In this document: in pieces, positions 1 to 64,000 of the stretch
How the letters are laid out: every line of letters starts with the position of its first letter
Numbering within the stretch: the first letter of the stretch is position 1
DNA from: Haloferax litoreum
Lineage (GTDB): Archaea > Halobacteriota > Halobacteria > Halobacteriales > Haloferacaceae
Assembly (NCBI RefSeq): GCF_009674605.1
Contig: NZ_WKJO01000001.1
Coordinates: 1,240,001-1,304,000 of the forward strand
Direction: 5' to 3'
Length of the DNA stretch: 64,000 nucleotides
Program-made: the position numbers and the translations under genes
The notes under the pieces: model-generated
Databases searched by the model: none
What the model saw: only the letters and a program-made list of their open reading frames with translations
Told to the model about the DNA's origin: nothing

Positions 1-1
1 C

Positions 2-445
2 GCCCGCGACGAACCGTGGGTGCACCTCGATTCGCCCGACGGCGACACCGACGCCGACTTGGACATCCTCGCTGCAGACGTGCTGGTCTCGCGCGGGTTC
101 TACCTCCTCGCTCGGACGGAAGCGGCCGACCACGCTGTCGAGACGGTTCGGGCCTTCGGACGCGACCAGACGCGCCTCCGCAGTGCCCCCGACACCGACC
201 GTGCTGTCCTCGACAGTAACCTCGAAGTCAACATCTGTACGTTGGCAGTCGTCGCCGGAACGACTGCAGTCGGGTCACCACCACCGACTGCGCTCGTCGA
301 ATACGCGGCCGGGTTGGCGAAGACACAGGATGGTGATTTGCCGCCTGCCGCAGAGACGGTCTCCGAATCGACCGTCGAGCGTATCGCGGCACTCTATCGA
401 GGCGGGTCCGGCGACGACCCGGTCACCTCGACAGCTGACCGATAA
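2..445 (+). CDS. C-terminal part of a haloarchaeal protein of unknown function (DUF7114-like), 5' end outside window
   Basis: The reading frame is open from the first complete codon of the window (A-R-D-E-P-W-V-H-L-D...) to TAA at 443-445, so the start lies upstream. The visible 147 residues are acidic, with an alanine-rich helical core (LAADVLVSRGFYLLARTEAA, then VRAFGRDQT) and no catalytic motif I recognise. The 'DVLVSRGFYLLARTEA' stretch matches my memory of an uncharacterised haloarchaeal family (DUF7114), possibly distantly related to polyprenyl synthetases; this is recollection, not a search result. Its start region at position 20 is only an internal GTG. A tRNA gene follows 78 bases downstream on the same strand. 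Confidence 0.75.
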   Translation, partial: ARDEPWVHLDSPDGDTDADLDILAADVLVSRGFYLLARTEAADHAVETVRAFGRDQTRLRSAPDTDRAVLDSNLEVNICTLAVVAGTTAVGSPPPTALVEYAAGLAKTQDGDLPPAAETVSESTVERIAALYRGGSGDDPVTSTADR

Positions 446-482
446 TCGACATACGCTACCATGGTTCCGGGGCGATTCAAAT

Positions 483-496
483 CGAAACCCCTAAAG
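483..496 (+). promoter_or_regulatory. Archaeal BRE/TATA-like promoter of tRNA-Thr
   Basis: A purine-rich CGAAAC element followed by CCTAAAG (490-496) lies about 28 bases before the first base of the tRNA. That is the usual distance of an archaeal TATA box to the start site. Confidence 0.5.
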
Positions 497-523
497 ACAA
501 ACCCGGACAACGAAGGAATGCGT

Positions 524-595
524 GCCTGGGTAGCTTAGCGGTAAAGCGCGTCCTTGGTAAGGACGAGAGCCCGGGTTCAAATCCCGGCCTAGGCT
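524..595 (+). tRNA. tRNA-Thr (anticodon GGT)
   Basis: The cloverleaf can be folded by eye. The acceptor arms are GCCTGGG (524-530) and CCTAGGC (588-594). The anticodon stem is CGTCC/GGACG with loop TTGGTAA, giving anticodon GGT. The T-arm is the classic CCGGGTTCAAATCCCGG, and the discriminator is T. There is no intron in the anticodon loop and no encoded CCA. The gene decodes ACC (and ACU) threonine codons. Its 3' end is repeated at 672-692, which marks it as a past integration or recombination target. Confidence 0.95.
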
Positions 596-648
596 TTCTG
601 CGAGGAACATCGTGACGAGCAGAAGCCGTAGCCGGATTTGAGCAGCGA

Positions 649-665
649 GCAAATCTCCGATTTGC
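649..665. repeat. Short palindrome of the AATC-NNN-GATT type
   Basis: GCAAATC, a 3-base loop and GATTTGC form a perfect 7-bp hairpin between the tRNA and the copy of its 3' end. The same AATC-NNN-GATT design recurs in the hairpin array at 15512-15716, so it appears to be a dispersed short palindrome family of this genome. Confidence 0.6.
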
Positions 666-671
666 GAGTGA

Positions 672-692
672 GTTCAAATCCCGGCCGAGGCT
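672..692 (+). repeat. Copy of the tRNA-Thr 3' end (att-like direct repeat)
   Basis: Twenty of 21 bases match the T-arm and acceptor 3' strand of tRNA-Thr (572-595 region): GTTCAAATCCCGGCC, one changed base, then AGGCT, also followed by a T-run. The spacing to the tRNA copy is 97 bases. Such direct repeats of a tRNA 3' end are the usual scars left by tyrosine-integrase elements. No integrase gene lies in between, so this would be an old attachment site or a deleted element. Confidence 0.65.
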
Positions 693-756
693 TTTTCTGA
701 AACTCACCATCGCGAGCTGTCGATGTCACTTATTCAGACAGCGAACACGCCCCAAA

Positions 757-987
757 TCAGAAGACGAGTGAGAGGCCGACGAGTCCTAACGAGATGAAAA
801 AGAGGCCGCCGAGGATTCCTGCGACACCGATTGCTCGATACGCGCGAATCGTCATTCGAGATGGGTTCGATGGGTTCAGCGGCATCAGAACCGCCATCGC
901 ACGAGAAGGGGTTCGAACGATGAAGACACCCGTCGCAGTTCCGATCAGTCCGAATACGATTGAGAGCAACGGGTAGACAGGATTCAT
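757..987 (-). CDS. Small two-helix membrane protein of unknown function
   Basis: The product is about 76 residues with two hydrophobic segments (LLSIVFGLIGTATGVFIV near the start and a GILGGLFFISLGLVGLSLVF tail) joined by a basic, proline-containing loop. I chose the ATG at 987 (MNPVYPLL...) because a TATA-like TTTTATGA sits about 27 bases upstream, as expected for a leaderless haloarchaeal mRNA. Upstream in-frame starts exist at 1014 (ATG) and 1023 (GTG). No family is recognised. The gene is divergent from the tRNA region and lies downstream of the Nudix-like gene on the same strand. Confidence 0.65.
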   Translation of the reverse strand: MNPVYPLLSIVFGLIGTATGVFIVRTPSRAMAVLMPLNPSNPSRMTIRAYRAIGVAGILGGLFFISLGLVGLSLVF

Positions 988-1040
988 CACTGCTATTTGT
1001 CGAACATGATTCATAAAATCCACTCACTCTGGGTGTTCCC

Positions 1041-1544
1041 TCACCCCACGAACAACCGAATATCGTCGGCGACGACGCCCTCACACCCCGCCGGAACCGC
1101 GTCGAACCAGCTGATATCTCGAACTGGTTCGCCACCGACGTTCGGGTCCGCCGCGACCGGTCGTCCCTCGACAGTCGTCGTCCGGTACACGATATTGTAG
1201 ACTGTCCGTTTCCGGTCTGTGCCGGCCTCGCAATAGTCGAGACGGCGGACACGCTCAGGTGCGTTGAGTTCGACACTGCTGCCGGTCAACTGCTCGACTC
1301 CGTTCTGGGCGCGAACACTCCAGTCGTCGTCGGCATCGATAGAGAAGGCGGCGAGGGTCCACCCGTGGGACCCGTCATCCACCAGTAACACCGACCCGGT
1401 ATCGTTGACGACGCCCACGACGAGGTGACTCGTAAGCCCCTCGCAGACGGAGTCGAACGCCGTCGGTTCGATGACGTGAGATTCCTCGTGGAACGTGACG
1501 TCGTCTCTGTCTCGGAGTCGCGCTAGGTCGGTGAGCGAACCCAT
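1041..1544 (-). CDS. Nudix-fold-like protein with degenerate Nudix box
   Basis: About 167 residues from the ATG at 1544 (MGSLTDLARL...). The pattern VVGVVNDTGSVLLVDDG...WTLAAFSI, a central helix containing NGVEQLTG, then YNIVYRTTTVEG and DISWFDAVP follows the strand-helix order of Nudix hydrolases. The metal-binding box GX5EX7REUXEEXGU is not intact, so hydrolase activity is doubtful; it may be a binding or regulatory member. An in-frame start at 1607 would add 21 residues that do not look conserved. Related haloarchaeal proteins are commonly labelled NUDIX family. Upstream lies an oppositely functioning dehydrogenase gene, 74 bases away on the same strand. Confidence 0.7.
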   Translation of the reverse strand: MGSLTDLARLRDRDDVTFHEESHVIEPTAFDSVCEGLTSHLVVGVVNDTGSVLLVDDGSHGWTLAAFSIDADDDWSVRAQNGVEQLTGSSVELNAPERVRRLDYCEAGTDRKRTVYNIVYRTTTVEGRPVAADPNVGGEPVRDISWFDAVPAGCEGVVADDIRLFVG

Positions 1545-1618
1545 CACGCACTCACTTCTCACTGGGCCGTCATAAATCAGAATCCCGTGTTCGGGCGCGG
1601 GTGCCACTCGGGTCGTCG

Positions 1619-2659
1619 CTACGGCGTAATCACCGCACGTCCTTCGATTTCGCCGTGTTCGAGATGTTCGGCGACGGTGTTCACTTCGTCGAGGCCGTAT
1701 CGAGTCGTTCTGAGTTCGACGTCGCCGCGTTCGACGAGGGCGACGAGTTCCTGTAGTTCGGTGTATTGGCCCACGAGCGTTCCACGGAACGAGAACTCGC
1801 CGTTGACGAGTGCTTGCGACGGTTCGTGGACGTGTCCACCGTACCCGATGATGTGGTGGTCGCCGCCGGCGGCGACGATATCAGGGGCGTACCCCGTCGT
1901 CTCGTCAGCGCCGACGAAGTCGAGTACCTGTGCCGCGCCGGTTCCATCGGTGAGTGCGTCGATTTCGGCCACTACGTCGTCCGTCGTCGGGTTAATCGTG
2001 TGATTCGCACCGAGGGCTGTCGCCAGGTCGAGAGCCTCGTCTTTCACGTCGACAGCGACGATATCCGGTGCGCTCATCGCGTCCACGCACTGGAGGCCGA
2101 TGTGACCGAGACCGCCGATGCCGATGACGACGGCGGTGTCACCCGGATTCAGTTCGTGAACGGCCTTTTTCGCGGCGTGGTAGGCGGTGATGCCGGCGTC
2201 GGCGTGGGGCGCGATATCTATCGGGTCGACGCCGTCCGGAAGCGGGATGACAGCGCGTTCGTTGGTCGAGAGGTACTCGGCGAACCCGCCGTCGGTCGTG
2301 AGACCGTTGAATTTGCTGTTCTCACAGTACATGTCTTCCCCCTGCCGGCACGGACGACAGATGCCGCACGTCTGGACCGGGTGACAGATTACTGGGTCGC
2401 CCTCTTCGACGAGTTGCACCTCGTCGCCCGTCTCGACGACGGTCCCCGCGTTCTCGTGACCCAGCGTCATCGGAAGCGGTTGGTCGACGTACTCCGCCCA
2501 CATTCCCTCGATGATGTGGTTGTCTGTCTGGCACCACCCCGCACCTTGCACTTCGACGACGACGCCGTTCGACGCCGAAACCGTCGGGCGCTCGATGTCG
2601 TCTATCTGGAGGGCGGTGCTCATCTCGTCGGTATACTCGTGGAGTCGTGCGGCTTGCAT
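1619..2659 (-). CDS. Zinc-dependent NAD(P) alcohol dehydrogenase (MDR family)
   Basis: 346 residues from the ATG at 2659 (MQAARLHEY...), typical of medium-chain dehydrogenases, which oxidise alcohols or reduce aldehydes in the cytoplasm. Visible signatures are the catalytic zinc site GWCQTDNH and GHENAG, the structural zinc set CGICRPCRQGEDMYC (C-x2-C-x2-C-x7-C), and the Rossmann motif GIGGLGHIGLQ. The latter is followed by VDV, whose aspartate favours NAD over NADP. The physiological substrate cannot be told from sequence. An in-frame earlier start at 2692 would overlap the AT-rich promoter and is less likely. Confidence 0.9.
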   Translation of the reverse strand: MQAARLHEYTDEMSTALQIDDIERPTVSASNGVVVEVQGAGWCQTDNHIIEGMWAEYVDQPLPMTLGHENAGTVVETGDEVQLVEEGDPVICHPVQTCGICRPCRQGEDMYCENSKFNGLTTDGGFAEYLSTNERAVIPLPDGVDPIDIAPHADAGITAYHAAKKAVHELNPGDTAVVIGIGGLGHIGLQCVDAMSAPDIVAVDVKDEALDLATALGANHTINPTTDDVVAEIDALTDGTGAAQVLDFVGADETTGYAPDIVAAGGDHHIIGYGGHVHEPSQALVNGEFSFRGTLVGQYTELQELVALVERGDVELRTTRYGLDEVNTVAEHLEHGEIEGRAVITP

Positions 2660-2798
2660 GGTAACACATGTCAAATCATCGCATAGATACAAAAATCCTC
2701 GTTGCTGTCAGATTCAGCGAGTATCGGCGGGAACGGCCAGAAAACGGGGTCAGTTTTTACTCGGGTCGGTTCCGTCCCAAACCGAGTCGGTGTCGCTC

Positions 2799-3629
2799 TC
2801 AGCCAGACAGCTGCTGTAATCGCGCGATGCGCTTTTCCATCGGCGGGTGTGAGGCGAATAGACGGGCGAGGATACCGTCGCGCTGACCGAAGATGCACAG
2901 TGCGCTCACGCTGTCGTTAATGGCGGTTCGTTCGACCTGTTCGTTCACGTGGCCAATCTTTGCGAGTGCGCTGGCGAGTGCCTCGGGGTTCCCAGTGTAC
3001 TGGGCGGCGTCTTCGTCGGCGGCGTACTCCCGAACGCGCGAGATGACGAGGACGAACACCGTGACGAGCAACTGCGCGATGATACTCGCAATCCACCCGA
3101 GAATCCACCCGACGATACCGCCGATGGCCTCGTTGACGACGAAGTAGACGCCCCACCCGAACAGCATGGCGATGCTCTGCCCGAGGACCATCGGAACCAC
3201 GTCACGGTTCTTGAGGTGGGTGAGTTCGTGTGCGATGACGCCTTTGAGTTCGTCGTCGTCGAGAATCTGCATGAGTTCCGTCCCGAGTACGACGACGCCG
3301 CTTCCCTGTCGACCGACGGCGAACGCGTTGGGTGCCCCCATCGGCGCGTACATCAGTTTCGGCTTCGTGATTCCCATCTCTGCGCTTAGCGACTCGACAG
3401 TCTGGTGAACGTCGGCGAACTCGTCTTCGGGGAGTTCCTCGGCGTCGATGCTTCGCAGTGCCAACCACTTCCCGAGTTTGTACTGGACACCGACGAACAA
3501 CACCGTGAGTACGACGACAGTGACGACAGACCCGAGTACCTCCCACACGGCCGTCGCCAAGAGCATGTAGAACGCGAACAGGACCGTCCCGGAGACGGCC
3601 ATCCGAAGCTTGAGTCCAGTATGCTTCAT
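2799..3629 (-). CDS. htpX: HtpX-type membrane zinc metalloprotease (peptidase M48)
   Basis: 276 residues from the ATG at 3629 (MKHTGLKLRM...). Two N-terminal membrane segments are followed by the soluble protease domain with the zinc motif HELTH and a downstream EYAADEDA (third zinc ligand), then further hydrophobic helices around LFGWGVYFVV and IIAQLLVTVFVLV. This layout is that of HtpX, an integral membrane protease that degrades damaged or misfolded membrane proteins under stress. A TATA-like TTAAG lies about 28 bases upstream, facing a divergent promoter for the MFS gene. The in-frame start at 3713 is discarded because it would run through that promoter region. Confidence 0.92.
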   Translation of the reverse strand: MKHTGLKLRMAVSGTVLFAFYMLLATAVWEVLGSVVTVVVLTVLFVGVQYKLGKWLALRSIDAEELPEDEFADVHQTVESLSAEMGITKPKLMYAPMGAPNAFAVGRQGSGVVVLGTELMQILDDDELKGVIAHELTHLKNRDVVPMVLGQSIAMLFGWGVYFVVNEAIGGIVGWILGWIASIIAQLLVTVFVLVISRVREYAADEDAAQYTGNPEALASALAKIGHVNEQVERTAINDSVSALCIFGQRDGILARLFASHPPMEKRIARLQQLSG

Positions 3630-3654
3630 ATCAGAACAGAACACAGTTCCACAT

Positions 3655-3718
3655 CTTAACATTTTGGGGTGTGGTAGCAACTGTGGTGTGCCTTGCCGTC
3701 CCGCGACAGACATTTACA
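3655..3718. promoter_or_regulatory. Divergent promoters of htpX and the MFS gene
   Basis: CTTAACA (3655-3661, read on the minus strand as TGTTAAG) lies about 28 bases before the htpX ATG. TTTACA (3713-3718) lies about 28 bases before the MFS ATG at 3741. Both spacings suit leaderless transcripts. Confidence 0.5.
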
Positions 3719-3740
3719 CACAGGGTATGTCACGGATGAT

Positions 3741-5066
3741 ATGGCACGGTTCTCGATTCGGGCACATCCGACGCGTTGGCGATGGGTGCTGTGGGCACTG
3801 CTCGCGGTCGGATTTCTTCTCGTCAGTTTCCACCGGGTGACCACTGCGGTCCTCGCGGACGACCTCTCGCGGGCATTCGACACGACCGGTGCAGAACTCG
3901 GGATGTTGCACGCCGCGTTCTTCTACATCTACGCTGCGCTACAGTTACCGTCGGGAATCTTGGTGGACCGGGTCGGGTCGCGCCGGGTCGCTGCCGCCGG
4001 CCTCGCCGTGATGTCCCTCGGCGTATTTGGGTTCGCGCTCGCACCGACCTACGCCCTCGCGTTCGCCTCGCGTGCGCTGTTGGGCCTCGGCGGGAGCGTC
4101 CTCTACACGGCGACGCTTCGGTTCCTCGCGAACTGGTATCGGCCGGACGAGTTCGCCACGATGACTGGGTGGACTATCGCCGCGGCGGGGATGGGCGGCG
4201 TCCTCGCGACAACGCCGTTGGCCATCGCCATCGACAGTACAGGCTGGCGGTCGGTGCTCCTCGCCGTCGGTGTCGGCGGTGTCGGACTCGCGGCTGTGAC
4301 GTTCTTCGTGGTCCGTGACCGCCCGACCGACGCAGGGTTCCAACCGCTCGACGGCGTCCAACCGCCGACGACCCGAATCGAGTTTTCGACCGTCGTCGAG
4401 AACACGAAGCGAGTGTTGAGCGAAGGCGAGACGTGGTTGATGGGGACGATGCTGTTTCTGGTGCTGGGGACGAACTTCACCGTCCTCGGTCTGTGGGGCG
4501 TCCCGTACATCTCTGACCTCTACGACGTGTCGGTCCGGACTGCCTCGCTGGTCGTCTTCGCCGGGAACGTCGCGTTCCTCATCGGGTCACCACTCATGGG
4601 GTCGTTGTCTGACCGACTGGGCCACCGAACCGAACTCATCCTCGGGTCCTGCGTGGTGTTCACGCTCGCGTACGGCCTCATCTTCCTCTTCGTGACCCCG
4701 CCGTTGCTCCTCGCCGGCGTGTTGCTCTTCGCGGCGCTCTTCGTCATGGGCGGCGCAGTCATCGCCTTCACCGTCGCCAAGGAGCGCCACGCCGCGTCGG
4801 CGAGCGCAACCGCGACGGGTGCGATAAACAGCATGGGATACTTCGGTGCCGCCGTCTTCCCGGCGGTGATGGGGTACGCGCTCGACGCCTATTGGACGGG
4901 CGAGACAGTCGCCGGCGCTCGGGTCTACACCCCCGCCGGCTACCGAGTCGCGTTCGGCATCGCCACCGCCGCGGGCGTCGTCGCCATCGTCTGTGCGTAC
5001 CTGCTCCACCGCCGTGAGTCCCGCGTCGAGGTATCCGCGTCCGGCCACCCCGAACCGACCGACTGA
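3741..5066 (+). CDS. Major facilitator superfamily transporter
   Basis: 441 residues from the ATG at 3741 (MARFSIRAHP...), with about twelve hydrophobic segments in two halves. The loop between helices 2 and 3 carries the MFS-type GILVDRVGSRR (GxxxDRxGxRR), and the equivalent in the second half is LMGSLSDRLGHR. These define a secondary carrier of the MFS, similar to the nitrate/nitrite-oxalate-formate branch in general look (GLGGSVLYTATLRFLANWY). Substrate and direction cannot be assigned. The gene stands alone, convergent with the methylase gene at 5095. Confidence 0.88.
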   Translation: MARFSIRAHPTRWRWVLWALLAVGFLLVSFHRVTTAVLADDLSRAFDTTGAELGMLHAAFFYIYAALQLPSGILVDRVGSRRVAAAGLAVMSLGVFGFALAPTYALAFASRALLGLGGSVLYTATLRFLANWYRPDEFATMTGWTIAAAGMGGVLATTPLAIAIDSTGWRSVLLAVGVGGVGLAAVTFFVVRDRPTDAGFQPLDGVQPPTTRIEFSTVVENTKRVLSEGETWLMGTMLFLVLGTNFTVLGLWGVPYISDLYDVSVRTASLVVFAGNVAFLIGSPLMGSLSDRLGHRTELILGSCVVFTLAYGLIFLFVTPPLLLAGVLLFAALFVMGGAVIAFTVAKERHAASASATATGAINSMGYFGAAVFPAVMGYALDAYWTGETVAGARVYTPAGYRVAFGIATAAGVVAIVCAYLLHRRESRVEVSASGHPEPTD

Positions 5067-5094
5067 GGTGACCTGCCGATACTGGCGTGGGCGA

Positions 5095-8000
5095 CTATTC
5101 GTCTCTCGCTGCCGTCTGTAGCCGACTGAGTCTCGAAATCGTCTCTTCTGCGACCATCTCACGGACGTCCAAGACGTCGAGGACGGCCCGTGCTTCCGCC
5201 GGTGTGAGGCCGTAGAGGTCGAAAACGGCCGCATCGAGTTCCATCTGTGCGTCCGATAGCGCCGCCTCGATGCGGACGATATCCGTCGGTGGCGTGTCCG
5301 AGTCGGCATCGCTTCCGACGACGTCGCTCACTTCGCGCTGAACCTCGCGGATGAGTCTAACTACCGGTTCGACAGACGCCTCACCAGTGCCGCACACGAC
5401 GGTTTTCTCCAACACGTGCCGCAAGTGGTCGACGTTCACCCGCGAGTCGAGTAACGCCGCCACCGAGAGCGACACCAACTGGAGTTGTTCGCGGGTTCGA
5501 AACCCGACGCTGAGCAACGCCGTCTCGACGCCGTCGTCGATGCCGTAGAGGACGCCCGACGGCCTCTCGGTGTCGCCGACGAATTCGAACGCCGAATACT
5601 CCCGTTCGAGTACGTCACTGTCGCCGTCTGGGTCAATCGAACAGTCGACAACCCACGCTTCGGACCTCTCTTCGGTGTCGTCTGCCGAGTGGTCTACTCC
5701 GAGAATTGACGCGAGCGTTCGGTCCGCAGTTGTCTGTGCCTCGACGCGACGCTCCCACGCCCGTCGGAAGTGGAACCGGCGCGCAGAGAGTACTTCGAGG
5801 CGTTCGACGAGCGGTGTGAGTTCTGTCGTCCCCTCGATGGCGAGGCCACGAAGTTGCGTCAGCGACACGCGCGGGAAGAGGTGTTGGCCCATCTTCTCAC
5901 CGGTGACGAGCGACTGGAGGTACGCGACGCGACTATTCAGCACGCCGAGGAGGTGCTGGTAGTCGTAGTCGTCGTCGGTCAGGACGACCGAAATCACTGA
6001 CTTGGGAAAGAGTCTCGTCGTCGTCGAGCGAGCGCCTATCAATCCGGTCTCTCGTTTCGAGGGCACCTCGCGTAACAGGACCTTTTCGCCGTCGAGAAAT
6101 CGTTTCGGGGGAATTCGGAAGAACTCGGCAGACGTATCGACGTACTGCGTCGGCGACGAGTCGAGGTGGAACCGCCCGAGCGACGCAGCACGCGTGTCTG
6201 GCACGTGCGCATCGTGTTCGTTCTCGTCGGAGTGGAACACCTCGTTCTCGATTTCCGCGGGAGTGTGGATGCTCCGGTGATAGAGTTGGTAACCAACGGT
6301 CAGGTCGGCGATATCGGCCAGCGTGGTCGCGTTCGCGGTCATCTTCGCGGTAATCGCGTATTCTTCTGCACCCACGTAGGGGTTGACGTGGTACGCCGGC
6401 GGTTCGATACTCGACGGCGGGACGGTCCGAACTGGTTGGAACTCACCATCTGTCGTGAGTTCGCCGACGGTGATTCCGCCCCGGTCGAAGTCGTCGTCGC
6501 TCGACTCGACGACTGTCGGCGGTCCCTGTTTGTCGACGACGACTGCGATACTGTTCTGGCCAACGTCGGTGAACGCCGAGTCTGGCACGAACGCAATCGT
6601 CGTGAGTCGCGCACTGCGTAACAGGACGCGCCGAAGGTTCCTCGCACCGGGTATCGAGAGCCACGTATTCGGCGTCACCATGCCCACGCACCCATTCGTC
6701 GCCGTGAAGGACCGTTCGAGGAAGTACCGATAGAGGTCCGGTTGGCCCGATTGGTACTCGTAGCGCTCAGTCAGGAAGCGCGTGACGTGTTCGCTCCCGT
6801 GCGTCACCCACGGCGGGTTGCCGACGATGCAGTCGAATCCGCCGCTATCCCGATACACGTGCCAGAACTGGAGCGGCCAGTGGAACGGCGTCGTCTCGTC
6901 GAGAAGTGCCACCGTCGCCTGCGAGTCTTCGACGGACGCTTCGAACACCGCGTCGAGTTCTGGCCGAATCTGTCTCAGTACGTCCACCGCTCGTCTGAGT
7001 GACTCTCGCTCTCGCGGGTCGTCGAGGGCGGCAACACGGGCGTGTGAGATTGCTCGCATCTCCGCGTCGTACTGCGCGTGGAGCACGTCCTGTACCCGCT
7101 CATCGGGGAGTCCGACGAGTGAATCACCACACCCGAAGTTCATCTCGAACTCGGGCCAGTCGCACCCGCCGACGGACGTCTCGCCTGATTCTGTGGTCTC
7201 GGAGTGACGGCGGGTTTCGACGCCACAGTCGAACTCGGGGTCACGGCCGACGGCGGCGAGCCAGACGTTGAGTTTCGCGATTTCGAGGGCCTTGCTATCG
7301 AGGTCGACTGCGTGAACGTGCCGGAGTACGAGTGTGGCGGCGAACTCCCGTTCTCGAAGACGGAGTTCACCTCGTTCGTCTTCTGTGTACCCGAGTGTCC
7401 GCAGGAGCGTTTCGATGCGCTCGATTTCACCTTCTGACGGGTTCTCGCCTGTCTCTTCCCCTTCGGACTGCCGACGCGGGTGTCGTGCGGCGTCGAGGCA
7501 CTCGAACAGTCGGTCGTACTCGTCACGGATGGCGTCGAACGCTGCGACGAGAAACGACCCGGTCCCACAGGCGGGGTCGAGGACGGTGAACTCGGTGAAC
7601 TCCGTCGCGGCGGCGGCGGCGGCGTCCCACCGCCCTGTCTCGACTGCGTGTTCGAACCGGGCCGCGACAGTTTCTAACTCGACGCCGACGGTGTCTGTGA
7701 CGAGCGACCTGGAGACGTACCCTGGCGTGTAGTAGATTCCACGCCCCGTTCGGCCGTCGGCGAGATACGTCTCGTATATTCGGCCGAAGACGTCCTCGTC
7801 GAGTTGCGCGAAATCGACGTCGGCCACCCCTGTCTTCTCGTCCTGACTGTCGTCTGCGGCGACGCCCACGACTGCAGCGACGTTCCCCGCAACCGTCTCG
7901 GCGTCCGGTTCCGACTGTTCGACCGTCGGGTAGACATCCCGTGTGAACAGGTCGACGTCACAGTACGCGGTGACGTGCTCGCTCACGTCTGTGAAAAAGG

Positions 8001-8238
8001 AATCCAGCATTGCGTGTCTGCTGTCGTGGCCGTGGCCCCGTTCGTGTTCGGTCCACGTCTTCTGAAGCCAATCAGCCTCGATGACGCCGTAGTCCGCGAG
8101 GGTCTGGACGAAGACGAGTTTGGTGAGGAGTGTGACCACGCTCTCGGTGTGGTGCTCGTCGGTCTCGCCTTCGACGAACTCCACGTCGTCGAACGCCGCC
8201 ACCCACTCGTCGAACCGCTGGAAGAACGTGTCGCTCAC
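5095..8238 (-). CDS. Eco57I-type N6-adenine DNA methyltransferase (orphan, no clear nuclease domain)
   Basis: 1047 residues. The methylase core has motif I DPACGTGSF (about residues 221-229), an FGRIYETYL / YYTP block before it (151-172), and the catalytic motif IV NPPW (474-477). These are the marks of gamma-class adenine methylases of the Eco57I/type IIG kind. The C-terminal half (about 560-1047) looks like a target-recognition and helical spacer region. I see no PD-(D/E)xK nuclease at the N-terminus and no restriction gene nearby, so it may be a solitary methylase or a BREX/PglX-like relative without its partners. GTG start at 8238; a small ORF overlaps it (GTGA). Confidence 0.88.
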   Translation of the reverse strand: MSDTFFQRFDEWVAAFDDVEFVEGETDEHHTESVVTLLTKLVFVQTLADYGVIEADWLQKTWTEHERGHGHDSRHAMLDSFFTDVSEHVTAYCDVDLFTRDVYPTVEQSEPDAETVAGNVAAVVGVAADDSQDEKTGVADVDFAQLDEDVFGRIYETYLADGRTGRGIYYTPGYVSRSLVTDTVGVELETVAARFEHAVETGRWDAAAAAATEFTEFTVLDPACGTGSFLVAAFDAIRDEYDRLFECLDAARHPRRQSEGEETGENPSEGEIERIETLLRTLGYTEDERGELRLREREFAATLVLRHVHAVDLDSKALEIAKLNVWLAAVGRDPEFDCGVETRRHSETTESGETSVGGCDWPEFEMNFGCGDSLVGLPDERVQDVLHAQYDAEMRAISHARVAALDDPRERESLRRAVDVLRQIRPELDAVFEASVEDSQATVALLDETTPFHWPLQFWHVYRDSGGFDCIVGNPPWVTHGSEHVTRFLTERYEYQSGQPDLYRYFLERSFTATNGCVGMVTPNTWLSIPGARNLRRVLLRSARLTTIAFVPDSAFTDVGQNSIAVVVDKQGPPTVVESSDDDFDRGGITVGELTTDGEFQPVRTVPPSSIEPPAYHVNPYVGAEEYAITAKMTANATTLADIADLTVGYQLYHRSIHTPAEIENEVFHSDENEHDAHVPDTRAASLGRFHLDSSPTQYVDTSAEFFRIPPKRFLDGEKVLLREVPSKRETGLIGARSTTTRLFPKSVISVVLTDDDYDYQHLLGVLNSRVAYLQSLVTGEKMGQHLFPRVSLTQLRGLAIEGTTELTPLVERLEVLSARRFHFRRAWERRVEAQTTADRTLASILGVDHSADDTEERSEAWVVDCSIDPDGDSDVLEREYSAFEFVGDTERPSGVLYGIDDGVETALLSVGFRTREQLQLVSLSVAALLDSRVNVDHLRHVLEKTVVCGTGEASVEPVVRLIREVQREVSDVVGSDADSDTPPTDIVRIEAALSDAQMELDAAVFDLYGLTPAEARAVLDVLDVREMVAEETISRLSRLQTAARDE

Positions 8239-8345
8239 GGCGCGCCGACCCCGCAGCGACCACGTGGTTCGTCCTCGGTGTGCGGTCTCTCATCGAGACT
8301 CGATGCACCTCTGTGGAGGTGGCCGACGCCGAAGGACGAGGACAT
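8235..8345 (-). CDS. Possible 36-residue leader peptide overlapping the methylase start
   Basis: An ORF from ATG 8345 (MSSSFGVGHLHRG...) to a TGA at 8235-8237 that overlaps the GTG start of the methylase (GTGA). A TATA-like GATTAATC at 8370-8377 is 25-32 bases upstream of this ATG, so a leaderless transcript would begin here rather than at the methylase start. The peptide resembles no known protein. It could couple or attenuate methylase translation, or be a chance ORF. Confidence 0.35.
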   Translation of the reverse strand: MSSSFGVGHLHRGASSLDERPHTEDEPRGRCGVGAP

Positions 8346-8369
8346 GACACACACCTCTGCCGCCCGAGT

Positions 8370-8377
8370 GATTAATC
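8370..8377 (-). promoter_or_regulatory. TATA-like box upstream of the methylase transcript
   Basis: GATTAATC in otherwise GC-rich sequence, placed to initiate transcription near 8345, about 107 bases before the annotated methylase start. Confidence 0.45.
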
Positions 8378-8422
8378 GCCCGGTCGGTAAACGAGGCGCA
8401 CAGGCGGGGCTGTGACCCCGAT

Positions 8423-9037
8423 TCAGTTCGCATCGAACTGCGCCAGCACGAACGGGTACTGACTCCCGAGTTCGTCGTCGACGACGAACTCGTCGAGGAC
8501 GTCGAACCCGGTCTGGTCGAGTATCTCGTACGTCTGTTCGATGTCTGGGAAACTCCACCGCATCTCGACGCCGCTGTCCAGCCAATCGGGGTTCGACCCT
8601 TCCCACGCCTCACCGCCGACGGTACAGAGGAGGTTGCCACCGGGTCGAAGCACCCGAGAGAACTCCGCAATCACCTGTTCGTGTTCTGCAACCGGCACGT
8701 GGATGAGCGAATAGAAGGCACAGAGCGCGTCGAACGACGACGACTCGATGGGGAGGGCGGTCATGTCGCCCTGAAGGAACCTCGCGTTCGCGACGTTCGC
8801 TCGGGCGAGTTCCAACTGCGCACGTGAGAAATCCACTCCGACCACGTCGAAGTCTTCGGCGAGCGCACTCGTCACTGGGGTCCCTTGTCCACACCCGACG
8901 TCGAGGATGCTGTCTCCCCAGTCGAGACGTGTCGTGAGTTCGTCGAGTACCGGCGGCGCGTCCTCGTTTCGCTGCTGGTCGTACACGTCGGCGAGATTGT
9001 CGTACCCGTCACGGACTGCGCGTCGCTGGTCTGTCAC
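8423..9037 (-). CDS. Class I SAM-dependent methyltransferase
   Basis: 204 residues with the Rossmann-like methyltransferase motif I ILDVGCGQGTP (about 44-54), the acidic ribose contact VVGVDFS, the GDMTALP motif (adenine pocket) and the post-I strand FDALCAFYSLIHV, then VLRPGGNLLC. This is the small UbiE/Methyltransf_11-type fold acting on a small molecule. The substrate is unknown. It lies 185 bases upstream of the DNA methylase gene on the same strand, with its own start at 9037; nothing shows that the two cooperate. Confidence 0.88.
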   Translation of the reverse strand: MTDQRRAVRDGYDNLADVYDQQRNEDAPPVLDELTTRLDWGDSILDVGCGQGTPVTSALAEDFDVVGVDFSRAQLELARANVANARFLQGDMTALPIESSSFDALCAFYSLIHVPVAEHEQVIAEFSRVLRPGGNLLCTVGGEAWEGSNPDWLDSGVEMRWSFPDIEQTYEILDQTGFDVLDEFVVDDELGSQYPFVLAQFDAN

Positions 9038-9146
9038 CGATGAAACATCTCGTTACGTTCACCCCCGACAGCGGGTGATAAATGTCTTCTGCCGCGTGGT
9101 CGACGCGTCGCTCTCGGGGAGATACCGCGTGAAAAGGGGTGGCCGT

Positions 9147-9758
9147 CTACCGCAGGTCTCGGACGAACCGTTCGGGCACGTGGTCGACGAGGTGGTCGGG
9201 AATCGCCGCGACGGCGCGTTCTGCGATTGCGACCATCGGTTTCCGCAGGAGGACGTAGACGCCCGAGACGGTGACTGCGGCGATGACGAGCGTCTCGGTG
9301 AGGCCGTCGAAGACGACGACTGGCGGGACGGCGAAGGCGAGCGTCAGCGCGAGGTCCTCGGGGGACCCGTCGTACCGGACGTAGCGTTTCGGGGCGAGCC
9401 ATCGGCCGTTCCAGTGGTCGTAGACGGCGCGTTCAGAGGTTCCGAGCCACGGCTTGAGTTCCAGACCGCCGCCGAGAACGTCGGACGCGGAGTGCAGTGC
9501 GGCCGCTGCGAGGAACAGTGCGACGGCGAGCGTCGTCGTCGTCGGGTTCCATGCGGCGATTGCGAGCGCAGGCACCGCGAGTGCGCTGAAGTACACTGGG
9601 AAGTGGAGCGTCTTGCGGTGGCCTGCGTACAGGTCGAAGTCGGGGAACAGGCCGCCGAGTGCGGCCGCAAGGACGGGGAGCATCCCGGCCTCGGGGACCA
9701 ACGCCCACACGGCGGTGCCGAGGACGACACCCGCGAGGGCGTGAGTGGTGGCCATCAT
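9147..9758 (-). CDS. YdjM/DUF457-type integral membrane metal-dependent hydrolase
   Basis: 203 residues. It starts MMATTHALAG and has the family pattern of membrane-embedded histidines and aspartates: TTHALAG, a GGLFPDFDLYAGHRKTLHFP block, and LHSASDVLGGGLELKPW. Four to five hydrophobic segments are present. Members of this family (like YfhO/YdjM, also called LexA-induced hydrolase) are predicted inner-membrane hydrolases; the true substrate is not known. A TATA-like run of Ts (9782-9790, minus strand) lies about 30 bases upstream. Divergent from the DUF2238-like gene at 9858. Confidence 0.8.
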   Translation of the reverse strand: MMATTHALAGVVLGTAVWALVPEAGMLPVLAAALGGLFPDFDLYAGHRKTLHFPVYFSALAVPALAIAAWNPTTTTLAVALFLAAAALHSASDVLGGGLELKPWLGTSERAVYDHWNGRWLAPKRYVRYDGSPEDLALTLAFAVPPVVVFDGLTETLVIAAVTVSGVYVLLRKPMVAIAERAVAAIPDHLVDHVPERFVRDLR

Positions 9759-9857
9759 CGAAGTGTCGTATGTAATCTGAAGGAAAAACGGTGTCGGTAG
9801 TCGTGCTAGCTAGTGACACAGTGTAATTTTCCGGACAGACGCCCTCTCTCTTGGTAC

Positions 9858-10475
9858 ATGCGCTCGTGGCACGTCGAACGAATCGCCAGCCGATTCATCC
9901 AACTCGTCATCGGTCTCATCTTCGTCGCCGGCGTGTACACGCGGAACCTGAGCGTCGTCGTCAACGCACTCCTCGCCCTCGCGGCCACGTTTCTCCCGGC
10001 GGTACTCCGACGTGACTGGCAGATTCGGCTCCACCCGTTCTTGGGGATGTGGCTGACGACGGCCGTCTTGTTACACGCAATCGGGATGCTCGGACCGTAC
10101 CACTACATCGACTGGTGGGACCACGTCACCCACACGCTCTCGGCGAGCGTCGTCGCCGCCGTCGGGTACACCGCGGCGCGGGCCATCGAAGCGCACACTG
10201 ACGCCGTTCACTTCCCTCGACAGTTCATGTTCGTCTACATCCTGCTTTTCACCCTCGCTGTCGGCGTCTTCTGGGAAGTCCTCGAGTTCGGTGCCCGTCT
10301 CGCGGCCGAAGCAGCCGGTACCGAGGCCATCCTCGTTCAGTACGGCCTCGACGACACGCTCGTCGACCTCATCTTCGATTCGGTGGGTGCCGTCCTCGTG
10401 GCACTCTTCGGGACGGCCACGCTCTCTGACACTATCGAGTCGCTCACGGAGCGACTCGAACAGACCCGACCCTGA
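9858..10475 (+). CDS. YjdF/DUF2238-like integral membrane protein
   Basis: 205 residues from the ATG at 9858 (MRSWHVERIASR...), with a TATA-like GTAATTTT at 9823-9830. Five or so membrane helices: LVIGLIFVAGVYTR, VVNALLALAATFLP, LGMWLTTAVLLHAIGML, the HTLSASVVAAVGYTAARAIE stretch, and FMFVYILLFTLAVGVFWEVLEFG. The conserved motifs DWWDHVTHTLSA and FWEVLEF, together with DTLVDLIFDSVGA, are typical of the YjdF family (DUF2238), whose function is unknown. The predicted protein is confined to the membrane. The next gene, a TrkA protein, begins 41 bases later but has its own TATA box. Confidence 0.8.
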   Translation: MRSWHVERIASRFIQLVIGLIFVAGVYTRNLSVVVNALLALAATFLPAVLRRDWQIRLHPFLGMWLTTAVLLHAIGMLGPYHYIDWWDHVTHTLSASVVAAVGYTAARAIEAHTDAVHFPRQFMFVYILLFTLAVGVFWEVLEFGARLAAEAAGTEAILVQYGLDDTLVDLIFDSVGAVLVALFGTATLSDTIESLTERLEQTRP

Positions 10476-10483
10476 CGGGGGCT

Positions 10484-10491
10484 ATCTTTTA
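10484..10491 (+). promoter_or_regulatory. TATA-like box of the trkA-family gene
   Basis: ATCTTTTA about 28-30 bases before the ATG at 10517, in GC-rich surroundings. Confidence 0.45.
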
Positions 10492-10516
10492 GCCGACTGG
10501 TGTGTATGGTACTACC

Positions 10517-11170
10517 ATGAAAGTCGTTATCGTGGGATACGGTCGCGTAGGTTCTCGAACTGCGCGCGTGCTTCGAGAAGAGGGCCACAACGTGACTGTC
10601 GTCGACAACGACGAGAAGAAAGTCGACAGGGCTCTCGACGAGGGGTTTCAGGCGATATTCGGTGACGGCGGGACCGAGAGCGTCCTGAAGTCGGCGGGCA
10701 TCGAGTCCGCGAACGCCGTCGGCGGACTGACTGGCGACCCGAACATCAACTTCGCGGCGTGTATGCTCGGAAAGGAGTTCGGCTGTCGTTCCGTCATGCG
10801 AATCAGCGAGGACTACCGACAGGAGATATACGAGCGATACGCCGACGACGTTGACGAAATCGTCTACCCAGAACGTCTCGGTGCTGCGGGCGCGAAGACG
10901 GCACTACTCGGCGGCGACTTCAACGCAATCGGCGACCTGACCGACCAACTCCGTCTCACGACGGTGTACGTCCCCGAAGGCGCACCGGTCATCGGCGAAC
11001 ACGTCGCCAGTATCGACTTGGGTGCCGATGGGCGTGTCTACGCCCACGGCCGAGCACGCGAACCGATGACGATTCCGCTCCCCGGAACGGTCGTCGAAGC
11101 GGGTGACCAACTCGCACTCCTCACCGAACGCGACGCACTCGAACGGGTTCGCACGCAACTGCTCGGCTAG
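10517..11170 (+). CDS. TrkA-family K+ channel/transporter regulatory protein (RCK N and C domains)
   Basis: 217 residues from the ATG at 10517 (MKVVIVGYGRVG...). The N-terminal Rossmann domain has GYGRVGSRTARVL and VVDND (NAD binding, acidic ribose contact). A TrkA-C domain follows from about residue 130 (LRLTTVYVPEGAPVIGEHV ... GTVVEAGDQLALLTERDAL). Such cytoplasmic subunits gate K+ uptake systems in response to nucleotides, important for a salt-in halophile. No channel gene is adjacent. A similar RCK pair is fused to the antiporter at 35199-37106. The ATG at 10517 fits the TATA box spacing; an earlier in-frame start at 10502 is too close to it. Confidence 0.88.
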   Translation: MKVVIVGYGRVGSRTARVLREEGHNVTVVDNDEKKVDRALDEGFQAIFGDGGTESVLKSAGIESANAVGGLTGDPNINFAACMLGKEFGCRSVMRISEDYRQEIYERYADDVDEIVYPERLGAAGAKTALLGGDFNAIGDLTDQLRLTTVYVPEGAPVIGEHVASIDLGADGRVYAHGRAREPMTIPLPGTVVEAGDQLALLTERDALERVRTQLLG

Positions 11171-11220
11171 GCGTCTCACGACGCCAGTTCTGTGTCGTCT
11201 CTCTGCGACGTGAGACGCCA
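11171..11220. other. Hairpin directly after the trkA-family gene
   Basis: GCGTCTCACG immediately behind the stop codon pairs with CGTGAGACGC (11210-11219) around a 29-base loop. It could mark the 3' end of the mRNA, but lacks the T-run expected of an archaeal terminator. Confidence 0.4.
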
Positions 11221-11246
11221 CTCTAGTTGTTCGAAAGTAAAGGATG

Positions 11247-11315
11247 GCGCCCTGGTGGTGACGCCACACGCCGTGCCGGGGGAGGCCAGAACGGCTATGG
11301 TGGTGTGCCGGGCGC
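11247..11315 (+). ncRNA. Candidate structured RNA between convergent genes
   Basis: Nested helices can be drawn: GCGCCC (11247-11252) with GGGCGC (11310-11315), CACAC (11265-11269) with GTGTG (11303-11307), and GCCGT (11270-11274) with ACGGC (11291-11295). The sequence is G-rich and shows no coding frame. The 297-base gap 11171-11467 lies between the convergent trkA-family and tupC genes, so it is not an ordinary promoter region. An AT-rich patch TTCGAAAGTAAA at 11230-11241 lies just upstream, too close to be a standard TATA box for this helix. It could equally be a 3'-end structure of either mRNA. Confidence 0.3.
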
Positions 11316-11467
11316 GCGGGTGGGAGGATGGGAACTGAGGCCGAGAGTGCGCGCCCAGACGGTGGATATGTATCACGGACCATAAACCTGCGTCAGACGG
11401 CAGTCACACACGGGTTCTAGACCACTCCTCTGCAGTCTCTCGAAGTCAGCCTCGCCAACCGATTGAC

Positions 11468-12295
11468 TCAGTAGACGAGTTTCCCCTCGATGAATCGGCG
11501 GACCCTGTCGTCGGCCGGGTTCTCGAACACCCGGTCGGTCGGCCCCGACTCGATACACGTCCCGTCGAGGAGGACCGCCGTCCGGTCTGAGACGCGTTGC
11601 GCTTGCTGCATGTCGTGGGTTGCCAACGCGACGGCGATGCCGTGACGTCGCGCCTCTCGCATCGCCGATTCGATTGCGGCGGTATTTCGTGGGTCGAGGT
11701 TCGACGTCGGTTCGTCCAAGAGCAACACGTCGGGGTCAGGTGCAAGCGCCCGCGCGATGGCGACGCGTTGGGCCTCCCCGGCGGACAACGACCGCGCGTC
11801 ACGGTGCATCTTGTCGGCCATGCCGACCGTTTCGAGGGCACGTTCGACCGGCGGTGCTGGGTCACTTCTGCCGACGACGTTCTCGATGGCGCTTCGAAGT
11901 CGCGCCCCCCACGACTGTCGGACGCGAAGTCCGTACGCCACGTTGTCGGACACCGCCGCGGAGAACAGACTCCGTGTCTGGAACCCCATCCCGATGCGCC
12001 GCCTGAGGGCGAGTCGCTGGTCGTCGGACAGCGACCACACGTCTTCACCATCGACTTCGACCGTGCCTTTGTCCGGCGGTTCGAACATCGCGAGCAGTCG
12101 TAAGAGCGTCGTCTTCCCCGTCCCCGATGGACCGACGATAGCCAGTATCTCGCCGGGTTCGACGGCGAGCGAGATGTCTTCGAGAATCACGCCATCGCCG
12201 AATCCGTGACTCAGGTTGCGCGCGGCGAGACGGGTCAACTGCCGCGATGCGCTGCCCGGTGACTGCGTGCCTGTGGTTTGGTGTGTCTCACTCAT
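11468..12295 (-). CDS. tupC: Tungstate ABC transporter, ATP-binding protein
   Basis: 275 residues with the full ABC set: Walker A GPSGTGKT (about 53-60), Q-loop GFQTRSLF, signature SLSAGEAQR, Walker B VLLLDEP, and H-loop ATHDM. It energises import across the membrane together with the permease encoded immediately upstream, whose stop overlaps this start by 4 bases (ATGA). Assignment to tungstate rather than molybdate or sulfate rests on the binding protein encoded by the third gene. The N-terminal 25 residues are a Ser/Thr/Gln-rich extension. A matching substrate user, an aldehyde:ferredoxin oxidoreductase, lies at 33-35 kb. Confidence 0.85.
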
Positions 12296-12984
12296 CGGTT
12301 CCCACCTGCCGGATTCCGGTCGCGGAAGCGTGCCCCGAGGGCGTTCACCGTAAGAACCAGTGCGAGGAGGATGGCACCGAGTGCGATACCCGTCTCGATG
12401 TTCCCCTTCCGCGCTTCGACGGTAATCGCCGTCGTGAGTGTCCGCGTGAACGAGGTGCTGTCCGAGAAGACGATGTTGCCACCGACGATGAGGACGGACC
12501 CCACTTCACTGATGGCGCGCCCGTAGGCGGCCAAGAGGGCGGTCACGATTCCGTAGCGAGCCTCTCGGACGACGAGAAGTGCAACGTCAACGGAGGTGCC
12601 GCCAGTCGCGAACGCGGCGTCTCTGAGGTCCTGTGGGACCGACTGAACCGCAGAGAGCGAGACGCTCACGAGGACGGGGAGGGCGAGAATCGTCTGCGAG
12701 ATAATCATCGCTTCGGGCGTAAACAGGAGTTCGAACTCCCCGAGTGGGCCGGAGCGAGAGAGCGTCAGGAGGACCACGAGGCCGACGACCACGCTGGGAA
12801 AGCCCATCCCCGTCGAGATGATGGACGTGACGACGGACTTCCCGCGGAAGTCGCGGAACCCGACTGTGAGTGCGACTGGTAAGCCAATCGCGGCGCTGAG
12901 GAGGACTGCCACCGTACTCACGTAGAGTGAGACGACGGTGATGCTGACGAGGTAGGTCAGGTTCAGGTCGCCGAGGCCGAACAC
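12292..12984 (-). CDS. tupB: Tungstate ABC transporter, permease protein
   Basis: 230 residues starting with GTG at 12984. Five to six membrane helices and the ABC-permease contact loop (EAA-like: [56 protein letters not shown], with the conserved G after the A-A region) are visible. The [15 protein letters not shown] segment is characteristic of the tungstate TupB/molybdate-type permeases. The gene starts 24 bases after the binding-protein stop and overlaps tupC by 4 bases, giving an operon tupA-tupB-tupC. Confidence 0.85.
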
Positions 12985-13008
12985 AGGCGGAGGTGGGGTC
13001 GGACCGGA

Positions 13009-14037
13009 CTAAAAGTCCTCGGGGACGTTCTCGGCGACCCAGTGCTCGAACTGCGCGTCCGAGACTGACGCCGACCCGTTCCCGCTCCCACCCGAGTAAT
13101 CCTCGGGCACGTACTGGCCGAACTGTGGGTCTTCGGACAGTGCGTTCGGGAAGAACAGCTGTGACCCGTTGGCGGTGTAGTTGCTGATAATCTCTTGGCC
13201 CTCGGGACTGGTCAGGAACCCGGCGTAGGCCATGGCGAGGGGATAGTTCACGTCGGGGTACTTCGCCGGGTTGACCGGGATGACGCCGTAGGGGTTCTTC
13301 AGGATGGTCGGCCCGCCCTTGAGGGGCCCTTGGACGTGGATTTCGAGGTCGATGTTGTCCTGCGTGGCGAGGTACGTCCCGCGGTCCGAGAGCGTGTACG
13401 CACCCGACTGGTCGGCCTGCACGAGCGTGTCTCCCATCCCTTTGCCGATTGCGCGGTACCACTCACCCGACGGTTCGACACCCGCGGCGTCCCAGATGAG
13501 CAGTTCCTTCTTGTTCGTCCCGGAGTCGTCACCACGAGAGACAAACGTGGACTGCGTCTCAGAAATCGTCGCGAAGGCGTCGGCGGCGCTGGACATGCCT
13601 TGAACACCCGCCGGGTCGTCGGCGGGGCCGACGATGACGAAGTCGTTGAACATCACGTCGCGGCGGTTGACGCCGTAGCCCTCTTCGAGGAATTCGTCCT
13701 CCGCGCCGCGGGCGTGGACGAGGATGACGTCGGCGTCGCCGTTTCTCGCCGTCTCGATTGCCGCACCCGTCCCCTGTGGGATGGTCTTGATTCGGGCGTT
13801 GAACTTCTCTTCGAACACCGGGTTGAGGGCGTCGAGGAGACCCGTGTCGTAGGTGCTCGTGGTCGTGGCGAGCGTCAACTCCTGCGTTGTGCCACTCGAC
13901 TCCCCCTCTTGACTTCCGCCGGAGGCAGTCGTCTCGTCGCCTGTTTGCGGCGGATTGGACTCACCCGTACATCCGCTCAGCCCGAGGAGAGCACCGACAC
14001 CTGCCGCGTGCAAGAAACGTCGTCGCTGTATCGCCAT
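13009..14037 (-). CDS. tupA: Tungstate-binding lipoprotein (TupA type) of an ABC transporter
   Basis: 342 residues from the ATG at 14037 ([10 protein letters not shown]...). An RRRFL twin-arginine signal with lipobox LSGC makes it a Tat-exported, lipid-anchored protein. A Ser/Thr/Glu-rich spacer follows, then the mature start [18 protein letters not shown], the ATTTS-D-GLL motif I associate with TupA/tungstate and related oxoanion binders. Other family marks are [31 protein letters not shown] and [14 protein letters not shown]. It captures tungstate outside the cell for the TupBC transporter. Choosing ATG 14037 puts a TATA box (14060-14067) at -23 to -30. Tungstate versus molybdate preference is inferred from motifs, not proven. 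Confidence 0.85.
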
Positions 14038-14059
14038 GGTACTGTGCTGTGCCGAAGGG

Positions 14060-14114
14060 AAATTAACTGTTTCCCACTTGAGGTAATTAAAATCAGTTAC
14101 TAACTGTGGGAAAC
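14060..14114. promoter_or_regulatory. tupA promoter with inverted-repeat operator candidate
   Basis: On the minus strand GTTAATTT (complement of 14060-14067) serves as TATA box for a leaderless tupA transcript. Just upstream lies a perfect 9-bp inverted repeat, GTTTCCCAC (14069-14077) and GTGGGAAAC (14106-14114), separated by 28 AT-rich bases. An arm next to the TATA box could bind a tungstate- or molybdate-sensing repressor. Confidence 0.5.
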
Positions 14115-14205
14115 GCACCAAATTGCGTTTGGAATTGGTTTCGCCACCGTCTGTCGCGCAGGCGAGTGCGTCGGATTCTTTTCGAGCGGGTTCGTCGTTC
14201 CACGC

Positions 14206-14304
14206 ATGACATGGGAGTCGCTGTTCAAACGCGCTGCCGAGTACGAGACCACCGACGACGACATCTCAGCGGCGCTTCGCGCTCGTCGAGGCGACGATGA
14301 CTGA
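14206..14304 (+). CDS. 32-residue acidic small protein, possible antitoxin partner of a PIN-like protein
   Basis: ATG at 14206 gives [16 protein letters not shown]...RRGDDD with TGA at 14302-14304. It overlaps the following PIN-like gene by 8 bases (start ATG 14297). Such tight overlap argues for co-translation. The peptide is one helix with charged faces ([20 protein letters not shown]) and resembles short haloarchaeal antitoxins that precede PIN proteins. No family is recognised with certainty. Confidence 0.55.
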
Positions 14305-14773
14305 CACAGACCCCGCGCCGACACGTGTCGTCGCCGACGCCGACGTTCTCGCGTCTGACCTCCTCGTCGGCGGTGCATCCCGTGAGGCACTGGACCACCT
14401 CCGCCGCCACTCGTGGACGACGCTCGTCGCCAGCGAACCCCTCCTCGACGACGCAGAGGCCATCGTCACAGACCTCACAAACGAGACGCTGGCGGCAGAC
14501 TGGCGGGCCAAAGTCGAGACGTGGGTCGAACTCGTCGAACATCCCGAGGGCGACCAACCAGCGCTCGCGTCCGCCTATCGCGGTGGAGCCATGCACCTGC
14601 TCACGTTCGACGAGCGGTTGACCTCTGCGAAGGCCGGTGCCGCACTCGGTGGTCGGTTCCCGGTCAGTATCCGCCACCCGCAGGCGTTCGCCACGTTGTT
14701 CTCCGCCGAGAGTCTCTACGCAGAAGTCGCCGACGGCAAGTACCCCGGCCCGGACCGCGACCCGAGAGCGTAA
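14297..14773 (+). CDS. PIN-domain-like protein (DUF7384-type), possible toxin or ribonuclease
   Basis: 158 residues. The N-terminal strand VVADADVLASDLL, an acidic helix pair (LLDDAEAIVTDL, VETWVELVEH), the strand AMHLLTFDERLTSAKAG and the ending VSIRHPQAF follow the order of a PIN nuclease fold, with acidic residues at the expected positions (D-A-D near the start, D-E in the middle). PIN proteins cleave RNA and many are toxins paired with a small antitoxin. The 8-base overlap with the 32-residue ORF upstream supports that reading. My label DUF7384 is from memory. A non-toxin role, such as RNA processing, remains possible. Confidence 0.7.
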   Translation: MTDTDPAPTRVVADADVLASDLLVGGASREALDHLRRHSWTTLVASEPLLDDAEAIVTDLTNETLAADWRAKVETWVELVEHPEGDQPALASAYRGGAMHLLTFDERLTSAKAGAALGGRFPVSIRHPQAFATLFSAESLYAEVADGKYPGPDRDPRA

Positions 14774-14807
14774 TCGCACCGAAACCACGTGGTCGTGGCC
14801 TCGTCGT

Positions 14808-14981
14808 TCAGGAGACGACGAACCGAGTCACGACGAACGTCGCCACTACCGTCACCAGTGCGAACCCGGCGGCCACGCCAACGGTCGCCGACGGTTCGCC
14901 GAAGAACACCACCATCGCCACGGCCATCGAAATCCCGTATCCGCTTGCCACGCCCGTCGCGAGGGCCGTCGCACGGTTCAT
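14808..14981 (-). CDS. Small two-helix membrane protein
   Basis: About 57 residues from ATG 14981 (MNRATALATG...). Two hydrophobic segments, GYGISMAVAMVVFFGEP and VGVAAGFALVTVVATFVVTRFVV, are joined by a short polar turn. No family is recognised. The next gene upstream on this strand (ACT) is 60 bases away. An upstream in-frame start at 15002 is possible but less likely. Convergent with the PIN-like gene. Confidence 0.6.
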   Translation of the reverse strand: MNRATALATGVASGYGISMAVAMVVFFGEPSATVGVAAGFALVTVVATFVVTRFVVS

Positions 14982-15041
14982 GCACTCTGCTACGTGCCCC
15001 ACGAGCGTGGCTATCGACCCTTCGAATGGTGGCCGTTGATG

Positions 15042-15422
15042 CTACGCGACGACGCATCCGAGTGCTTCGAGTTTCTGCGTCGCGGCCGGGACGTCATCTT
15101 CTTTCACGAGGACGTGGTCCGTCGAGTACGCGGAGATGGCGAATATCGAGATGTCCTCCTCGGCGAGTGCGGTTGCGACAGCGGCCAAGAAGCCGACGAG
15201 TTCGAACGGGAGGACCATCTCGAAGGTGAGGCGTTTCCACCCGCCTTCGGATTCGACGATGTTCGCCTCGTCCACGGTTCCCTCTTCGGCGACGACTGTC
15301 GTCTCGGCCCCATCTTGTATCGTCGCAAAGGCGTCCGGGTCGCCGCGTTCGGCCTTGACGACGGTGTACGTCGCCTTGGAGACGGTGACCGTGCCGTCTT
15401 CGAAGAAGTCGGTTGGGTCCAT
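15042..15422 (-). CDS. ACT-domain protein (CASTOR/DUF2000-like ligand-binding fold)
   Basis: 126 residues from the ATG at 15422 (MDPTDFFEDGTV...). Two successive ACT-type units are visible: TVTVSKATYTVVKAERGDPDAF..., then WKRLTFEMVLPFELVGFLAAVATALAEEDISIFAISAYSTDHVLVKEDDVPAATQKLEALG. The ISIFAISAYSTDHVLV strand with a downstream KLEALG helix is typical of small regulatory amino-acid-binding proteins. It probably senses an amino acid in the cytoplasm. An in-frame start at 15530 would add a basic, low-complexity stretch outside the fold and is not used. Confidence 0.8.
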   Translation of the reverse strand: MDPTDFFEDGTVTVSKATYTVVKAERGDPDAFATIQDGAETTVVAEEGTVDEANIVESEGGWKRLTFEMVLPFELVGFLAAVATALAEEDISIFAISAYSTDHVLVKEDDVPAATQKLEALGCVVA

Positions 15423-15511
15423 GTCGGAGACCCCGCGGTCGAGGAGGGTAAACGTGGTGTTCAACCGTGCTCGTCGGCGTCTCTCGTCTCGCTCACGCTC
15501 GACAACCCACC

Positions 15512-15716
15512 GGAAATCAGAGATTTCCATCCTTCACCTCGCTTCGCTCGGTGACCCTCCGAGAATCAAAGATTCACGTTCTTTGTCTCGCTTCGCTCGA
15601 CAAACCACCGTCGGACGCTTCGCGCCCGACGAGGCACGCTTCGCTCACTCCGTTCGCTCAGCGAACTTCTGAAAATCGAAGATTTTCAACGTACGCCTCA
15701 CTAGCGTTCGGCGTAC
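15512..15716. repeat. Array of seven short hairpins
   Basis: Successive near-perfect palindromes fill the region between the ACT gene and rdgB: 15512-15528 (GGAAATC/GATTTCC), 15534-15554 (TCACC/GGTGA), 15563-15575 (GAATC/GATTC), 15582-15604 (TTTGTC/GACAAA), 15609-15631 (CGTCGG/CCGACG), 15671-15687 (GAAAATC/GATTTTC), 15691-15716 (GTACGCC/GGCGTAC). AT-type stems with three-base loops alternate with GC-type stems enclosing CTTCGCTC. The last hairpin overlaps the rdgB stop codon. The rest of the 278-base gap shows nothing else. Confidence 0.75.
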
Positions 15717-16333
15717 CACGTCGCAAACTTCGCCAACGCCCGCCCACGGTGTGAGATACCGTTCTTCTCGGATGCCGTCATCTCGGCGAACGTCTTGCCG
15801 TCGTGTTCGAAGATGGGGTCGTAGCCGAACCCGCCGTCACCGCGCGGCGGGACGATGCGACCGTTGACGACGCCCTCGAACAGTTTCACGGGGAGCGCTT
15901 CGGTCTCTTCTGCGTTCTGTTCGGCACCGTGGGCGGCGGCGACGGTTCGGTCGTCGCGGTCGATGGGGTCGGGACTCGCCTCGAACGGGTCGCCGTCACA
16001 GTACGCGAGGATGCATCGGAACGACGCCCGTCGGGGTTCGTCGAGTTCCGCGGCGGCGAGTCGATAGACCGTCTCGACGCCGAGGGTGTCTTCGACGTAC
16101 GCGGAGTACGGGCCGGGGAACCCCTCGAACCCGTCGATGAAGAGGCCGGCGTCGTCGACCAGCACTGGTTCGCCGGCGTAGCGGTAGGCCTCGCGGGCAC
16201 CGTGCGCGGCGATGGGACCGAGTTCGGAAGCCTGCACCTCGGTGTAGTCGAAGTCGAGTTGCGTGACGTCGTCGTCGAGATAGTCGAGGGCCTCGCGGAC
16301 CTTGCCCTCGTTCGTGGTGACGTACCGGAGCAT
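15701..16333 (-). CDS. rdgB: Non-canonical purine NTP pyrophosphatase (HAM1/RdgB family)
   Basis: 210 residues. The N-terminal substrate loop YVTTNEGKVREA (T/S-N-x-x-K), VDDAGLFIDGFEGFPGPYSAYVEDTLG, the GDGGFGYDPIFE motif and SHRGRALAKFA are all family signatures. The enzyme hydrolyses ITP, dITP and XTP to monophosphates plus pyrophosphate and keeps deaminated purines out of nucleic acids. It carries an insertion (about residues 118-155) rich in Asp/Glu/Ala compared with bacterial RdgB, as is common in haloarchaea. It precedes, on the same strand, no other gene closely; the upstream DUF5808 gene ends 52 bases before its start. Confidence 0.92.
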   Translation of the reverse strand: MLRYVTTNEGKVREALDYLDDDVTQLDFDYTEVQASELGPIAAHGAREAYRYAGEPVLVDDAGLFIDGFEGFPGPYSAYVEDTLGVETVYRLAAAELDEPRRASFRCILAYCDGDPFEASPDPIDRDDRTVAAAHGAEQNAEETEALPVKLFEGVVNGRIVPPRGDGGFGYDPIFEHDGKTFAEMTASEKNGISHRGRALAKFATWYAER

Positions 16334-16384
16334 ACCCGCCCATCTGCAGGCGGGCGTCGAAAAGTCGTCGGTGTGTCGCCGGCG

Positions 16385-16663
16385 TTAGTCGACGATGACT
16401 TCGACCGGACCGTCGTCGGCCGCTGCTGCGTCTTCCTTCTTCTCGCGGCTCTGACGCTCGTTCCAGAGGAGGCCGCCGACGACGACGAGGGCGACCCACG
16501 AGCGCCAATTCGCGAGGTTTAGCGTGTAGCCGATGCCGAAGGGCTTCTCGACGAGCATGCCCTTGCCGGGTTGCCAGTACGACGACAGGAGACGCCCTGC
16601 GCTCGGACGTTCGAAGTTGTAGGGGATGCCGAAGAGCGTTCCACTTTGCGGTTTGTCTACCAT
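16385..16663 (-). CDS. DUF5808-like small membrane-associated protein
   Basis: About 92 residues from ATG 16663 (MVDKPQSGTLF...). The pattern GIPYNFERPS, WQPGKGMLVEKPFGIGYTLNLANWRSWVALVVVGGLLW followed by a charged tail (RQSREKKEDAAAADDG) matches my recollection of DUF5808, in which one soluble aromatic-rich unit is followed by a single membrane helix. Function unknown. An in-frame GTG or similar at 16696 would add residues without support. Upstream lies kae1-bud32, 97 bases away. Confidence 0.7.
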   Translation of the reverse strand: MVDKPQSGTLFGIPYNFERPSAGRLLSSYWQPGKGMLVEKPFGIGYTLNLANWRSWVALVVVGGLLWNERQSREKKEDAAAADDGPVEVIVD

Positions 16664-16759
16664 ACGAGACAGGTACGCCCGCTGACGATAAATCATTTTG
16701 GCCTTCCGACCAGTTCCGACCGGGTCCGGGTGCCCACAACGGGACAGATTTTCGACAGC

Positions 16760-18418
16760 CTACCGATACCGGCCGCGGGACTCGACGTCCCGGAGGCGGG
16801 CGATGACTTCCTCCGACCCGACCGATTCGTAGCCTGCTTCGAGGGCGTCGACCAGCGGTCCGGCGTCGTCCGCTGTGCCTTCGACACTCTGAGCGAACAC
16901 GTGGAGGTCCATCGCGTGGTCTTCGACGTGGCCGGTGTGGAACCCGAGTCCGAAGTCGATGAGGTGGACGTGCGTCTCTCCGTCGGGTCCAGTTCCGACG
17001 CGGATGTTTCGCGTCGTCGGGTCACCGTGGACGATGCCTGCCTCGTGAAGGCGCGCGAGGTACTCGCCGACGACGCGGACGGCGGCCGGGTCGAGTCGTT
17101 CCGCGAGGTCAGCGTCTCCGACTCTCTGGAAGGTGATGACGCCATCGACGGGGTCTACGTCGCGGATGATTGGCGTCCGAACGCCCACCCGGCGAGCGTC
17201 GCTCGTCAGGCGTGCTTCCGCCTTCGTCCGCTCTCTGCGGAGTCTGTCGTCGAGTTCCGGGTGTCGGTACGTCTTGGGAACACGACGTTTGACGACTTCG
17301 TCGGTGCCGATATCGACTGTGGCTTCGGCCCCGCGGATGGCACCGTCGTCGGTGTAGGCGCGAGCGACCGATTCGTCGGTGCCGCGCCACGTCACTTCGA
17401 CCTGGTCCGGGCGGAAGTTCGGGTCCACGGCGGAGTCTTCGACGGCGAGGGTGTCGCCCGCGGCGAACATCCGCGCGCCGAGGAGGGCAATCATCCCCGC
17501 GTTGTCGCCGAGGAATCGCGGTTCGGGCGCGTGGAACTTCGCACCGCGCTGGTCGCACATCTCGGCGAGCATCTCGCGGAGGCGGGCGTTGTTCCCGACG
17601 CCGCCACCGAGGACGAGTTCGTCTGTCCCCGTGAGCGAGAGTGCACGCTCTGCGACTTCGGTGAGCATGCCGAAGATTGTCTCCTGCAACCCGGCGGAGA
17701 TGTCTTCGACGGGCGTGCCAGCGTCCGCCTCGTCCTTCGCGGCGCTCATGATGCCCGAGAAAGAGAAGTCCATCCCCTTGACGACGTACGGTAACTCGAC
17801 GTACTCGCCGTCTTTGGCGGCCGCTTCGACTTTGGGGCCGCCGGGGTGGGTCCACCCGACGTGGCGGGTGAACTTGTCGATGGCGTTACCGACGCCGGTG
17901 TCCATCGTCTCGCCGAGGACGCGGTAGCGACCGTTGTGGTAGCCGAGCAGGTGGGCGTTCGCGCCAGAGGCGTTCAGGCAGACGGGCGACTCGAACCCGG
18001 ACTGGTAGCGACCGATTTCGAGGTGGGCCACCATGTGGTTGACGCCGACGAGCGGTACGTCCAGCGTCTGGGCGACAGACCGGGCCGCAGTGCCGACGAT
18101 ACGGAGACACGGGCCAAGCCCCGGCCCGCGAGAGAACGCGACTGCGTCGACGACAGGGCCGTCTCCGTCGTGTCTGGCGGCGGCGTGGTCGAGGGCGGTT
18201 TCGACCACTTCGGGGATGGCGGTTCCCATGTGTTCGGCCGCCTCGCGCGGGTGGATGCCGCCGCTGTCGGGTTGATACGGGTTCGATTCGATGAAGATGT
18301 GGTCTGCAGACGGCTCTGGAGTTCGGTCGGTTCCGGCGCGAAGGGCGTCGGGGTCGTCCGTCTCGAAAACCGCGGCGCTCGCGGCCCACGCAGTACCTTC
18401 GATTCCGAGAATGCGCAT
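16760..18418 (-). CDS. kae1-bud32: Bifunctional KEOPS protein: Kae1 (tRNA t6A synthesis) fused to Bud32 kinase
   Basis: 552 residues. The N-terminal Kae1 part (about 1-325) shows MRILGIEGTAWA, the metal motif NHMVAHLEIG, LNASGANAHLLGY, and FSGIMSAAKD with VLGGGVGNN: the ASKHA-fold threonylcarbamoyltransferase that makes t6A37 in ANN-decoding tRNAs. The C-terminal Bud32 part (about 345-552) has a short N-lobe (VVKRRVPKTYRHP), catalytic GIVHGDPTTRN and DFG (LIDFGLGF). Bud32 is a small RIO-like kinase/ATPase that stimulates Kae1. The fusion is known in several euryarchaea including halophiles. It follows S24e by 36 bases and ends the information-processing string. Confidence 0.96.
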   Translation of the reverse strand: MRILGIEGTAWAASAAVFETDDPDALRAGTDRTPEPSADHIFIESNPYQPDSGGIHPREAAEHMGTAIPEVVETALDHAAARHDGDGPVVDAVAFSRGPGLGPCLRIVGTAARSVAQTLDVPLVGVNHMVAHLEIGRYQSGFESPVCLNASGANAHLLGYHNGRYRVLGETMDTGVGNAIDKFTRHVGWTHPGGPKVEAAAKDGEYVELPYVVKGMDFSFSGIMSAAKDEADAGTPVEDISAGLQETIFGMLTEVAERALSLTGTDELVLGGGVGNNARLREMLAEMCDQRGAKFHAPEPRFLGDNAGMIALLGARMFAAGDTLAVEDSAVDPNFRPDQVEVTWRGTDESVARAYTDDGAIRGAEATVDIGTDEVVKRRVPKTYRHPELDDRLRRERTKAEARLTSDARRVGVRTPIIRDVDPVDGVITFQRVGDADLAERLDPAAVRVVGEYLARLHEAGIVHGDPTTRNIRVGTGPDGETHVHLIDFGLGFHTGHVEDHAMDLHVFAQSVEGTADDAGPLVDALEAGYESVGSEEVIARLRDVESRGRYR

Positions 18419-18454
18419 CGAGAGTTGGTCGAAAACGGCGATTCGAAACCGAGA

Positions 18455-18760
18455 TTAGGCCTCTTCGGCCTCGGCTTCGGCGTCGGTAATCTTGTTGCGT
18501 TCGAGCATGTGTTCCTGTTCGACGTCGCGGGCGAACTCGGGGCTCTCGTAGACCTTCGCGTAGCCAGCGGTCTTGCGCATGCCGAACTTCGTGTCGAGTT
18601 CGTGGACGACGACTTCGTCAGAGTCCTTGTTCAACTTGGCCGCGAGCGAGTCACGAACCGACAGACGGGAGGGCGTCGCTTCCTCGTGGACGATCTCGAA
18701 TCGGACGTCCGAGCGGTGCAACATGGGGTTCTCCTCCTCGGAGATGATTTCGATTTCCAT
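18455..18760 (-). CDS. rps24e: 30S ribosomal protein S24e
   Basis: 101 residues, MEIEIISEEENPMLHRSDVRFEIVHEEATPSR... with the family features NPMLHR and TKFGMRKTAGYAKVY. A small-subunit protein specific to archaea and eukaryotes. Lies between the dephospho-CoA kinase and kae1-bud32 genes. In many euryarchaea the ribosomal protein S27Ae gene follows; here only 36 bases separate S24e from Kae1, so S27Ae is elsewhere. Confidence 0.95.
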   Translation of the reverse strand: MEIEIISEEENPMLHRSDVRFEIVHEEATPSRLSVRDSLAAKLNKDSDEVVVHELDTKFGMRKTAGYAKVYESPEFARDVEQEHMLERNKITDAEAEAEEA

Positions 18761-18850
18761 GGTTAGTTACCCGTAATTGCCCGCGAAGCAAGTAAAAGGA
18801 TTTCGAAGGGAAGAGGAGCGGCAGCGAATCGAGGGAAGAGAGACCGTTAG

Positions 18851-19390
18851 TCAGGCCTCGATAGGGGCGAGAACGGCGTCGGAATCGCCGTCGAACTGCG
18901 ACAACAGGTCACGCATCTCCGTCTTGGCCGCCTCGTCGACGGTGAGACGGACCATTCCCTCGTCCGGTTGGCCGTAGACGACGGTCGAACCGAGGGGCGC
19001 GGCGAGGACCGCAGGGAGGGTCGCGAGGTCCTCTTCGCCCTCGACGAGGAGGGTCGTCGGTTCGCCGGCAGCGAGTGCGTCGACGAGCGCCGCGACGAGG
19101 TCACGGGAGATGGTGCCCGGTTCGTTCGTGACCTCGACGAGACGACCCGTTTCGACTGCTCGACGAATCTCGTCGCCGACGGCCTCTCGTTTCGTCTTTC
19201 CGTCGACGACTGCCACGTCTGGTGGCCGGCCGGCGCGGCGGAGGTAGAAGGTGACGACGTCGCCGACGGCGACGAGTGGCGCGTTCGCCTCCTCGCTCGA
19301 TGCATCTGCGAGGAGTGCCTCGGCCTCCGTGTAGATGGGGCCGAACGGCTCTTTGAACGCCGCTCGAAGCGCCGTCGGCAGGGTGAGCAT
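18851..19390 (-). CDS. GTP-dependent dephospho-CoA kinase (DUF359)
   Basis: 179 residues. The features LPTALRAAFKEPFGPIY, VGDVVTFYL, PDVAVVDGKTKR, VTNEPGTISRDL, LLVEGEEDLATLPAVLAAPLGSTVVYGQPDEGMV match the archaeal enzyme first defined in Thermococcus, which uses GTP to phosphorylate dephospho-CoA in the last step of coenzyme A synthesis. The GEEDL and YGQP segments resemble thiamine-pyrophosphokinase-like active-site parts. It starts one base after the Spt4 stop, so the two are co-transcribed. The gene lies in a transcription/translation string, its usual archaeal neighbourhood. Confidence 0.9.
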   Translation of the reverse strand: MLTLPTALRAAFKEPFGPIYTEAEALLADASSEEANAPLVAVGDVVTFYLRRAGRPPDVAVVDGKTKREAVGDEIRRAVETGRLVEVTNEPGTISRDLVAALVDALAAGEPTTLLVEGEEDLATLPAVLAAPLGSTVVYGQPDEGMVRLTVDEAAKTEMRDLLSQFDGDSDAVLAPIEA

Positions 19391-19391
19391 C

Positions 19392-19589
19392 TCAGCGGAC
19401 CTTGAGCGCGTAGCCGCCGGGTTCGGTGACGTTCATCTCGGTGGCGATTTCGCTCTCTTCGGGGTGCGTGATGACGACGTAGCCTGCCCAGTCTTCGGTG
19501 AGGCTGCTCGACCCGCAGTTCTCACAGGTCTGTTTGTCGGGCTCGTTGACGAAGTGGCACTCGCGGCAGGCGAGGCGTTTCTTCGCCAT
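19392..19589 (-). CDS. spt4: Transcription elongation factor Spt4 (RpoE2-type)
   Basis: 65 residues. Zinc ribbon of the form C-x2-C-x11-C-x2-C (CREC ... CENC) followed by SSLTEDWAGYVVITHPEESEIA, the Spt4 core. It binds Spt5 and keeps RNA polymerase processive. Starts at 19589, the final base of the RpoE1 stop codon, a 1-base overlap. Confidence 0.95.
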   Translation of the reverse strand: MAKKRLACRECHFVNEPDKQTCENCGSSSLTEDWAGYVVITHPEESEIATEMNVTEPGGYALKVR

Positions 19590-20161
19590 CAGTTACCCTC
19601 CGCCGAGGCCTCGCTCTGCTGGCGCTTCTTTTCGAGCCAGCCGTGCTTGCCGAGCCCCGGCTGTTTCGCGGTCAGGCCAATCTTCGAGTCGCGCGGGTTG
19701 CGCTCGTCGATACTCTTCGTGACGATGCGGGCGCGCACCTCGTCGTCCACGGCGAGCGTCTGGTTGGACTCCGTCGACGCGAGTTGCTGGTTCTCGCCGT
19801 CGTAGGCGAGGTATTCGTCGGAAATCTGTGAGACGTGGAGCAGTCCGTCGACCGGACCGATGCCGACGAAGGCACCGAACTCGACGACTTCGACGACGAT
19901 GCCGTCGACGACTTCCTGCATGTCTGGGTCGTAGGTAATCGCGTCGAACTCGGCTTCGTAGTAGACGCCGGGGCGGTTGGGCAATACGGTGCCCTCGCCG
20001 ACGTCGTGGACGTTCACGACGCTCACGACGCTCCCCACGTCTTCGTCCATCCGTCCTTCCAGTTTGTCCTGCAACAGTCGCTTGACCCGCTCGGGCGTCA
20101 CATCGCCCAAGTGGCGTGGCGGGACTTCGACTGTGTCTTTGAGTCGTACCCGTTTGTACAT
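19589..20161 (-). CDS. rpoE1: DNA-directed RNA polymerase subunit E' (RpoE1/Rpo7)
   Basis: 190 residues from the ATG at 20161 (MYKRVRLKDTVEVPP...). An N-terminal RNP-like part (PRHLGDVTPERVKRLLQDKLEGR, GSVVSVVNVHDVGEG) is followed by an S1 OB-fold (VDGIVVEVVEFGAFVGIGPVDGLLHVSQIS) and a C-terminal acidic extension. It forms the polymerase stalk with Rpo4 and contacts emerging RNA. An upstream in-frame extension to 20344 would run through the PIN gene and is rejected. Followed by spt4 with 1-base overlap. Confidence 0.96.
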   Translation of the reverse strand: MYKRVRLKDTVEVPPRHLGDVTPERVKRLLQDKLEGRMDEDVGSVVSVVNVHDVGEGTVLPNRPGVYYEAEFDAITYDPDMQEVVDGIVVEVVEFGAFVGIGPVDGLLHVSQISDEYLAYDGENQQLASTESNQTLAVDDEVRARIVTKSIDERNPRDSKIGLTAKQPGLGKHGWLEKKRQQSEASAEGN

Positions 20162-20168
20162 AGTTTCG

Positions 20169-20558
20169 TTATGGTTCCGTGACCGCCAGTGTGGCGTGCC
20201 CCCGGATGCCGATGACGGGAATCCCGCATTCGAGCACCCTGTCACGGAGGGGCTTGTCGTTCGTGACGACGTAGTCGACGTCGCCGGAGTCGGCGAGTTC
20301 GACGACTGCGTCGTCGGCGTACGATTCGTCCGTTTCGACCGCACGGCACCGGGTCGCTAGGTCCGCACCCACGCTCGCGGCGACGGCCTCCGTCCCGCCG
20401 CCCGTCGAGAGCTTCTCCAGCTCGTCGAGGACGGCCGTGGGGACGACGAGGTCCACGTCGGCCGCGAGTAACCGGTCGAGTTCGTCGAACACGCGAACGT
20501 CGAGTTCGACCGGCATCATGAGTGCGTTCGTGTCCATAACGACTACGGTGGCGGTCAC
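20169..20558 (-). CDS. PIN-domain ribonuclease of the Utp24/FCF1-like type in the eIF2-gamma operon
   Basis: About 129 residues starting with GTG at 20558 (VTATVVVMDTNALMMP...). The N-terminal strand before MDTNALM is needed for the PIN fold, so I prefer this GTG to the ATG at 20537. Conserved acidic residues lie at MDTN, DELEKLSTGGG and YVVTNDKPLRDRV. Proteins of this type in eIF2-gamma operons resemble eukaryotic Utp24/Fcf1, which cut pre-18S rRNA, and a role in rRNA maturation is plausible. It begins 2 bases after the eIF2-gamma stop and ends 8 bases before the RpoE1 start. Confidence 0.85.
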   Translation of the reverse strand: MTATVVVMDTNALMMPVELDVRVFDELDRLLAADVDLVVPTAVLDELEKLSTGGGTEAVAASVGADLATRCRAVETDESYADDAVVELADSGDVDYVVTNDKPLRDRVLECGIPVIGIRGHATLAVTEP

Positions 20559-20559
20559 G

Positions 20560-21792
20560 TCACTTGAGCGTCCCGATACCGATGAGGCGCCAGCGCGCAC
20601 CGACACGGCGGTTGATAGCTATCTTCGCGCCTTCCGCTGCACAGACTGGGCGCTTGAGCTTCACTTCGGCCTCGCCGCTGCGCGCACTCGTCACGGCACC
20701 GACGGTAGTCGCGGTGCCGACGGTGAGCATCAGCGGTTCGCCCGTGGAAATCTCGTCGACGCTGTCGTCTTCGCTGCCGACGACACGGTCGAGGAGTTCC
20801 ACGTCCATCGTGAACTGCTCGCGCGTCGGGGGGAGCGTGCCGGGCTTGCCGGCGACCTGTCCCGCGAGGGCGTCACCCTTCGTGACGCTCGGGTCGAGAC
20901 CGGTCCCGACACCACAGAGGCCGCCGGGGCGGACTTCGTCGACCATGTTCCCGCCCGCTTGCAGCGAGCGAATCTCGGTCGTGATAGAGCGCCACTCGGT
21001 CTGGCCTTCTTCTTCGACTTCGCGGCCGGGGCGAAGTTCGAGTTCCTCGCCTTCTTCGAGTTTGCCGGCGACGACGCTGCCGCCGATGACGCCGCCCATG
21101 AGTCCGTCCCAGGTCGTCCCCGGGCGGTTGATGTCGAAACTGCGTGCGACGAACATGCGACTGTCTTCGCTCTCGTCGCGCTCGGGCGTCGGAATCTCGT
21201 TCTCGATAGCCTCGATGAGGACGTCGAGGTTGACCTCCTGCTGGGCGCTGATCGGGACGATCGGCGCGTCCTCGGCGACCGTTCCCTTCACGAACTCCTG
21301 AATCTGCTCGTAGTTCTCTATCGCCCGCTCGCGGTCGACGAGGTCGACCTTGTTCTGGGCGATGACGATGTTCTCGATACCGATGATATCGAGCGCCATC
21401 AGGTGTTCTGCCGTCTGCGCCTGTGGGACCTCTTCGGTGGCGCTGACGAGAAGAACAGCGCCGTCCATGATGGCCGCCCCAGAGAGCATCGTCGCCATGA
21501 GCGTCTCGTGGCCGGGCGCGTCGACGAACGAGACGGTACGCAGGACGTCAGTCTCGGTCCCGTCTTCGGTCTCTTCTTCGACTGTGTAACACTCCGGCGC
21601 ATCGACGCCGGGAATCTGTCGGAACGTCGCGTCGGCGTACCCGAGGCGGATGGAGATACCGCGCTTCATCTCCTCGGAGTGCTGGTCCGTCCACGACCCA
21701 GACAACGCTTGGACGAGCGTCGTCTTTCCGTGGTCGACGTGACCGACGAGTCCGATGTTCACCTCCGGTTGTTGTGGATTTTTCGTCACCAT
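20560..21792 (-). CDS. eif2g: Translation initiation factor aIF2 gamma subunit
   Basis: 410 residues. GTPase motifs: G1 GHVDHGKT (about 17-24), G3 DAPGHE, G4 NKVD. Then come beta-barrel domains II ([31 protein letters not shown]) and III ending [11 protein letters not shown]. With alpha and beta subunits it delivers initiator Met-tRNA to the 30S subunit. First gene of the minus-strand string running to kae1-bud32. An AT-poor upstream region from 21793 holds its promoter; an SD-like GGAGG (complement of the CCTCC at 21787-region) may lie just upstream of ATG. Confidence 0.97.
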
Positions 21793-21983
21793 TGACCTCC
21801 TGAGAGTAATCTTGCGTGAACTTGGCCGCGAACGACTGATAAAGGTGCTGTTCTCGGAGCGGCGACGCTGTGGCTACGTCGGGCGGTCACACACGACGCG
21901 GCCCGATTCAGGGGGCGCCCCGGTCCAGTGTGACTCGGATTGTCCACGTCGTCTGTCGCTTCTCGTGGTGTGTCGACCGCGCC

Positions 21984-22793
21984 TCACTCGACTGCCGTGA
22001 CGAGTGACCGAAGTTCCTCCCGGTACGCGTCCGGGGTCAACCCGAGGTCGATATCGACCGACACCTCGATGGCCGAGGTGGGTTCTTTGGTCACACCGAG
22101 GTCGAGGTTCTCTCCGGGGTGTGCGCCACCGGCGACGAGAATCGACCCGTCGTGTTCCCACACCGCGAGGAACCCGCTCACTCCGAGTTTCTTCCCCTCG
22201 ATTGCTATCTGCTTCTCGTCGGTCAGCGGGAACGTGATTCCCTCGAACGGGAAGGACGCAGTGTAGTTGGTCACGCGCGCGGACTCTCCCGTCTCGACCG
22301 TCATCGACCCGGTCGACGCCTGTTCGATGTCGGAGAGGCCGGCCGATTCCAATTGCGACTCGAACTGGGCGCGCGCTTGCGTCTCCACCTGTTCGACGAC
22401 TGGGTCCCGCGCCGCGTCGGGGATGGTCGCGAGACTCGGGTCGAGTGTCACGCGCGTGGCGAAGAACATTGAGAACTGCCCTTCGGCCTGTCCGAGCGTC
22501 TTCTCTTTCAACTCGGTCGCCAACTCGACGTCTTCGAAGACGAGTGTCCGGAACGCCGCCGAGACACTCACCGGACCGAACGACTCCTCGAACGCCGGGT
22601 CGCGGGTCTGTTCGTCGACTTGCTCCCAGCCTCCGTCTTCGAGTTTCGACACCGGTACCTTCGGCGGTCCGCGCGCGGCACTGGCGGTACTCCCTGAACT
22701 GCATCCCGCGAGACCGGCGAGTCCAGCACTCGCGGCCACACCGAGGTACGTCCGTCGCCCAATCTGGTGGTTCGTGTCGTCCTGCCCGGGCAT
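21984..22793 (-). CDS. Tat-exported lipoprotein, DUF6517-like
   Basis: 269 residues. GRRTYLGVAASAGLAGLAGC gives a twin-arginine signal and lipobox, so the mature protein is lipid-anchored outside the cell. The body has a repeated beta/alpha pattern and a conserved-looking NYTASFPFEGITFPLTDEKQIAIEGKKLGVSGFLAVWEHDGSILVAGGAHPGENLD. This matches my recollection of DUF6517, a haloarchaeal lipoprotein family of unknown role; the identification is tentative. It is divergent from nothing close; a 191-base gap to the eIF2-gamma start shows no further ORF. Confidence 0.75.
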   Translation of the reverse strand: MPGQDDTNHQIGRRTYLGVAASAGLAGLAGCSSGSTASAARGPPKVPVSKLEDGGWEQVDEQTRDPAFEESFGPVSVSAAFRTLVFEDVELATELKEKTLGQAEGQFSMFFATRVTLDPSLATIPDAARDPVVEQVETQARAQFESQLESAGLSDIEQASTGSMTVETGESARVTNYTASFPFEGITFPLTDEKQIAIEGKKLGVSGFLAVWEHDGSILVAGGAHPGENLDLGVTKEPTSAIEVSVDIDLGLTPDAYREELRSLVTAVE

Positions 22794-22896
22794 TGCACGG
22801 AGTTGCTTCGTCTTCGTTCAAATAGGTACGGGAAGGTGACAGTCTGTCTTTCTCGGCTGTCTCGCCATCGACGAATCATGGTTCGACTCCGTTGAC

Positions 22897-23598
22897 CTAC
22901 GTGTCGCGTGTTCCTGCTCGAATCTGCAGTGTCCGCCCGTAGAGAAGCAATCCGATGCCGGCGAGCGCAGTCGCCCCACGCACGTATTCGTCCCAGTGCC
23001 TGTTCGGTCCGTTGTACGCCCATCCACCGGGCGTGTAGAACTGCCCCTCGTACTCCACGAGTTCGTGGGTCTCCTGCCAGTACTCCCACCCAGCGATGGG
23101 GTCGCTCGTGCGGACGGTTCCTGACTCGAAGAGTCGCTCGAACTCCTGTGGGAACGTCTCAGCCTCCAGTGCCGCGATATCCATCGCGGTCCGGTTCGAG
23201 ATGGCCTCGACCCGCAACTCTACGGAGTCGTTGCCGAGTGACTCGTGATGGAGTCTGTAGAACGCGTCGTCTCTCGGGTAGTACGCGACCTGGTACAGAC
23301 AGAAGGCGGGCATCTCGGCGCAGTTCGCTCGCTCGGAGTCGACGACTCGGGGGCCGTCCGCACGAACCTGCGAGACGGTCTGACACTCCGGGTCGTCGTC
23401 GACGCAGGTCAACACGTCGTCGGAGTACGTGATGTGCTCGGCCCACTTCGAGTCGGGGGAAACTTCGACCACCTCGTATCGATACGTCGGAACGATGGCA
23501 CCCATCGGTGCGAAGACGGCAGTGAACACCAGAACCGTCCCCAGCACGACGACCAGCAGGCCGCGGCGGTGAGGGGAGAGCGAAACGGGGAATCGCAT
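22897..23598 (-). CDS. Membrane protein of unknown function with a large extracellular loop
   Basis: 233 residues with a membrane helix near each end (LLVVVLGTVLVFTAVFAPMGAIV and YVRGATALAGIGLLLYGRTLQ). The roughly 165-residue segment between them is likely outside the cell and has four cysteines in CVDDDPEC, ANCAEMPAFC spacing, suggesting disulfides. No family is recognised. Divergent from the DUF5787 gene, sharing the 113-base intergenic region. Confidence 0.7.
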   Translation of the reverse strand: MRFPVSLSPHRRGLLVVVLGTVLVFTAVFAPMGAIVPTYRYEVVEVSPDSKWAEHITYSDDVLTCVDDDPECQTVSQVRADGPRVVDSERANCAEMPAFCLYQVAYYPRDDAFYRLHHESLGNDSVELRVEAISNRTAMDIAALEAETFPQEFERLFESGTVRTSDPIAGWEYWQETHELVEYEGQFYTPGGWAYNGPNRHWDEYVRGATALAGIGLLLYGRTLQIRAGTRDT

Positions 23599-23711
23599 CG
23601 TCAGCCGGTACGACCAGTTCTGACATAAAGTCTGTTCGATGATACGTTCGCGAGTGGCTGGACCGTCGAGTGAGAGCGAGGCTTTTCACGTTCGCTTTCC
23701 CAGTCACAGGT

Positions 23712-24695
23712 GTGCCCACACCGGTCTCGTCACCCTCGGAGTTCGCCTTCGAACTGGCACTGTGTGCCCACCTCGAAGAGGTGACAGACTGGCTTCCGGC
23801 CCGGCAACTCGGCGCGTCCGTCGCGTCGCCGGGGAGTCGAATCATCGACGTATGTGCCGTCGTTCCCGGCCCCGAGTTCGACGACCGGTCGCGCATCACC
23901 AGTCGAGACATCCCTGCCACTGCTATCGAGAGCGAGGTGGGTGTCGGCCACGCCGTCTTCTGGCGCGATGCGTTCGACTGCCACCCCGCCCGCGCCCGTC
24001 GCGCGACGGACCGCGCCGTCGAGGCCGGGTTCTTCGAGTCCGAACACCGCCGTGGGCGGGAGTACGTCCGCCGCGCGACCCGCTATCCCGACGAGTGGTT
24101 CTCCCGTCTCGTCGGTATCGAGAACAAACCGGACCTCGGCGAACCCGGCGACCTGTTGCGACAACTTCGCCTCGACGTGAGTCTCGCCCTCTTCGACGAA
24201 GTCGTCCTCGCCACCGAGAGTTACGTCACCGGTGCGCACCTCAACCGCATCCCCGAGGAAGTCGGTGTCTGGCGGTTCGACCCCGAGACTGGCGAGCGAG
24301 AAATCGTCCGCGATGCCGACCCACTCGCCACCGACGCAACTGGCGTCGAACCCGTCGAGTACGAGTCGCTCCACACCGACGTGGCACTGGTCTCACCCGC
24401 GGACAAGCGTACTGCCCGTCTCAGACTCGCGGAACGCGCCTACGGCAAAGGGTGGCGGGGATACGACGTGCCGGGGTGTGCCTCCGCCGGCGTCGACGCC
24501 GTCGGTCGGCCCGTGTGTTCGCACTTCGGCCGTGTCGTCGACCCGGGGGCCGAATGCGGGTCCAACTGTCCGGCGTTCGGCCCTGCCGACCCGCCGGAAC
24601 TCGACCGGGGCGCACTCCGCGACGCACGCACTGGGTGGGTTGCGGACCCCGACGGTGTCGCTCGGAGGCAGTCGGGACTGGACCGATTCTGGTGA
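23712..24695 (+). CDS. DUF5787-family cytoplasmic protein, cysteine-rich C-terminus
   Basis: About 327 residues from GTG 23712 (PTPVSSPSEFAFELALCAHLE...), with another GTG in frame at 23670. The N-terminal part looks nuclease- or winged-helix-like: FELALCAHLE, RIIDVCAVVPGPEF, ESEHRRGREYVRRATRYPDEWFSRLVGIENKPDLG. The IENKPDL motif (E-x-K) is what one sees in restriction-type nuclease folds (PD-ExK), so a DNA-acting enzyme is conceivable. The C-terminus has a CxnC...CxnCxxxC cluster (CASAG...CSHFG...ECGSNCPAFG), a possible metal site. I know the family as DUF5787 in halophiles; its function is unknown. Confidence 0.75.
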   Translation: MPTPVSSPSEFAFELALCAHLEEVTDWLPARQLGASVASPGSRIIDVCAVVPGPEFDDRSRITSRDIPATAIESEVGVGHAVFWRDAFDCHPARARRATDRAVEAGFFESEHRRGREYVRRATRYPDEWFSRLVGIENKPDLGEPGDLLRQLRLDVSLALFDEVVLATESYVTGAHLNRIPEEVGVWRFDPETGEREIVRDADPLATDATGVEPVEYESLHTDVALVSPADKRTARLRLAERAYGKGWRGYDVPGCASAGVDAVGRPVCSHFGRVVDPGAECGSNCPAFGPADPPELDRGALRDARTGWVADPDGVARRQSGLDRFW

Positions 24696-24705
24696 CGTCC
24701 CCTCG

Positions 24706-24888
24706 TTACTCTGTCCGTTCACCGGAGTAGTACCACCCGAGTGTGACGACGATGCCGAAGACGAGCATGAACACCGCGCCGTCGACCCAGTTGGGTTCAC
24801 CGGACAGTGAGGCGACGAGATACCAGACGACGCCAGCGGTGAGGGCCATCGGCGTCGCGTATCGGAGTGCGTCGGTGATTTCGGACAC
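24706..24888 (-). CDS. Tiny two-helix membrane protein 1 of three
   Basis: 60 residues, MSEITDALRYATPMAL... with two hydrophobic segments (TAGVVWYLVASL and AVFMLVFGIVVTLGWYY). A charged N-terminus and C-terminus point both ends to the cytoplasm. No family recognised. Next upstream gene on this strand is the second tiny membrane protein, 29 bases away; convergent with DUF5787. Confidence 0.65.
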   Translation of the reverse strand: MSEITDALRYATPMALTAGVVWYLVASLSGEPNWVDGAVFMLVFGIVVTLGWYYSGERTE

Positions 24889-24917
24889 GCGTCACCCGAC
24901 GACGGCCACTCGGAAAA

Positions 24918-25130
24918 TCACTCTGTCTCGGCGCGTCGCTCCATGTAGTTCCAGTAGGTGACGAGCAACGCACCCACGACGGCGACGAAGACGACCTGTA
25001 CGACGGCACCGAAGAAGTCCACCTGTCCCGTGTCAACGTAGGTTGCGACGAGTGTCGCCGCCGCTATGCCGACACCAGCCACCACGAGATACCTGAATGC
25101 TTGGTCTTCGAAGATGGTGCGAAGCGTCAC
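24918..25130 (-). CDS. Tiny two-helix membrane protein 2 of three
   Basis: 70 residues, MTLRTIFEDQAFRYL... with helices YLVVAGVGIAAATLVATYV and FFGAVVQVVFVAVVGALLVTYW, ending in the charged NYMERRAETE. Its start ATG overlaps the stop of the third protein's gene by 4 bases (ATGA), so the two are translated together. Confidence 0.7.
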   Translation of the reverse strand: MTLRTIFEDQAFRYLVVAGVGIAAATLVATYVDTGQVDFFGAVVQVVFVAVVGALLVTYWNYMERRAETE

Positions 25131-25321
25131 GCCTCGGTCTCTCCCCGTCCTGCGAGCATCTGGAGGCTTGCCGCCGCGACTCCCGCGGCGACGACGAACA
25201 CGACGAGTAGTTGGGTGTCCGACGGCGGCCGGGGTGCGAAAAGCGCGTATCCTGCGGCACCGCCCAAGCCAACGGCTACTACACCGGAGAGGCGACGAAC
25301 GAGGGACCCAGATGGGGCCAT
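25127..25321 (-). CDS. Tiny two-helix membrane protein 3 of three
   Basis: 64 residues, MAPSGSLVRRLSG... with helices VVAVGLGGAAGYALFAP and TQLLVVFVVAAGVAAASLQML. First gene of the group on this strand; overlaps the next by 4 bases. Downstream of the MBL hydrolase gene by 58 bases. Confidence 0.7.
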   Translation of the reverse strand: MAPSGSLVRRLSGVVAVGLGGAAGYALFAPRPPSDTQLLVVFVVAAGVAAASLQMLAGRGETEA

Positions 25322-25379
25322 ACTCGCTATCCGACCGCTGGGTGGAAAAACGTGTGCCCGCTGAGAACGTCGCGGCGAC

Positions 25380-26204
25380 TCACAACTCGTACACTTCCCC
25401 GTCGATAGCCAATGGCTCTTCGAACGCCTCGTCGGGCGGGTAGTAGTGCGCGACGTGGACGAGTCGCGTCACGTCTGCGTTCAGGTCCTCACTGAGGGCC
25501 ATAGCCCCTTCGCGTGTCATGTGCTTCGTGCCGAACGTTCGTGGAACGCCGTCTTCGTCGTAGTCGTCGCCGCCGGCGGGGTGGTACTCACAGAGCGAGG
25601 CGGGGACGATAGCCTCCGCGAGCAAGAGGTCGGGGTCGGCGAGGACGGCACGCGACTCCTCGGGAACCGCGTAGGTCGAGTCGCCAGAGATAGACAGTTT
25701 CGCGCCCGTCTCGGGGTCTTCGATGGCGACGCCGTAGCACAGAAGCGGCGGGTGAACGACGGGGACGAAGGTCACGTCGAATCCGCAGGCGCGGAACGAT
25801 TCGAGGGGCGTCTGGTCGTGGACGTTGATGCGGTCTAAGTAGTCGAACTTCGAGCGAATCGTATCCGCGACGCTCTCGTCGGTCAGCGGGTCGACTTCGT
25901 CCGTCGCGTGGACGTCGAGGTGGTCGAGCAGTCGGTAGACGTTGCCCAGTCCGTCGAGGTGGTCGAAGTGAATGTGGGTGACGAGTGCCTCGTCGGGAAG
26001 CGGCGTCTCTTGCGTGAGAAACTGGTGACGGAAGTCGGGGCTGAAGTCCACGAGGAGCGATTCGTTCGTTCGCTCGTTCTCGACGTGGACCGAAAAGCGC
26101 GTCCGCTCGATGCCGCGTTCGCGGGCCTCCCGGCAGGTGTCACAGTCGCACCCGACAGTGGGCGTTCCTGTCGTGTCGCCGGTCCCGAGGAGGGTTACGC
26201 GCAT
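25380..26204 (-). CDS. PhnP-like MBL-fold cyclic phosphodiesterase/hydrolase
   Basis: 274 residues. The start MRVTLLGTGDTTGTPTVGCDCDTCREA carries the extra zinc-type cysteines of the PhnP branch (GCDCDTC). The metallo-beta-lactamase core motif is THIHFDHLDGL (HxHxDH), with later ligands in VVHPPLLCYG and ISGDSTYA (D), and H near the end (HVAHYYPPDE). PhnP itself hydrolyses 5-phosphoribosyl-1,2-cyclic phosphate. No phn cluster is adjacent, so the substrate here is uncertain. It begins just beyond the AT-rich region and gene remnant at 26260-26436. Confidence 0.85.
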   Translation of the reverse strand: MRVTLLGTGDTTGTPTVGCDCDTCREARERGIERTRFSVHVENERTNESLLVDFSPDFRHQFLTQETPLPDEALVTHIHFDHLDGLGNVYRLLDHLDVHATDEVDPLTDESVADTIRSKFDYLDRINVHDQTPLESFRACGFDVTFVPVVHPPLLCYGVAIEDPETGAKLSISGDSTYAVPEESRAVLADPDLLLAEAIVPASLCEYHPAGGDDYDEDGVPRTFGTKHMTREGAMALSEDLNADVTRLVHVAHYYPPDEAFEEPLAIDGEVYEL

Positions 26205-26259
26205 CGAGTAGGGTGTGTGGGGTGGGTGGGCTTAAGGGTGGGTGAACCGCGGTGACGAG

Positions 26260-26436
26260 TCACTCGTTTTGTATCACCCAGTCGTCCACCCACACCTCGA
26301 CGGTTCGTTCGACAGTCGGTGCCCCATCGAGTGTGACCGTCACAGTCGCACGCTTCGGGGTTGCTGTGGGGGGTCTGTCGAACGGACCAGCATCAAGGAA
26401 TCGCCCTGTAATTCCAAGAGGATGATAAATTACCTG
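26260..26436 (-). pseudogene. C-terminal remnant of a gene, start lost
   Basis: On the minus strand a 59-codon frame from 26436 ends in TGA (26260-26262) and reads ...YHPLGITGRFLDAGPFDR..., then a beta-rich tail ending VWVDDWVIQNE. The last 40 codons have host-like GC-rich third positions, which suggests genuine coding, but there is no start codon: a stop lies at 26437-26439. It may be the 3' end of a gene truncated by insertion of the AT-rich lipoprotein gene. The rest of the 257-base gap 26205-26461 holds nothing I recognise. Confidence 0.4.
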
Positions 26437-26461
26437 TCAGACGAGGAGTGACGGACTGAGT

Positions 26462-27442
26462 TCACGAGTCAAATTCACACTTATTGAATGCCTGCGATGC
26501 TTTGTCGCGTTCTTCTCTCGCGAGCTCGTTGTCTCCATCGACAATCGCTCCAACTGCCCGTGAAAGGTGCTCACTCCCATCCTTCAGTGACCCTGCATAA
26601 CAAGTGAGCTCGATAATCGTTGATTTCACTGATGATGGGGAATCTCCTTCTTGTCGCCTGAAAATGCTTTCAGAAGTCCCGAAATGTTCGCTAGCCATGT
26701 CCAAGTACTCCTGTGCTCGAGCTAGTTCCTCTGCATCGAGATGTTCTTCGGCTTGGAGAAAGTCGACCATCCCGAGCGACATCTCTCTTAACCCTGCTGC
26801 CAGTGCTTCAAGGACAGGGATTAACTCGTCTATCGAGGTCAAGTCGATTTGAAGTGTTTCGACATCGACCTGATCGAAGTCATCGAGCTTCTCCGTATCG
26901 AGCTGATCAGTTCGGTCCTGTACAACACTCAATAAGTCATCTGCCTCTCCAAGCTCGCGCTCGGCGGCTTCAAGTTCTTCTGCTGCGTCTGTGTATCTCT
27001 CTGACTGGAAATACGTGAGACCGCTGTACGTCAGGCTGTATCCTTCTACTAGTATATCCATAAATTCAGTTGCCTTCCGACCGAACCCGATGTACTCTCG
27101 CCCAGAATCTATTTGCCGCTGCTGTTCTTCCGTGGCGTACTTCTCGGCTGCATCTAGTTCGCTCTCTGCCTCGTCAAGATAATTGTAGATTTTCGCAGGA
27201 TTGAAATCGATACCACCATCCTGAAACTCAGACTCTGACAGATTCTCACTTTCCTCTGAAAGCTGCTCTCCAGCACTTTCGAGAGCACTTCCCGCTTCCT
27301 CAAGGTGTTTGGCTGCTTTCTCTGGTTCCGAACCTTTGGTAGTCGTGGCCTCCTCGGAGGAAGAAGTACCACCTGCACAACCCGATAATACTCCGGCACT
27401 GAGTACGGAGAGTGTCGCTCCAAGATATTGTCGTCGTTCCAT
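26462..27442 (-). CDS. AT-rich Tat lipoprotein with helical repeats, probably acquired
   Basis: 326 residues. MERRQYLGATLSVLSAGVLSGC gives a weak twin-arginine signal and lipobox, so it is a lipid-anchored surface protein. The rest is alpha-helical, Glu/Ser-rich with TPR-like helix pairs (AAKHLEEAGSALESAGEQL, YLDEAESELDAAEKY, AAEELEAAERELGEADDLL). No catalytic motif. Codon use is visibly AT-richer than neighbours (many GAA, AAT, TCT, TTG/CTT), suggesting transfer from a lower-GC halophile. TATA-like ATAAATA sits at 27465-27471. It adjoins the gene remnant at 26260-26436. Confidence 0.75.
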   Translation of the reverse strand: MERRQYLGATLSVLSAGVLSGCAGGTSSSEEATTTKGSEPEKAAKHLEEAGSALESAGEQLSEESENLSESEFQDGGIDFNPAKIYNYLDEAESELDAAEKYATEEQQRQIDSGREYIGFGRKATEFMDILVEGYSLTYSGLTYFQSERYTDAAEELEAAERELGEADDLLSVVQDRTDQLDTEKLDDFDQVDVETLQIDLTSIDELIPVLEALAAGLREMSLGMVDFLQAEEHLDAEELARAQEYLDMASEHFGTSESIFRRQEGDSPSSVKSTIIELTCYAGSLKDGSEHLSRAVGAIVDGDNELAREERDKASQAFNKCEFDS

Positions 27443-27463
27443 AATATACCCACTTTCACGTGT

Positions 27464-27473
27464 CTATTTATCA
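27464..27473 (-). promoter_or_regulatory. TATA box of the AT-rich lipoprotein gene
   Basis: TGATAAATAG on the minus strand, 23-32 bases before the ATG at 27442, in a long AT-rich run that extends to about 27520. Confidence 0.55.
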
Positions 27474-27576
27474 ATTAGTATGACAATCAGGATTAAAAGA
27501 AATAATTAGTCAGCATGACTCTATCCGACTAAACCGTCGACCGCAATGACGTCTTGGAAAAAGCGAGAAGAGATAC

Positions 27577-28995
27577 TTACTGCGCCGCGCCGGCGTCTTT
27601 CTGCGTCTCGCCTTCGTGTTCGTCGGCGTGACCGTGGTCGTGGTCGTGGTCGTCGTGACTGTGGTCGTGTCCATCGCCCGACCCGGCGACCAGTTCCGAG
27701 GAGTCCGACATCATGTCGAGGTTCTTCAGGTTGTCACGCTCTTCGAAGTCGGCGACGGCCTCTAAGAGGTCGTCTTGCGTGAGTTCCATCCGCTCTTCGG
27801 TGAGGGCTTCGAGGACTGCCTCACGGAGCACGAGACGGAGGTCAGACCCGGTGAGCCCTTCGGTCACGTCGGCGATGGCGTCGGGGTCGAACTCGTCGAT
27901 TTGCATCCGGTTCGTGATGACGCGCAGGATGTCCGAGCGCATGCCACGGTCCGGTTTGGGGAAGTTGACGATTTCGTCGAAGCGCCGCCACGCGGCGGAG
28001 TCGAGTTGGTCGGGGTGGTTCGTCGCGCCGATGAGGATGACCTCGTCGCGAATCAGCGAGATGTCGTCGATGCTCTTCAAGAGCGTGTTGACGGCGCGCT
28101 TGAGCGCAGCGTGTTCGTCCGACCGGCGCGTCTTGGCGACCGAGTCGAACTCGTCAATGAAGAGGATACACGGCGAGAGTCGCTTTGCGACTTCGAAGGT
28201 CTTCTCGACGTTCTTGGCCGTCTCACCGAGGTACTGACTCGTAATCATCGAGAGTTTGACCTCGACGAACGGCAGGCCGAGTTCGTGTGCGAGTGCTCGC
28301 GAGACAGTCGTCTTCCCGGTTCCCGGCGGACCGACGAAGAGAATCTTCCCAATCTCACGGAGGCCAATCTGCGCGAGGTACTCGCGGTGTTCGATGGCCT
28401 TCATGAGTTTGTGTATCTCGCCCTCTTGGTCCGTCGTGAGCACGAGGTCATCGAGCGTCATCTCGATTTCCTCGGGTGCGCGAACCTGCACGAGGTCCAG
28501 CATCTCGGCGTCGTCTTCGTCGTCGAAGTACTCGTCGAGGAGGCTGTCAATCCACACTCGGTCGGCGTGGATTGGTCGCGTCTGTTCCCGTGCCTCGGCG
28601 TGGGTCACGTCCACGTCGTCACGGTCTTCGACCGCTTTCGCAATCGTCGGGTTCGTCACCAACATCTCGTAGTCGGCGCGTTTGACGAACCACTCCAGCG
28701 CCATCTCGGGTTGCGTCAGTGAGAGGCGGCCGGAGAAGTCCTCACGTTGGGTGAACATGAGGTCCGAAATCGCGTCCCATGGGTGTTCGACTCCTGTCGC
28801 CTTCCGCGCGATGGTGTCGGTTACCACGAGCGGTCGCTCGATGCCGCCCGTCGACGAGTCGTCCTCGTCGTCAGCGTCTGCCCAGAAGACGCGTCGGTAT
28901 CGCGGGGGAAGGTCGTTCTCGTCAAGCGTCCGGTCGTCGGTGTAAAGGTGGGCCGTCAGCAGAAATTCGACAACCTCGAGCGCCCGTTCACTCAT
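27577..28995 (-). CDS. AAA+ ATPase with N-terminal substrate-type domain and His-rich tail
   Basis: 472 residues. The N-terminal 210 residues are not a known domain to me. The AAA core follows: Walker A GPPGTGKT (about 225-232), Walker B CILFIDEFDS, sensor 1 GATNHPDQ, and arginine finger region AWRRFDEIVNFPKPDRG. One AAA module, hence not CDC48 (which has two) nor PAN (which has a coiled coil). It may act as an unfoldase or remodelling factor. The C-terminal 40 residues are His/Asp-rich (DGHDHSHDDHDHDHGHADE), a possible metal-binding tail. Next gene on this strand is the AT-rich lipoprotein, 134 bases away. Confidence 0.85.
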   Translation of the reverse strand: MSERALEVVEFLLTAHLYTDDRTLDENDLPPRYRRVFWADADDEDDSSTGGIERPLVVTDTIARKATGVEHPWDAISDLMFTQREDFSGRLSLTQPEMALEWFVKRADYEMLVTNPTIAKAVEDRDDVDVTHAEAREQTRPIHADRVWIDSLLDEYFDDEDDAEMLDLVQVRAPEEIEMTLDDLVLTTDQEGEIHKLMKAIEHREYLAQIGLREIGKILFVGPPGTGKTTVSRALAHELGLPFVEVKLSMITSQYLGETAKNVEKTFEVAKRLSPCILFIDEFDSVAKTRRSDEHAALKRAVNTLLKSIDDISLIRDEVILIGATNHPDQLDSAAWRRFDEIVNFPKPDRGMRSDILRVITNRMQIDEFDPDAIADVTEGLTGSDLRLVLREAVLEALTEERMELTQDDLLEAVADFEERDNLKNLDMMSDSSELVAGSGDGHDHSHDDHDHDHGHADEHEGETQKDAGAAQ

Positions 28996-29083
28996 CCGCG
29001 GAGAATTGCCGGCCGAGACGCATAAGAGCGTCGGAGTGACGCTCTCGACGTGAGGTAGCCGTCTGTTCGGGATTCGGATGAAT

Positions 29084-29098
29084 AGTCCTTATAGGACT
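29084..29098 (+). promoter_or_regulatory. Palindrome AGTCC-TTATA-GGACT in the promoter of the molybdopterin oxidoreductase
   Basis: A 5-bp inverted repeat encloses TTATA. It sits about 45-60 bases before the ATG at 29143 and may combine a TATA box with an operator. Divergent AAA ATPase gene starts at 28995. Confidence 0.4.
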
Positions 29099-29142
29099 GC
29101 TGACCCCACTGACTCCACGGAAGCGGAACGGACGACCACACG

Positions 29143-31293
29143 ATGACTGACGAATCTGGGGACCCGCGTCGGAGAGACAGCAGTTCCGAAGAGGCTGGAG
29201 ACTCGACAACCGCGAATTCGCCCGCCGAGGTTCCGACGACGTGCATGCGGTGTGCCGTCGGGTGCGGACTCGTTCACGTCGTCGGCGGCGGTGGGGACGG
29301 GTCCAAGACGGTCCGTGGCGACCCGTCGAATCCGGTCTCACGGGGTGCGGCGTGTCGCCGTGGCATCCACGAGACAGCGAACCCACGCGGTGAACGACTC
29401 ACACGACCCCTCGTCAGAGAAGACGGCGAACTCGTGCCGACTTCGTGGTCGACGGCGGTGTCGAAGGCGAGCGAGGCCATCCGAAGTGCGATGGCGACCG
29501 ACCCCGACGACGTTGCGATACTGGGGAGTGGCCAACAGACGAACGAAGCGGCCTACGCACTCGGAAAATTGGCCCGCGCCGGTATCGGGACACGAAACTA
29601 CGACGCGAATACGACGCTCTGTATGGCGAGTGCCGTCGCGGCCTACTATCGGGCGTTCGGAAGCGACGCGCCGCCGCCGACTTACGACGACATCCCGGCG
29701 GCCGAGACGCACCTCGTCTGGGGGGCGAATCCGGCAGTCGCACACCCCGTCTTGTTCCAGTGGATTCGGCAATCAGCCGTCGATGGCCGACTGATTGTCG
29801 TGGACCCCGTCGAGACGAAGACGGCCACCGCGGCGGACGAACACGTCGCCGTCGCGCCTGGTCGTGACCTCGAACTCGCCCGCGCCGTACTCGCACACCT
29901 CGTCGACACCGGCCGCATCGACGAGTCGTTCGTCGACGCTGCCACCACAGGGTTCGACGAGGTTGTCGCCGACCTTCCGAGCGTCGCTGACGCCGCTGCC
30001 GACGCGGGTGTCTCGCTCGAAACGGTCGAGATGCTCGCCGCGGCCTTCGACGACCCGACGCTCGTCTACTGGGGGATGGGCGTCAACCAGAGCATCCGCG
30101 GTACTGCGACGGCGGGTGCACTCATCGACCTCTGTCTCGCCTCTGGAAATCTCGGTCCGGGGTCGGGACCGTTCTCGCTTACCGGACAGGCGAATTCGAT
30201 GGGGACGCGCGTCTGTTCCTCGAAAGGCACGTGGCCCGGCCACCGACCGTTCGACCATCCCGGCCACCGACAGGCGGTTGCAGACGCGTGGAGCGTTCCA
30301 GTCTCTCGCCTCCCCGACGACGCCGGACCCGGCCCCGTCGGCGTCCTCGACTCGTCGCCGTCGGTCGTCTGGACCGTCGCGACGAACCCTGTCGCTGGGT
30401 TCCCTGACGCGACGACGGCCATCGAACACCTCGAAGACGCGTTCCTCGTCGCGCAGGACGCGTTCCGGTCTGAGACCGTCGAACTCGCGGACGTGGTCTT
30501 TCCCGCCGCGACGTGGGGCGAGACGGAGGGAACGACGGTGAACATGGAACGGCGAGTGTCGCGGGTTCGCCCGGCAATCGACCCACCCGCGGACGCTCGC
30601 TCTGACCTCGATATCGTCGCCGACGTGGCCTCGCAGGTCGCTCCCGGACTCCTTCCCGACTCTCCCGCGGACCCGGCCGCGGTGTTCGACGAATTCGTCG
30701 CGCTCACGGCGGGCACGAACGCCGATTGCAGCGGTCTCTCGTACGCTCGACTCGACCGGGAACAGGCAGTCCGATGGCCAGCACCCGAACCGGACACCAG
30801 TGCAGGCTACCGATACGACGGCGGGTCGGACCCAGCGTCGTGGTCGTTTCCGACACCGTCAGGAAAGGCCCGATTCAGCACCCTCGATGGTGACCCACTC
30901 CCCGAACCGACTGGTGAGGACTTCCCGCTGACGCTCACCACAGGCCGTGAGACCGACGCCTACAACACCGGCGTTCGCTCACGCGGTGGCGACACTGCTG
31001 TGAGTGATGACGCTTCTGCGAGACCGGTTGCTCGTGTGAACCCCGAAACCATCGAGACGTACCGCGGCGCTGTCGTCGATGCGGACCACGGCCGGACTAC
31101 GAGTATCGAGTCGCGCCGCGCGTCCGTCCGCGTGACGCTCGCCCCCGACGACGCGGTTCCGAAGGGACTCGTGTGGCTTCCCATCCACCATCCGCTGACC
31201 AACACCCTGACGACGCCCGCTGTCGACCCGGTGTCGAACGAACCGAACTTCAAGCAGTGTGCGGTCCGATTCCGTCGTTCTGGGGGGCGGTGA
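29143..31293 (+). CDS. Molybdopterin oxidoreductase of the assimilatory nitrate reductase type
   Basis: 716 residues. C34, C37, C41 and C71 form a C-x2-C-x3-C-x29-C [4Fe-4S] site. TLCMASAVAAYYRAFG carries the likely Mo-ligand cysteine, as in NasA/NapA (LCMxS). Other marks: QQTNEAAYALGKLA, GMGVNQSIRGTATAG, GPGSGPFSLTGQANSMG and MoCo-binding C-terminal domain FPLTLTTGRETDAYNTG ... GLVWLPIHHPLTN. This is a Mo/W-bis-pterin enzyme of the DMSO reductase family and best resembles haloarchaeal assimilatory nitrate reductase. No Tat signal, so cytoplasmic. No ferredoxin, nitrite reductase or nitrate carrier gene is adjacent, so the substrate remains open. Confidence 0.88.
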   Translation: MTDESGDPRRRDSSSEEAGDSTTANSPAEVPTTCMRCAVGCGLVHVVGGGGDGSKTVRGDPSNPVSRGAACRRGIHETANPRGERLTRPLVREDGELVPTSWSTAVSKASEAIRSAMATDPDDVAILGSGQQTNEAAYALGKLARAGIGTRNYDANTTLCMASAVAAYYRAFGSDAPPPTYDDIPAAETHLVWGANPAVAHPVLFQWIRQSAVDGRLIVVDPVETKTATAADEHVAVAPGRDLELARAVLAHLVDTGRIDESFVDAATTGFDEVVADLPSVADAAADAGVSLETVEMLAAAFDDPTLVYWGMGVNQSIRGTATAGALIDLCLASGNLGPGSGPFSLTGQANSMGTRVCSSKGTWPGHRPFDHPGHRQAVADAWSVPVSRLPDDAGPGPVGVLDSSPSVVWTVATNPVAGFPDATTAIEHLEDAFLVAQDAFRSETVELADVVFPAATWGETEGTTVNMERRVSRVRPAIDPPADARSDLDIVADVASQVAPGLLPDSPADPAAVFDEFVALTAGTNADCSGLSYARLDREQAVRWPAPEPDTSAGYRYDGGSDPASWSFPTPSGKARFSTLDGDPLPEPTGEDFPLTLTTGRETDAYNTGVRSRGGDTAVSDDASARPVARVNPETIETYRGAVVDADHGRTTSIESRRASVRVTLAPDDAVPKGLVWLPIHHPLTNTLTTPAVDPVSNEPNFKQCAVRFRRSGGR

Positions 31294-31345
31294 CCTCCAG
31301 ACAGTCGCCCGAAAAAACTCTTGACGACGAGTTGTTGGTTCTAAA

Positions 31346-31354
31346 CTATTTATG
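31346..31354 (+). promoter_or_regulatory. TATA box of the thiolase gene
   Basis: CTATTTATG about 25-33 bases before the ATG at 31379 in an AT-rich patch. Confidence 0.55.
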
Positions 31355-31378
31355 GTGTTCGAACTCTGATGATGTGGC

Positions 31379-32512
31379 ATGCCAGAACCAGTCATTGCTG
31401 CCGCGTATCGCACTCCGTTCGGGAAAGCCGGCGGCGTCTTCGAGGACGTCCGAAGTGAAGACCTCTCGATTCCCCTCATCGACCACATCCTCGACGAACA
31501 CGACGTCGACGCCGACGACGTGGAAGACCTGATGTGGGGCGTCGCCCAGCAACGCACCGAACAGGACAACAACGTCGCCCGCGTCATCGCCCTTCTCTCG
31601 GACCTCGGCGAGGGGACGCCCGCGACGAGCATCAACCGCTGGTGTGCCTCGTCGATGCAGTCTATCATCTCCGCGTCGGACGCCATCGCCGCCGGCAACC
31701 GCGAGTGCATCATCGCCGGCGGTGTCGAGAGCATGTCGCGCATCCCGATGGACGGCGACTCCTACGAGCACCTCCACCCCGAACTCGGTGAACAGTACAA
31801 CATCTTCCAACTCCAGATGGGGATGACCGCCGAGAAGGTCGCCGAAGAGTACGACGTCTCCCGCGAGGCCCAAGACGAGTTCGCCCTCCGCAGTCACCAA
31901 CGCGCCGCCGAAGCGACCGAAACCGGACGCTTCGACGACGAAATCGTCCCCATCGAGACAGACGACGGCGTCGTCACCGAAGACGAGGGGATTCGCCCCG
32001 ACACCTCCATGGAAGTCCTCGGTGGCCTCCCACCGGCGTTCTCCGGCACTGGGTCTGTCACCGCCGGCAACTCCTCGCAGATTACCGACGGTGCCGCCGC
32101 CGTCCTCGTGACCTCCCGTGAGTTCGCCGATGAACACGGCCTCGACGTACTCGCCTCCGTCGGCACGAACAACGTCGCCGGCGTCGACCCGACGGTCATG
32201 GGTATCGGTCCGGTTCCGGCCACTCGTGGCCTCCTCGAACGCGCCGGCAGCGACATCGAGGACTACGACCTCGTGGAAATCAACGAGGCGTTCGCCAGTC
32301 AGTGCGAATACTCCCGCCGCGAACTCGGCATCGACGAGGACAAACTCAACGTCAACGGCGGCGCAATCGCCCTCGGCCACCCACTCGGTGCCTCCGGCGC
32401 TCGCTTGCCCGTGACGCTCATCCACGAGATGCAGAAGCGTGACGTGGACCGCGGACTCGCCGCACTCTGCGTCGGATTTGGGCAAGGGGCCGCAATCGAG
32501 TTCAGTCGATAA
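31379..32512 (+). CDS. Acetyl-CoA acyltransferase (thiolase)
   Basis: 377 residues. The acyl-accepting cysteine is in NRWCASSMQSI (about C89), with IAGGVESMSR, the His motif NEAFASQ and GHPLGASGAR, and the distal cysteine in ALCVGFGQG; most family members have CxGGGQG here. Thiolases condense or cleave acyl-CoA chains, used in beta-oxidation or in acetoacetyl-CoA formation for PHA or mevalonate synthesis. No 3-hydroxyacyl-CoA dehydrogenase, DUF35 partner or PHA gene is adjacent, but an acyl-CoA synthetase lies at 37236-39239. Strong TATA box. A structured RNA candidate follows 130 bases downstream. Confidence 0.92.
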   Translation: MPEPVIAAAYRTPFGKAGGVFEDVRSEDLSIPLIDHILDEHDVDADDVEDLMWGVAQQRTEQDNNVARVIALLSDLGEGTPATSINRWCASSMQSIISASDAIAAGNRECIIAGGVESMSRIPMDGDSYEHLHPELGEQYNIFQLQMGMTAEKVAEEYDVSREAQDEFALRSHQRAAEATETGRFDDEIVPIETDDGVVTEDEGIRPDTSMEVLGGLPPAFSGTGSVTAGNSSQITDGAAAVLVTSREFADEHGLDVLASVGTNNVAGVDPTVMGIGPVPATRGLLERAGSDIEDYDLVEINEAFASQCEYSRRELGIDEDKLNVNGGAIALGHPLGASGARLPVTLIHEMQKRDVDRGLAALCVGFGQGAAIEFSR

Positions 32513-32620
32513 AATCGCACTAAACAGCGTTTCGGCTCCCGCGAGACGCACTTCGTTTCACGGACGTTCGTCCGTCACCGCCCACGAAGACAGCGTGCCG
32601 TGTGACGTCTGTGTGTGGAC

Positions 32621-32628
32621 TCAATAAA
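32621..32628 (+). promoter_or_regulatory. TATA-like box of the structured RNA candidate
   Basis: TCAATAAA about 25-30 bases before the first helix of the folded region at 32645-32820. Confidence 0.4.
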
Positions 32629-32644
32629 GGCGCAGTGTCGCAGA

Positions 32645-32820
32645 AAAAGCGCGGTACCGTGGTCAGAGGGTCGTCCGCGCTCCCCCACCAGGTTGGTACA
32701 ACCAGGGAGGCGGACGATTCGACCACGAAAACGACCCGACTGGGCCGGGCAACCCGGTCGGTCGAGGGCCGGTGTTTACTGTCAGAGGCACCCCGGCTTT
32801 GAAAAGCAGGGGCAGAAACA
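32645..32820 (+). ncRNA. Candidate structured non-coding RNA
   Basis: A strong hand fold is possible. A long first hairpin has GTGGTC (32659-32664) with GACCAC (32721-32726), GTCGTCCGC (32670-32678) with GCGGACGAT (32710-32718), CTCCC (32680-32684) with GGGAG (32705-32709), and GGTTG/CAACC around a GTA loop. A second is CGACC-C-GACTGGG (32732-32744) with CCCGGTC-GGTCG (32753-32764). A third pairs GCCGG (32768-32772) with CCGGC (32793-32797) and a GCTT/AAGC hairpin follows. No coding frame fits, and neither RNase P nor SRP RNA motifs are seen. An H/ACA guide is one possibility (AACA at the 3' edge), unproven. The 611-base gap 32513-33123 otherwise holds only the items listed next. Confidence 0.5.
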
Positions 32821-32915
32821 GATTGAGCTCGTTGCCTAATATATTCGGTATCGTTTTGCGGATGTAGGCGACGCACTCTCGGTCTTCGACTGCTCGCGCA
32901 GTTACGTCGCCCCGT

Positions 32916-33019
32916 TCTGGCAGTGAACGGCCCTATCCTTTCCGTCAACGGAACCGACTCGACGTCCGACCCGCGGCCCGAATCAGCACGTTAGGGGCGG
33001 GTTTTCGCCGACTGCCAGA
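32916..33019. other. Second folded stretch in the thiolase-AOR gap
   Basis: TCTGGCAGT (32916-32924) pairs perfectly with ACTGCCAGA (33011-33019), enclosing a TTCCG-TCAA-CGGAA hairpin (32940-32953). An AT-rich CTAATATATT lies at 32836-32845, a possible TATA box for a transcript of this region on the plus strand. It overlaps the small ORF on the other strand. Confidence 0.35.
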
Positions 33020-33084
33020 CACCCACCGACAAAGAGCGTGGGCAGGGCGAGTCCGACCGACTCGAGGTCTCGCCGGCGGCTCAT
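32983..33084 (-). CDS. Possible 33-residue lipoprotein-like peptide
   Basis: ATG 33084 to TGA at 32983-32985 reads MSRRRDLESVGLALP..., with arginines followed by a hydrophobic stretch and a lipobox-like VGGC, then ends 12 residues later. It lies 39 bases downstream of the AOR stop on the same strand. It may be a truncated Tat lipoprotein or a chance ORF. Confidence 0.3.
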   Translation of the reverse strand: MSRRRDLESVGLALPTLFVGGCLAVGENPPLTC

Positions 33085-33123
33085 ATCATATGTCCGCCAC
33101 GACGACCGGTATGCCTGCTGGGC

Positions 33124-34818
33124 TCAGTCGTCCGCCGGCGCGGCCCCGCCCACGCCATCGACTGCCGACTCCGGCACCACACCGTCCTCGCTCCATCCGC
33201 GAATCTCGTAGTAATTTGAGAGCGCGTGTGGGAATCCGGGGATATCGAACGGGAGTGTGTCGTCGCTCCGGTCGAACCCGCGCTGGTTGTTGAAGTGGCG
33301 TTCGAGCGTGACGATGCGCTCACCGACTTCTTGGAGGTGGTCGTAGTCGGTGTCGAACAGGACGCCGAGCGTCTCCTCGTCGATGAAGTCGCGGGAGAAC
33401 TTGCAGACGACGCCGCTGTCGAGGACGGCGTTGTGGTTCTCCTTCTCGACGAGTCGCTGGGGCTTGCCGTCGAGGCCGTGGGGTTCCATCGCCTTCGACT
33501 TGTCCACGTAGGGGTACTCGATAGCGTAGAACGAGGCGTACATGTGGTCTGCACCGCGGTTCGAAGTGGCGAACGAGAGGCCCTGTCCGTGGAGGTGACG
33601 ACCGTCGTGGCCCGGGAACTCCATCCCTTTGACCGTCCAGTCGTGGACGCCGAGTTCGTCGTGGACACGATGTGTCCCCTCGGCGAGCAGGTCCCCGACA
33701 CCCTCGCGGTAGCCGATTTGCTCGGCGAGTTCGTGGATGAGGTCGACGTTTCCGAACTCGTCTTCGGCCATCAGGTACGCGGCGATGGTGTCGCCGGCCG
33801 AGATGGTGTCTATGCCGAGACGGTCGCATATCTCGTTGGACTTCATCACGTCGACGACGTCGTCGACCCCGCAGTTCGACCCGAACGCCATCACCGTCTC
33901 GAACTCCGGTCCTTCGGTCTCGACGCCGGATTCCTCGTCCCGCGTCGGAAGTTTGCAGGCGAAGGCACACTGCGAACAGGTCCCTTTCTTGTACTTCTTC
34001 GACTCCACGGCGTCCCCGTTGATACCCTCGACGCCTTCGAACTCACGTTCGGAGAAGTAGCGCGTCGGGAGTGCCTCCACGGCGTTCGCGTAGTCGGTGC
34101 CGGCGGTAGTCCCCTGTCGCTTCATCGTGTGGTCCGAGGTGGCGGCGTTGCGGTGGACGTCCATCGCCTCGCTCGGGAACTCGAGTTCCACGTCGGGTGC
34201 CGCGTCGCCCGCGAACGTGACGACTTTGAGATTCTTCGCGCCCATGACCGCGCCCAGTCCGCCGCGACCGAACGCGCGCGATTCGGTCGTCATCACCGAC
34301 GCGAACCGAACGAGGTTCTCGCCGGCCGGCCCGATACAGACGAGTTGTTCTGCGTCCAGTCCCCACTCCGATTCCGCGTACTCGGTGACTGCGGGAATCT
34401 CCGCCTGTTCGAGGTCGGGAACCGGTTCGAACTCGACGCCGTCGGGGCGGACGTGGACCGCGAGCAGTTCGTCCGCCTCGCCGGTGAACTCGATGGCGCT
34501 GTAACCCGTCCCCACGAGATGTCGTGAGAGGAACCCGCCAGCGTTCGACGAGACGAGGCCGTTCGTCAGCGGCGAGACGCCGGTCAAGTTCACCCGGCCG
34601 GTGAAACTCATCCGCGACTGTTGCATCGGTCCTGCGGCGAGGACGAGACGGTTCTCGTCCCCGAGTGGGTCGGCGTCGAACGGAACGCGGTCGTGGACCA
34701 GTTTCGTGGCGACGCCCCGGCCGCCGATGTACGATTCGAGGACGTGGTCGATATCGCTCGTGTCGGTCGTCCGCGCCCCGAGGTCGACCGAACAGAGTGG
34801 GCCCTCCGTGTGTCGCAT
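33124..34818 (-). CDS. Tungsten aldehyde:ferredoxin oxidoreductase family protein
   Basis: 564 residues from the ATG at 34818 (MRHTEGPLCSVDLGARTT...). Family hallmarks: YIGGRGVATKLVHD, LVLAAGPMQ, SFTGRVNLTGVSPLTNGL, GRGGLGAVMGAKNLK, the Fe-S motif CSQCAFACKL (C-x2-C-x3-C) with a distal cysteine in GVVCKFSRD, and DTISAGDTIAAYLMAE. These enzymes hold a tungsten bis-pterin and one [4Fe-4S] cluster and oxidise aldehydes to acids with ferredoxin in the cytoplasm. The tungstate transporter at 11.5-14 kb would supply the metal. The ATG at 34818 fits the fold; an upstream start at 34893 overlaps the AT-rich promoter. Confidence 0.93.
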   Translation of the reverse strand: MRHTEGPLCSVDLGARTTDTSDIDHVLESYIGGRGVATKLVHDRVPFDADPLGDENRLVLAAGPMQQSRMSFTGRVNLTGVSPLTNGLVSSNAGGFLSRHLVGTGYSAIEFTGEADELLAVHVRPDGVEFEPVPDLEQAEIPAVTEYAESEWGLDAEQLVCIGPAGENLVRFASVMTTESRAFGRGGLGAVMGAKNLKVVTFAGDAAPDVELEFPSEAMDVHRNAATSDHTMKRQGTTAGTDYANAVEALPTRYFSEREFEGVEGINGDAVESKKYKKGTCSQCAFACKLPTRDEESGVETEGPEFETVMAFGSNCGVDDVVDVMKSNEICDRLGIDTISAGDTIAAYLMAEDEFGNVDLIHELAEQIGYREGVGDLLAEGTHRVHDELGVHDWTVKGMEFPGHDGRHLHGQGLSFATSNRGADHMYASFYAIEYPYVDKSKAMEPHGLDGKPQRLVEKENHNAVLDSGVVCKFSRDFIDEETLGVLFDTDYDHLQEVGERIVTLERHFNNQRGFDRSDDTLPFDIPGFPHALSNYYEIRGWSEDGVVPESAVDGVGGAAPADD

Positions 34819-34976
34819 AGTCGTCCTTCGAGAACCAATCGAATAATCGTTAGTGTTGGGGACACTCCCGCAGTCGTGTCTTCTGGCTGTCACACTCGCG
34901 TAGGACGATTAATTATCATGAACGTACATGCGCCTTTCGTCACGTTCATACTGGAGAGGCGAACAATACTCCACCG

Positions 34977-35147
34977 ATGAATCTCTCGACGACTGTACTG
35001 ACGGGGGTGGTGACGGTGCTCGCTGCCGCGGGTGCCGTCTCGGTGGGATTCGTTCCGAGACCCGACCTCGGAGCGCCCGCGTGGTACGTTCTCGTCGCGC
35101 TTACGGTGGGATACTGGGCCGTCTTCTTGCGGTGGGCCCGACGCTGA
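34977..35147 (+). CDS. 56-residue two-helix membrane protein
   Basis: ATG 34977 to TGA 35145-35147 reads MNLSTTVLTGVVTVLAAAGA..., with a second helix WYVLVALTVGYWAVFL and a basic end RWARR. Codon use is host-like. A GGAG motif lies 13 bases upstream of the start. It is divergent from the AOR gene. No family recognised. Confidence 0.6.
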   Translation: MNLSTTVLTGVVTVLAAAGAVSVGFVPRPDLGAPAWYVLVALTVGYWAVFLRWARR

Positions 35148-35198
35148 GTTCGGTGCTGAACTCGGTCGTAACCCACTTCGAATCCGCGAGCGTCGCGG

Positions 35199-37106
35199 TT
35201 ACTCCGGATGGACGAGTCGCTCTGCGTCGCGGACGGCGTCGCGTCCGCCGATGATGGTGATACGGTCGCCCTCCTGCAACGTGAAGTCCGCGTCGGGGAC
35301 GTTCGTGTCGCCGTTGCGAGAGACGAGTGCGACGAGACAGCCGCTCGGGAGTTCGGGACCGACTTCGCGGATGGTTCGCCCGACGAGGTTCTCGGCGGTG
35401 ACTTCGACCTCCTGTACGTCGCCAGAGCGGCCGATTTCGCCCATCCAGTTGGACATCGTCGGCCGCTCGATGTAGTTGTCGAGCGCCTGTGCGGTGGCGA
35501 TGGTCGACGAGATGGTCCGGACGCCGAGTTCTTCGAACGCCTCCACGTTGTCCGGGTTGTTCGCCCGCGCGAGGACGTTCTCGGGCTCGAACTTCGAGTT
35601 GGCGAGCTGCGAGACGAGCAGGTTCACGTCGTCGTCCCCGGTGGCGGCGACGACGACTTTGGCGTTGCCTGCGCCGGCCGACCGGAGGACATCCGTGTCG
35701 GCGCCGTCGCCGTGATGCACGGTGAACCCGAGGTTTCGGGCGGTCTGGACTACTTCCTGGTCCTGTTCGATGAGGACCACGTTCTCTCCACGGTCTTCGA
35801 GGCGTTCGGCGAGCGCACGGCCCACTTTTCCGCCTCCGATTACGAGTACACGCATTGGAATGACGTCGAGGTATTCTGCTATTTGACGAGCGAGACCGGC
35901 CTCGAAGAGGACGGTCGTGAGGATGACGAGAAAGACGGTCCCGACGAGAATCGAGGCGCTCTCGTTCAGGACGGCGGCCTGCTGGGTCATCCCTTCGGCG
36001 GCGAGTCGTGTCGCTTCCTCGCGGAACGCGATGGCGAACAGTGTCGCGACAGACGCCGGGATGATACCGCGCGGGCCGACGAAGCTCATGAAGAGCTTCT
36101 CGCTTCTGGTGAAGCGGTCGCCCCTCGCCGAGACGAACACGAGAAGCGGACGGATGACGAGGGCGACGGCTGCCACAATTGCCAGGCCGCCGATGCCGAG
36201 TGCGAGGAGGCTCTCGAAGTCGAGCAACGCCGCGAGGGCGATGAAGACGAACGAAAGGACGAGTAGGGTGATGTCACCCTTGAACGCCGAAATCTCCTTC
36301 TCGTAGGGGACCTCGGCGTTCCCGAGGAGGATGCCGGCAGTCGCGACGGCGGCGATGCCTGCTTCGGTGGCGACGAAGTCTGCCGCCGCGTAGGACACGA
36401 GCGCCCCTGCGAGGACGAGTAGACGGGCGTTCTGTGGGGCGTTTCCGGGTGACAGGTCCACGTACTGGAGCGCGTAGTACAGTGTCCCTGCGACGATTGC
36501 ACCGACCACGACGCCGACGCCGAGTCGCTCGGCGAACAGCGTCACGAGTGCGTTAGGACTGCTGACCCCTTCGAGAATCGCCTCGAAGATGACGACGGCG
36601 ACGATTGCGGCCGTCACGTCGTTGACGATACCTTCGGTTTCGAGTGCTGCCCCGACGCGGTCCCGAACCGGGACGACTTCGAGGATTGGTGCGATGACCG
36701 TCGGACCGGTTGCGACGAGCAGTGCACCGACGAGGAACGACACCGCCCACGGCGCGCCGAGCGCGTAGTGGACGACGAGTCCCGTCCCGACGAACGATAT
36801 CGCCGCGCCGATGGTGACGAGACGGAACGTCGCCGCCGGTGCCTCCCGGAGTTTGTCGATCCGAATGTGGAACGCCCCTTCGAACACGATGATTGCGACC
36901 GAGAGTCCGACGATTGCTTGCAGTGCGTTCCCGAACGAGTCGGGAGAGATGATACCGAGGACCTCCGGCCCGAGGAGTATCCCGGACGCGATGAGAAATA
37001 CGACACTCGGGACTCTGAATCGGTCCGAGAGCACCTGCGAGACAACGCCGATGCCGATGATTGCGGCGACGAGCGGGATGAGATTCGCTCCTCCTGCTGC
37101 GGCCAC
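35199..37106 (-). CDS. CPA1-type cation/proton antiporter fused to TrkA-N/TrkA-C regulatory domains
   Basis: 635 residues. The N-terminal 400 residues have 12-13 membrane helices of a Na+(K+)/H+ antiporter with functional motifs TGPTVIAPIL, EGIVNDVTAA (acidic ion site), and FVGPRGIIP. The C-terminal part has a Rossmann TrkA-N (MRVLVIGGGKVGRALAERL, VLIEQD) and a TrkA-C ligand-binding domain (VTAENLVGRTIREVGPELPSGCLVALVSR ... ITIIGGRDAV). It exchanges cations for protons in the cell membrane, with nucleotide-responsive gating. Important for pH and salt homeostasis. Downstream of the acyl-CoA synthetase, 130 bases apart, with an AT-rich promoter region between. Confidence 0.92.
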   Translation of the reverse strand: MAAAGGANLIPLVAAIIGIGVVSQVLSDRFRVPSVVFLIASGILLGPEVLGIISPDSFGNALQAIVGLSVAIIVFEGAFHIRIDKLREAPAATFRLVTIGAAISFVGTGLVVHYALGAPWAVSFLVGALLVATGPTVIAPILEVVPVRDRVGAALETEGIVNDVTAAIVAVVIFEAILEGVSSPNALVTLFAERLGVGVVVGAIVAGTLYYALQYVDLSPGNAPQNARLLVLAGALVSYAAADFVATEAGIAAVATAGILLGNAEVPYEKEISAFKGDITLLVLSFVFIALAALLDFESLLALGIGGLAIVAAVALVIRPLLVFVSARGDRFTRSEKLFMSFVGPRGIIPASVATLFAIAFREEATRLAAEGMTQQAAVLNESASILVGTVFLVILTTVLFEAGLARQIAEYLDVIPMRVLVIGGGKVGRALAERLEDRGENVVLIEQDQEVVQTARNLGFTVHHGDGADTDVLRSAGAGNAKVVVAATGDDDVNLLVSQLANSKFEPENVLARANNPDNVEAFEELGVRTISSTIATAQALDNYIERPTMSNWMGEIGRSGDVQEVEVTAENLVGRTIREVGPELPSGCLVALVSRNGDTNVPDADFTLQEGDRITIIGGRDAVRDAERLVHPE

Positions 37107-37235
37107 CTATATCGCCTCCATTGATTCGGTCCATGTGTCGACGGAAGATAAAACCATACATCTCGGGTGGCATTTCCGCGGTTTTGCCGGAACGTTCGTG
37201 CAGATATCTCTTAGAAAAGTTTAGTCTGTCAGATT

Positions 37236-39239
37236 CTACTGTGTCGCGGGATGGTCGCTCCCGTGTCGCTCTTCGGTCCGGTGGTCTGCTTCCTCGTAGA
37301 TGAGCGACACCTCGTCGGCGTAGCGGTCCAAGATGTTCCGCCGTTTCTTCTTCATCGTCGGCGTCATCAGGTCGTTGTCCTCGGAGAACTCTTCGGGGAC
37401 GATGCGGAACTGTTTGATCTTCTCGTACGACTCGAAGTTCTCGTTCGCCTCGTCCACCTCTCGCTGGATTCGCGCTTCGACCCGGTCGTCGCGGCAGATG
37501 GCCTTCGGGTCCTCTGGCAGGTCGATTCCCTCCGCGTCGGCCCACTTCCGCAGACCGTCGAAACTCGGGACGATGAGCGCGGAGATGAAGCGGTGGCCAT
37601 CGCCGAGGACCATGCACTGTTCGACGACAGACGACGACGCGAAAGCGTCTTCGATGGGTCCGGGGGCGACGTTCTTGCCCGTCGAGAGGACGAGAATCTG
37701 TTTGGCGCGTTCGCGGAACGTGATGTAACCGTCGGGGCGGAGTTCGACGATGTCACCGGTACGGAACCAGCGATTTCCGTCGTCGTCTTCGACGAAGGCC
37801 GCCTCAGTCTCTTCGGGGAGGTTCCAGTATCCGCTCGTGACGTTCGGGCCGCGCACGAGGAGTTCACCGACGTCGCCGCCTGCGGCACCGAGTTGGTCGC
37901 CGACGACGCTCTTGTCGAGTTTTACTTCGACGTCTTGGAGGGGGTAACCGATGGTGCCGATTTTCGGTTCTTCGGGTGGGTTGACCGTGATGACGGGCGA
38001 CGTCTCCGTGAGGCCGTATCCCTCGTAGATGGGCAGGCCCATGGCGTGGTAGAGCGCACAGAGTTCCGCCGAGAGACTGCCGCCACCACTGATGAAGAAG
38101 TCGAGGTTGCCGCCGAGTGCCTCGCGTACTTGCTCGAAGACGAGTCGGTCGGCGATGCGGTGTTTCAGTGTGAGTCCGAATCCGGGGGCGTCGGTCGTGT
38201 GGTAGTCTTGGCCGACTTCGACGGCCCACTCGAAGATACGCTTCTTGACGGGTGACTCACTGGCTTGCGTTCGAATCGCGTCGTAGAGTTTCTCGTACAC
38301 TCGCGGGACACTCGTCGCGCTCGTCGGTCGAACGAGTTGGAAGTCTTCGCGCAGTGTGTCTGGACTCTCTGCGTAGGCGACGGACCCACCCGCGGCGAAC
38401 ACCAAGAAGTGGCCCGCCATCCGTTCGAAGACGTGTGCAAGCGGGAGGAACGAGAGTCCGACCGTGTCGGTGCCAAAGACGGGTAAGTCACCTTTGTCCG
38501 AGCGCGGGCCGAAGCGTCGATAGGCCTCGTTGACGTTCGACCGGAAGTTCCAGTGGGTGAGTTGGACGCCCTTCGGCCGACCCGTCGTCCCGGAGGTGTA
38601 GATGAGACTCGCGAGGTCGTCGGGGTCACGTTCGTCGAGCCACGATTCGTAGGTCGCTTCGTCGAAGACCTCCTCACCGCGCCGGTAGAGTTCGCCGAGT
38701 GTCAGGATGTCGTCGCGGTCCTCGTAGCCTTCGTACTCGTCGATGACGACGACGAACTCTAAGTCGAGGTCGTCTTCGACGGCGAGGACGCGTTCGAGGA
38801 GTTCCTGGTTCTCCACGACGACGGCGTTCGCGCCGGGGTCGGACAGGAGGTACTGCACCTGACGCTCCGACGACGACGTGTAGACGGTCGTGACGACGCA
38901 CCCGGCACCGAGGACTGCGAAGTCCGTCTGCGCCCACTCCATCCGCGTGTGGGCCAAGATGCCGACGCGGTCGTTTGTCCCCAATCCGAGTTCGCGGAAC
39001 CCTGCGGCGAGGTTTCTGACGACGTCGCGCATCGTCTCGTAGGTCAACTCCCCGTAGTCGCTGCTGGGTGCCGCCGGCACGACGCCCGCGTCGACGAGGG
39101 AGCGGTCGTAGACTCCTCCCTTGTAGCGTTGTGCGATTCGCGAGGCGTTGCGCGCCGCGCTCTCTTCGAACATCCGTGGGAGAGTCGTCCGTCCGATGAC
39201 GGGGTCATCGAACGCCGCCTCTGCGTCGCGCCAATCCAT
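37236..39239 (-). CDS. Long-chain fatty-acid--CoA ligase (AMP-forming)
   Basis: 667 residues. ANL-superfamily motifs: P-loop YTSGTTGRPKGVQLTH (about 210-225), YGLTETSPV, FRTGDIVELRPDGYI, and the catalytic-lysine region ILVLSTGKNVAPGPIEDAF. The length and the DYHTTDAPGFG...LKHRIADRLVFEQVREALGGNLDFFISGGGSLS linker are typical of FadD/FAA long-chain types. It activates fatty acids as acyl-AMP then acyl-CoA, feeding degradation or lipid use, with the thiolase at 31379 as a possible partner. An AT-rich promoter lies at 39240-39290. Confidence 0.93.
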   Translation of the reverse strand: MDWRDAEAAFDDPVIGRTTLPRMFEESAARNASRIAQRYKGGVYDRSLVDAGVVPAAPSSDYGELTYETMRDVVRNLAAGFRELGLGTNDRVGILAHTRMEWAQTDFAVLGAGCVVTTVYTSSSERQVQYLLSDPGANAVVVENQELLERVLAVEDDLDLEFVVVIDEYEGYEDRDDILTLGELYRRGEEVFDEATYESWLDERDPDDLASLIYTSGTTGRPKGVQLTHWNFRSNVNEAYRRFGPRSDKGDLPVFGTDTVGLSFLPLAHVFERMAGHFLVFAAGGSVAYAESPDTLREDFQLVRPTSATSVPRVYEKLYDAIRTQASESPVKKRIFEWAVEVGQDYHTTDAPGFGLTLKHRIADRLVFEQVREALGGNLDFFISGGGSLSAELCALYHAMGLPIYEGYGLTETSPVITVNPPEEPKIGTIGYPLQDVEVKLDKSVVGDQLGAAGGDVGELLVRGPNVTSGYWNLPEETEAAFVEDDDGNRWFRTGDIVELRPDGYITFRERAKQILVLSTGKNVAPGPIEDAFASSSVVEQCMVLGDGHRFISALIVPSFDGLRKWADAEGIDLPEDPKAICRDDRVEARIQREVDEANENFESYEKIKQFRIVPEEFSEDNDLMTPTMKKKRRNILDRYADEVSLIYEEADHRTEERHGSDHPATQ

Positions 39240-39334
39240 GTCCTATTACTAATGATTCAACATTTAAAACTATGCACGTTGAGTCGGTTGAAAGTCCACA
39301 GTATCGAAGAAGGGCGTCGGAGACGCCGGTTTGT

Positions 39335-40243
39335 CTACTCGTCGTCGCCGACGTAGTCGAGGTACCCGAGGACGCCGCGGGTGTTCAGTCGCTCTTCGTC
39401 GTGGGCTTTCCGCACGCCCCACACCTCGTCCATCTGCGTGTGTTCGACGAAGTGCTGGATGACCGCCTCGTCGTCGCCGAGTTCGTCGCGCTTCTGGCGG
39501 ATTGCTTCGACCCACTCCACGAGGACGCGCTTGTACTCCTCGGCGAACGCTTTCGTGTACTCGTGTGGGCCGAAGTGGCCGAAACAGAGCGTCTCAGGCT
39601 CGATTTCTTCGACCGTTTGCACGTCGTCGAGCGCCTTCTGGAGGTGGAACTGCGCCGGTGGCGAAGTCTGGCGGAGGGTCTCTGTCTTCGGTTCCCAGAT
39701 GCCCATCGCGTCACCGACGAACAGGACGTCGTCGCCGTCGTCGTGGAACATGACCTGATGCGGCGCGTGGCCCGGTGCGTGGGAGACGGTGAGCGTCCGG
39801 TCGCCGAGGTCGATCTCGTCGCCGTCGGTGAGCGGTTCCACGCGGTCTTCGTCTATCGGGAGTGGTTCGTCGTAGAAGCGCCACTGGTCTTCGACGGCAG
39901 CCTTCGTGCCCTCGACGAGTCGCGTCGGGTCCACGAGGTGTGGGGCACCGATTTCGTGCGTCATGACGGTGGCGTCGGGATATCGCTCGGCGAGATACCC
40001 AGCACCGCCGGCGTGGTCGAGGTGGACGTGTGTCGGCAAGATGTATTCGAGGTCGTCGACGCCGACTTCGTCGAGCATCCCGAAGACGTGTTCGCGGTCC
40101 GCGGCGATGCCCGTGTCGATGAGCGCTGGTTTCTCTGCGTCGATGAGGAACACCGACCCGTACTTCTCGACTTCGTACATCCCTGTATCGACGTAATAGA
40201 CGTCCGTGCTGTTCGGCACGGGTTCGACGTCGCCAATGGCCAT
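39335..40243 (-). CDS. Metallo-beta-lactamase-fold hydrolase
   Basis: 302 residues. The HxHxDH motif is THVHLDHAGG; further ligands appear in SHAPGHAPHQVMFHDDGDDVLFVGDAMG and HFGPHEYTK. The N-terminus MAIGDVEPVPNSTDVYYVDTGMYEVEKYGSVFLIDAEKPALID is like glyoxalase II/flavoprotein-type MBL enzymes in halophiles. Substrate unknown. Faces a divergent promoter for the SLC13 gene (AT-rich 40325-40380). The nearest gene on this strand is the acyl-CoA synthetase 96 bases downstream. Confidence 0.85.
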   Translation of the reverse strand: MAIGDVEPVPNSTDVYYVDTGMYEVEKYGSVFLIDAEKPALIDTGIAADREHVFGMLDEVGVDDLEYILPTHVHLDHAGGAGYLAERYPDATVMTHEIGAPHLVDPTRLVEGTKAAVEDQWRFYDEPLPIDEDRVEPLTDGDEIDLGDRTLTVSHAPGHAPHQVMFHDDGDDVLFVGDAMGIWEPKTETLRQTSPPAQFHLQKALDDVQTVEEIEPETLCFGHFGPHEYTKAFAEEYKRVLVEWVEAIRQKRDELGDDEAVIQHFVEHTQMDEVWGVRKAHDEERLNTRGVLGYLDYVGDDE

Positions 40244-40350
40244 AGTTGACGGCCGTCGTGGGGGAGCAAAAGCGTTCGGTCGGCGTCTCTCCGCCGACCT
40301 GTTCGCTCCACATTCTGTTCACTGCACTATCATTTCTCTACCGCATCGAA

Positions 40351-40359
40351 AATAATTAA
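40351..40359 (+). promoter_or_regulatory. TATA box of the SLC13-type carrier gene
   Basis: AATAATTAA about 32-40 bases before ATG 40391 within a strongly AT-rich stretch. Confidence 0.45.
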
Positions 40360-40390
40360 GTATGATTACCATTAGCAATAGTGTGTATCA

Positions 40391-41959
40391 ATGATACGCG
40401 GCTTCACGAAGACCTCTCGCGGCAGAATAGTAGTGTTCGCGTTCGCACTCGTCGCGTCGCTCGCACTCGCGTTCGGGCCGTCTCTCGAGGGGCTTTCGAC
40501 GAGAGGACAGTACGCATTGGCGACCATGGTATTTGCGGGAACGCTCTGGGTGACCGGCGCACTCCCACTTGCGGTGACCGCCCTGTCTATTCCGGTGATG
40601 CTCACCGCCTACGGGGTGTACGGCGACATCGACCCTGCACTGGCGGGGTTCGCCGACCATCTCATCTTCCTGTTCGTCGCTGGCTTCATGCTCGCGAACG
40701 CGTTGCAGAAGTACAACATCGACCGCCGCATCGCCCTGTGGTTGATGGCAGTCATGGGGTCGTCGCCACGGCGACTCATCCTCGCCATCATGCTCGCGAC
40801 GGCGTTCCTGTCGATGTGGGTGTCGAACACTGCGACGACGGCCATGATGACGCCTATCGCACTGGGCGTTCTCGCGCAGGTACTCGGCCGCGAAGAGGTG
40901 TACGAGGCCGGTGCCGACAGAGACGCGTTCTCGAACATGCAGGTCGCGACGCTCCTCGGGACGGCGTACGCCGCCTCAGTCGGTGGTGTCGGCACCCTCA
41001 TCGGGACGCCGCCGAACGCCGTCGTCGCCACGCAACTCAACGCGTTGCTCGGCTACGACATCGGTTTCGCAGAGTGGTTACTCGTCGGCCTCCCAATCGT
41101 GGCAATCACGCTCCCACTCGTCTGGTACCTCCTCACGTTCCGGTTCTTCCCACCAGAAATCGACGACGTGGAGGGTGCCCGTGAACAGGCGCGCGAGTAC
41201 CTCGCAGAAGAGGGTGCCCTCTCACCACGGGGGCGTCGCGTCGCCTACATCTTCGCCGCCACGGCCGGTCTGTGGGTCCTCGGGGGTCTCGACATCATGT
41301 TCGAAGGTATCCTCTCGGACCCCGTGTTCAACACCTTGTTCGGGACGGGTGACGGGATGACTCTTCTCGGCGTCGAAGGCCACCAAGGCCTCCTCTACTA
41401 CGTGATGGTCGGGATGTTCTCGATTCCGGCGCTCGTCCTCGCGGACACGATGGAGTGGGACGAACTCGCCGACATCGACTGGGGGACGATTCTCCTCTTC
41501 GGTGGCGGCATCTCACTGGCCGACGCGTTCGCCTCCACGGGCGCGACGAAGTGGCTCGCCGAGGCCGTCTTCGGGTCGCTCACGGGCGCACCAATCGTCC
41601 TCGTCGTCGGTGCCGTCGTCCTGCTCGTCATCTTCCTCACGGAGATGACCTCGAACACCGCGACGGCGACTATCGTCGTTCCAGTCCTCATCGGTATCGG
41701 TGGCGTCTTCGCCTCGACGCTCGGTCTCTCTGACGTTGCGGCCGCCGTCTTCCTCGCCGTGTCCGGCGCAATCGCCGCCTCCTTCGCGTTCGCGCTTCCG
41801 GTTGCGACGCCGCCGAACGCTATCGTCTTCGGTAGCGGTCACCTGAAGCAGGCGCACATGATGCGCGCTGGGACCGTCCTCAACCTCGTCATGACGGGTG
41901 TCCTCACGGCTCTCATCTGGTTCCTCTTCCAGTTCGTCTGGCCGATGTTCCTCTGGTAG
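40391..41959 (+). CDS. SLC13/DASS-family sodium-coupled anion or dicarboxylate transporter
   Basis: 522 residues with about 11-12 membrane helices. The two SNT signature loops of the DASS family are present, MWVSNTATTAMMTP (first) and LTEMTSNTATATIV (second), along with the PP motif TLIGTPPNAV in the first half and VATPPNAIVFG in the second. Such proteins take up di- or tricarboxylates or sulfate with Na+. The substrate is not decidable from sequence. Single gene between a divergent MBL hydrolase and serS. Confidence 0.9.
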   Translation: MIRGFTKTSRGRIVVFAFALVASLALAFGPSLEGLSTRGQYALATMVFAGTLWVTGALPLAVTALSIPVMLTAYGVYGDIDPALAGFADHLIFLFVAGFMLANALQKYNIDRRIALWLMAVMGSSPRRLILAIMLATAFLSMWVSNTATTAMMTPIALGVLAQVLGREEVYEAGADRDAFSNMQVATLLGTAYAASVGGVGTLIGTPPNAVVATQLNALLGYDIGFAEWLLVGLPIVAITLPLVWYLLTFRFFPPEIDDVEGAREQAREYLAEEGALSPRGRRVAYIFAATAGLWVLGGLDIMFEGILSDPVFNTLFGTGDGMTLLGVEGHQGLLYYVMVGMFSIPALVLADTMEWDELADIDWGTILLFGGGISLADAFASTGATKWLAEAVFGSLTGAPIVLVVGAVVLLVIFLTEMTSNTATATIVVPVLIGIGGVFASTLGLSDVAAAVFLAVSGAIAASFAFALPVATPPNAIVFGSGHLKQAHMMRAGTVLNLVMTGVLTALIWFLFQFVWPMFLW

Positions 41960-42066
41960 TTGGTCACACGACACGGCCTCTCACACGCTCTTTCCTCGCA
42001 CACGGGGGCGTCGACGCACTCTGTGATGCGATACGATTTTGCCGCCGGCCGGGGAACCACGAATCA

Positions 42067-43452
42067 ATGATTGACAGACAAGTGCTCCGCGACGAACCGG
42101 AGCGAATCCGCGATGCACTCGAGGCACGCGGCATGGAGGACGTGGACCTCGACCACATCCTCGACGTGTACGACGAGTGGCGCTCGCTGAAAGCCGAAGG
42201 CGACAATCTCCGACACGAGCGCAACGAGGTCAGCCAGAAGATTGGAACCCTGAAACAGGAAGGCAAAGACGAGGAGGCTCAGGAAGCCATCGAGCGCTCG
42301 GGCGAACTCAAAGCCGAACTGCAAGAACTCGAAGAGCGTAGCGCGGACCTCGAATCGGAACTCGACCACGCGCTCCTCGAACTGCCGAACATTCCGAACG
42401 AGTCGGTCCCGCTCGGGACGGACGAATCGGACAACGAGGAAGTCCAACGCGTCGGATTCGACGACCTGCGCGAACTCCCCGACGAGGTGACGCCGCACTA
42501 CGAACTCGGCGAGCAACTCGATATCATCGACGAGGCACGCGCCGCGAAGACGACCGGGTCGGGCTTTTACTTCCTCAAGGGAGAGGGCGCGATGCTCGAA
42601 CACGCGCTTATCCAGTTCATGCTGGACGTCCACCGCGAACAGGAGTACGTGGACCTCTTCCCACCGATTCCGGTCAAGACCACGTCGATGGAGGGGACCG
42701 GTCAACTGCCGAAGTTCGCCGAGGACGCCTACCGAATCGGCGGGTCGGAGACCGAAGACTACGAGGACGACGACCTGTGGCTGTGTCCCACCGCCGAGGT
42801 GCCGGTCACGAACATGTACCGCGACGAAATCCTCCTGAAGGACGACCTGCCGCTGAAGCACCAGGCGTACACGCCGAACTTCCGGCAGGAGGCGGGTGAA
42901 CACGGAACCGAGACTCGCGGCATCGTTCGCGTCCACCAGTTCAACAAGGTCGAACTCGTCAACTTCGTCGAACCCGACGAGTCGTACGACCGCCTCGAAG
43001 CCCTCGTCGACGAAGCGGCTGAGGTCCTCGAGCGACTCGGCCTCCCGTACCGCGTGCTCTCGCTCTGTACCGGCGACCTCACGTTCGCGTCGGCGAAGAC
43101 GTACGACCTCGAAGTGTGGGCACCCGGCACCGAGTCGGACGACAGTCCCGACGGCATGGGTGGCCGGTGGCTCGAAGTCTCGTCGGCCTCGAACTTCGAG
43201 GACTTCCAGGCTCGCCGCGCAGGCCTGCGCTACCGACCCGAGCGACACGAGTCGGCGGAGTACCTCCACACGCTCAACGCGTCGGGGACCGCTGTCGGCC
43301 GCGTGATGGTCGCACTCCTCGAATACTACCAGAACGAAGACGGCACCGTCGACGTGCCGGAAGCGCTCCAACCCTACATGGGTGGCCGCGAGGTCATCGA
43401 AGGCCACGAACCCGTCGGCGAGGCAGCAGTCGGCGCTGGCAAGAAAGACTGA
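42067..43452 (+). CDS. serS: Seryl-tRNA synthetase
   Basis: 461 residues of the bacterial-type class II enzyme: N-terminal tRNA-binding coiled coil (about 25-105, GDNLRHERNEVSQKIG ... ELKAELQELEERSADLE), motif 1 region (AMLEHALIQFMLDVH), motif 2 RQEAGEHGTETRGIVRVHQFNKVE, and motif 3 GRVMVALLEYYQ. It charges tRNA-Ser and tRNA-Sec-type substrates with serine. The GSGFYFLKGEGAMLE loop and the TEVPVTNMYRDE-like TAEVPVTNMYRDEIL motif are standard. Compact gene with AT-rich TATA-like CGATTTTGC about 30 bases upstream. Confidence 0.97.
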   Translation: MIDRQVLRDEPERIRDALEARGMEDVDLDHILDVYDEWRSLKAEGDNLRHERNEVSQKIGTLKQEGKDEEAQEAIERSGELKAELQELEERSADLESELDHALLELPNIPNESVPLGTDESDNEEVQRVGFDDLRELPDEVTPHYELGEQLDIIDEARAAKTTGSGFYFLKGEGAMLEHALIQFMLDVHREQEYVDLFPPIPVKTTSMEGTGQLPKFAEDAYRIGGSETEDYEDDDLWLCPTAEVPVTNMYRDEILLKDDLPLKHQAYTPNFRQEAGEHGTETRGIVRVHQFNKVELVNFVEPDESYDRLEALVDEAAEVLERLGLPYRVLSLCTGDLTFASAKTYDLEVWAPGTESDDSPDGMGGRWLEVSSASNFEDFQARRAGLRYRPERHESAEYLHTLNASGTAVGRVMVALLEYYQNEDGTVDVPEALQPYMGGREVIEGHEPVGEAAVGAGKKD

Positions 43453-43493
43453 GTCGCCGTCGCATCTTCTCGCTCTCCCGCTTCTGCACGTTG

Positions 43494-45155
43494 TTACCCG
43501 GTTCCCGGGTCGAACACCCAGAGCATACTCGGTTGCCGGAGACCGGAGTCTTCACCGACGATGACCCGGCCGTCGGGCATGACGACGAGATTGTCCGGGT
43601 TCGAGAGGACGCGCGCGTCGTCGCCGTCGTCGGTGGAACACGACTCACACGCGAGGCCCGTCGGTCCACCGACGAGGGCCGGTTCCATCCGACTCACGTC
43701 GTAATCGTCGCCGAGGCGCATCCGATAGACCGCCCCGTAGTCGTTCTGTTCGAGGTCGATGTGGTCTCGCCCGTCGACCATCGCCTCGTTTATCTCTGCC
43801 ATCGCGACGTAGGCGTACTCGCCGGGTTCCACGCCCGCGCGGACGTTGATTCCCTCCATCTTCCGGAACTCGACAGTGGCACCCAGAGCACCGGCGGCCT
43901 TTCGCGATTCGAGGAACGCGACTCTGTCGTCGCTGGCGTCGCCGTCGGCCCACGCCTGAATCTCCCCGTCGGTGATGTAGGAGTTCTCGCCGTCGGCGTA
44001 GTCGTCTTGCGTGATGCCGTCGTACTCGGCAATCCACGCCTCGATTTGGTCGTTCGTCCCGTGGGCGAGTCGCACCCACTCGATGTCGAACCCAGTGGTC
44101 GTGACGTCCTCGCTGTCGTCTTGCGACACCTTTGCGGCGAAGAGCGTTCCGGCGGAGAGGTCACCCGGTTCGTCTGCGATAAATTTGAAGAAGGCTGTCG
44201 CAACCTCGTCGTCGGTGAGATAGACGGTTCGCTCGTCGGGCATCACGACGGCGTTCTCGTGTGCGAACCGACCCATGCTGAAGTGTTTGACCGGCGTCGG
44301 TGAGTCCGCCTTCGGGTCGGTAATCTCGACGATGTAGCCGTAGCGATACGGGTTCGGGTAGTAACCGAGGTACTTCGCGAGGTTCTCCACGTCGTCTATC
44401 GTCTCGTAGGATGGATTGTTCCACTCGCGGGTGTCGGCGAACATGAGTTCCTCCGAGGAGAGCGGTGTCCCCCACGGCGAGACGGTGCCGAAGCAGTTGA
44501 ACCACGTTCCTTCGACGGCTTCGAAGTCGAGGTTCATCCCGTCGACGACTTCCCAGTCGCGTTCGCCCGACGGGTCTTCGAGGCGTAACCGCGACACCAT
44601 TCCGGGGTGGTCCTCCCAGTCGGTGAAGAGGTATCCCTCGGTGTCGCTCACGGGGACGAATCCGTTGAAGTCGGGGTTGATTGCGGTGGTCAGTGGTTCG
44701 CCGTCGGGCGAGAAGGGGACACCGAGCGCTCTCGCGTCGCCAATCTCGTCCCCGCCGTTTGCGAGGACTTTGTACTCGCCGACGGCGGTTTCGACGGACT
44801 TCGATGGGTCGTCAGGAACCGGGACGCTCTCGAAGTCGAACGGCAGGGAGTTCATATCGTACTTCGTGACGACGCCGACTGCCCCCGTGGCGAACGGGGG
44901 GTCGTTCCCGTGGTCCGGGTGCTGGACGTTGAAGAAGAAATGGCCGTCATCGCTGAGGAACAGACCGGTGAACTCGGCACCGGTGACGGTCGTCGCGAGA
45001 CGCCGAAGGGACGGTTCACGCGGTGGTCTCGGTGTCCCCGTCGTTTCAGTGGCAGTCTCCCGGGTGCTCGTGCTGGGAGATGTTCCGCCACACCCGGCGA
45101 GCGACGCTGCCACGGCGGTGGCGACGAACGCTCGTCTCGTGAACTTCTCGCGCAT
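43494..45155 (-). CDS. Tat-exported PhoX-type phosphatase (DUF839) lipoprotein
   Basis: 553 residues. TRRAFVATAVAASLAGC gives a twin-arginine signal and lipobox. The body has the PhoX/DUF839 blade pattern: GLFLSDDGHFFFNVQHPDHGN, FSMGRFAHENAVVMPDERTVYLTDDE, EWVRLAHGTNDQIEAW, FRKMEGINVRAGVEPGEYAYVAMAEIN, ESCSTDDGDDARVLSNPDNLVVMPDGRVIVGEDS. PhoX enzymes are extracellular Ca/Fe alkaline phosphatases that free phosphate from esters. The acidic active-site residues of the family appear in those blocks, but activity is inferred. Convergent with serS, whose stop is 42 bases from this stop. Confidence 0.85.
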   Translation of the reverse strand: MREKFTRRAFVATAVAASLAGCGGTSPSTSTRETATETTGTPRPPREPSLRRLATTVTGAEFTGLFLSDDGHFFFNVQHPDHGNDPPFATGAVGVVTKYDMNSLPFDFESVPVPDDPSKSVETAVGEYKVLANGGDEIGDARALGVPFSPDGEPLTTAINPDFNGFVPVSDTEGYLFTDWEDHPGMVSRLRLEDPSGERDWEVVDGMNLDFEAVEGTWFNCFGTVSPWGTPLSSEELMFADTREWNNPSYETIDDVENLAKYLGYYPNPYRYGYIVEITDPKADSPTPVKHFSMGRFAHENAVVMPDERTVYLTDDEVATAFFKFIADEPGDLSAGTLFAAKVSQDDSEDVTTTGFDIEWVRLAHGTNDQIEAWIAEYDGITQDDYADGENSYITDGEIQAWADGDASDDRVAFLESRKAAGALGATVEFRKMEGINVRAGVEPGEYAYVAMAEINEAMVDGRDHIDLEQNDYGAVYRMRLGDDYDVSRMEPALVGGPTGLACESCSTDDGDDARVLSNPDNLVVMPDGRVIVGEDSGLRQPSMLWVFDPGTG

Positions 45156-45292
45156 CTCTTCTATATTGGTTGCACCACTGATAGTTGTGTGGCCGACCGT
45201 TCCGACTGGACGGCAATTCGATACGGTGTCGTGACGAATCGACCAGCGTCAGCGTTGGCGGGTGACCGGTGGAGAATCGGTCGTTGAGAAGT

Positions 45293-45640
45293 TCAGTTCG
45301 GCGAGCGCGTGAACGTCCGCAACTCCGCTAGCTTACCGTCACGGGCGCGAAAGCGGTCCAAGAAGACGAACAGTTCGTCCCCCGCACTGTCTTCGAGGTG
45401 GCCTCGGACGACGATTTCGTCGTCTGACTTCGACTGGATGTACCGGTCGATGACGTGTGTCGTGTCTGTTCGCGGTCGGTCGTCGCGCATGAACGAGACG
45501 AACTCGTCGCGCCCGTCGAGTGTCATGTCTCCTCGGTGCTGGACGAAGTCCGGGTCGAGGAGGTCCCGGAGTGCGTCGTACCCGTGTTCGTCTACCGCCG
45601 TGTAATACTGCCGCGCCAGATACGTCGCGTCGGGGTGCAC
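45293..45640 (-). CDS. SnoaL-like NTF2-fold protein
   Basis: 115 residues starting with GTG at 45640. NTF2-like cone-fold pattern: [52 protein letters not shown]..., [52 protein letters not shown]. Members bind small ligands or act as isomerases/hydratases; no catalytic dyad can be fixed here. Divergent from tsr3, sharing the 122 bases between them. Confidence 0.75.
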
Positions 45641-45762
45641 GGGTTGCCTTCGTGTCCGAGTCAGAAGAATCCGACGCCGGAACTGGATTTGTCGTGGTCA
45701 CGAGGGACGCTTCTTCACGTCGCCTTCGAGACGCTTTTCTCGCACACCCACGTACCCCGAGT

Positions 45763-46260
45763 GTGGACCTGCACGTTCGATACGAGGGTGACGACGACCC
45801 GAAGAAGTGCACGGCGAAGAAACTCGAACGGTTCGACATGGCGGCCCTCCACGGGTCGGACCGGGCGACGCCGTACGGAGTCGTCCTCAACCCCCACGCC
45901 GACAAAGCACTGTCGCCCGCCGACAAGGATACCAGCGCACTCGTCGCGCTCGATTGCTCGTGGGAGTCGGCCGGGGAAGCGATGTTCTCGCTCCCCGGCG
46001 AACACCGCGCACTCCCGTATCTCGTCGCCGCCAACCCGGTCAACTTCGGCCGCCCGATGCAACTGACGACTGTCGAAGCGCTAGCCGCCGCACTCGTCAT
46101 CTTCGGCGAGAAACCGCAGGCCGAAGAGATTCTCTCGAAGTTCCGCTGGGGTCACACCTTCCTCGAACTCAACGAAGAACCGCTCCGTCGCTACAGCGAG
46201 TGTGCAGACTCGACGGAAGTCGTCGAGGTGCAACGAGAGTACCTCGAACGCGGAGAGTAG
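45763..46260 (+). CDS. tsr3: 16S rRNA aminocarboxypropyltransferase Tsr3 (DUF367)
   Basis: 165 residues starting with GTG at 45763 ([17 protein letters not shown]...). The family signature [14 protein letters not shown], then [53 protein letters not shown] and [13 protein letters not shown] are all present. Tsr3 transfers the aminocarboxypropyl group from SAM to m1(Psi) in helix 31 of small-subunit rRNA. The chosen start matches the family's short N-terminus and a TATA-like CTTTTCT at about -27; a longer in-frame extension to 45520 would run into the divergent NTF2-like gene. Confidence 0.9.
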
Positions 46261-46287
46261 ACGACGGCTCTGTCGACACCCTGTTCT

Positions 46288-46650
46288 TCAGTCTTTCACC
46301 CACGCCCCGAGCGCCCCCGCCAGTGCGCTGTCGATGGCGAAGATAAGCGTCAGGACGATGCCGAGGACGAACACCCCGAGGCCACCGAAGAGACTTCCGA
46401 GTGGCCCACCGGCGAGTCCGACGAGGCCACCGAGGAATGCGGCGAACAGACTCACGACGATACCGGAGATGGACCCGGCGACGAGGCCGTTCCACGCGCC
46501 GTTCCCGAGGGTCCCGCCGGCGAGGTAGCCAGTGGCGAACCCGCCGATGAGTCCAGCACCGATTTGGCCGACAATCGGAACGGTGAGGCCGCCAGCACCG
46601 ACGACGAGCATGATGACGAACCCGACACCGACCGCCTTCCAGTCAGTCAT
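46288..46650 (-). CDS. DUF5518-type small membrane protein
   Basis: 120 residues from ATG 46650 (MTDWKAVGVGFVIML...). Glycine-rich hydrophobic helices in close succession: VIMLVVGAGGLTVPIVGQIG, GLIGGFATGYLAGG, NGLVAGSISGIVVSLFAAFLGG, and GLGVFVLGIVLTLIFAIDSALAGALG. This is the known haloarchaeal DUF5518 pattern, function unknown. A much longer in-frame extension upstream to 47535 lies antisense to the NOG1 gene and is discarded. Confidence 0.8.
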   Translation of the reverse strand: MTDWKAVGVGFVIMLVVGAGGLTVPIVGQIGAGLIGGFATGYLAGGTLGNGAWNGLVAGSISGIVVSLFAAFLGGLVGLAGGPLGSLFGGLGVFVLGIVLTLIFAIDSALAGALGAWVKD

Positions 46651-46830
46651 ACACCGAGGTACCGCGTCATCACGTAAGAACCTCGTGGCGGTTCGGGCCT
46701 CCAGTTCGCCACCGACGTGGGTCTTCGACGGTGCAGAACCGTGCGGATGACCTGCACGGCTAATTCGCGTCACGAGGCGGCGAAACCCAAACAAACGCGC
46801 TTTTACGCCTCCGCCTTGTAGCCGAGTGCA

Positions 46831-47808
46831 ATGATTTTCGAGTCTCTCCCGACCACGCCCCGGTCGGACGAACTCATCGACAAGGCCTTTTCGCGGGCCG
46901 CACGCGCGGGGCGAGCGAAGCAGAACAAGTTGGAGGCTCAGCAGTCGATGCTCCAGACGGCGTCGAACATCCTCTCGGACAACCTCGAGAACGTCGTCGT
47001 CGAGTGGCCGGACTTCGAACTGGTCGACCCCTTCTACTACGAACTCGCCGACGCCATCGTCGACGTCGACGAGGTTCGAAAGAGTCTCTCCGAGATTATG
47101 TGGGCATCGCGGCAAATCGACAACCTCGCCCGTGAGTACCAGCCGAAACTCCGCAAGACGGACGCCGACCTCGCGCGCAAGCACCGCAAGCAGGCGTTCG
47201 CCCGCATGGCCAGCGTCGTCGAAGAAGTCGAAGACGACCTGCTCCGTATCGGCGAGGCACGCGACGCCCTGAAGGGCCTCCCGGACATCCGCCCCGACGA
47301 ACCAGCCATCGTCGTCGCCGGCTATCCGAACGTCGGGAAGTCGTCGTTCGTCAACGACGTGACCCGCGCGTCGAACGAGATTGCCCGCTACCCGTTCACG
47401 ACGAAGGGCGTCCAAATCGGTCACTTCGACCGCGACCGCATCCGGTACCAGATTATCGATACGCCCGGTCTCCTCGACCGGCCGGAAGACGAGCGAAACG
47501 ACATCGAGCGGCAGGCCGTCAGTGCCCTCGAACACCTCGCGGACGCCGTCATCTTCGTCGCCGACGCGAGCGAAGAGTGTGGCTACCCTATCGAGTCACA
47601 ACTCGAACTCCGCGACGCCGTGAAGGCACGCTTCGAAGAGCGGAACATCCCAGTCCTCACTGTCTGTAACAAGAGCGACCGCTCGACGGACATGGAAGCC
47701 GACCTGTACATGAGTGTCGAGACGGGCGAGAACGTCGACGCCGTCCTCGCCGCCGCCGCGGACGCCGTCGGGTTCGACCCCGACATCCCACCGTCGCGGA
47801 ACGAGTAG
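46831..47808 (+). CDS. NOG1-type nucleolar-like GTPase
   Basis: 325 residues. An N-terminal helical bundle (about 1-160) contains the family's basic, AKQNKLEAQQSMLQTASN-type helix. The GTPase domain follows: G1 GYPNVGKSS (about 169-177), G2 PFTTKGVQIGHF, G3 DTPGLLDRPEDERNDIE, G4 NKSD. NOG1 is a ribosome assembly GTPase associated with the 50S/60S subunit in archaea and eukaryotes. TATA-like GCTTTTACG lies at 46799-46807. Single gene. Confidence 0.92.
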   Translation: MIFESLPTTPRSDELIDKAFSRAARAGRAKQNKLEAQQSMLQTASNILSDNLENVVVEWPDFELVDPFYYELADAIVDVDEVRKSLSEIMWASRQIDNLAREYQPKLRKTDADLARKHRKQAFARMASVVEEVEDDLLRIGEARDALKGLPDIRPDEPAIVVAGYPNVGKSSFVNDVTRASNEIARYPFTTKGVQIGHFDRDRIRYQIIDTPGLLDRPEDERNDIERQAVSALEHLADAVIFVADASEECGYPIESQLELRDAVKARFEERNIPVLTVCNKSDRSTDMEADLYMSVETGENVDAVLAAAADAVGFDPDIPPSRNE

Positions 47809-47868
47809 TCGGGAACGTGATACTTTCTCCGTCGAATTCGGTTCTCACCGTTCGTCGCTTCGAGACCC

Positions 47869-48351
47869 TCACTCGAGTTGGATGAGTCTGAGGTGGAACG
47901 TCTCGTTCTGATACCGGACGTAGTGTCCGAAGCCAGACGATTCGGTATCGGAAGCGAACGAATCGAGTTCCTTCTGCACGTCGGATGCCTGTGACGTCGA
48001 GAGGGACACTGACTCGAACCCGTCGTCAGACGCACGCGCGGAATCGATGGCCCACTTGATGTTCTCCGGCGGTAGCGACGACGTGTTGTACTGCACCACT
48101 GTCGTGTTCTCAGGTATCGTTTCGACCACCGTCACTCGGAGTTTCACTTGACCACCGCCGACAGAGGAGAGCGTCGACGTCGTTGTCGATGGAGGAGTCG
48201 ATGTCGTCGGTGTCTCCGAAACGGGAGCAGTCGTCGGAGATTCAGTGGTCACTGTTTGTGCTGGTGTCTGGGTGAGGCCGTCACCGCTTCCGACACAGCC
48301 ACCGAGAAACAGTGCAGAGACAGTTAGCAAGAGGAGGGCAAAGTGGCGCAC
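47869..48351 (-). CDS. Sec-type lipoprotein of unknown function
   Basis: 160 residues starting with GTG at 48351. MRHFALLLLTVSALFLGGC is a Sec signal with lipobox (no twin arginine). A long Thr/Ser/Pro-rich spacer (QTPAQTVTTESPTT...) probably lifts a 90-residue domain above the S-layer. Within that domain are the strands QVKLRVTVVETIPENTTVVQY and FHLRLIQLE. No family is recognised. Convergent with the NOG1 gene. Confidence 0.7.
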   Translation of the reverse strand: MRHFALLLLTVSALFLGGCVGSGDGLTQTPAQTVTTESPTTAPVSETPTTSTPPSTTTSTLSSVGGGQVKLRVTVVETIPENTTVVQYNTSSLPPENIKWAIDSARASDDGFESVSLSTSQASDVQKELDSFASDTESSGFGHYVRYQNETFHLRLIQLE

Positions 48352-48521
48352 TGTCTTGGCTGACTAGTACAGTCGATAAGTACTTTCTGATGACACGAAT
48401 GGAGAAATGCGTCACTCGTGGTTCTCGGGCTGGGAAAATAGTAGAACCGTACGTGAGTGGTCTACGTACTGCTCCGGGTCTGTGGAGCGAGCGGTGGAGG
48501 GCCGAATCGGGGACTTTCGTC

Positions 48522-49262
48522 TTATTCTGCCGTGTAGACCATCTGAACCGTCGCGGAGACGGTCACGGGACCGGGTGTGAGTTCGGTCGGTGCGCCGGCA
48601 CTGGTGGTGCGGGCGGCGTCTTCAGCGTACGCGACGGGGTACGGTCTCGGGGAGTACCCACCGCCGACGTTCGCGGTGTGGACGCCCGTGATTTCGAGGT
48701 TGGCCGCGGCGGCGACGGTGTTGGCGTCAGCCTCTGCGGACTCGACGGCGTTCGTCAGGGCTTCGCTGCGGAGTTCGGCGCGCTTCTCGTCGGTGAGCGT
48801 GAAGAACACGCCGCGAATCTCGTCTGCGCCCGCGCCGACAGACAGGTCGATGACCTCACCGGCGCGGTCAGGAGCAACTTCGACGGTCAGCGTGTGGGCG
48901 GCGCGGTAGCCGACGAGTTCGCGCTCCTCACCGCCGTAGTTGTACTCGGGGTAGATGTGGAACCCACTGCTCTGGATTGCGTCCTCGGCGATGCCGGCGT
49001 CCGTGAGGGCCGTCCGAACGGCGGCCACGTCGTCGGCGACCATGCCACGGGCCTCGTCAGCGGAGTCGGCCGTCGCAGTCACGGCGATATTGACGACGGC
49101 GAGGTCAGACTCGGCGGTGACTTCGCCAGTTCCAGTGGTCGAGATGGTCGTCGCGTCTGTGCCATCTGAACTTCCTAGCGTCGTCTGGAGTGGTGCAGAG
49201 AGACACCCGGCGAGCAAGACGAGACCTGCGATGAGGAGTGGGGCGATGATGCGTCGTTTCAT
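48522..49262 (-). CDS. SIMPL-domain (DUF541) lipoprotein
   Basis: 246 residues from ATG 49262 (MKRRIIAPLLIAGLVLLAGC...). A Sec signal with lipobox is followed by the SIMPL pattern: ISTTGTGEVTAESDLAVVNIAVTATADSADEARGMVADDVAAVRTALTDAGIAEDAIQSSGFHIYPEYNY..., then ELVGYRAAHTLTVEV. SIMPL proteins (DUF541) are exported, oligomeric beta-alpha proteins of unclear role (stress or signalling). Start chosen from the signal peptide; an upstream start at 49307 would add 15 residues before it. Confidence 0.88.
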   Translation of the reverse strand: MKRRIIAPLLIAGLVLLAGCLSAPLQTTLGSSDGTDATTISTTGTGEVTAESDLAVVNIAVTATADSADEARGMVADDVAAVRTALTDAGIAEDAIQSSGFHIYPEYNYGGEERELVGYRAAHTLTVEVAPDRAGEVIDLSVGAGADEIRGVFFTLTDEKRAELRSEALTNAVESAEADANTVAAAANLEITGVHTANVGGGYSPRPYPVAYAEDAARTTSAGAPTELTPGPVTVSATVQMVYTAE

Positions 49263-49370
49263 ACCCTCTAGAGGACAGATGAGATATTCAATCCGCGTAA
49301 GAGACAAAGAACGATTGTACCTATCGAACCCGCCCGGTTCAGACTGCGAGTAAGCGCACGCTGTGAGTCG

Positions 49371-50675
49371 CTACTCGCTGACGGCGACGTAGCGGACTTC
49401 CACGTGCACTTCGTCCGCCGCCCACGGGGAGAGGGGGTCGGGTGCGACTTCGTTCACCCGTTCTGTGAGGACGGACTGGACGTCAGGTGGGTCGGTCCAC
49501 GGGTCGTGCCCGATGGTGACGACGACTGCTTCCGGTTCCTGTAGTGGCCCACTGTCGTATCTGACGTCTAACGCCAACAGGCGGGCGTCGGTGTCTGCGA
49601 GCACGTCTTCGATGGCCTCCTGTGCGTCGGTTTGGAACCCGGCGTTCCGGTACGTCGTGTACGTCACTGCTCCGAGGAACGACGACAGGACGAGCAACCC
49701 CATCCCGAGGGCGGCGATACGGATGATAGTCGTTCGCCGGGCCTCGCTCCGCCGAATCCAGCGCTCCGGCCGGTACCCCTGTTTCCAGAGGACACCGATG
49801 GCGACGAAGTTGACAGAGAGGATGTTCACCAACACGAGAATCGCCGACCCGACGACTGCTTCGGGTGCGCCCCACGCGAGGCCGATACCGACGACGGCCG
49901 TCGGCGGGACCAACGCCGCAGCAATCATGACGCCGACGAGTGCCGTCGAGACGCCAGACGAGAGGGAGATTGCGCCTGCGGCACCGGCACCCAACGCGAT
50001 TGCCAGCGAGAGGATGTCCGGCGCGAGTCGTTCGTCGACTTCGGGAATCGACAGCACCTCTCCGACCGACAGCGGGACGGCACCCGTCTCCTTCAGCAAG
50101 AAGGCGAACAGGGCGGCCGCACCGACGGCCAACACCCCGCCGAGCGCCTGTAACCGAACCCCCCTGACGAACATCTCGTCGTCGTCGACGACAGTGCCGA
50201 CGCTCGCGGCCATCGCGGGACCGACGAGGGGCGCGATGACCATCGACCCGACGACGACGGCGGGCGAGTTGAGGAGCAAGCCGGCGGTGGCGACGATTGC
50301 CGAGATGGCCGTCATGACGACGTACGTGGGCAGGGACGGAGCGAGGTCCGCCGCCTTCGACGCCAACTCCTCACGCGCGATTCTGTCGCCGTTCTCTTCG
50401 TCGTTCTCGTACTTCTCGACCAGTGCATCGAACCGCTTCGACGCCACTGTCTCGGCGTTCACGACGACGGTGTAGGCGTCGCGTTCGATGCCCGCATCCC
50501 GTAATCGCTGTAAGACTGGTTCGACCGCTTCCTTCGGAACTGGGAAGGTGACGACGGCGACGAAGTCGCGTCCCGACGATTCGTCAGAGACGGCGTAGTC
50601 CACGCCCTCCTCGTCGAGCGTTCGGAGGACCGTCTCTCGCTTCCCTGTCGGCACCAGCACCTGTACGAGTCGCAC
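49371..50675 (-). CDS. DUF389/TIGR00341-family membrane protein
   Basis: 434 residues starting with GTG. An N-terminal ACT-like cytoplasmic domain (MRLVQVLVPTGKRETVLRTLDEEGVDYAVSD..., AYTVVVNAETV) is followed by eight or so helices typical of the family: TAISAIVATAGLLLNSPAVVVGSMVIAPLVGPAMA, LLALVAAGAISLSSGVSTALVGVMIAAALVPPTAVVG. The GSMVIAPLVGP and AALVPPTAVVGIGLA blocks are its hallmark. Function unknown; possibly linked to transport or stress. An AT-rich 250-base region with the next locus's promoter lies upstream. Confidence 0.88.
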   Translation of the reverse strand: MRLVQVLVPTGKRETVLRTLDEEGVDYAVSDESSGRDFVAVVTFPVPKEAVEPVLQRLRDAGIERDAYTVVVNAETVASKRFDALVEKYENDEENGDRIAREELASKAADLAPSLPTYVVMTAISAIVATAGLLLNSPAVVVGSMVIAPLVGPAMAASVGTVVDDDEMFVRGVRLQALGGVLAVGAAALFAFLLKETGAVPLSVGEVLSIPEVDERLAPDILSLAIALGAGAAGAISLSSGVSTALVGVMIAAALVPPTAVVGIGLAWGAPEAVVGSAILVLVNILSVNFVAIGVLWKQGYRPERWIRRSEARRTTIIRIAALGMGLLVLSSFLGAVTYTTYRNAGFQTDAQEAIEDVLADTDARLLALDVRYDSGPLQEPEAVVVTIGHDPWTDPPDVQSVLTERVNEVAPDPLSPWAADEVHVEVRYVAVSE

Positions 50676-50888
50676 GCTCTCACGTCGCTCCCGGCGGCCA
50701 AATAAGCAGGGGGAAACGAGACAGGGGGTGTCGTTCCGTTGCCCCAGTCGCCGGCACTGGTCGCGATTAGATTCTTCGCGACCGAGAACACGCTGTTCGA
50801 GATGGTCGGTTCGGCAGAATGCCGCCTTCGAGATAGTGTCGTGATATCATTCCAATAGTTATGTGTAATTCGTCGAACGGTGAAAAAA

Positions 50889-50896
50889 GATTAACA
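50889..50896 (+). promoter_or_regulatory. TATA-like box of the tubulin-like operon
   Basis: AGATTAAC within GAAAAAAGATTAACATTTT, about 31-38 bases before the ATG at 50927. The 250-base gap 50676-50926 has no other feature I can recognise. Confidence 0.5.
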
Positions 50897-50926
50897 TTTT
50901 GACACGACCATCGTGTGACCGACACA

Positions 50927-53900
50927 ATGAACGTTCCCGATAGAATCTTCGCAGTTGGGGGTGCAGGGAAACAACTCGCGTTCGAGTTGCTCGAGACCCA
51001 GTGGGTTCTCGAAGCGATATTGAAACCCCGAGGAACACCACTCGAGACGAAGGTCACGATTATCGATAGTGCGGAAGGAGAGGCGACGGGTGGCGACCAA
51101 GGTGGTGATTGGGAACGAGTCGACGACATCAAACGTCGCATCCGTCGTATCCAAGAAAGGTACCGAGACCAGGATGACCGGCACAGACCCGGTCGAATCG
51201 ACGTCGATTACAAACTCCTCACCGAGAACGTTCGACTCAACCGCCAACTCGACATGGTTGGCGACGCCGAAGTCGAGCGAATCACCGCCGGAAACGGCAT
51301 GGAACGCGACGACTGGTGGTTACGACCCTCTCACATCAACGAGAATCTGGACTTCGCCAAAGGCGTCATCCGAAAACGAGGCTTGAGCAAGGCGCTTTAT
51401 TACAAAGCCTACGCCGAAGACGACATCGAGGCAGTCGTCGACCTGCCCGAGAAGGGTGAAGTCGCGATGCTGGTCGGACTGGGTGGTGGGACGGGTGCCG
51501 GACTCCTCTTGGACCTCGTCGAACATCTGAAGCGGGAGCAATCGACCGCCGAAGTCACACTCTTCGGTGTCCTCCCCAACAACGCCGAGGGGGAAAAGGA
51601 GAACGCCAACGCCTTCGCGATGCTCTCGGAACTCGAGTACCTCTCGCTGTCGGGGGCCGACCTGTTCGAAGACCAAATTCTCTTCTCCATCGAACCGACG
51701 TCCTACGGCGGAAAGGCCGACCAGATGAGTCCGAGTGTGGACTACCTCAAGGAGTTCGACGAGGCGTTCGTCTACTCGCTCCTCTTGTACTACAACCGCC
51801 AGTACTACCTCGAAGAGTCGTTCACGTCGTCGCCGTACGCCCCGTTCACGGTGGCAGTCCCACACCTCGTTCGGTACAACACCGAGGCGATAGAGGAGTT
51901 CCGCGCGACTGTCGGCGACTACCTCGACCAGAAGTCGGAGTCGATGAGCGCCGAGAAGCGACTCTACGACGAAGTCAGTTCGTTCCTCGACACTCACTAC
52001 CCCGAGTCGTCGGGCGAACTCAGTGACGAAGACGAGGTCGATTTGGAGCGTCGTATCGCCCAGTTGGAGACGCTGATTTCGCTCGAACTCTTCGAGGACC
52101 TCGATTACGAGGTGACCTCCGTGTTCCGGACGGAGGTTCTCGACTCGGCACGGGCCGAACTGAACGCCGACGAGCGTGAAGAGGGCCACGCGCTGGACAC
52201 GATGATAGACATCATGGTCGGGTCCGTCGAGGCCGGCGCACTCGAAAATGCGGATTCGAGTTCCGAGGAAGTCCTCGTCGCCGACGTGCTTCGAGAGGAC
52301 GTCGTCCTCCTCGGCCGCAGGAAGCAGATTCTCAAACGTCTCAAAGGCGTCTCCGACCCGAAGGTTCGGGATGCGCTGGAGTACCTCGTGGGTCTCCGCG
52401 AAGGGAACGCAGGTGCCAAATCGACGCAACTGAGCGGTGAACACCAACGCGCACAGACGGCCCGAAAACAAGCAGAGTCGGAACTCCACGAGACGCGCGA
52501 GGAGTTAGACGAACTCCGAACCGAGCAATCCGAGCAAGTTGCACGGAAGACCGACGAGTGGGTCGCGGCAGTCAAAGAGCAGTTCGAACAACTGGACGCG
52601 CTCGAATCGAGACCCCTGCGACGGGATATCGAGACGCTCCGGTCGAGTCTTCAGGACTTCCGCAGACGCGTCGAGCGTGCGCGCTCACCGGACGAAGTCG
52701 AGGCTATCGACCTGACCGAAATCAACGAGGCACTCGCCGACGTCGAAGACGACCTGCAAGCGGCCGACGTGTACCTCGACGCGTCCGACGTGGCCGACTC
52801 CGTGGAGATGGCGAAGAAGGCGCGAATCGCCCACTACGGCATGTACGCGGACCAGGGAGTCTCGAAGTACCTCCCGTGGGAGTCCCAGCGCGCCAAACAG
52901 CGAAAGAGCGACGAAAAGCAGTTCAGTGCACAGCGGGCACAACTCCGGAACAAGAGTCTCCCGGTCTTCGAAGTCACCGACGACGGCGGCGAGTTCACCT
53001 GTACGGTCCGATTCGACGGGCAGCAACTCCTCGACCAGGTCGAAGAGCGCCGAGAGACGCTTCGCTCGGAGATTCTCTCGACGTTCGATGAGACCGTTCC
53101 GTCCCCGCGTCCGAGTGAGCGCGACCATCTCACCGACCACGTCGAGAACGGGAGCAGTCTCGAAGAGATTCGCGCAGTCGTCGAAGAGGCACTCGAACGC
53201 GAACTCGCCGACACTGGCAAACTCGAATCGCGCGTCGAGGGCATGGAGGCGACGGTAGACGAACGGCGTGCAATCGAAGAACTGTACGCCGACGCGCAGA
53301 ACGCCGTCACCGAGTTGAACACGCACACGGAGTCGTTCACGCGCAACCTCGACGCCTACCAGCGAGGTATCAAGTCGCTCGACGAGACGAACCCACAGCA
53401 GACGGCCGTCGAAGAAGAGTACACCTTCCGCAAGCACATCCAGCCACACAACATCTTCCTCGCGACGGGTAACAGCGGACTCGCCGAGAGCGACGTGCTC
53501 GACAACCGCAAGGAGAAACAGCAGTTGGCCGGCCACGTCGACGAACTCGCCGACAAAGCGCGCTCGACTCAGTACTGCGGGTTGCGCAAGCGGAAGTTGA
53601 TAGCGGACCAGCGCCGGTACGACGGCATCGACGTTCACGTGGGTCTCGCCTCCGAGGCGTCACTCCACGGTATCGTCGACCTGCAATCACCGTTCCAGAA
53701 CGCGTTCGAACTCGACAACTCCCAGTACGGCCAGTGGGAGTGCGACTTCGGCGGGGCGTGGGAGATTGGGATGACGTCGTTCATCACGGGCGTCTTCCTC
53801 GACAACCTTCGACTCATGGTCGGCCCGGAAGGGTACGCCGAGAAGTACTACGAGTACGAGTCGAAACTGGGCGGCGACATCCTGATTCACCACGCGTACG

Positions 53901-54178
53901 GACTCGAAGACGGGAACTTCGTCCGTCGAAAGGCGATGTTCAACGTCGAGTACACCGACGACGTGCGGACGTTCCTGCAGAGTGACCCAGAGGTGACGGC
54001 TACGCTCCTCGATTCGTTCGAGCGAGTGCTGATAACCGACCCGTCGGCGGCGGACGAACAGTTCGACGGCGACATCGAGGTACAAACGACGACGCTCACC
54101 GACGGCGACAGTACCACGGCGAACGCGACTGGCGTCCCAGACGAAATCGTATCGCTCGAAGACGATGGAGACGATTGA
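50927..54178 (+). CDS. Large divergent tubulin/FtsZ-superfamily protein with coiled-coil region (gene 1 of 3)
   Basis: 1083 residues from the ATG at 50927; a GTG at 50915 is an alternative. The N-terminal third is a tubulin/FtsZ-type GTPase domain: FAVGGAGKQLAFELLE (glycine loop, about 11-16), the signature GLGGGTGAGLLLDLV (G-G-G-T-G-A-G, about 185-192), and VLPNNAEGEKENANAFAMLSELEYL (about 216-238), which fits the FtsZ helix-7 region with the base-contact Asn. A long coiled coil (about 500-590) and a roughly 450-residue C-terminal part of unknown fold follow. The protein is far larger than FtsZ or CetZ (about 360-400) and looks like the Tubulin_2-type families. It overlaps the next gene by 14 bases and is probably the cytoskeletal or filament partner of the two membrane proteins behind it. 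Confidence 0.8.
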   Translation: MNVPDRIFAVGGAGKQLAFELLETQWVLEAILKPRGTPLETKVTIIDSAEGEATGGDQGGDWERVDDIKRRIRRIQERYRDQDDRHRPGRIDVDYKLLTENVRLNRQLDMVGDAEVERITAGNGMERDDWWLRPSHINENLDFAKGVIRKRGLSKALYYKAYAEDDIEAVVDLPEKGEVAMLVGLGGGTGAGLLLDLVEHLKREQSTAEVTLFGVLPNNAEGEKENANAFAMLSELEYLSLSGADLFEDQILFSIEPTSYGGKADQMSPSVDYLKEFDEAFVYSLLLYYNRQYYLEESFTSSPYAPFTVAVPHLVRYNTEAIEEFRATVGDYLDQKSESMSAEKRLYDEVSSFLDTHYPESSGELSDEDEVDLERRIAQLETLISLELFEDLDYEVTSVFRTEVLDSARAELNADEREEGHALDTMIDIMVGSVEAGALENADSSSEEVLVADVLREDVVLLGRRKQILKRLKGVSDPKVRDALEYLVGLREGNAGAKSTQLSGEHQRAQTARKQAESELHETREELDELRTEQSEQVARKTDEWVAAVKEQFEQLDALESRPLRRDIETLRSSLQDFRRRVERARSPDEVEAIDLTEINEALADVEDDLQAADVYLDASDVADSVEMAKKARIAHYGMYADQGVSKYLPWESQRAKQRKSDEKQFSAQRAQLRNKSLPVFEVTDDGGEFTCTVRFDGQQLLDQVEERRETLRSEILSTFDETVPSPRPSERDHLTDHVENGSSLEEIRAVVEEALERELADTGKLESRVEGMEATVDERRAIEELYADAQNAVTELNTHTESFTRNLDAYQRGIKSLDETNPQQTAVEEEYTFRKHIQPHNIFLATGNSGLAESDVLDNRKEKQQLAGHVDELADKARSTQYCGLRKRKLIADQRRYDGIDVHVGLASEASLHGIVDLQSPFQNAFELDNSQYGQWECDFGGAWEIGMTSFITGVFLDNLRLMVGPEGYAEKYYEYESKLGGDILIHHAYGLEDGNFVRRKAMFNVEYTDDVRTFLQSDPEVTATLLDSFERVLITDPSAADEQFDGDIEVQTTTLTDGDSTTANATGVPDEIVSLEDDGDD

Positions 54179-55727
54179 GACGCGGACGCCCGACGCGCGT
54201 TCGACGCCACTCCGGGAGCGACTCGGTGCGTTCACCGACAACCACGAGATGATTTCGGTGGTCGCGTACTTCCTCGTCGTGGTCGGTACGTCGGCCATGC
54301 TGGCACCGATGCTCGGCCTCGCGTGGGAGTCCAGAGGGCTCACGTACCTCCTGGTGTTGGTCCCAGTCGAACTCGGGTTCGTCAGTCTGGCGTCGTTCAC
54401 CGTCTTGCTCCTCGGCGTCTGGTGGGGACTCGTCGTGCTGTTACTGCTGTTCGACACGAAAAAGCGCCTCCAGGGATTGTTCCTCGTCGTCGGAACGCTC
54501 ACCGCACTCTTCGGACTGTGTCAGTTCGGCCTCGTGTGCGGGAATCTGAACCTCCTGAGCAACCTCGAATGGTTGGGGGCCGGACTACTGGTCGGCGTCC
54601 TCCTCGGCGGTCTGCGGGACATGCCCGGTCTGCTCGAAGGCAGGAAGACCGAGTTCCGCGACGCTGCCCAGTGGGTGTTCTATCTGGGGTCGCTCCTCGT
54701 CGTCGCCGGATTTCTCGAAGCACACGTCCAGTACCCACTGCCGATGATTGAGTCGTCGTCGGTCGACAGCGGGGTCGGACTCGCCGACCCCGCCGGTCGA
54801 AACCTCCTCGTGGACGCGGCCCTCTCCGGCGTCTTCGTCGTCACACTCGGTCGGTTCATCGAGTACGACGCCGAGACGAACTTCTTCGTCCTCGGCCCGT
54901 CTCAGTCCGGGAAATCGCTGTTGATGCTCGGTGCGTACTATCAGGCGACGGAAGGCGTCACCAACGAGATGGACCCCGTCCCGAACAGCGAACTGTACCA
55001 CCTCCTCGGTGAAGTAGACGACAAACTGATGCGCATGTCGGGGTCGGGCAACAGTTGGTGGCCCATCCCCGGAAACGACCTGGACGAATCGGCGCGCCTC
55101 GGATTCGAGTTCGTCCACGGAACTGCGTTTCCGAAGAACGTCGAGGTGCAGACCGTCGATTACGCTGGAGAGTGGCTTTCACTCGTCCCCGACATCATCA
55201 CGATGGACGACGCGCAGTTGCGCGAGTACGTCGACGCCGAGGGGTTCAACGTCGACGCGATGGAGGACATCAAACACGGTGTCGCCGCGGCGGACGTGTT
55301 GGTCCTCACCCTCGACGTCGAGAAACACGTCACGGGCCAGTCACTCGACATCGGAACGTACCACGAAATCGTCGAAAAGACCGCGGGGAAGACAGTCCTC
55401 CTCGTGGCGACGAAGTGTGACCTCCTCGTCGAACCGTTCGAACAGGAGACTGGTCTCGACCCATACACCGCCTTCGACGACTTCAGCGAGTACGTCGAAC
55501 GGACGCTCACCCGCCGCGAACAGGTCCGTTCTCTCGTCGACAGAGCGGCCGGGTCGACGGTGTACCCGGTGTGGTTCGAGACCCGACCGGCGTCGTACGA
55601 GGCCGACGGCGACGGTGTCGACGGAGATGAAGAGCGAATCCATCGCGTTCCGTCGCTGACTGCGGACGGACACATGGTTCCGGTCGGGTTCGACCGCCTG
55701 TTGGATTACTTCGGCCGAGGACGATGA
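54165..55727 (+). CDS. Polytopic membrane protein with P-loop GTPase domain (gene 2 of 3)
   Basis: 520 residues. Six hydrophobic segments (about 32-234) are followed by a soluble domain with Walker A GPSQSGKS (244-251), a G3-like DYAGEW (332-337) and G4-like ATKCD (415-419), where TKCD stands for N/TKxD. This makes it a GTPase of the TRAFAC/Ras-like type attached to the membrane, in the style of SR-beta or the double-GTPase proteins of recently described NTP-dependent conflict systems. Overlap with the tubulin-like gene is 14 bases and with gene 3 is 4 bases (ATGA), so all three are translated together. It may anchor or trigger the tubulin-like polymer at the membrane. Function inferred. Confidence 0.75.
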   Translation: METIETRTPDARSTPLRERLGAFTDNHEMISVVAYFLVVVGTSAMLAPMLGLAWESRGLTYLLVLVPVELGFVSLASFTVLLLGVWWGLVVLLLLFDTKKRLQGLFLVVGTLTALFGLCQFGLVCGNLNLLSNLEWLGAGLLVGVLLGGLRDMPGLLEGRKTEFRDAAQWVFYLGSLLVVAGFLEAHVQYPLPMIESSSVDSGVGLADPAGRNLLVDAALSGVFVVTLGRFIEYDAETNFFVLGPSQSGKSLLMLGAYYQATEGVTNEMDPVPNSELYHLLGEVDDKLMRMSGSGNSWWPIPGNDLDESARLGFEFVHGTAFPKNVEVQTVDYAGEWLSLVPDIITMDDAQLREYVDAEGFNVDAMEDIKHGVAAADVLVLTLDVEKHVTGQSLDIGTYHEIVEKTAGKTVLLVATKCDLLVEPFEQETGLDPYTAFDDFSEYVERTLTRREQVRSLVDRAAGSTVYPVWFETRPASYEADGDGVDGDEERIHRVPSLTADGHMVPVGFDRLLDYFGRGR

Positions 55728-56848
55728 CCGACCTCGAGATATTCGACCGCTTCGGCAACCCGGTGACGGGCGACGGCCCAACTGAGGACCGATACGAACG
55801 GTTCGACCGCAAAGAAGTCCTCCTGTACGTCGAGACGACGGGGGCGAATCCCACACTCGTCTGCGCGTTTCGGGCCCACGACCGGCCCGGCGGGCGGTCG
55901 AATCGATTCTACGCGACGTTCAGCGGCGACGACGTCGATTCGCTGTTCGTCGCGTGTCGGCAGGCAATCGAAGAACAGGCGGACGAACTCGGGTGGCGAC
56001 TCGACACCACGTCCGACAACGACCGGGTCCACACCTTTCTCGCCCTCTCGGAGGTGTCCTCCGACGACGTCGCACTCGGCGACCAGGGCGAGTACGTCTC
56101 GCACTTGCTCCGGACCGGAAGGCACGCCGATTTCGAGACCCGAGACGTTCGGACTGGTCTCGCGGTGGTGAAACAGATTCTGCAAGACGAACGCCTCCGT
56201 GGGTCGTTCGCGGTCGGGAACAACGGCCGCGTCCCCGAGACGGACGATGCACTCGTCGTCGTCACTCCCGGTGCGACCGGCGCGAGTCCACTCCGACCAG
56301 TCGGCGCGACCGAATCGGCACTCGAATCGGCCCGAGAAGAGTGGGAAGAACGACTGGCCGACGACCGTCTCGCGGAGATGACCGAGACGGTGACAGAGAG
56401 CGTCAGCGAACTCACACAGCGGACGTCGTTGAGCGACGACGACCTTCGGGACAGACTCGTTCGCGAGGTAACCCGAGCGTTCGAACGAACAAACGTCGGC
56501 GTGCAGGCGATTCGAACTGACAGACTCGAAGAACTCGAACGCGAACGAGACGACTTTCGACACGAGTTGTCCCGAGCGAACTCCCTCGACACCGCCGCGC
56601 GCTCCGGGTCGCACTCGACCCGCGCCCGCGCCGCCCTTGTGGTCGTCCTGTTGCTGTTAGCCTTCGCCGCCGGTGCGATTCTCACGTCGGCACTCGGTAC
56701 CGTTCCACTCGTCGACGAACTCGTCACCGCCGGCAGTAGTCTCCTCCCCACGGACCGACTCTCTGCCAGTCTCTTCGCCGGACCCTCGTTGCTCACATTT
56801 GCGACCCGAAAGACCACGCTGTCGCTAGTCGCGACGGAGTCGCTGTAG
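55724..56848 (+). CDS. Coiled-coil protein with C-terminal membrane anchor (gene 3 of 3)
   Basis: 374 residues. A globular N-terminal domain of unknown fold (about 1-195; FVACRQAIEEQADELG, VSHLLRTGRHADFETRDVRTGLAVVKQIL) is followed by a charged helical region (about 198-288, ESAREEWEERLADD...ELERERDDFRHELSR) that suggests coiled coil, then one clear membrane helix (about 303-322, AALVVVLLLLAFAAGAILTS). A second hydrophobic C-terminal stretch may also be in the membrane. It overlaps gene 2 by 4 bases. Its 3' end overlaps the convergent gene 56825-57538 by 24 bases. No family recognised; role inferred from context as a membrane adaptor for the tubulin-like system. Confidence 0.7.
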   Translation: MTDLEIFDRFGNPVTGDGPTEDRYERFDRKEVLLYVETTGANPTLVCAFRAHDRPGGRSNRFYATFSGDDVDSLFVACRQAIEEQADELGWRLDTTSDNDRVHTFLALSEVSSDDVALGDQGEYVSHLLRTGRHADFETRDVRTGLAVVKQILQDERLRGSFAVGNNGRVPETDDALVVVTPGATGASPLRPVGATESALESAREEWEERLADDRLAEMTETVTESVSELTQRTSLSDDDLRDRLVREVTRAFERTNVGVQAIRTDRLEELERERDDFRHELSRANSLDTAARSGSHSTRARAALVVVLLLLAFAAGAILTSALGTVPLVDELVTAGSSLLPTDRLSASLFAGPSLLTFATRKTTLSLVATESL

Positions 56849-57538
56849 GACCGGCATCTCGGCGAGTTGCTCGTCCGAGAGGGCCGACCAGTCGATACCT
56901 GCTGGCCGCGGATACGGCGTCTCGGTTCGAACCGTTCGCTCTGGAGTGACGACGAGGTCCATCGGCACGTCGTGGTCGTCCGGTTCTGGGGCGTCGTCGC
57001 GGACCTGACTCTCGTGAACTGTCGTGACGACGGTGGTCGTGTCGTCGACGGCACCGAGACCCTGCAAGACCGCATATTCGAGGTCGCTGAACCCCTCGCC
57101 TTTCCCGATTCGCGCGCCGGCTTCGGTGACTGCGACCGACCCCGAGACGACGAGGTCGATTGCCGGGAGGTCTTCCGGGCCGACTGTGTCGGCGTACTCC
57201 TCGACGTGCGACACCGTCGGCGCACTATCGAGATGGTCGTCGTCCAGACGACTGGGCTCGAGTTCGTAGAAACACTCCTCGTCGCGGAGGCGCGGGACGG
57301 CCATGTAGACCGTCTTGCCGTCGCGGAGGGCACGTCGCCGAACCGGAAGTTGCGGTGAATCCGGGTTCGCCTTCACTGTCGTCGCGGTGGCCCACACAGA
57401 CGTCTCGGCCAGTCGCTCGGCCGCCACGTTCGCACCGTCGAAGTTCGGGATACGACCGTGCGGCGGAAACGGGAATCGGGCGACGCCCGACGCTTCGAGT
57501 TCGTCCCACACCGCGTCTCGGAGGTCCGATTTGTCCAT
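56825..57538 (-). CDS. 5-formyltetrahydrofolate cyclo-ligase-family protein
   Basis: 237 residues from ATG 57538 (MDKSDLRDAVWDELEASGVARFPFPPHGRIPNFDGA...). The family pattern is RFPFPPHGRIPNF at the start, NPDSPQLPVRRRALRDGKTVYMAVPRL, and DLVVSGSVAVTEAGARIGKGEGFSDLEYAVLQ (G-KG-GF-D-E, the Mg-ATP/formyl site). Cyclo-ligase converts 5-formyl-THF to 5,10-methenyl-THF. The archaeal branch, with a short N-terminus, may act on another substrate. Convergent with the tubulin-like operon and overlapping its last codons by 24 bases; its transcript could in principle be antisense to gene 3. Confidence 0.85.
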   Translation of the reverse strand: MDKSDLRDAVWDELEASGVARFPFPPHGRIPNFDGANVAAERLAETSVWATATTVKANPDSPQLPVRRRALRDGKTVYMAVPRLRDEECFYELEPSRLDDDHLDSAPTVSHVEEYADTVGPEDLPAIDLVVSGSVAVTEAGARIGKGEGFSDLEYAVLQGLGAVDDTTTVVTTVHESQVRDDAPEPDDHDVPMDLVVTPERTVRTETPYPRPAGIDWSALSDEQLAEMPVLQRLRRD

Positions 57539-57676
57539 CTCGGTGTCGTCTCTGACTCGCACCGAGGAAAGGCCCTCGTCTCGCTCACGAGAGATTTTTC
57601 TCCGGTCGCGAGTTATTTTCTTTCCACGAGCTATCTGCACGAAACGATTTTGCGAGTCCTCCACGAATAGTGTGTC

Positions 57677-58162
57677 ATGTTCGTCCGGACTGCGAGAGAG
57701 ACCGACGTATCGGACATCGCGCACATCTGCGCCACGGGGTGGCGTGACGCAGCGAGTGGGGAGTCCGCACTAGACGAGACGGTGGCACTCGTGGAGACAC
57801 GGGTCGACGAGAAAGGACTCGCACGTGACGTCCAACGGACGGACGGTGACCACGGGTGGGTCGTCGCCGTCGAAGACGACACTGTGGTCGCCGCCGGTGG
57901 CGGCAGACTCACCGACGACGCGTCCGGTGAGGTCTTTTCGCTCCACACGCACCCGGAGGTACATCGTGCCGAGGCCGGGAACGCGGTTCTCAGGACGCTC
58001 ACCGCACAACAGGTCGTCGCAGGCGCGCGTCAGCAGTGGGCCTGGTGTCCGGACGGTGACGACGAGATGCTCTCGTTCTACAGAGAACAGGGGTTCGAAG
58101 TCGTGGCGTCTGTCGGCACAGACGACGCTCCCGAGTCACTTCGACTGGTCAGGCGTATCTAA
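57677..58162 (+). CDS. GNAT-family N-acetyltransferase
   Basis: 161 residues. MFVRTARETDVSDIAHICATGWRDA is the GNAT first strand-helix; the acetyl-CoA pyrophosphate loop Q/RxxGxG/A appears in modified form as VHRAEAGNAVLRTLTAQQ (PEVHRAEAGNAVL), and FYREQGFEVVASVGT is the typical last motif. It transfers acetyl groups to an unknown amine. Divergent from the cyclo-ligase-like gene, convergent with the HTH-10 regulator. Confidence 0.85.
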   Translation: MFVRTARETDVSDIAHICATGWRDAASGESALDETVALVETRVDEKGLARDVQRTDGDHGWVVAVEDDTVVAAGGGRLTDDASGEVFSLHTHPEVHRAEAGNAVLRTLTAQQVVAGARQQWAWCPDGDDEMLSFYREQGFEVVASVGTDDAPESLRLVRRI

Positions 58163-58178
58163 CCCGACCTAACCGAGT

Positions 58179-58841
58179 TCAGTCCAAGTCTGCTGCCGAC
58201 CGGGACAGCAGGACTTTCCGGAGGACAGTGTCTGCGCCGCGTCGGATACGTTCGGACGCCGCTTGCGGACTGATGCCGAGTTGTCCGGAGACTTCTTTGA
58301 GTGTGGTTCGTCGCGGCACCTCGAAGTATCCCTCAGAGACGGCAGTGACGAGGGCTTCTTGCTGTTGGGGTGTGATGTCGAACGTGTAGACGCCCGTCTC
58401 TTCTTCGACGAGGGTGTAGATGCGTTCGACGTGGAAGTCGATTCCCTCCTCCTGACAGAGGTTGTGGAACTCGGTCAGTCCCGCGTGGTCGTTGAAGCGG
58501 AGTCTGAAGGACCACGGCGTGTTTCCGTGTGCTTCGAGGATAGTCGCCTCGCTCTCGGTGAGTATCGTGGTCAGGCTTGAGACAGTGTCGCCCCAGTAGA
58601 CGTGGTAGAGAACGCGGTTACCGACCTTGGCGACGGCCTGGAGTTCTTCGACGATACGGTTCTCACGGACTGCACTTTCGAACTGCTCGAAACTGTCCCC
58701 CTTCGCCCAGAAGAATGGCATGATGTCACCGCCAGTCGGGACGACACGCTCGAGTTCGATGTGCATCCCGCCTGCGACAGACGTCACCCGACCGAGGTCG
58801 AAGTCATCAGAATCAATAGTCAACTCGGCAACTACGGCCAT
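58179..58841 (-). CDS. HTH-10 (bacterio-opsin-activator type) transcription regulator
   Basis: 220 residues from ATG 58841 (MAVVAELTIDSDDFDLGRV...), the typical start of this haloarchaeal family, with GGGGTGA next to the start. The N-terminal sensor-like region has alternating strands; a C-terminal helix-turn-helix follows in LTPQQQEALVTAVSEGYFEVPRRTTLKEVSGQLGISPQAASERIRRG, here starting ITPQQQEALVTAV, the HTH_10 pattern. It probably regulates its own or neighbouring genes, but targets cannot be told. Longer in-frame extensions to 58922 or 59027 are less likely because they leave the family start. Confidence 0.9.
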   Translation of the reverse strand: MAVVAELTIDSDDFDLGRVTSVAGGMHIELERVVPTGGDIMPFFWAKGDSFEQFESAVRENRIVEELQAVAKVGNRVLYHVYWGDTVSSLTTILTESEATILEAHGNTPWSFRLRFNDHAGLTEFHNLCQEEGIDFHVERIYTLVEEETGVYTFDITPQQQEALVTAVSEGYFEVPRRTTLKEVSGQLGISPQAASERIRRGADTVLRKVLLSRSAADLD

Positions 58842-59028
58842 CTCACCCCAAATTCTCGTCACAAGGTCTTGAACCCCCTTGCTGATTCGCAGTCGGGGAC
58901 CGGCGCTGACGTGCGCAAACATTCGCCCCCACTTGAACGACCGGAGTGTGAAAGCACAACGAGGGTATGATTGTGCTAGTGATTGTTCTGTGGGGAAGTG
59001 AGCGTGACTACACACAACTCTCGACATC

Positions 59029-59144
59029 TGTACGCTATCCAGCAGTGCTGTGGGGGCACTCCAGCGTACACGCTGTCGACTGGGACTGTCTCGCGAGAGA
59101 CTCGACAGAAGGTGGTGTCTCCGAGGAATCCCTCGCGAGATTCC
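59029..59144 (+). ncRNA. Candidate structured RNA or palindrome cluster
   Basis: TGTACGCT (59029-59036) pairs perfectly with AGCGTACA (59063-59070), enclosing AGTGC/GCACT (59044-59048/59056-59060). TGTCGA (59074-59079) pairs with TCGACA (59102-59107), enclosing GTCTC-GCGA-GAGAC (59088-59101), whose GCGA loop is a GNRA tetraloop on the plus strand. GGAATC (59125-59130) pairs with GATTCC (59139-59144). These fill the centre of the 380-base gap 58842-59221 before the DUF7344-like gene. The region could be a small RNA, or a regulatory leader of that gene. A 67-codon plus-strand frame across it looks non-coding. Confidence 0.4.
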
Positions 59145-59221
59145 GTGAAGACCGCCCAGCGGCGCTTTGAGACGGCGTCTGCCGAGCGCCCCGTGGTCCC
59201 TGCGCTAGCCCGGTGGGGACG

Positions 59222-59557
59222 ATGACGATGGCGGTGACTCCTTCCCCTCGTCTCGACGATGCGTTCGACGCCCTCAGAGATATCCACCGACGACGCCTGT
59301 TGATGGACCTCTGTGAGGGCGACGTCACGCGCCTTGGACGAGCAACTACGGTCGTTGCCGATGGTGGTGATGCCGACGACGAACGACTGGAGGTGGAATT
59401 GTTCCATCTCCATCTCCCGAAACTCGACGGCGCTGGGTTCATCACGTGGGACCGCGACAGCGGTTCTATCGAGCGGGGGCCGCGGTTCATCGAAATCGAA
59501 CCGATGCTCCGTCTGTTGGACCGGAACGCCGGCGAGTTACCGGAGAACTGGGTGTGA
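59222..59557 (+). CDS. DUF7344-like winged-helix transcription regulator
   Basis: 111 residues from ATG 59222 (MTMAVTPSPRLDDAFDALRD...); ATG at 59228 is equally possible. The region LDDAFDALRDIHRRRLLMDLCEGDV, an acidic middle, then ELFHLHLPKLDGAGFITWDRDSGSIERGPRF is the winged-helix pattern of haloarchaeal DUF7344 (DALxxxxRRRLL at the start, H-LPxL---G-I-WD later). It probably binds DNA; its target is unknown. The preceding 380 bases contain the folded region described separately. Confidence 0.8.
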   Translation: MTMAVTPSPRLDDAFDALRDIHRRRLLMDLCEGDVTRLGRATTVVADGGDADDERLEVELFHLHLPKLDGAGFITWDRDSGSIERGPRFIEIEPMLRLLDRNAGELPENWV

Positions 59558-59748
59558 CGACTCGGTCGTAACCCGACACACGCCCCGCGGTGGCACGCTG
59601 TGGTGGCTGCCGCCACCGAACCGTGTGTTCTCGACGAACGAAACGACGAGTGGCGATGCACTGGTTTGCACTCCGTGACCCCGCTGACTCTCGTGTCGCA
59701 CCGAATCGGTTCCGTCTCTCTTATCTGTCGTGATGGCGAAGCCTCGGT

Positions 59749-60366
59749 ATGTTCGAAGACCGACCGAATCGCGACGAAATCGTTCTCGTCGGCCGGTCGA
59801 ACGTCGGGAAGTCGACACTGATGCGCGAACTGACGGGTCACGACAAGTTCACGACGGGCAAGAAACCCGGCGTCACCCGTAAACCGAATCACTTCGACTG
59901 GAATGCAGAGAAGTTCATGTTCACCGACCTCCCCGGGTTCGGGTTCATGTCCGGCGTCGACGCCGACACTCGCGAGGCAATCAAGACAGACGTCGTCCGC
60001 TACATCGAGGAGAACGCCGACAACATCCTCGCGGCAGTCCTCGTCGTCGACGGCAAGAGTGTCATCGACATCATCGACCGTCACACGACAGAAGACTCCA
60101 TCCCGCACGACGTGGAGATGTTCTACTTCCTCGACGAACTCGACGTTCCGACCGTCGTCGCGGTGAACAAGATGGACAAAGTCGACGACAGAGACGAACG
60201 TCTGAACGACCTGTGTGACCGACTCGGGTTGTTCCCACCGTGGAAGCAGTGGCGAAACGTCGTCGCGCCGATTACCGCCAAACGCGGCGATATCTCGGCC
60301 CTCGAAGACGCGCTTCGCTCGCACCTGCACGAACAGGGTCGCGACGACCTGTTCAAGTTCCTCTGA
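59749..60366 (+). CDS. engB: EngB-type GTP-binding protein
   Basis: 205 residues. G1 GRSNVGKST (about 16-24), G2 [11 protein letters not shown]3 [10 protein letters not shown] (with the FG typical of EngB), G4 NKMDK, and G5 ITAKRGD. EngB/YihA proteins are small TRAFAC GTPases that help ribosome assembly. The archaeal copy is of normal length. Divergent from no close gene; convergent with the hydroxyacid dehydrogenase, 41 bases between stops. Confidence 0.93.
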
Positions 60367-60406
60367 ACGGTCAGTTCACCGCTCTTCGAGTAGCTGGCTC
60401 CCTCGA

Positions 60407-61342
<936 letters not shown>

Positions 61343-61422
61343 TCACACCGACACACGAAGGAACTTGCGCCCTCGGCGCTGGTCTCCGGTTCCGACACCG
61401 AGTGTGTCGCGACGCGACTCGG

Positions 61423-62193
61423 TTACGCCGTCTTCGACCACGGCGGCGGAAGGAGTGCGTCGGTCGCTGGGTGCGCGTCGCGCCACTCGCCCCACGTCGT
61501 CACCGTCGACGGGAGGATACGCATCCGCTCGCCCGACTGCGACCCGCAAATCGCCTTCGCGAGCATCTGACTCCAGTAACTTCCCGTCACCTCGTCGTAG
61601 AGGACGAGATTCCCCGAGTTTCGAACCTCCGCCTCACCGGAAGAAGCAGATGCACCGAACGTCCGGCCCTCCTCGACGCTGGCGAACCCGTAGACGGCAG
61701 GCGGTTGCCAGAGGTGCCCGGAGACCTGAAACACCGCCTCCGTGCCGTCGACACGACGCTCTGCAACCATTCCGGACTGGCAAATCGGGCAGTAGGTCAC
61801 GAGGACCGGGTCGCCACCGAGGGTGTCGTTGACGACTTCGTGCCACCAGAGGATAGAAAGCGGATACGCACGGGCCACGCCGTTTCGTTCCATGCCGACG
61901 ACGTAGGCGTCTGCAGAGAGGCCCGGCCCAATCTCGTAGCCGAACCGGTACTTCTCTGCGACGGCTAACCCGCCCCAGTCGGGTCCGATAGCCGGTTCCA
62001 GCACCGCCTCGATGCCGATGAACGGGTTCGGCGGGTCGCCGCAGACAGTCCCGGGGAACCCGTGAATCACTGTCGAGTCCGGGTTTTTCGGGGCGGGAAA
62101 GCCCGCTATCGGGGGCCGAATATCCCCACTGGCACACCCGGCGAGACCGGCCGTCGAACCGGTGAGTAACCCGAGAAACGTCCGTCGGTCCAT
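61423..62193 (-). CDS. Tat lipoprotein with DUF3179 domain, paralog 1
   Basis: 256 residues from ATG 62193 (MDRRTFLGLLTGSTAGLAGC...). RR signal and lipobox mark a lipid-anchored, exported protein. The DUF3179 body has RAYPLSILWWHEVVNDTLGG, VLVTYCPICQSGMV (a CxxC pair), VSGHLWQPP, NLVLYDEVTGSYWSQ. DUF3179 is widely spread with unknown function; the CxxC and its export suggest redox or metal chemistry. Its paralog lies 86 bases upstream (62280-63050). Share a near-identical patch, see findings. Confidence 0.85.
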   Translation of the reverse strand: MDRRTFLGLLTGSTAGLAGCASGDIRPPIAGFPAPKNPDSTVIHGFPGTVCGDPPNPFIGIEAVLEPAIGPDWGGLAVAEKYRFGYEIGPGLSADAYVVGMERNGVARAYPLSILWWHEVVNDTLGGDPVLVTYCPICQSGMVAERRVDGTEAVFQVSGHLWQPPAVYGFASVEEGRTFGASASSGEAEVRNSGNLVLYDEVTGSYWSQMLAKAICGSQSGERMRILPSTVTTWGEWRDAHPATDALLPPPWSKTA

Positions 62194-62279
62194 GTGTAAC
62201 GTGGGTCCGTGTGCTGGGAAACTCCCGCGGAGTCGTGCGTCGGCGTCGCACGCGGTGTGTGGGTTCCGTATCGTTCGCA

Positions 62280-63050
62280 CTACGCCGTCTTCGACTGCGG
62301 CGGTGGGAGCAACACGTCGGTGTCAGGATAGTCCGCGCGCCACTCCGCCCAGGTCGCCACAGAAGATGGCATGATGCGCATTCGCTCACCTGACATCGGC
62401 CCGCAGATACCGCGCGCCAGTATTTGACTCCAGTAACTTCCCGTCGCTTCGTCGAGGAGGACGAGATTCGCGGCGTTACGGAACTCGACTTCACCCGTGA
62501 CGACAGATGCGCCGAACACGCGTCCTTCTTCGGCGCTCGCGTAACTGTACGGTTGGGGTGCCTGCCACAGTTGCCCGGAGACACGGAATGTCGTCTCTTC
62601 ACCGCCGACGCGGCGTTCTGCGACCATCCCCGTCTCGCACATCGCACAGTAGGTCACGAGGACCGGGTCGCCGCCGAGGGTGTCGTTGACGACTTCGTGC
62701 CACCAGAGGATGGAAAGTGGGTACGCACGGGCCGCACCGTTGTACTCGACACCGACGACGTACGTGTCTGCGGAGAGGCCGCGGCCGGTTTCGTCGGCGA
62801 AGCGGTACTCCTCGGGGACGGTCACGTCCTCCCAGTCGGGGCCGACTGCTGGTTCGACCACCGCGTGGATTCCGTCGCTCAGGTACGGTGGGTTACTGCA
62901 GACTGTCGTCGGGAATCCCTCTTTGACGATTGGGTCGGGGTTCCCCGGCGTGGGAAAGCCCGCAACTGGTGGCCGAGCGTTCCCTTCGGTACACCCTGCA
63001 AAGCTTAGTGTCGCTCCTGTGAGGAGGCCGAGGTACGCCCGACGGTCCAT
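62280..63050 (-). CDS. Tat lipoprotein with DUF3179 domain, paralog 2
   Basis: 256 residues, MDRRAYLGLLTGATLSFAGC... again with twin arginine and lipobox. Body as in paralog 1, with the CxxC in VTYCAMCETGMV, VSGQLWQAP and NLVLLDEATGSYWSQ. Same length and same motifs in the same order, so a tandem duplication. Its function is unknown; the copper lipoprotein gene lies downstream-adjacent at 63336, 285 bases upstream of this start on the same strand, a plausible functional neighbour. Confidence 0.85.
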   Translation of the reverse strand: MDRRAYLGLLTGATLSFAGCTEGNARPPVAGFPTPGNPDPIVKEGFPTTVCSNPPYLSDGIHAVVEPAVGPDWEDVTVPEEYRFADETGRGLSADTYVVGVEYNGAARAYPLSILWWHEVVNDTLGGDPVLVTYCAMCETGMVAERRVGGEETTFRVSGQLWQAPQPYSYASAEEGRVFGASVVTGEVEFRNAANLVLLDEATGSYWSQILARGICGPMSGERMRIMPSSVATWAEWRADYPDTDVLLPPPQSKTA

Positions 63051-63335
63051 ACTGTAGTGTTGGTCACTTGAAGAGATAATGTCGATGGAACAGTCTCGTG
63101 GGCGTACCAGTCGGTGGTAGACGAAACAGACGCGTCGCTCTCGGGTCAGTAAGATGGTGGCTCAGCTAAAATCCATCATCACAAAGGGCTGAGTGGGGGT
63201 AACTTTCTTCATCGCCACCGAATAGCCCTCGGATTTCGAGCGTGATGAATCCATCTCATTCGTGTCTTCGTGGGTCCGTGTGCGACTGCCGACGACCACA
63301 TCACCGCGTCGACGACACTCATCCAACTCGTACGG
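63051..63335. other. Intergenic region before the DUF3179 pair, no gene seen
   Basis: Between the blue-copper gene stop and the DUF3179 start (both minus strand). An AT-rich patch GAAGAGATAATGTCG lies at 63069-63083, a possible TATA box (ATTATCTC on the minus strand) about 25 bases before the DUF3179 ATG. I see no other feature. Confidence 0.3.
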
Positions 63336-64000
63336 TCACGCCGCATGTTCGAGGGCCTCGTGAATCGCCGCGTTGAGTTCCCGAAGACGCTCGCGGATTG
63401 GGTCGGCCAACTCCGCCGGTGGGTCGGTGAGTGCCGGTTCTCCCTCCGGGTCGGGCGTCCCGACGATGACGCTTCCAATCATCCCCACGAACTCGTGCGG
63501 GAGACAGAAGTAGTGATAGACGCCGGGCATCTCGAACGTCTTCTCGAACGTCACACCACCCTCGGTGATAATCTCGCTATTCCACGACGCTGTCCCGTCG
63601 GGGGTGAGTTGTGGTCTGTAGTTCTCCGGGGAGTACGACGTCGTCGAGTGGAACCCACGCTCGTTTGTCCACGTGACCGTCCCACCGACGTCGACCCAGC
63701 AGATGTGTGGTTCGAAGTGGTGTCCGGTCGCTGTGGTTACCATGCCGACGTCGGCACTGTCGAGTGGCCCAGTAAGTTGCTCGTCGTGTTCGTGACTGTC
63801 TTCGACGCGTTCCGCAGACTCCTCGTCGTCGTGGTGCTCATCCCCTCCGTGATGGTCGTCGACGTGATGCTCACTTTCTCCGTGGTGGTCGTTGACGTGA
63901 TGGTCGTCGACTTCAGCACCAGCGCCGCCTGTGTCCGTGGTCGTCGTCTGGCCCTCGCTCCCCTGCCCATCTGTCGTTACGGGCGCTGTCGTGCACCCTG
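63336..64000 (-). CDS. Blue-copper (halocyanin-type) lipoprotein with His-rich linker, N-terminus outside window
   Basis: The frame stays open past the ATG at 63743 to the window edge and reads ...GC-TTAPVTTDGQGSEGQ..., so a lipobox cysteine is at 63993-63995 and the signal peptide lies beyond 64000. After it come a Thr/Gly-rich spacer and a linker with repeated HH pairs (DDHHVNDHHGESEHHVDDHH). A plastocyanin-like domain of about 110 residues starts near the internal Met (VTTATGHHFEP...) and has WVDVGGTVTWTNERGFHSTT (first His ligand) and YHYFCLPHEFVGM (Cys, His, Met ligands, C-x2-H-x4-M). It binds one copper ion and carries electrons at the outer face of the membrane. A start at 63743 would cut off the anchor. 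Confidence 0.85.
   Translation of the reverse strand, partial: GCTTAPVTTDGQGSEGQTTTTDTGGAGAEVDDHHVNDHHGESEHHVDDHHGGDEHHDDEESAERVEDSHEHDEQLTGPLDSADVGMVTTATGHHFEPHICWVDVGGTVTWTNERGFHSTTSYSPENYRPQLTPDGTASWNSEIITEGGVTFEKTFEMPGVYHYFCLPHEFVGMIGSVIVGTPDPEGEPALTDPPAELADPIRERLRELNAAIHEALEHAA

Follow-up and report, generated by a model that had tools for sequence, protein, structure and literature searches.

The closest described relatives of the locus reported here are the FtsZl1 proteins, a family that Makarova and Koonin founded in 2010 on a haloarchaeal protein and linked to membrane-associated GTPases (PMC2875224). Described as among the most diverged tubulin branches, FtsZl1 proteins of about 1050-1080 amino acids join an N-terminal FtsZ-like GTP-binding part, with a loop of the GGGTG(S/T)G type, to a long coiled coil, and in their published operons a vWA or protein kinase neighbour is frequent but not required. 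These authors could identify neither T6-H7 nor a C-terminal tubulin domain in FtsZl1, and the filament-forming ability of proteins said to lack these recognisable elements was therefore left in doubt. A 2023 study of the tubulin superfamily left out the Tubulin_2 proteins, noting the absence of FtsZ_C and Tubulin_C (PMC9871819), and in the literature that we searched, which scarcely covers subscription papers or preprints, we found no experimental study of FtsZl1. A second point of comparison comes through the DO-GTPase/GAP1-N2 systems of Kaur et al. (2020, PMC7159879), which similar to our locus bring together a TRAFAC GTPase with a glutamate after DxxG, the published DO-GTPase hallmark, with membrane helices and a coiled-coil tubulin.

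A three-gene cassette in Haloferax

In the window (the whole stretch of 64,000 nucleotides of Haloferax litoreum DNA that was analysed, positions 1,240,001-1,304,000 of a 2.98-Mb contig) three overlapping genes span 50927-56848 on the + strand, and the ORF coordinates bear out the 14- and 4-base overlaps reported in the initial annotation (Table 1). Similar to FtsZl1, gene 1 has an N-terminal FtsZ-like GTP-binding part and a long coiled coil, in the same layout as the FtsZl1 protein Huta_2051, and it adjoins a diverged P-loop GTPase, which in archaea is membrane-associated in the published family as well. The initial annotation could not tell whether this combination had been described; in outline it has, and we regard the window system as a further example of the one predicted in 2010 (FtsZl1, PMC2875224), whereas we find no direct link to the DO-GTPase/GAP1 systems. 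Public annotation names members of this family (Pfam PF13809 Tubulin_2) 'tubulin-like domain-containing protein'. The genes flanking the cassette encode NOG1, SIMPL, DUF389, 5-FTHF cyclo-ligase, GNAT, HTH_10 and an EngB-like GTPase, with no vWA or protein kinase neighbour of the FtsZl1 type among them; a motif search for kinases among neighbours found none, and a kinase-like domain below the Pfam cut-off lies in one locus. ATG 50927 is likely a better start for gene 1 than GTG 50915, because relatives start MN[LV]P and because an upstream block that is nearly identical in Haloferax profundi reaches up to this ATG. Residue numbers of gene 1 nevertheless follow the 1087-aa form, from which 4 is subtracted for the ATG form.

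Table 1. Features of the three-gene cassette, in window coordinates
Feature	Coordinates	Strand	Basis or remark
Gene 1 ORF, FtsZl1/Tubulin_2 family, tubulin-like	50927..54178	+	1083 aa from ATG 50927
Gene 1, alternative GTG start 50915	50915..54178	+	1087 aa
First half of tubulin fold, residues to about 322	50927..51880	+	33-relative alignment; model strands and helices
Helical/coiled-coil arm, about residues 323-900, between S7 and S8	51881..53614	+	Model helices; Halorubrum paralogues; boundaries approximate
Predicted second half of tubulin fold, about residues 901-1045 (S8-H10-S9-S10-H11)	53615..54049	+	Model; ends of VIA range
Gene 2, membrane TRAFAC GTPase, 520 aa	54165..55727	+	22-row alignment; Foldseek/VIA matches are TRAFAC GTPases
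Gene 2, six predicted membrane-spanning helices (residues 27-233)	54243..54863	+	Model helices; hydropathy
P-loop GPSQSGKS of gene 2	54894..54917	+	Invariant G244, P245, G249, K250
Gene 3, 374 aa: conserved N-terminal domain, coiled coil, one transmembrane helix	55724..56848	+	16-row alignment
Transmembrane segment of gene 3, residues 298-330	56615..56713	+	Hydropathy
Inserted cassette, approximate extent	50714..56834	.	Comparison with empty sites in other Haloferax

A comparison with empty sites in Haloferax, which is new here, defines the unit. In 13/13 other Haloferax genomes the genes for DUF389 and 5-FTHF cyclo-ligase are adjacent, with roughly 60-100 bp and nothing else between them, and since these flanking genes are adjacent throughout, the three genes that sit between them in the window and in H. 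profundi form a clean cassette of ~6.1 kb, shown in this way to be gained or lost as one unit. Against H. profundi, dN/dS was 0.08 for gene 1, 0.16 for gene 2 and 0.36 for gene 3, so the genes are real, selected and maintained; their dS of 0.15-0.19 is close to that of a flanking gene (0.22), and they were present before the window species and H. profundi split. The expectation that the three genes travel together also held across haloarchaea, where neighbourhood counts made by tblastn placed a gene 2 relative directly downstream of gene 1 on the same strand in 35/39 haloarchaeal loci and a gene 3 relative third in 22/39, always in the order gene 1, gene 2, gene 3. Moreover, the pairwise distances of gene 1 and gene 2 were correlated across 13 core loci (Spearman 0.81), a value reached in 0/2000 label permutations.

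The cassette is patchy, occurring in 37/292 genomes of the class and in 2/15 Haloferax genomes, and copies are also carried by plasmids of Methanohalobium and Halorubrum and by a Geoglobus MAG. Its nearest named relative is that of H. profundi (97% in gene 1), and outside the genus the nearest gene 1 is from Halogranum (60%), with the Haloarcula-type and Halorubrum copies about equally far at 36-41%; because of this pattern, the gene 1 distances suggest horizontal spread. A virus origin of gene 1 was considered and set aside, as no phage record matches it and its structural matches to viral proteins are ordinary, the head being PhuZ/FtsZ-like and the arm similar to SMC/SbcC-like coiled coils.

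Gene 1 as a divergent tubulin

The initial annotation placed gene 1 in the tubulin/FtsZ superfamily on the strength of a GGGTGAG loop, and we considered whether this loop might have arisen by chance. We reject this, as gene 1 scores 31.8 bits against Pfam Tubulin_2 (cut-off 27), all 33/33 aligned relatives match both Tubulin_2 and Tubulin, and the T4 glycines G190-G192, G194 and G196 (GGGTGAG being residues 190-196) are invariant in the alignment of these relatives. In the same alignment (n=33) the invariant or nearly invariant positions include the T1 glycines, D51, the T4 loop GGG-T/S-G-A/S-G, the end of the F-GVLP strand, NANA-AALSELE and the helices that follow it. Gene 1 is thus a true tubulin-superfamily protein. 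Its sequence similarity to CetZ, FtsZ and tubulin is however confined to T4-H5: profile alignment with haloarchaeal FtsZ/CetZ was significant over S4-S6 only (96% probability), and the best sequence match of the gene 1 profile in the PDB is TubZ (4xcq, E 1.4e-5), where the likeness to TubZ/RepX lies in the T4-H5 stretch. One detail of the initial annotation needs correcting, namely that EGEKENANAF corresponds to FtsZ helix 7. Because the profile alignment places this motif after strand S5, it is helix H5, and we assign H7 to about residues 273-293. A conserved T7 catalytic acid could not be identified among the gene 1 relatives, an acidic ED being present in the close clade only and absent from divergent relatives.

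We built an AlphaFold model of gene 1 from the 33-row alignment, and it is a confident one (mean pLDDT 82.8, pTM 0.59). Aligned with VIA-align, the model matched CetZ2 at Z 22.1 and 3.9 A over 321/334 residues (model 7-987), FtsZ at Z about 20 over 289/299 residues with the match ending at model 960, and tubulins at Z about 20 over about 357/432 residues, ending about 1023. The first half of the fold, which takes part in these matches to CetZ, FtsZ and tubulin (Z 20-22), has conserved GTP-site motifs; it contains T1 GGAGK, D51, T4 GGGTGAG, S5-H5 (GVLP...NANAF), H7 and S7. Residues 7-322 are too few to account for all of the structurally matched residues, and the remainder therefore comes from beyond the arm. 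The arm includes the long coiled coil expected from the initial annotation, its long model helices running over 499-565 and 768-824 among many others. Beyond it the model has E906-913, H924-931, E938-943, E950-960 and H974-992, an order that we assign, as far as the model allows, to S8-H10-S9-S10-H11. Gene 1 thus appears in the model to be a complete tubulin fold that is split after S7 by about 550-580 helical/coiled-coil residues. Similar to CetZ, FtsZ and tubulin it would have both halves of the fold and the GTP-site motifs, but it differs from them in its long helical arm and in having no identifiable T7 NxDFAD loop.

Additional, independent support for a split fold comes through two Halorubrum paralogues of 563-565 aa (L125 and L126), which keep both tubulin halves without the arm: they retain residues 1 to about 333 and about 870-1010 with a short linker between, about 335-870 being absent. 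Their T4 loop is degenerate (GGATSG), so that they may not bind GTP. HHalign gave the second half a probability of 0.1, no better than control regions, and since sequence profiles alone give no support, this half is a structural prediction, resting on AlphaFold, VIA-align and the natural arm-less paralogues. Both the split-tubulin reading, made from AlphaFold and structural alignment, and the arm-less pseudo-tubulins are new here; in contrast to the 2010 paper, where it went undetected, the C-terminal part is here predicted to be the second tubulin half.

The membrane GTPase and the membrane anchor

The product of gene 2 is a membrane protein whose six helices are joined to a TRAFAC GTPase domain. 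As first annotated, it has six membrane helices, which model and hydropathy both give (27-55, 75-96, 98-120, 134-149, 165-187 and 214-233 in the model) and which precede a P-loop GTPase domain whose motifs GPSQSGKS, DYAGEW and ATKCD are kept in an alignment of 22 relatives; G244, P245, G249, K250, D332, G335, E336, K417 and D419 are invariant there. Of the two folds that the initial annotation asked about for this domain, TRAFAC and DO-GTPase, the first is supported, as the solved structures matched by Foldseek/VIA were the TRAFAC GTPases eEFSec, EF-Tu, YcjX, Era, Rab and Rac (Z 12.5-13.8), but the second is not. Gene 2 does have the conserved glutamate of the Walker B region (DYAGE, with D332 and E336 invariant), a hallmark of DO-GTPases (PMC7159879). 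However, a Pfam search with the window protein reached no family cut-off and gave no DO-GTPase1/2 match, the best DO-GTPase1/2 value among the 22 relatives (E 0.0014) was below cut-off, and a search of 13 genomes found no DO-GTPase match over cut-off. These weak DO-GTPase2 matches are moreover unspecific, because the EngB-like GTPase near the window cassette scores as well against the DO-GTPase profile as the gene 2 relatives do. GAP1-N2 (PF20013) was over cut-off in 0/21 genomes, with a positive control in Corynebacterium glutamicum. With no DO-GTPase or GAP1-N2 match at cut-off, we reject membership of the DO-GTPase/GAP1 conflict systems, from which the window also differs in having a single GTPase.

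In divergent haloarchaeal relatives the likeness to those systems takes in two GTPase paralogues, HSP70 and vWA. In nine divergent loci the gene directly after gene 1 is a gene 2 relative without P-loop, DxxGE and TKxD, and 7/9 of these have a second gene 2 paralogue with an intact P-loop close by. Such active/inactive pairs recall the DO-GTPase pairs that Kaur et al. (2020) described; we found no description of the P-loop-less gene 2 pairing in the literature searched, and we report these pseudo-GTPase pairs as new here. Three genomes of divergent relatives have extra HSP70 genes, together with vWA genes, no more than about 10 kb from gene 1, matching the tubulin and HSP70 themes of the same authors (PMC7159879). 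Near the window cassette there is neither HSP70 nor vWA, the vWA genes of the genome being far from it.

The product of gene 3 is a coiled-coil protein that spans the membrane once, in agreement with its first description as a membrane-anchored coiled coil, hydropathy giving a single transmembrane segment. The window protein has no Pfam match, while the family (16-row alignment) shares a conserved N-terminal domain (F49, R50, A51, R58, Y63 and others). Its charge and the lack of an N-terminal signal segment are what point to an orientation with the N-terminus inside and the C-terminus outside, which we infer from these features only. Longer relatives end in beta-sandwich ectodomains (CarboxypepD_reg, SdrD_B, PEGA-like), whereas the window protein stops about 45 residues past the membrane segment. 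Because its final codons, ACG GAG TCG CTG TAG, match empty-site DNA of other Haloferax and so derive from the flank, and because the relative in Halogranum amylolyticum extends into a long ectodomain, window gene 3 was probably clipped at its 3' end by the insertion junction, and the same is seen in H. profundi. Since the ectodomain of its relatives is missing, the sensing step may also be missing in the window cassette.

Possible functions of the cassette

Taken together, the tubulin protein, the membrane GTPase and the membrane anchor are shown to be encoded as one unit and conserved together. On the reading that we find most likely, though with the chances evenly balanced, they form an accessory envelope system in which the membrane GTPase controls a tubulin scaffold. 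Gene 1 would bind GTP and assemble at the membrane on its cytoplasmic side, T7-loop hydrolysis of the usual kind probably playing no part, and the six-helix GTPase would act as a switch for its recruitment or release. Gene 3 would hold the complex at the membrane, and in the majority of relatives it would also link it with an extracellular domain of beta-sandwich type, for sensing or adhesion. In response to an event at the envelope the module would assemble a tubulin scaffold, and it would be accessory and horizontally spread, not a part of division or housekeeping. That gene 1 might be the division FtsZ of this genome was rejected, as seven other FtsZ/CetZ-type genes are present, for which reason gene 1 is unlikely to be needed for division. 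For the family as a whole we can only tentatively propose, with more doubt than belief, that FtsZl1 proteins are split tubulins with an SMC-like arm between S7 and S8, whose assembly in haloarchaea may be under the control of a membrane TRAFAC GTPase (one lineage pairing an active copy with a P-loop-less pseudo-GTPase), and which, anchored through an ectodomain, may make up a mobile envelope-sensing module. If true, the complete split tubulin fold gives the question of filament formation a concrete structural answer that can be put to the test. The Haloferax cassette with its natural empty sites is a minimal complete three-gene version in a genus with good genetics.

Two other functions appear to us somewhat unlikely, though deserving of attention. 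Makarova and Koonin (2010, PMC2875224) proposed membrane remodelling or vesicle formation, in which an FtsZl1 polymer driven by the membrane GTPase would deform the cytoplasmic membrane. Both partners of gene 1 are indeed membrane proteins, and the published prediction drew on a wider genomic context; it was however inferred from context only, one reviewer of that paper put forward a role in transport or signalling in its place, and a patchy distribution of gain and loss would be odd for a basic process. A conflict module against viruses, in the manner of the systems combining GTPase, tubulin and HSP70 that Kaur et al. described (2020, PMC7159879), is an option of similarly modest probability. 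Here the GTPase would sense infection, and tubulin would then be triggered to assemble so as to disable the cell or confine the virus; the empty sites in 13/13 other Haloferax, the patchy spread, the plasmid copies and the HSP70 and vWA genes of three divergent genomes, as in the GAP1-N2 theme, would all fit. On the other hand, the genomes searched had no DO-GTPase or GAP1-N2 match over cut-off, HSP70 and vWA are missing near the window cassette, and a known defence family was rejected, as none of the three proteins has a convincing PADLOC match. Among 86 neighbours of relatives PADLOC gave no more than scattered defence genes, a count that comes without a background rate.

Against the envelope system it could also be held that the Haloferax cassette is decaying, the insertion having clipped gene 3 so that the system no longer functions. 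The final codons of gene 3 do come from the flank, and its dN/dS (0.36) is the highest of the three, but the gene is open in both the window species and H. profundi, and genes 1 and 2 have been under strong purifying selection since the H. profundi split (0.08 and 0.16), and we judge decay improbable. Least probable of all, and very much so, is a TubZ-like role in plasmid or DNA segregation, since the partners of gene 1 are membrane proteins, which TubZ lacks along with the arm, the cassette has no gene for a DNA-binding adaptor, and many relatives, like the window copy with its contig of 2.98 Mb, are on chromosomes or large contigs, although TubZ 4xcq is the best PDB match of the gene 1 profile and some copies are carried on plasmids.

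Variation in gene 2 and gene 3 partners

Nine relatives of the cassette elsewhere (loci L059, L060, L061, L075, L077, L079, L080, L081 and L082) carry a tubulin gene followed immediately by a relative of gene 2 from which the P-loop and the other GTPase motifs have been lost. A second gene 2 paralogue with an intact P-loop lies close by in 7/9 of these loci; the second paralogue of L079 is degenerate, and none was found near L075. At L076 (genome G057, contig C53) a gene 2 relative adjoins a gene 3 relative, with no recognisable gene 1 in the 19-kb stretch around the pair.

Arm-less gene 1 paralogues

Two Halorubrum paralogues of gene 1, of 563-565 amino acids, lack the arm and have both tubulin halves, joined to each other. 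Their T4 loop is degenerate (GGATSG), and we found no gene 2 relative beside either one.

Positions of the arm-less gene 1 paralogues
Feature	Locus	Position
Arm-less gene 1 paralogue, Halorubrum	L125	5156-6847
Arm-less gene 1 paralogue, Halorubrum	L126	5998-7695

Neighbours and insertion junction

Several haloarchaeal copies, L070 and L075 among them, have PQQ/beta-propeller proteins nearby, and at least one locus (L064) also has a kinase-like domain; the window has no such propeller proteins. On plasmid p117 of Halorubrum sp. BOL3-1 (L143), a tubulin-like gene and two genes downstream of it have an ISH3 transposase close by, together with genes for an Hsp70-family protein and a vWA protein. 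At the insertion junction in the window (56825-56848), the 3' end of gene 3 overlaps that of the 5-FTHF cyclo-ligase gene, tail to tail, and the cyclo-ligase stop codon now appears to derive from the inserted DNA.
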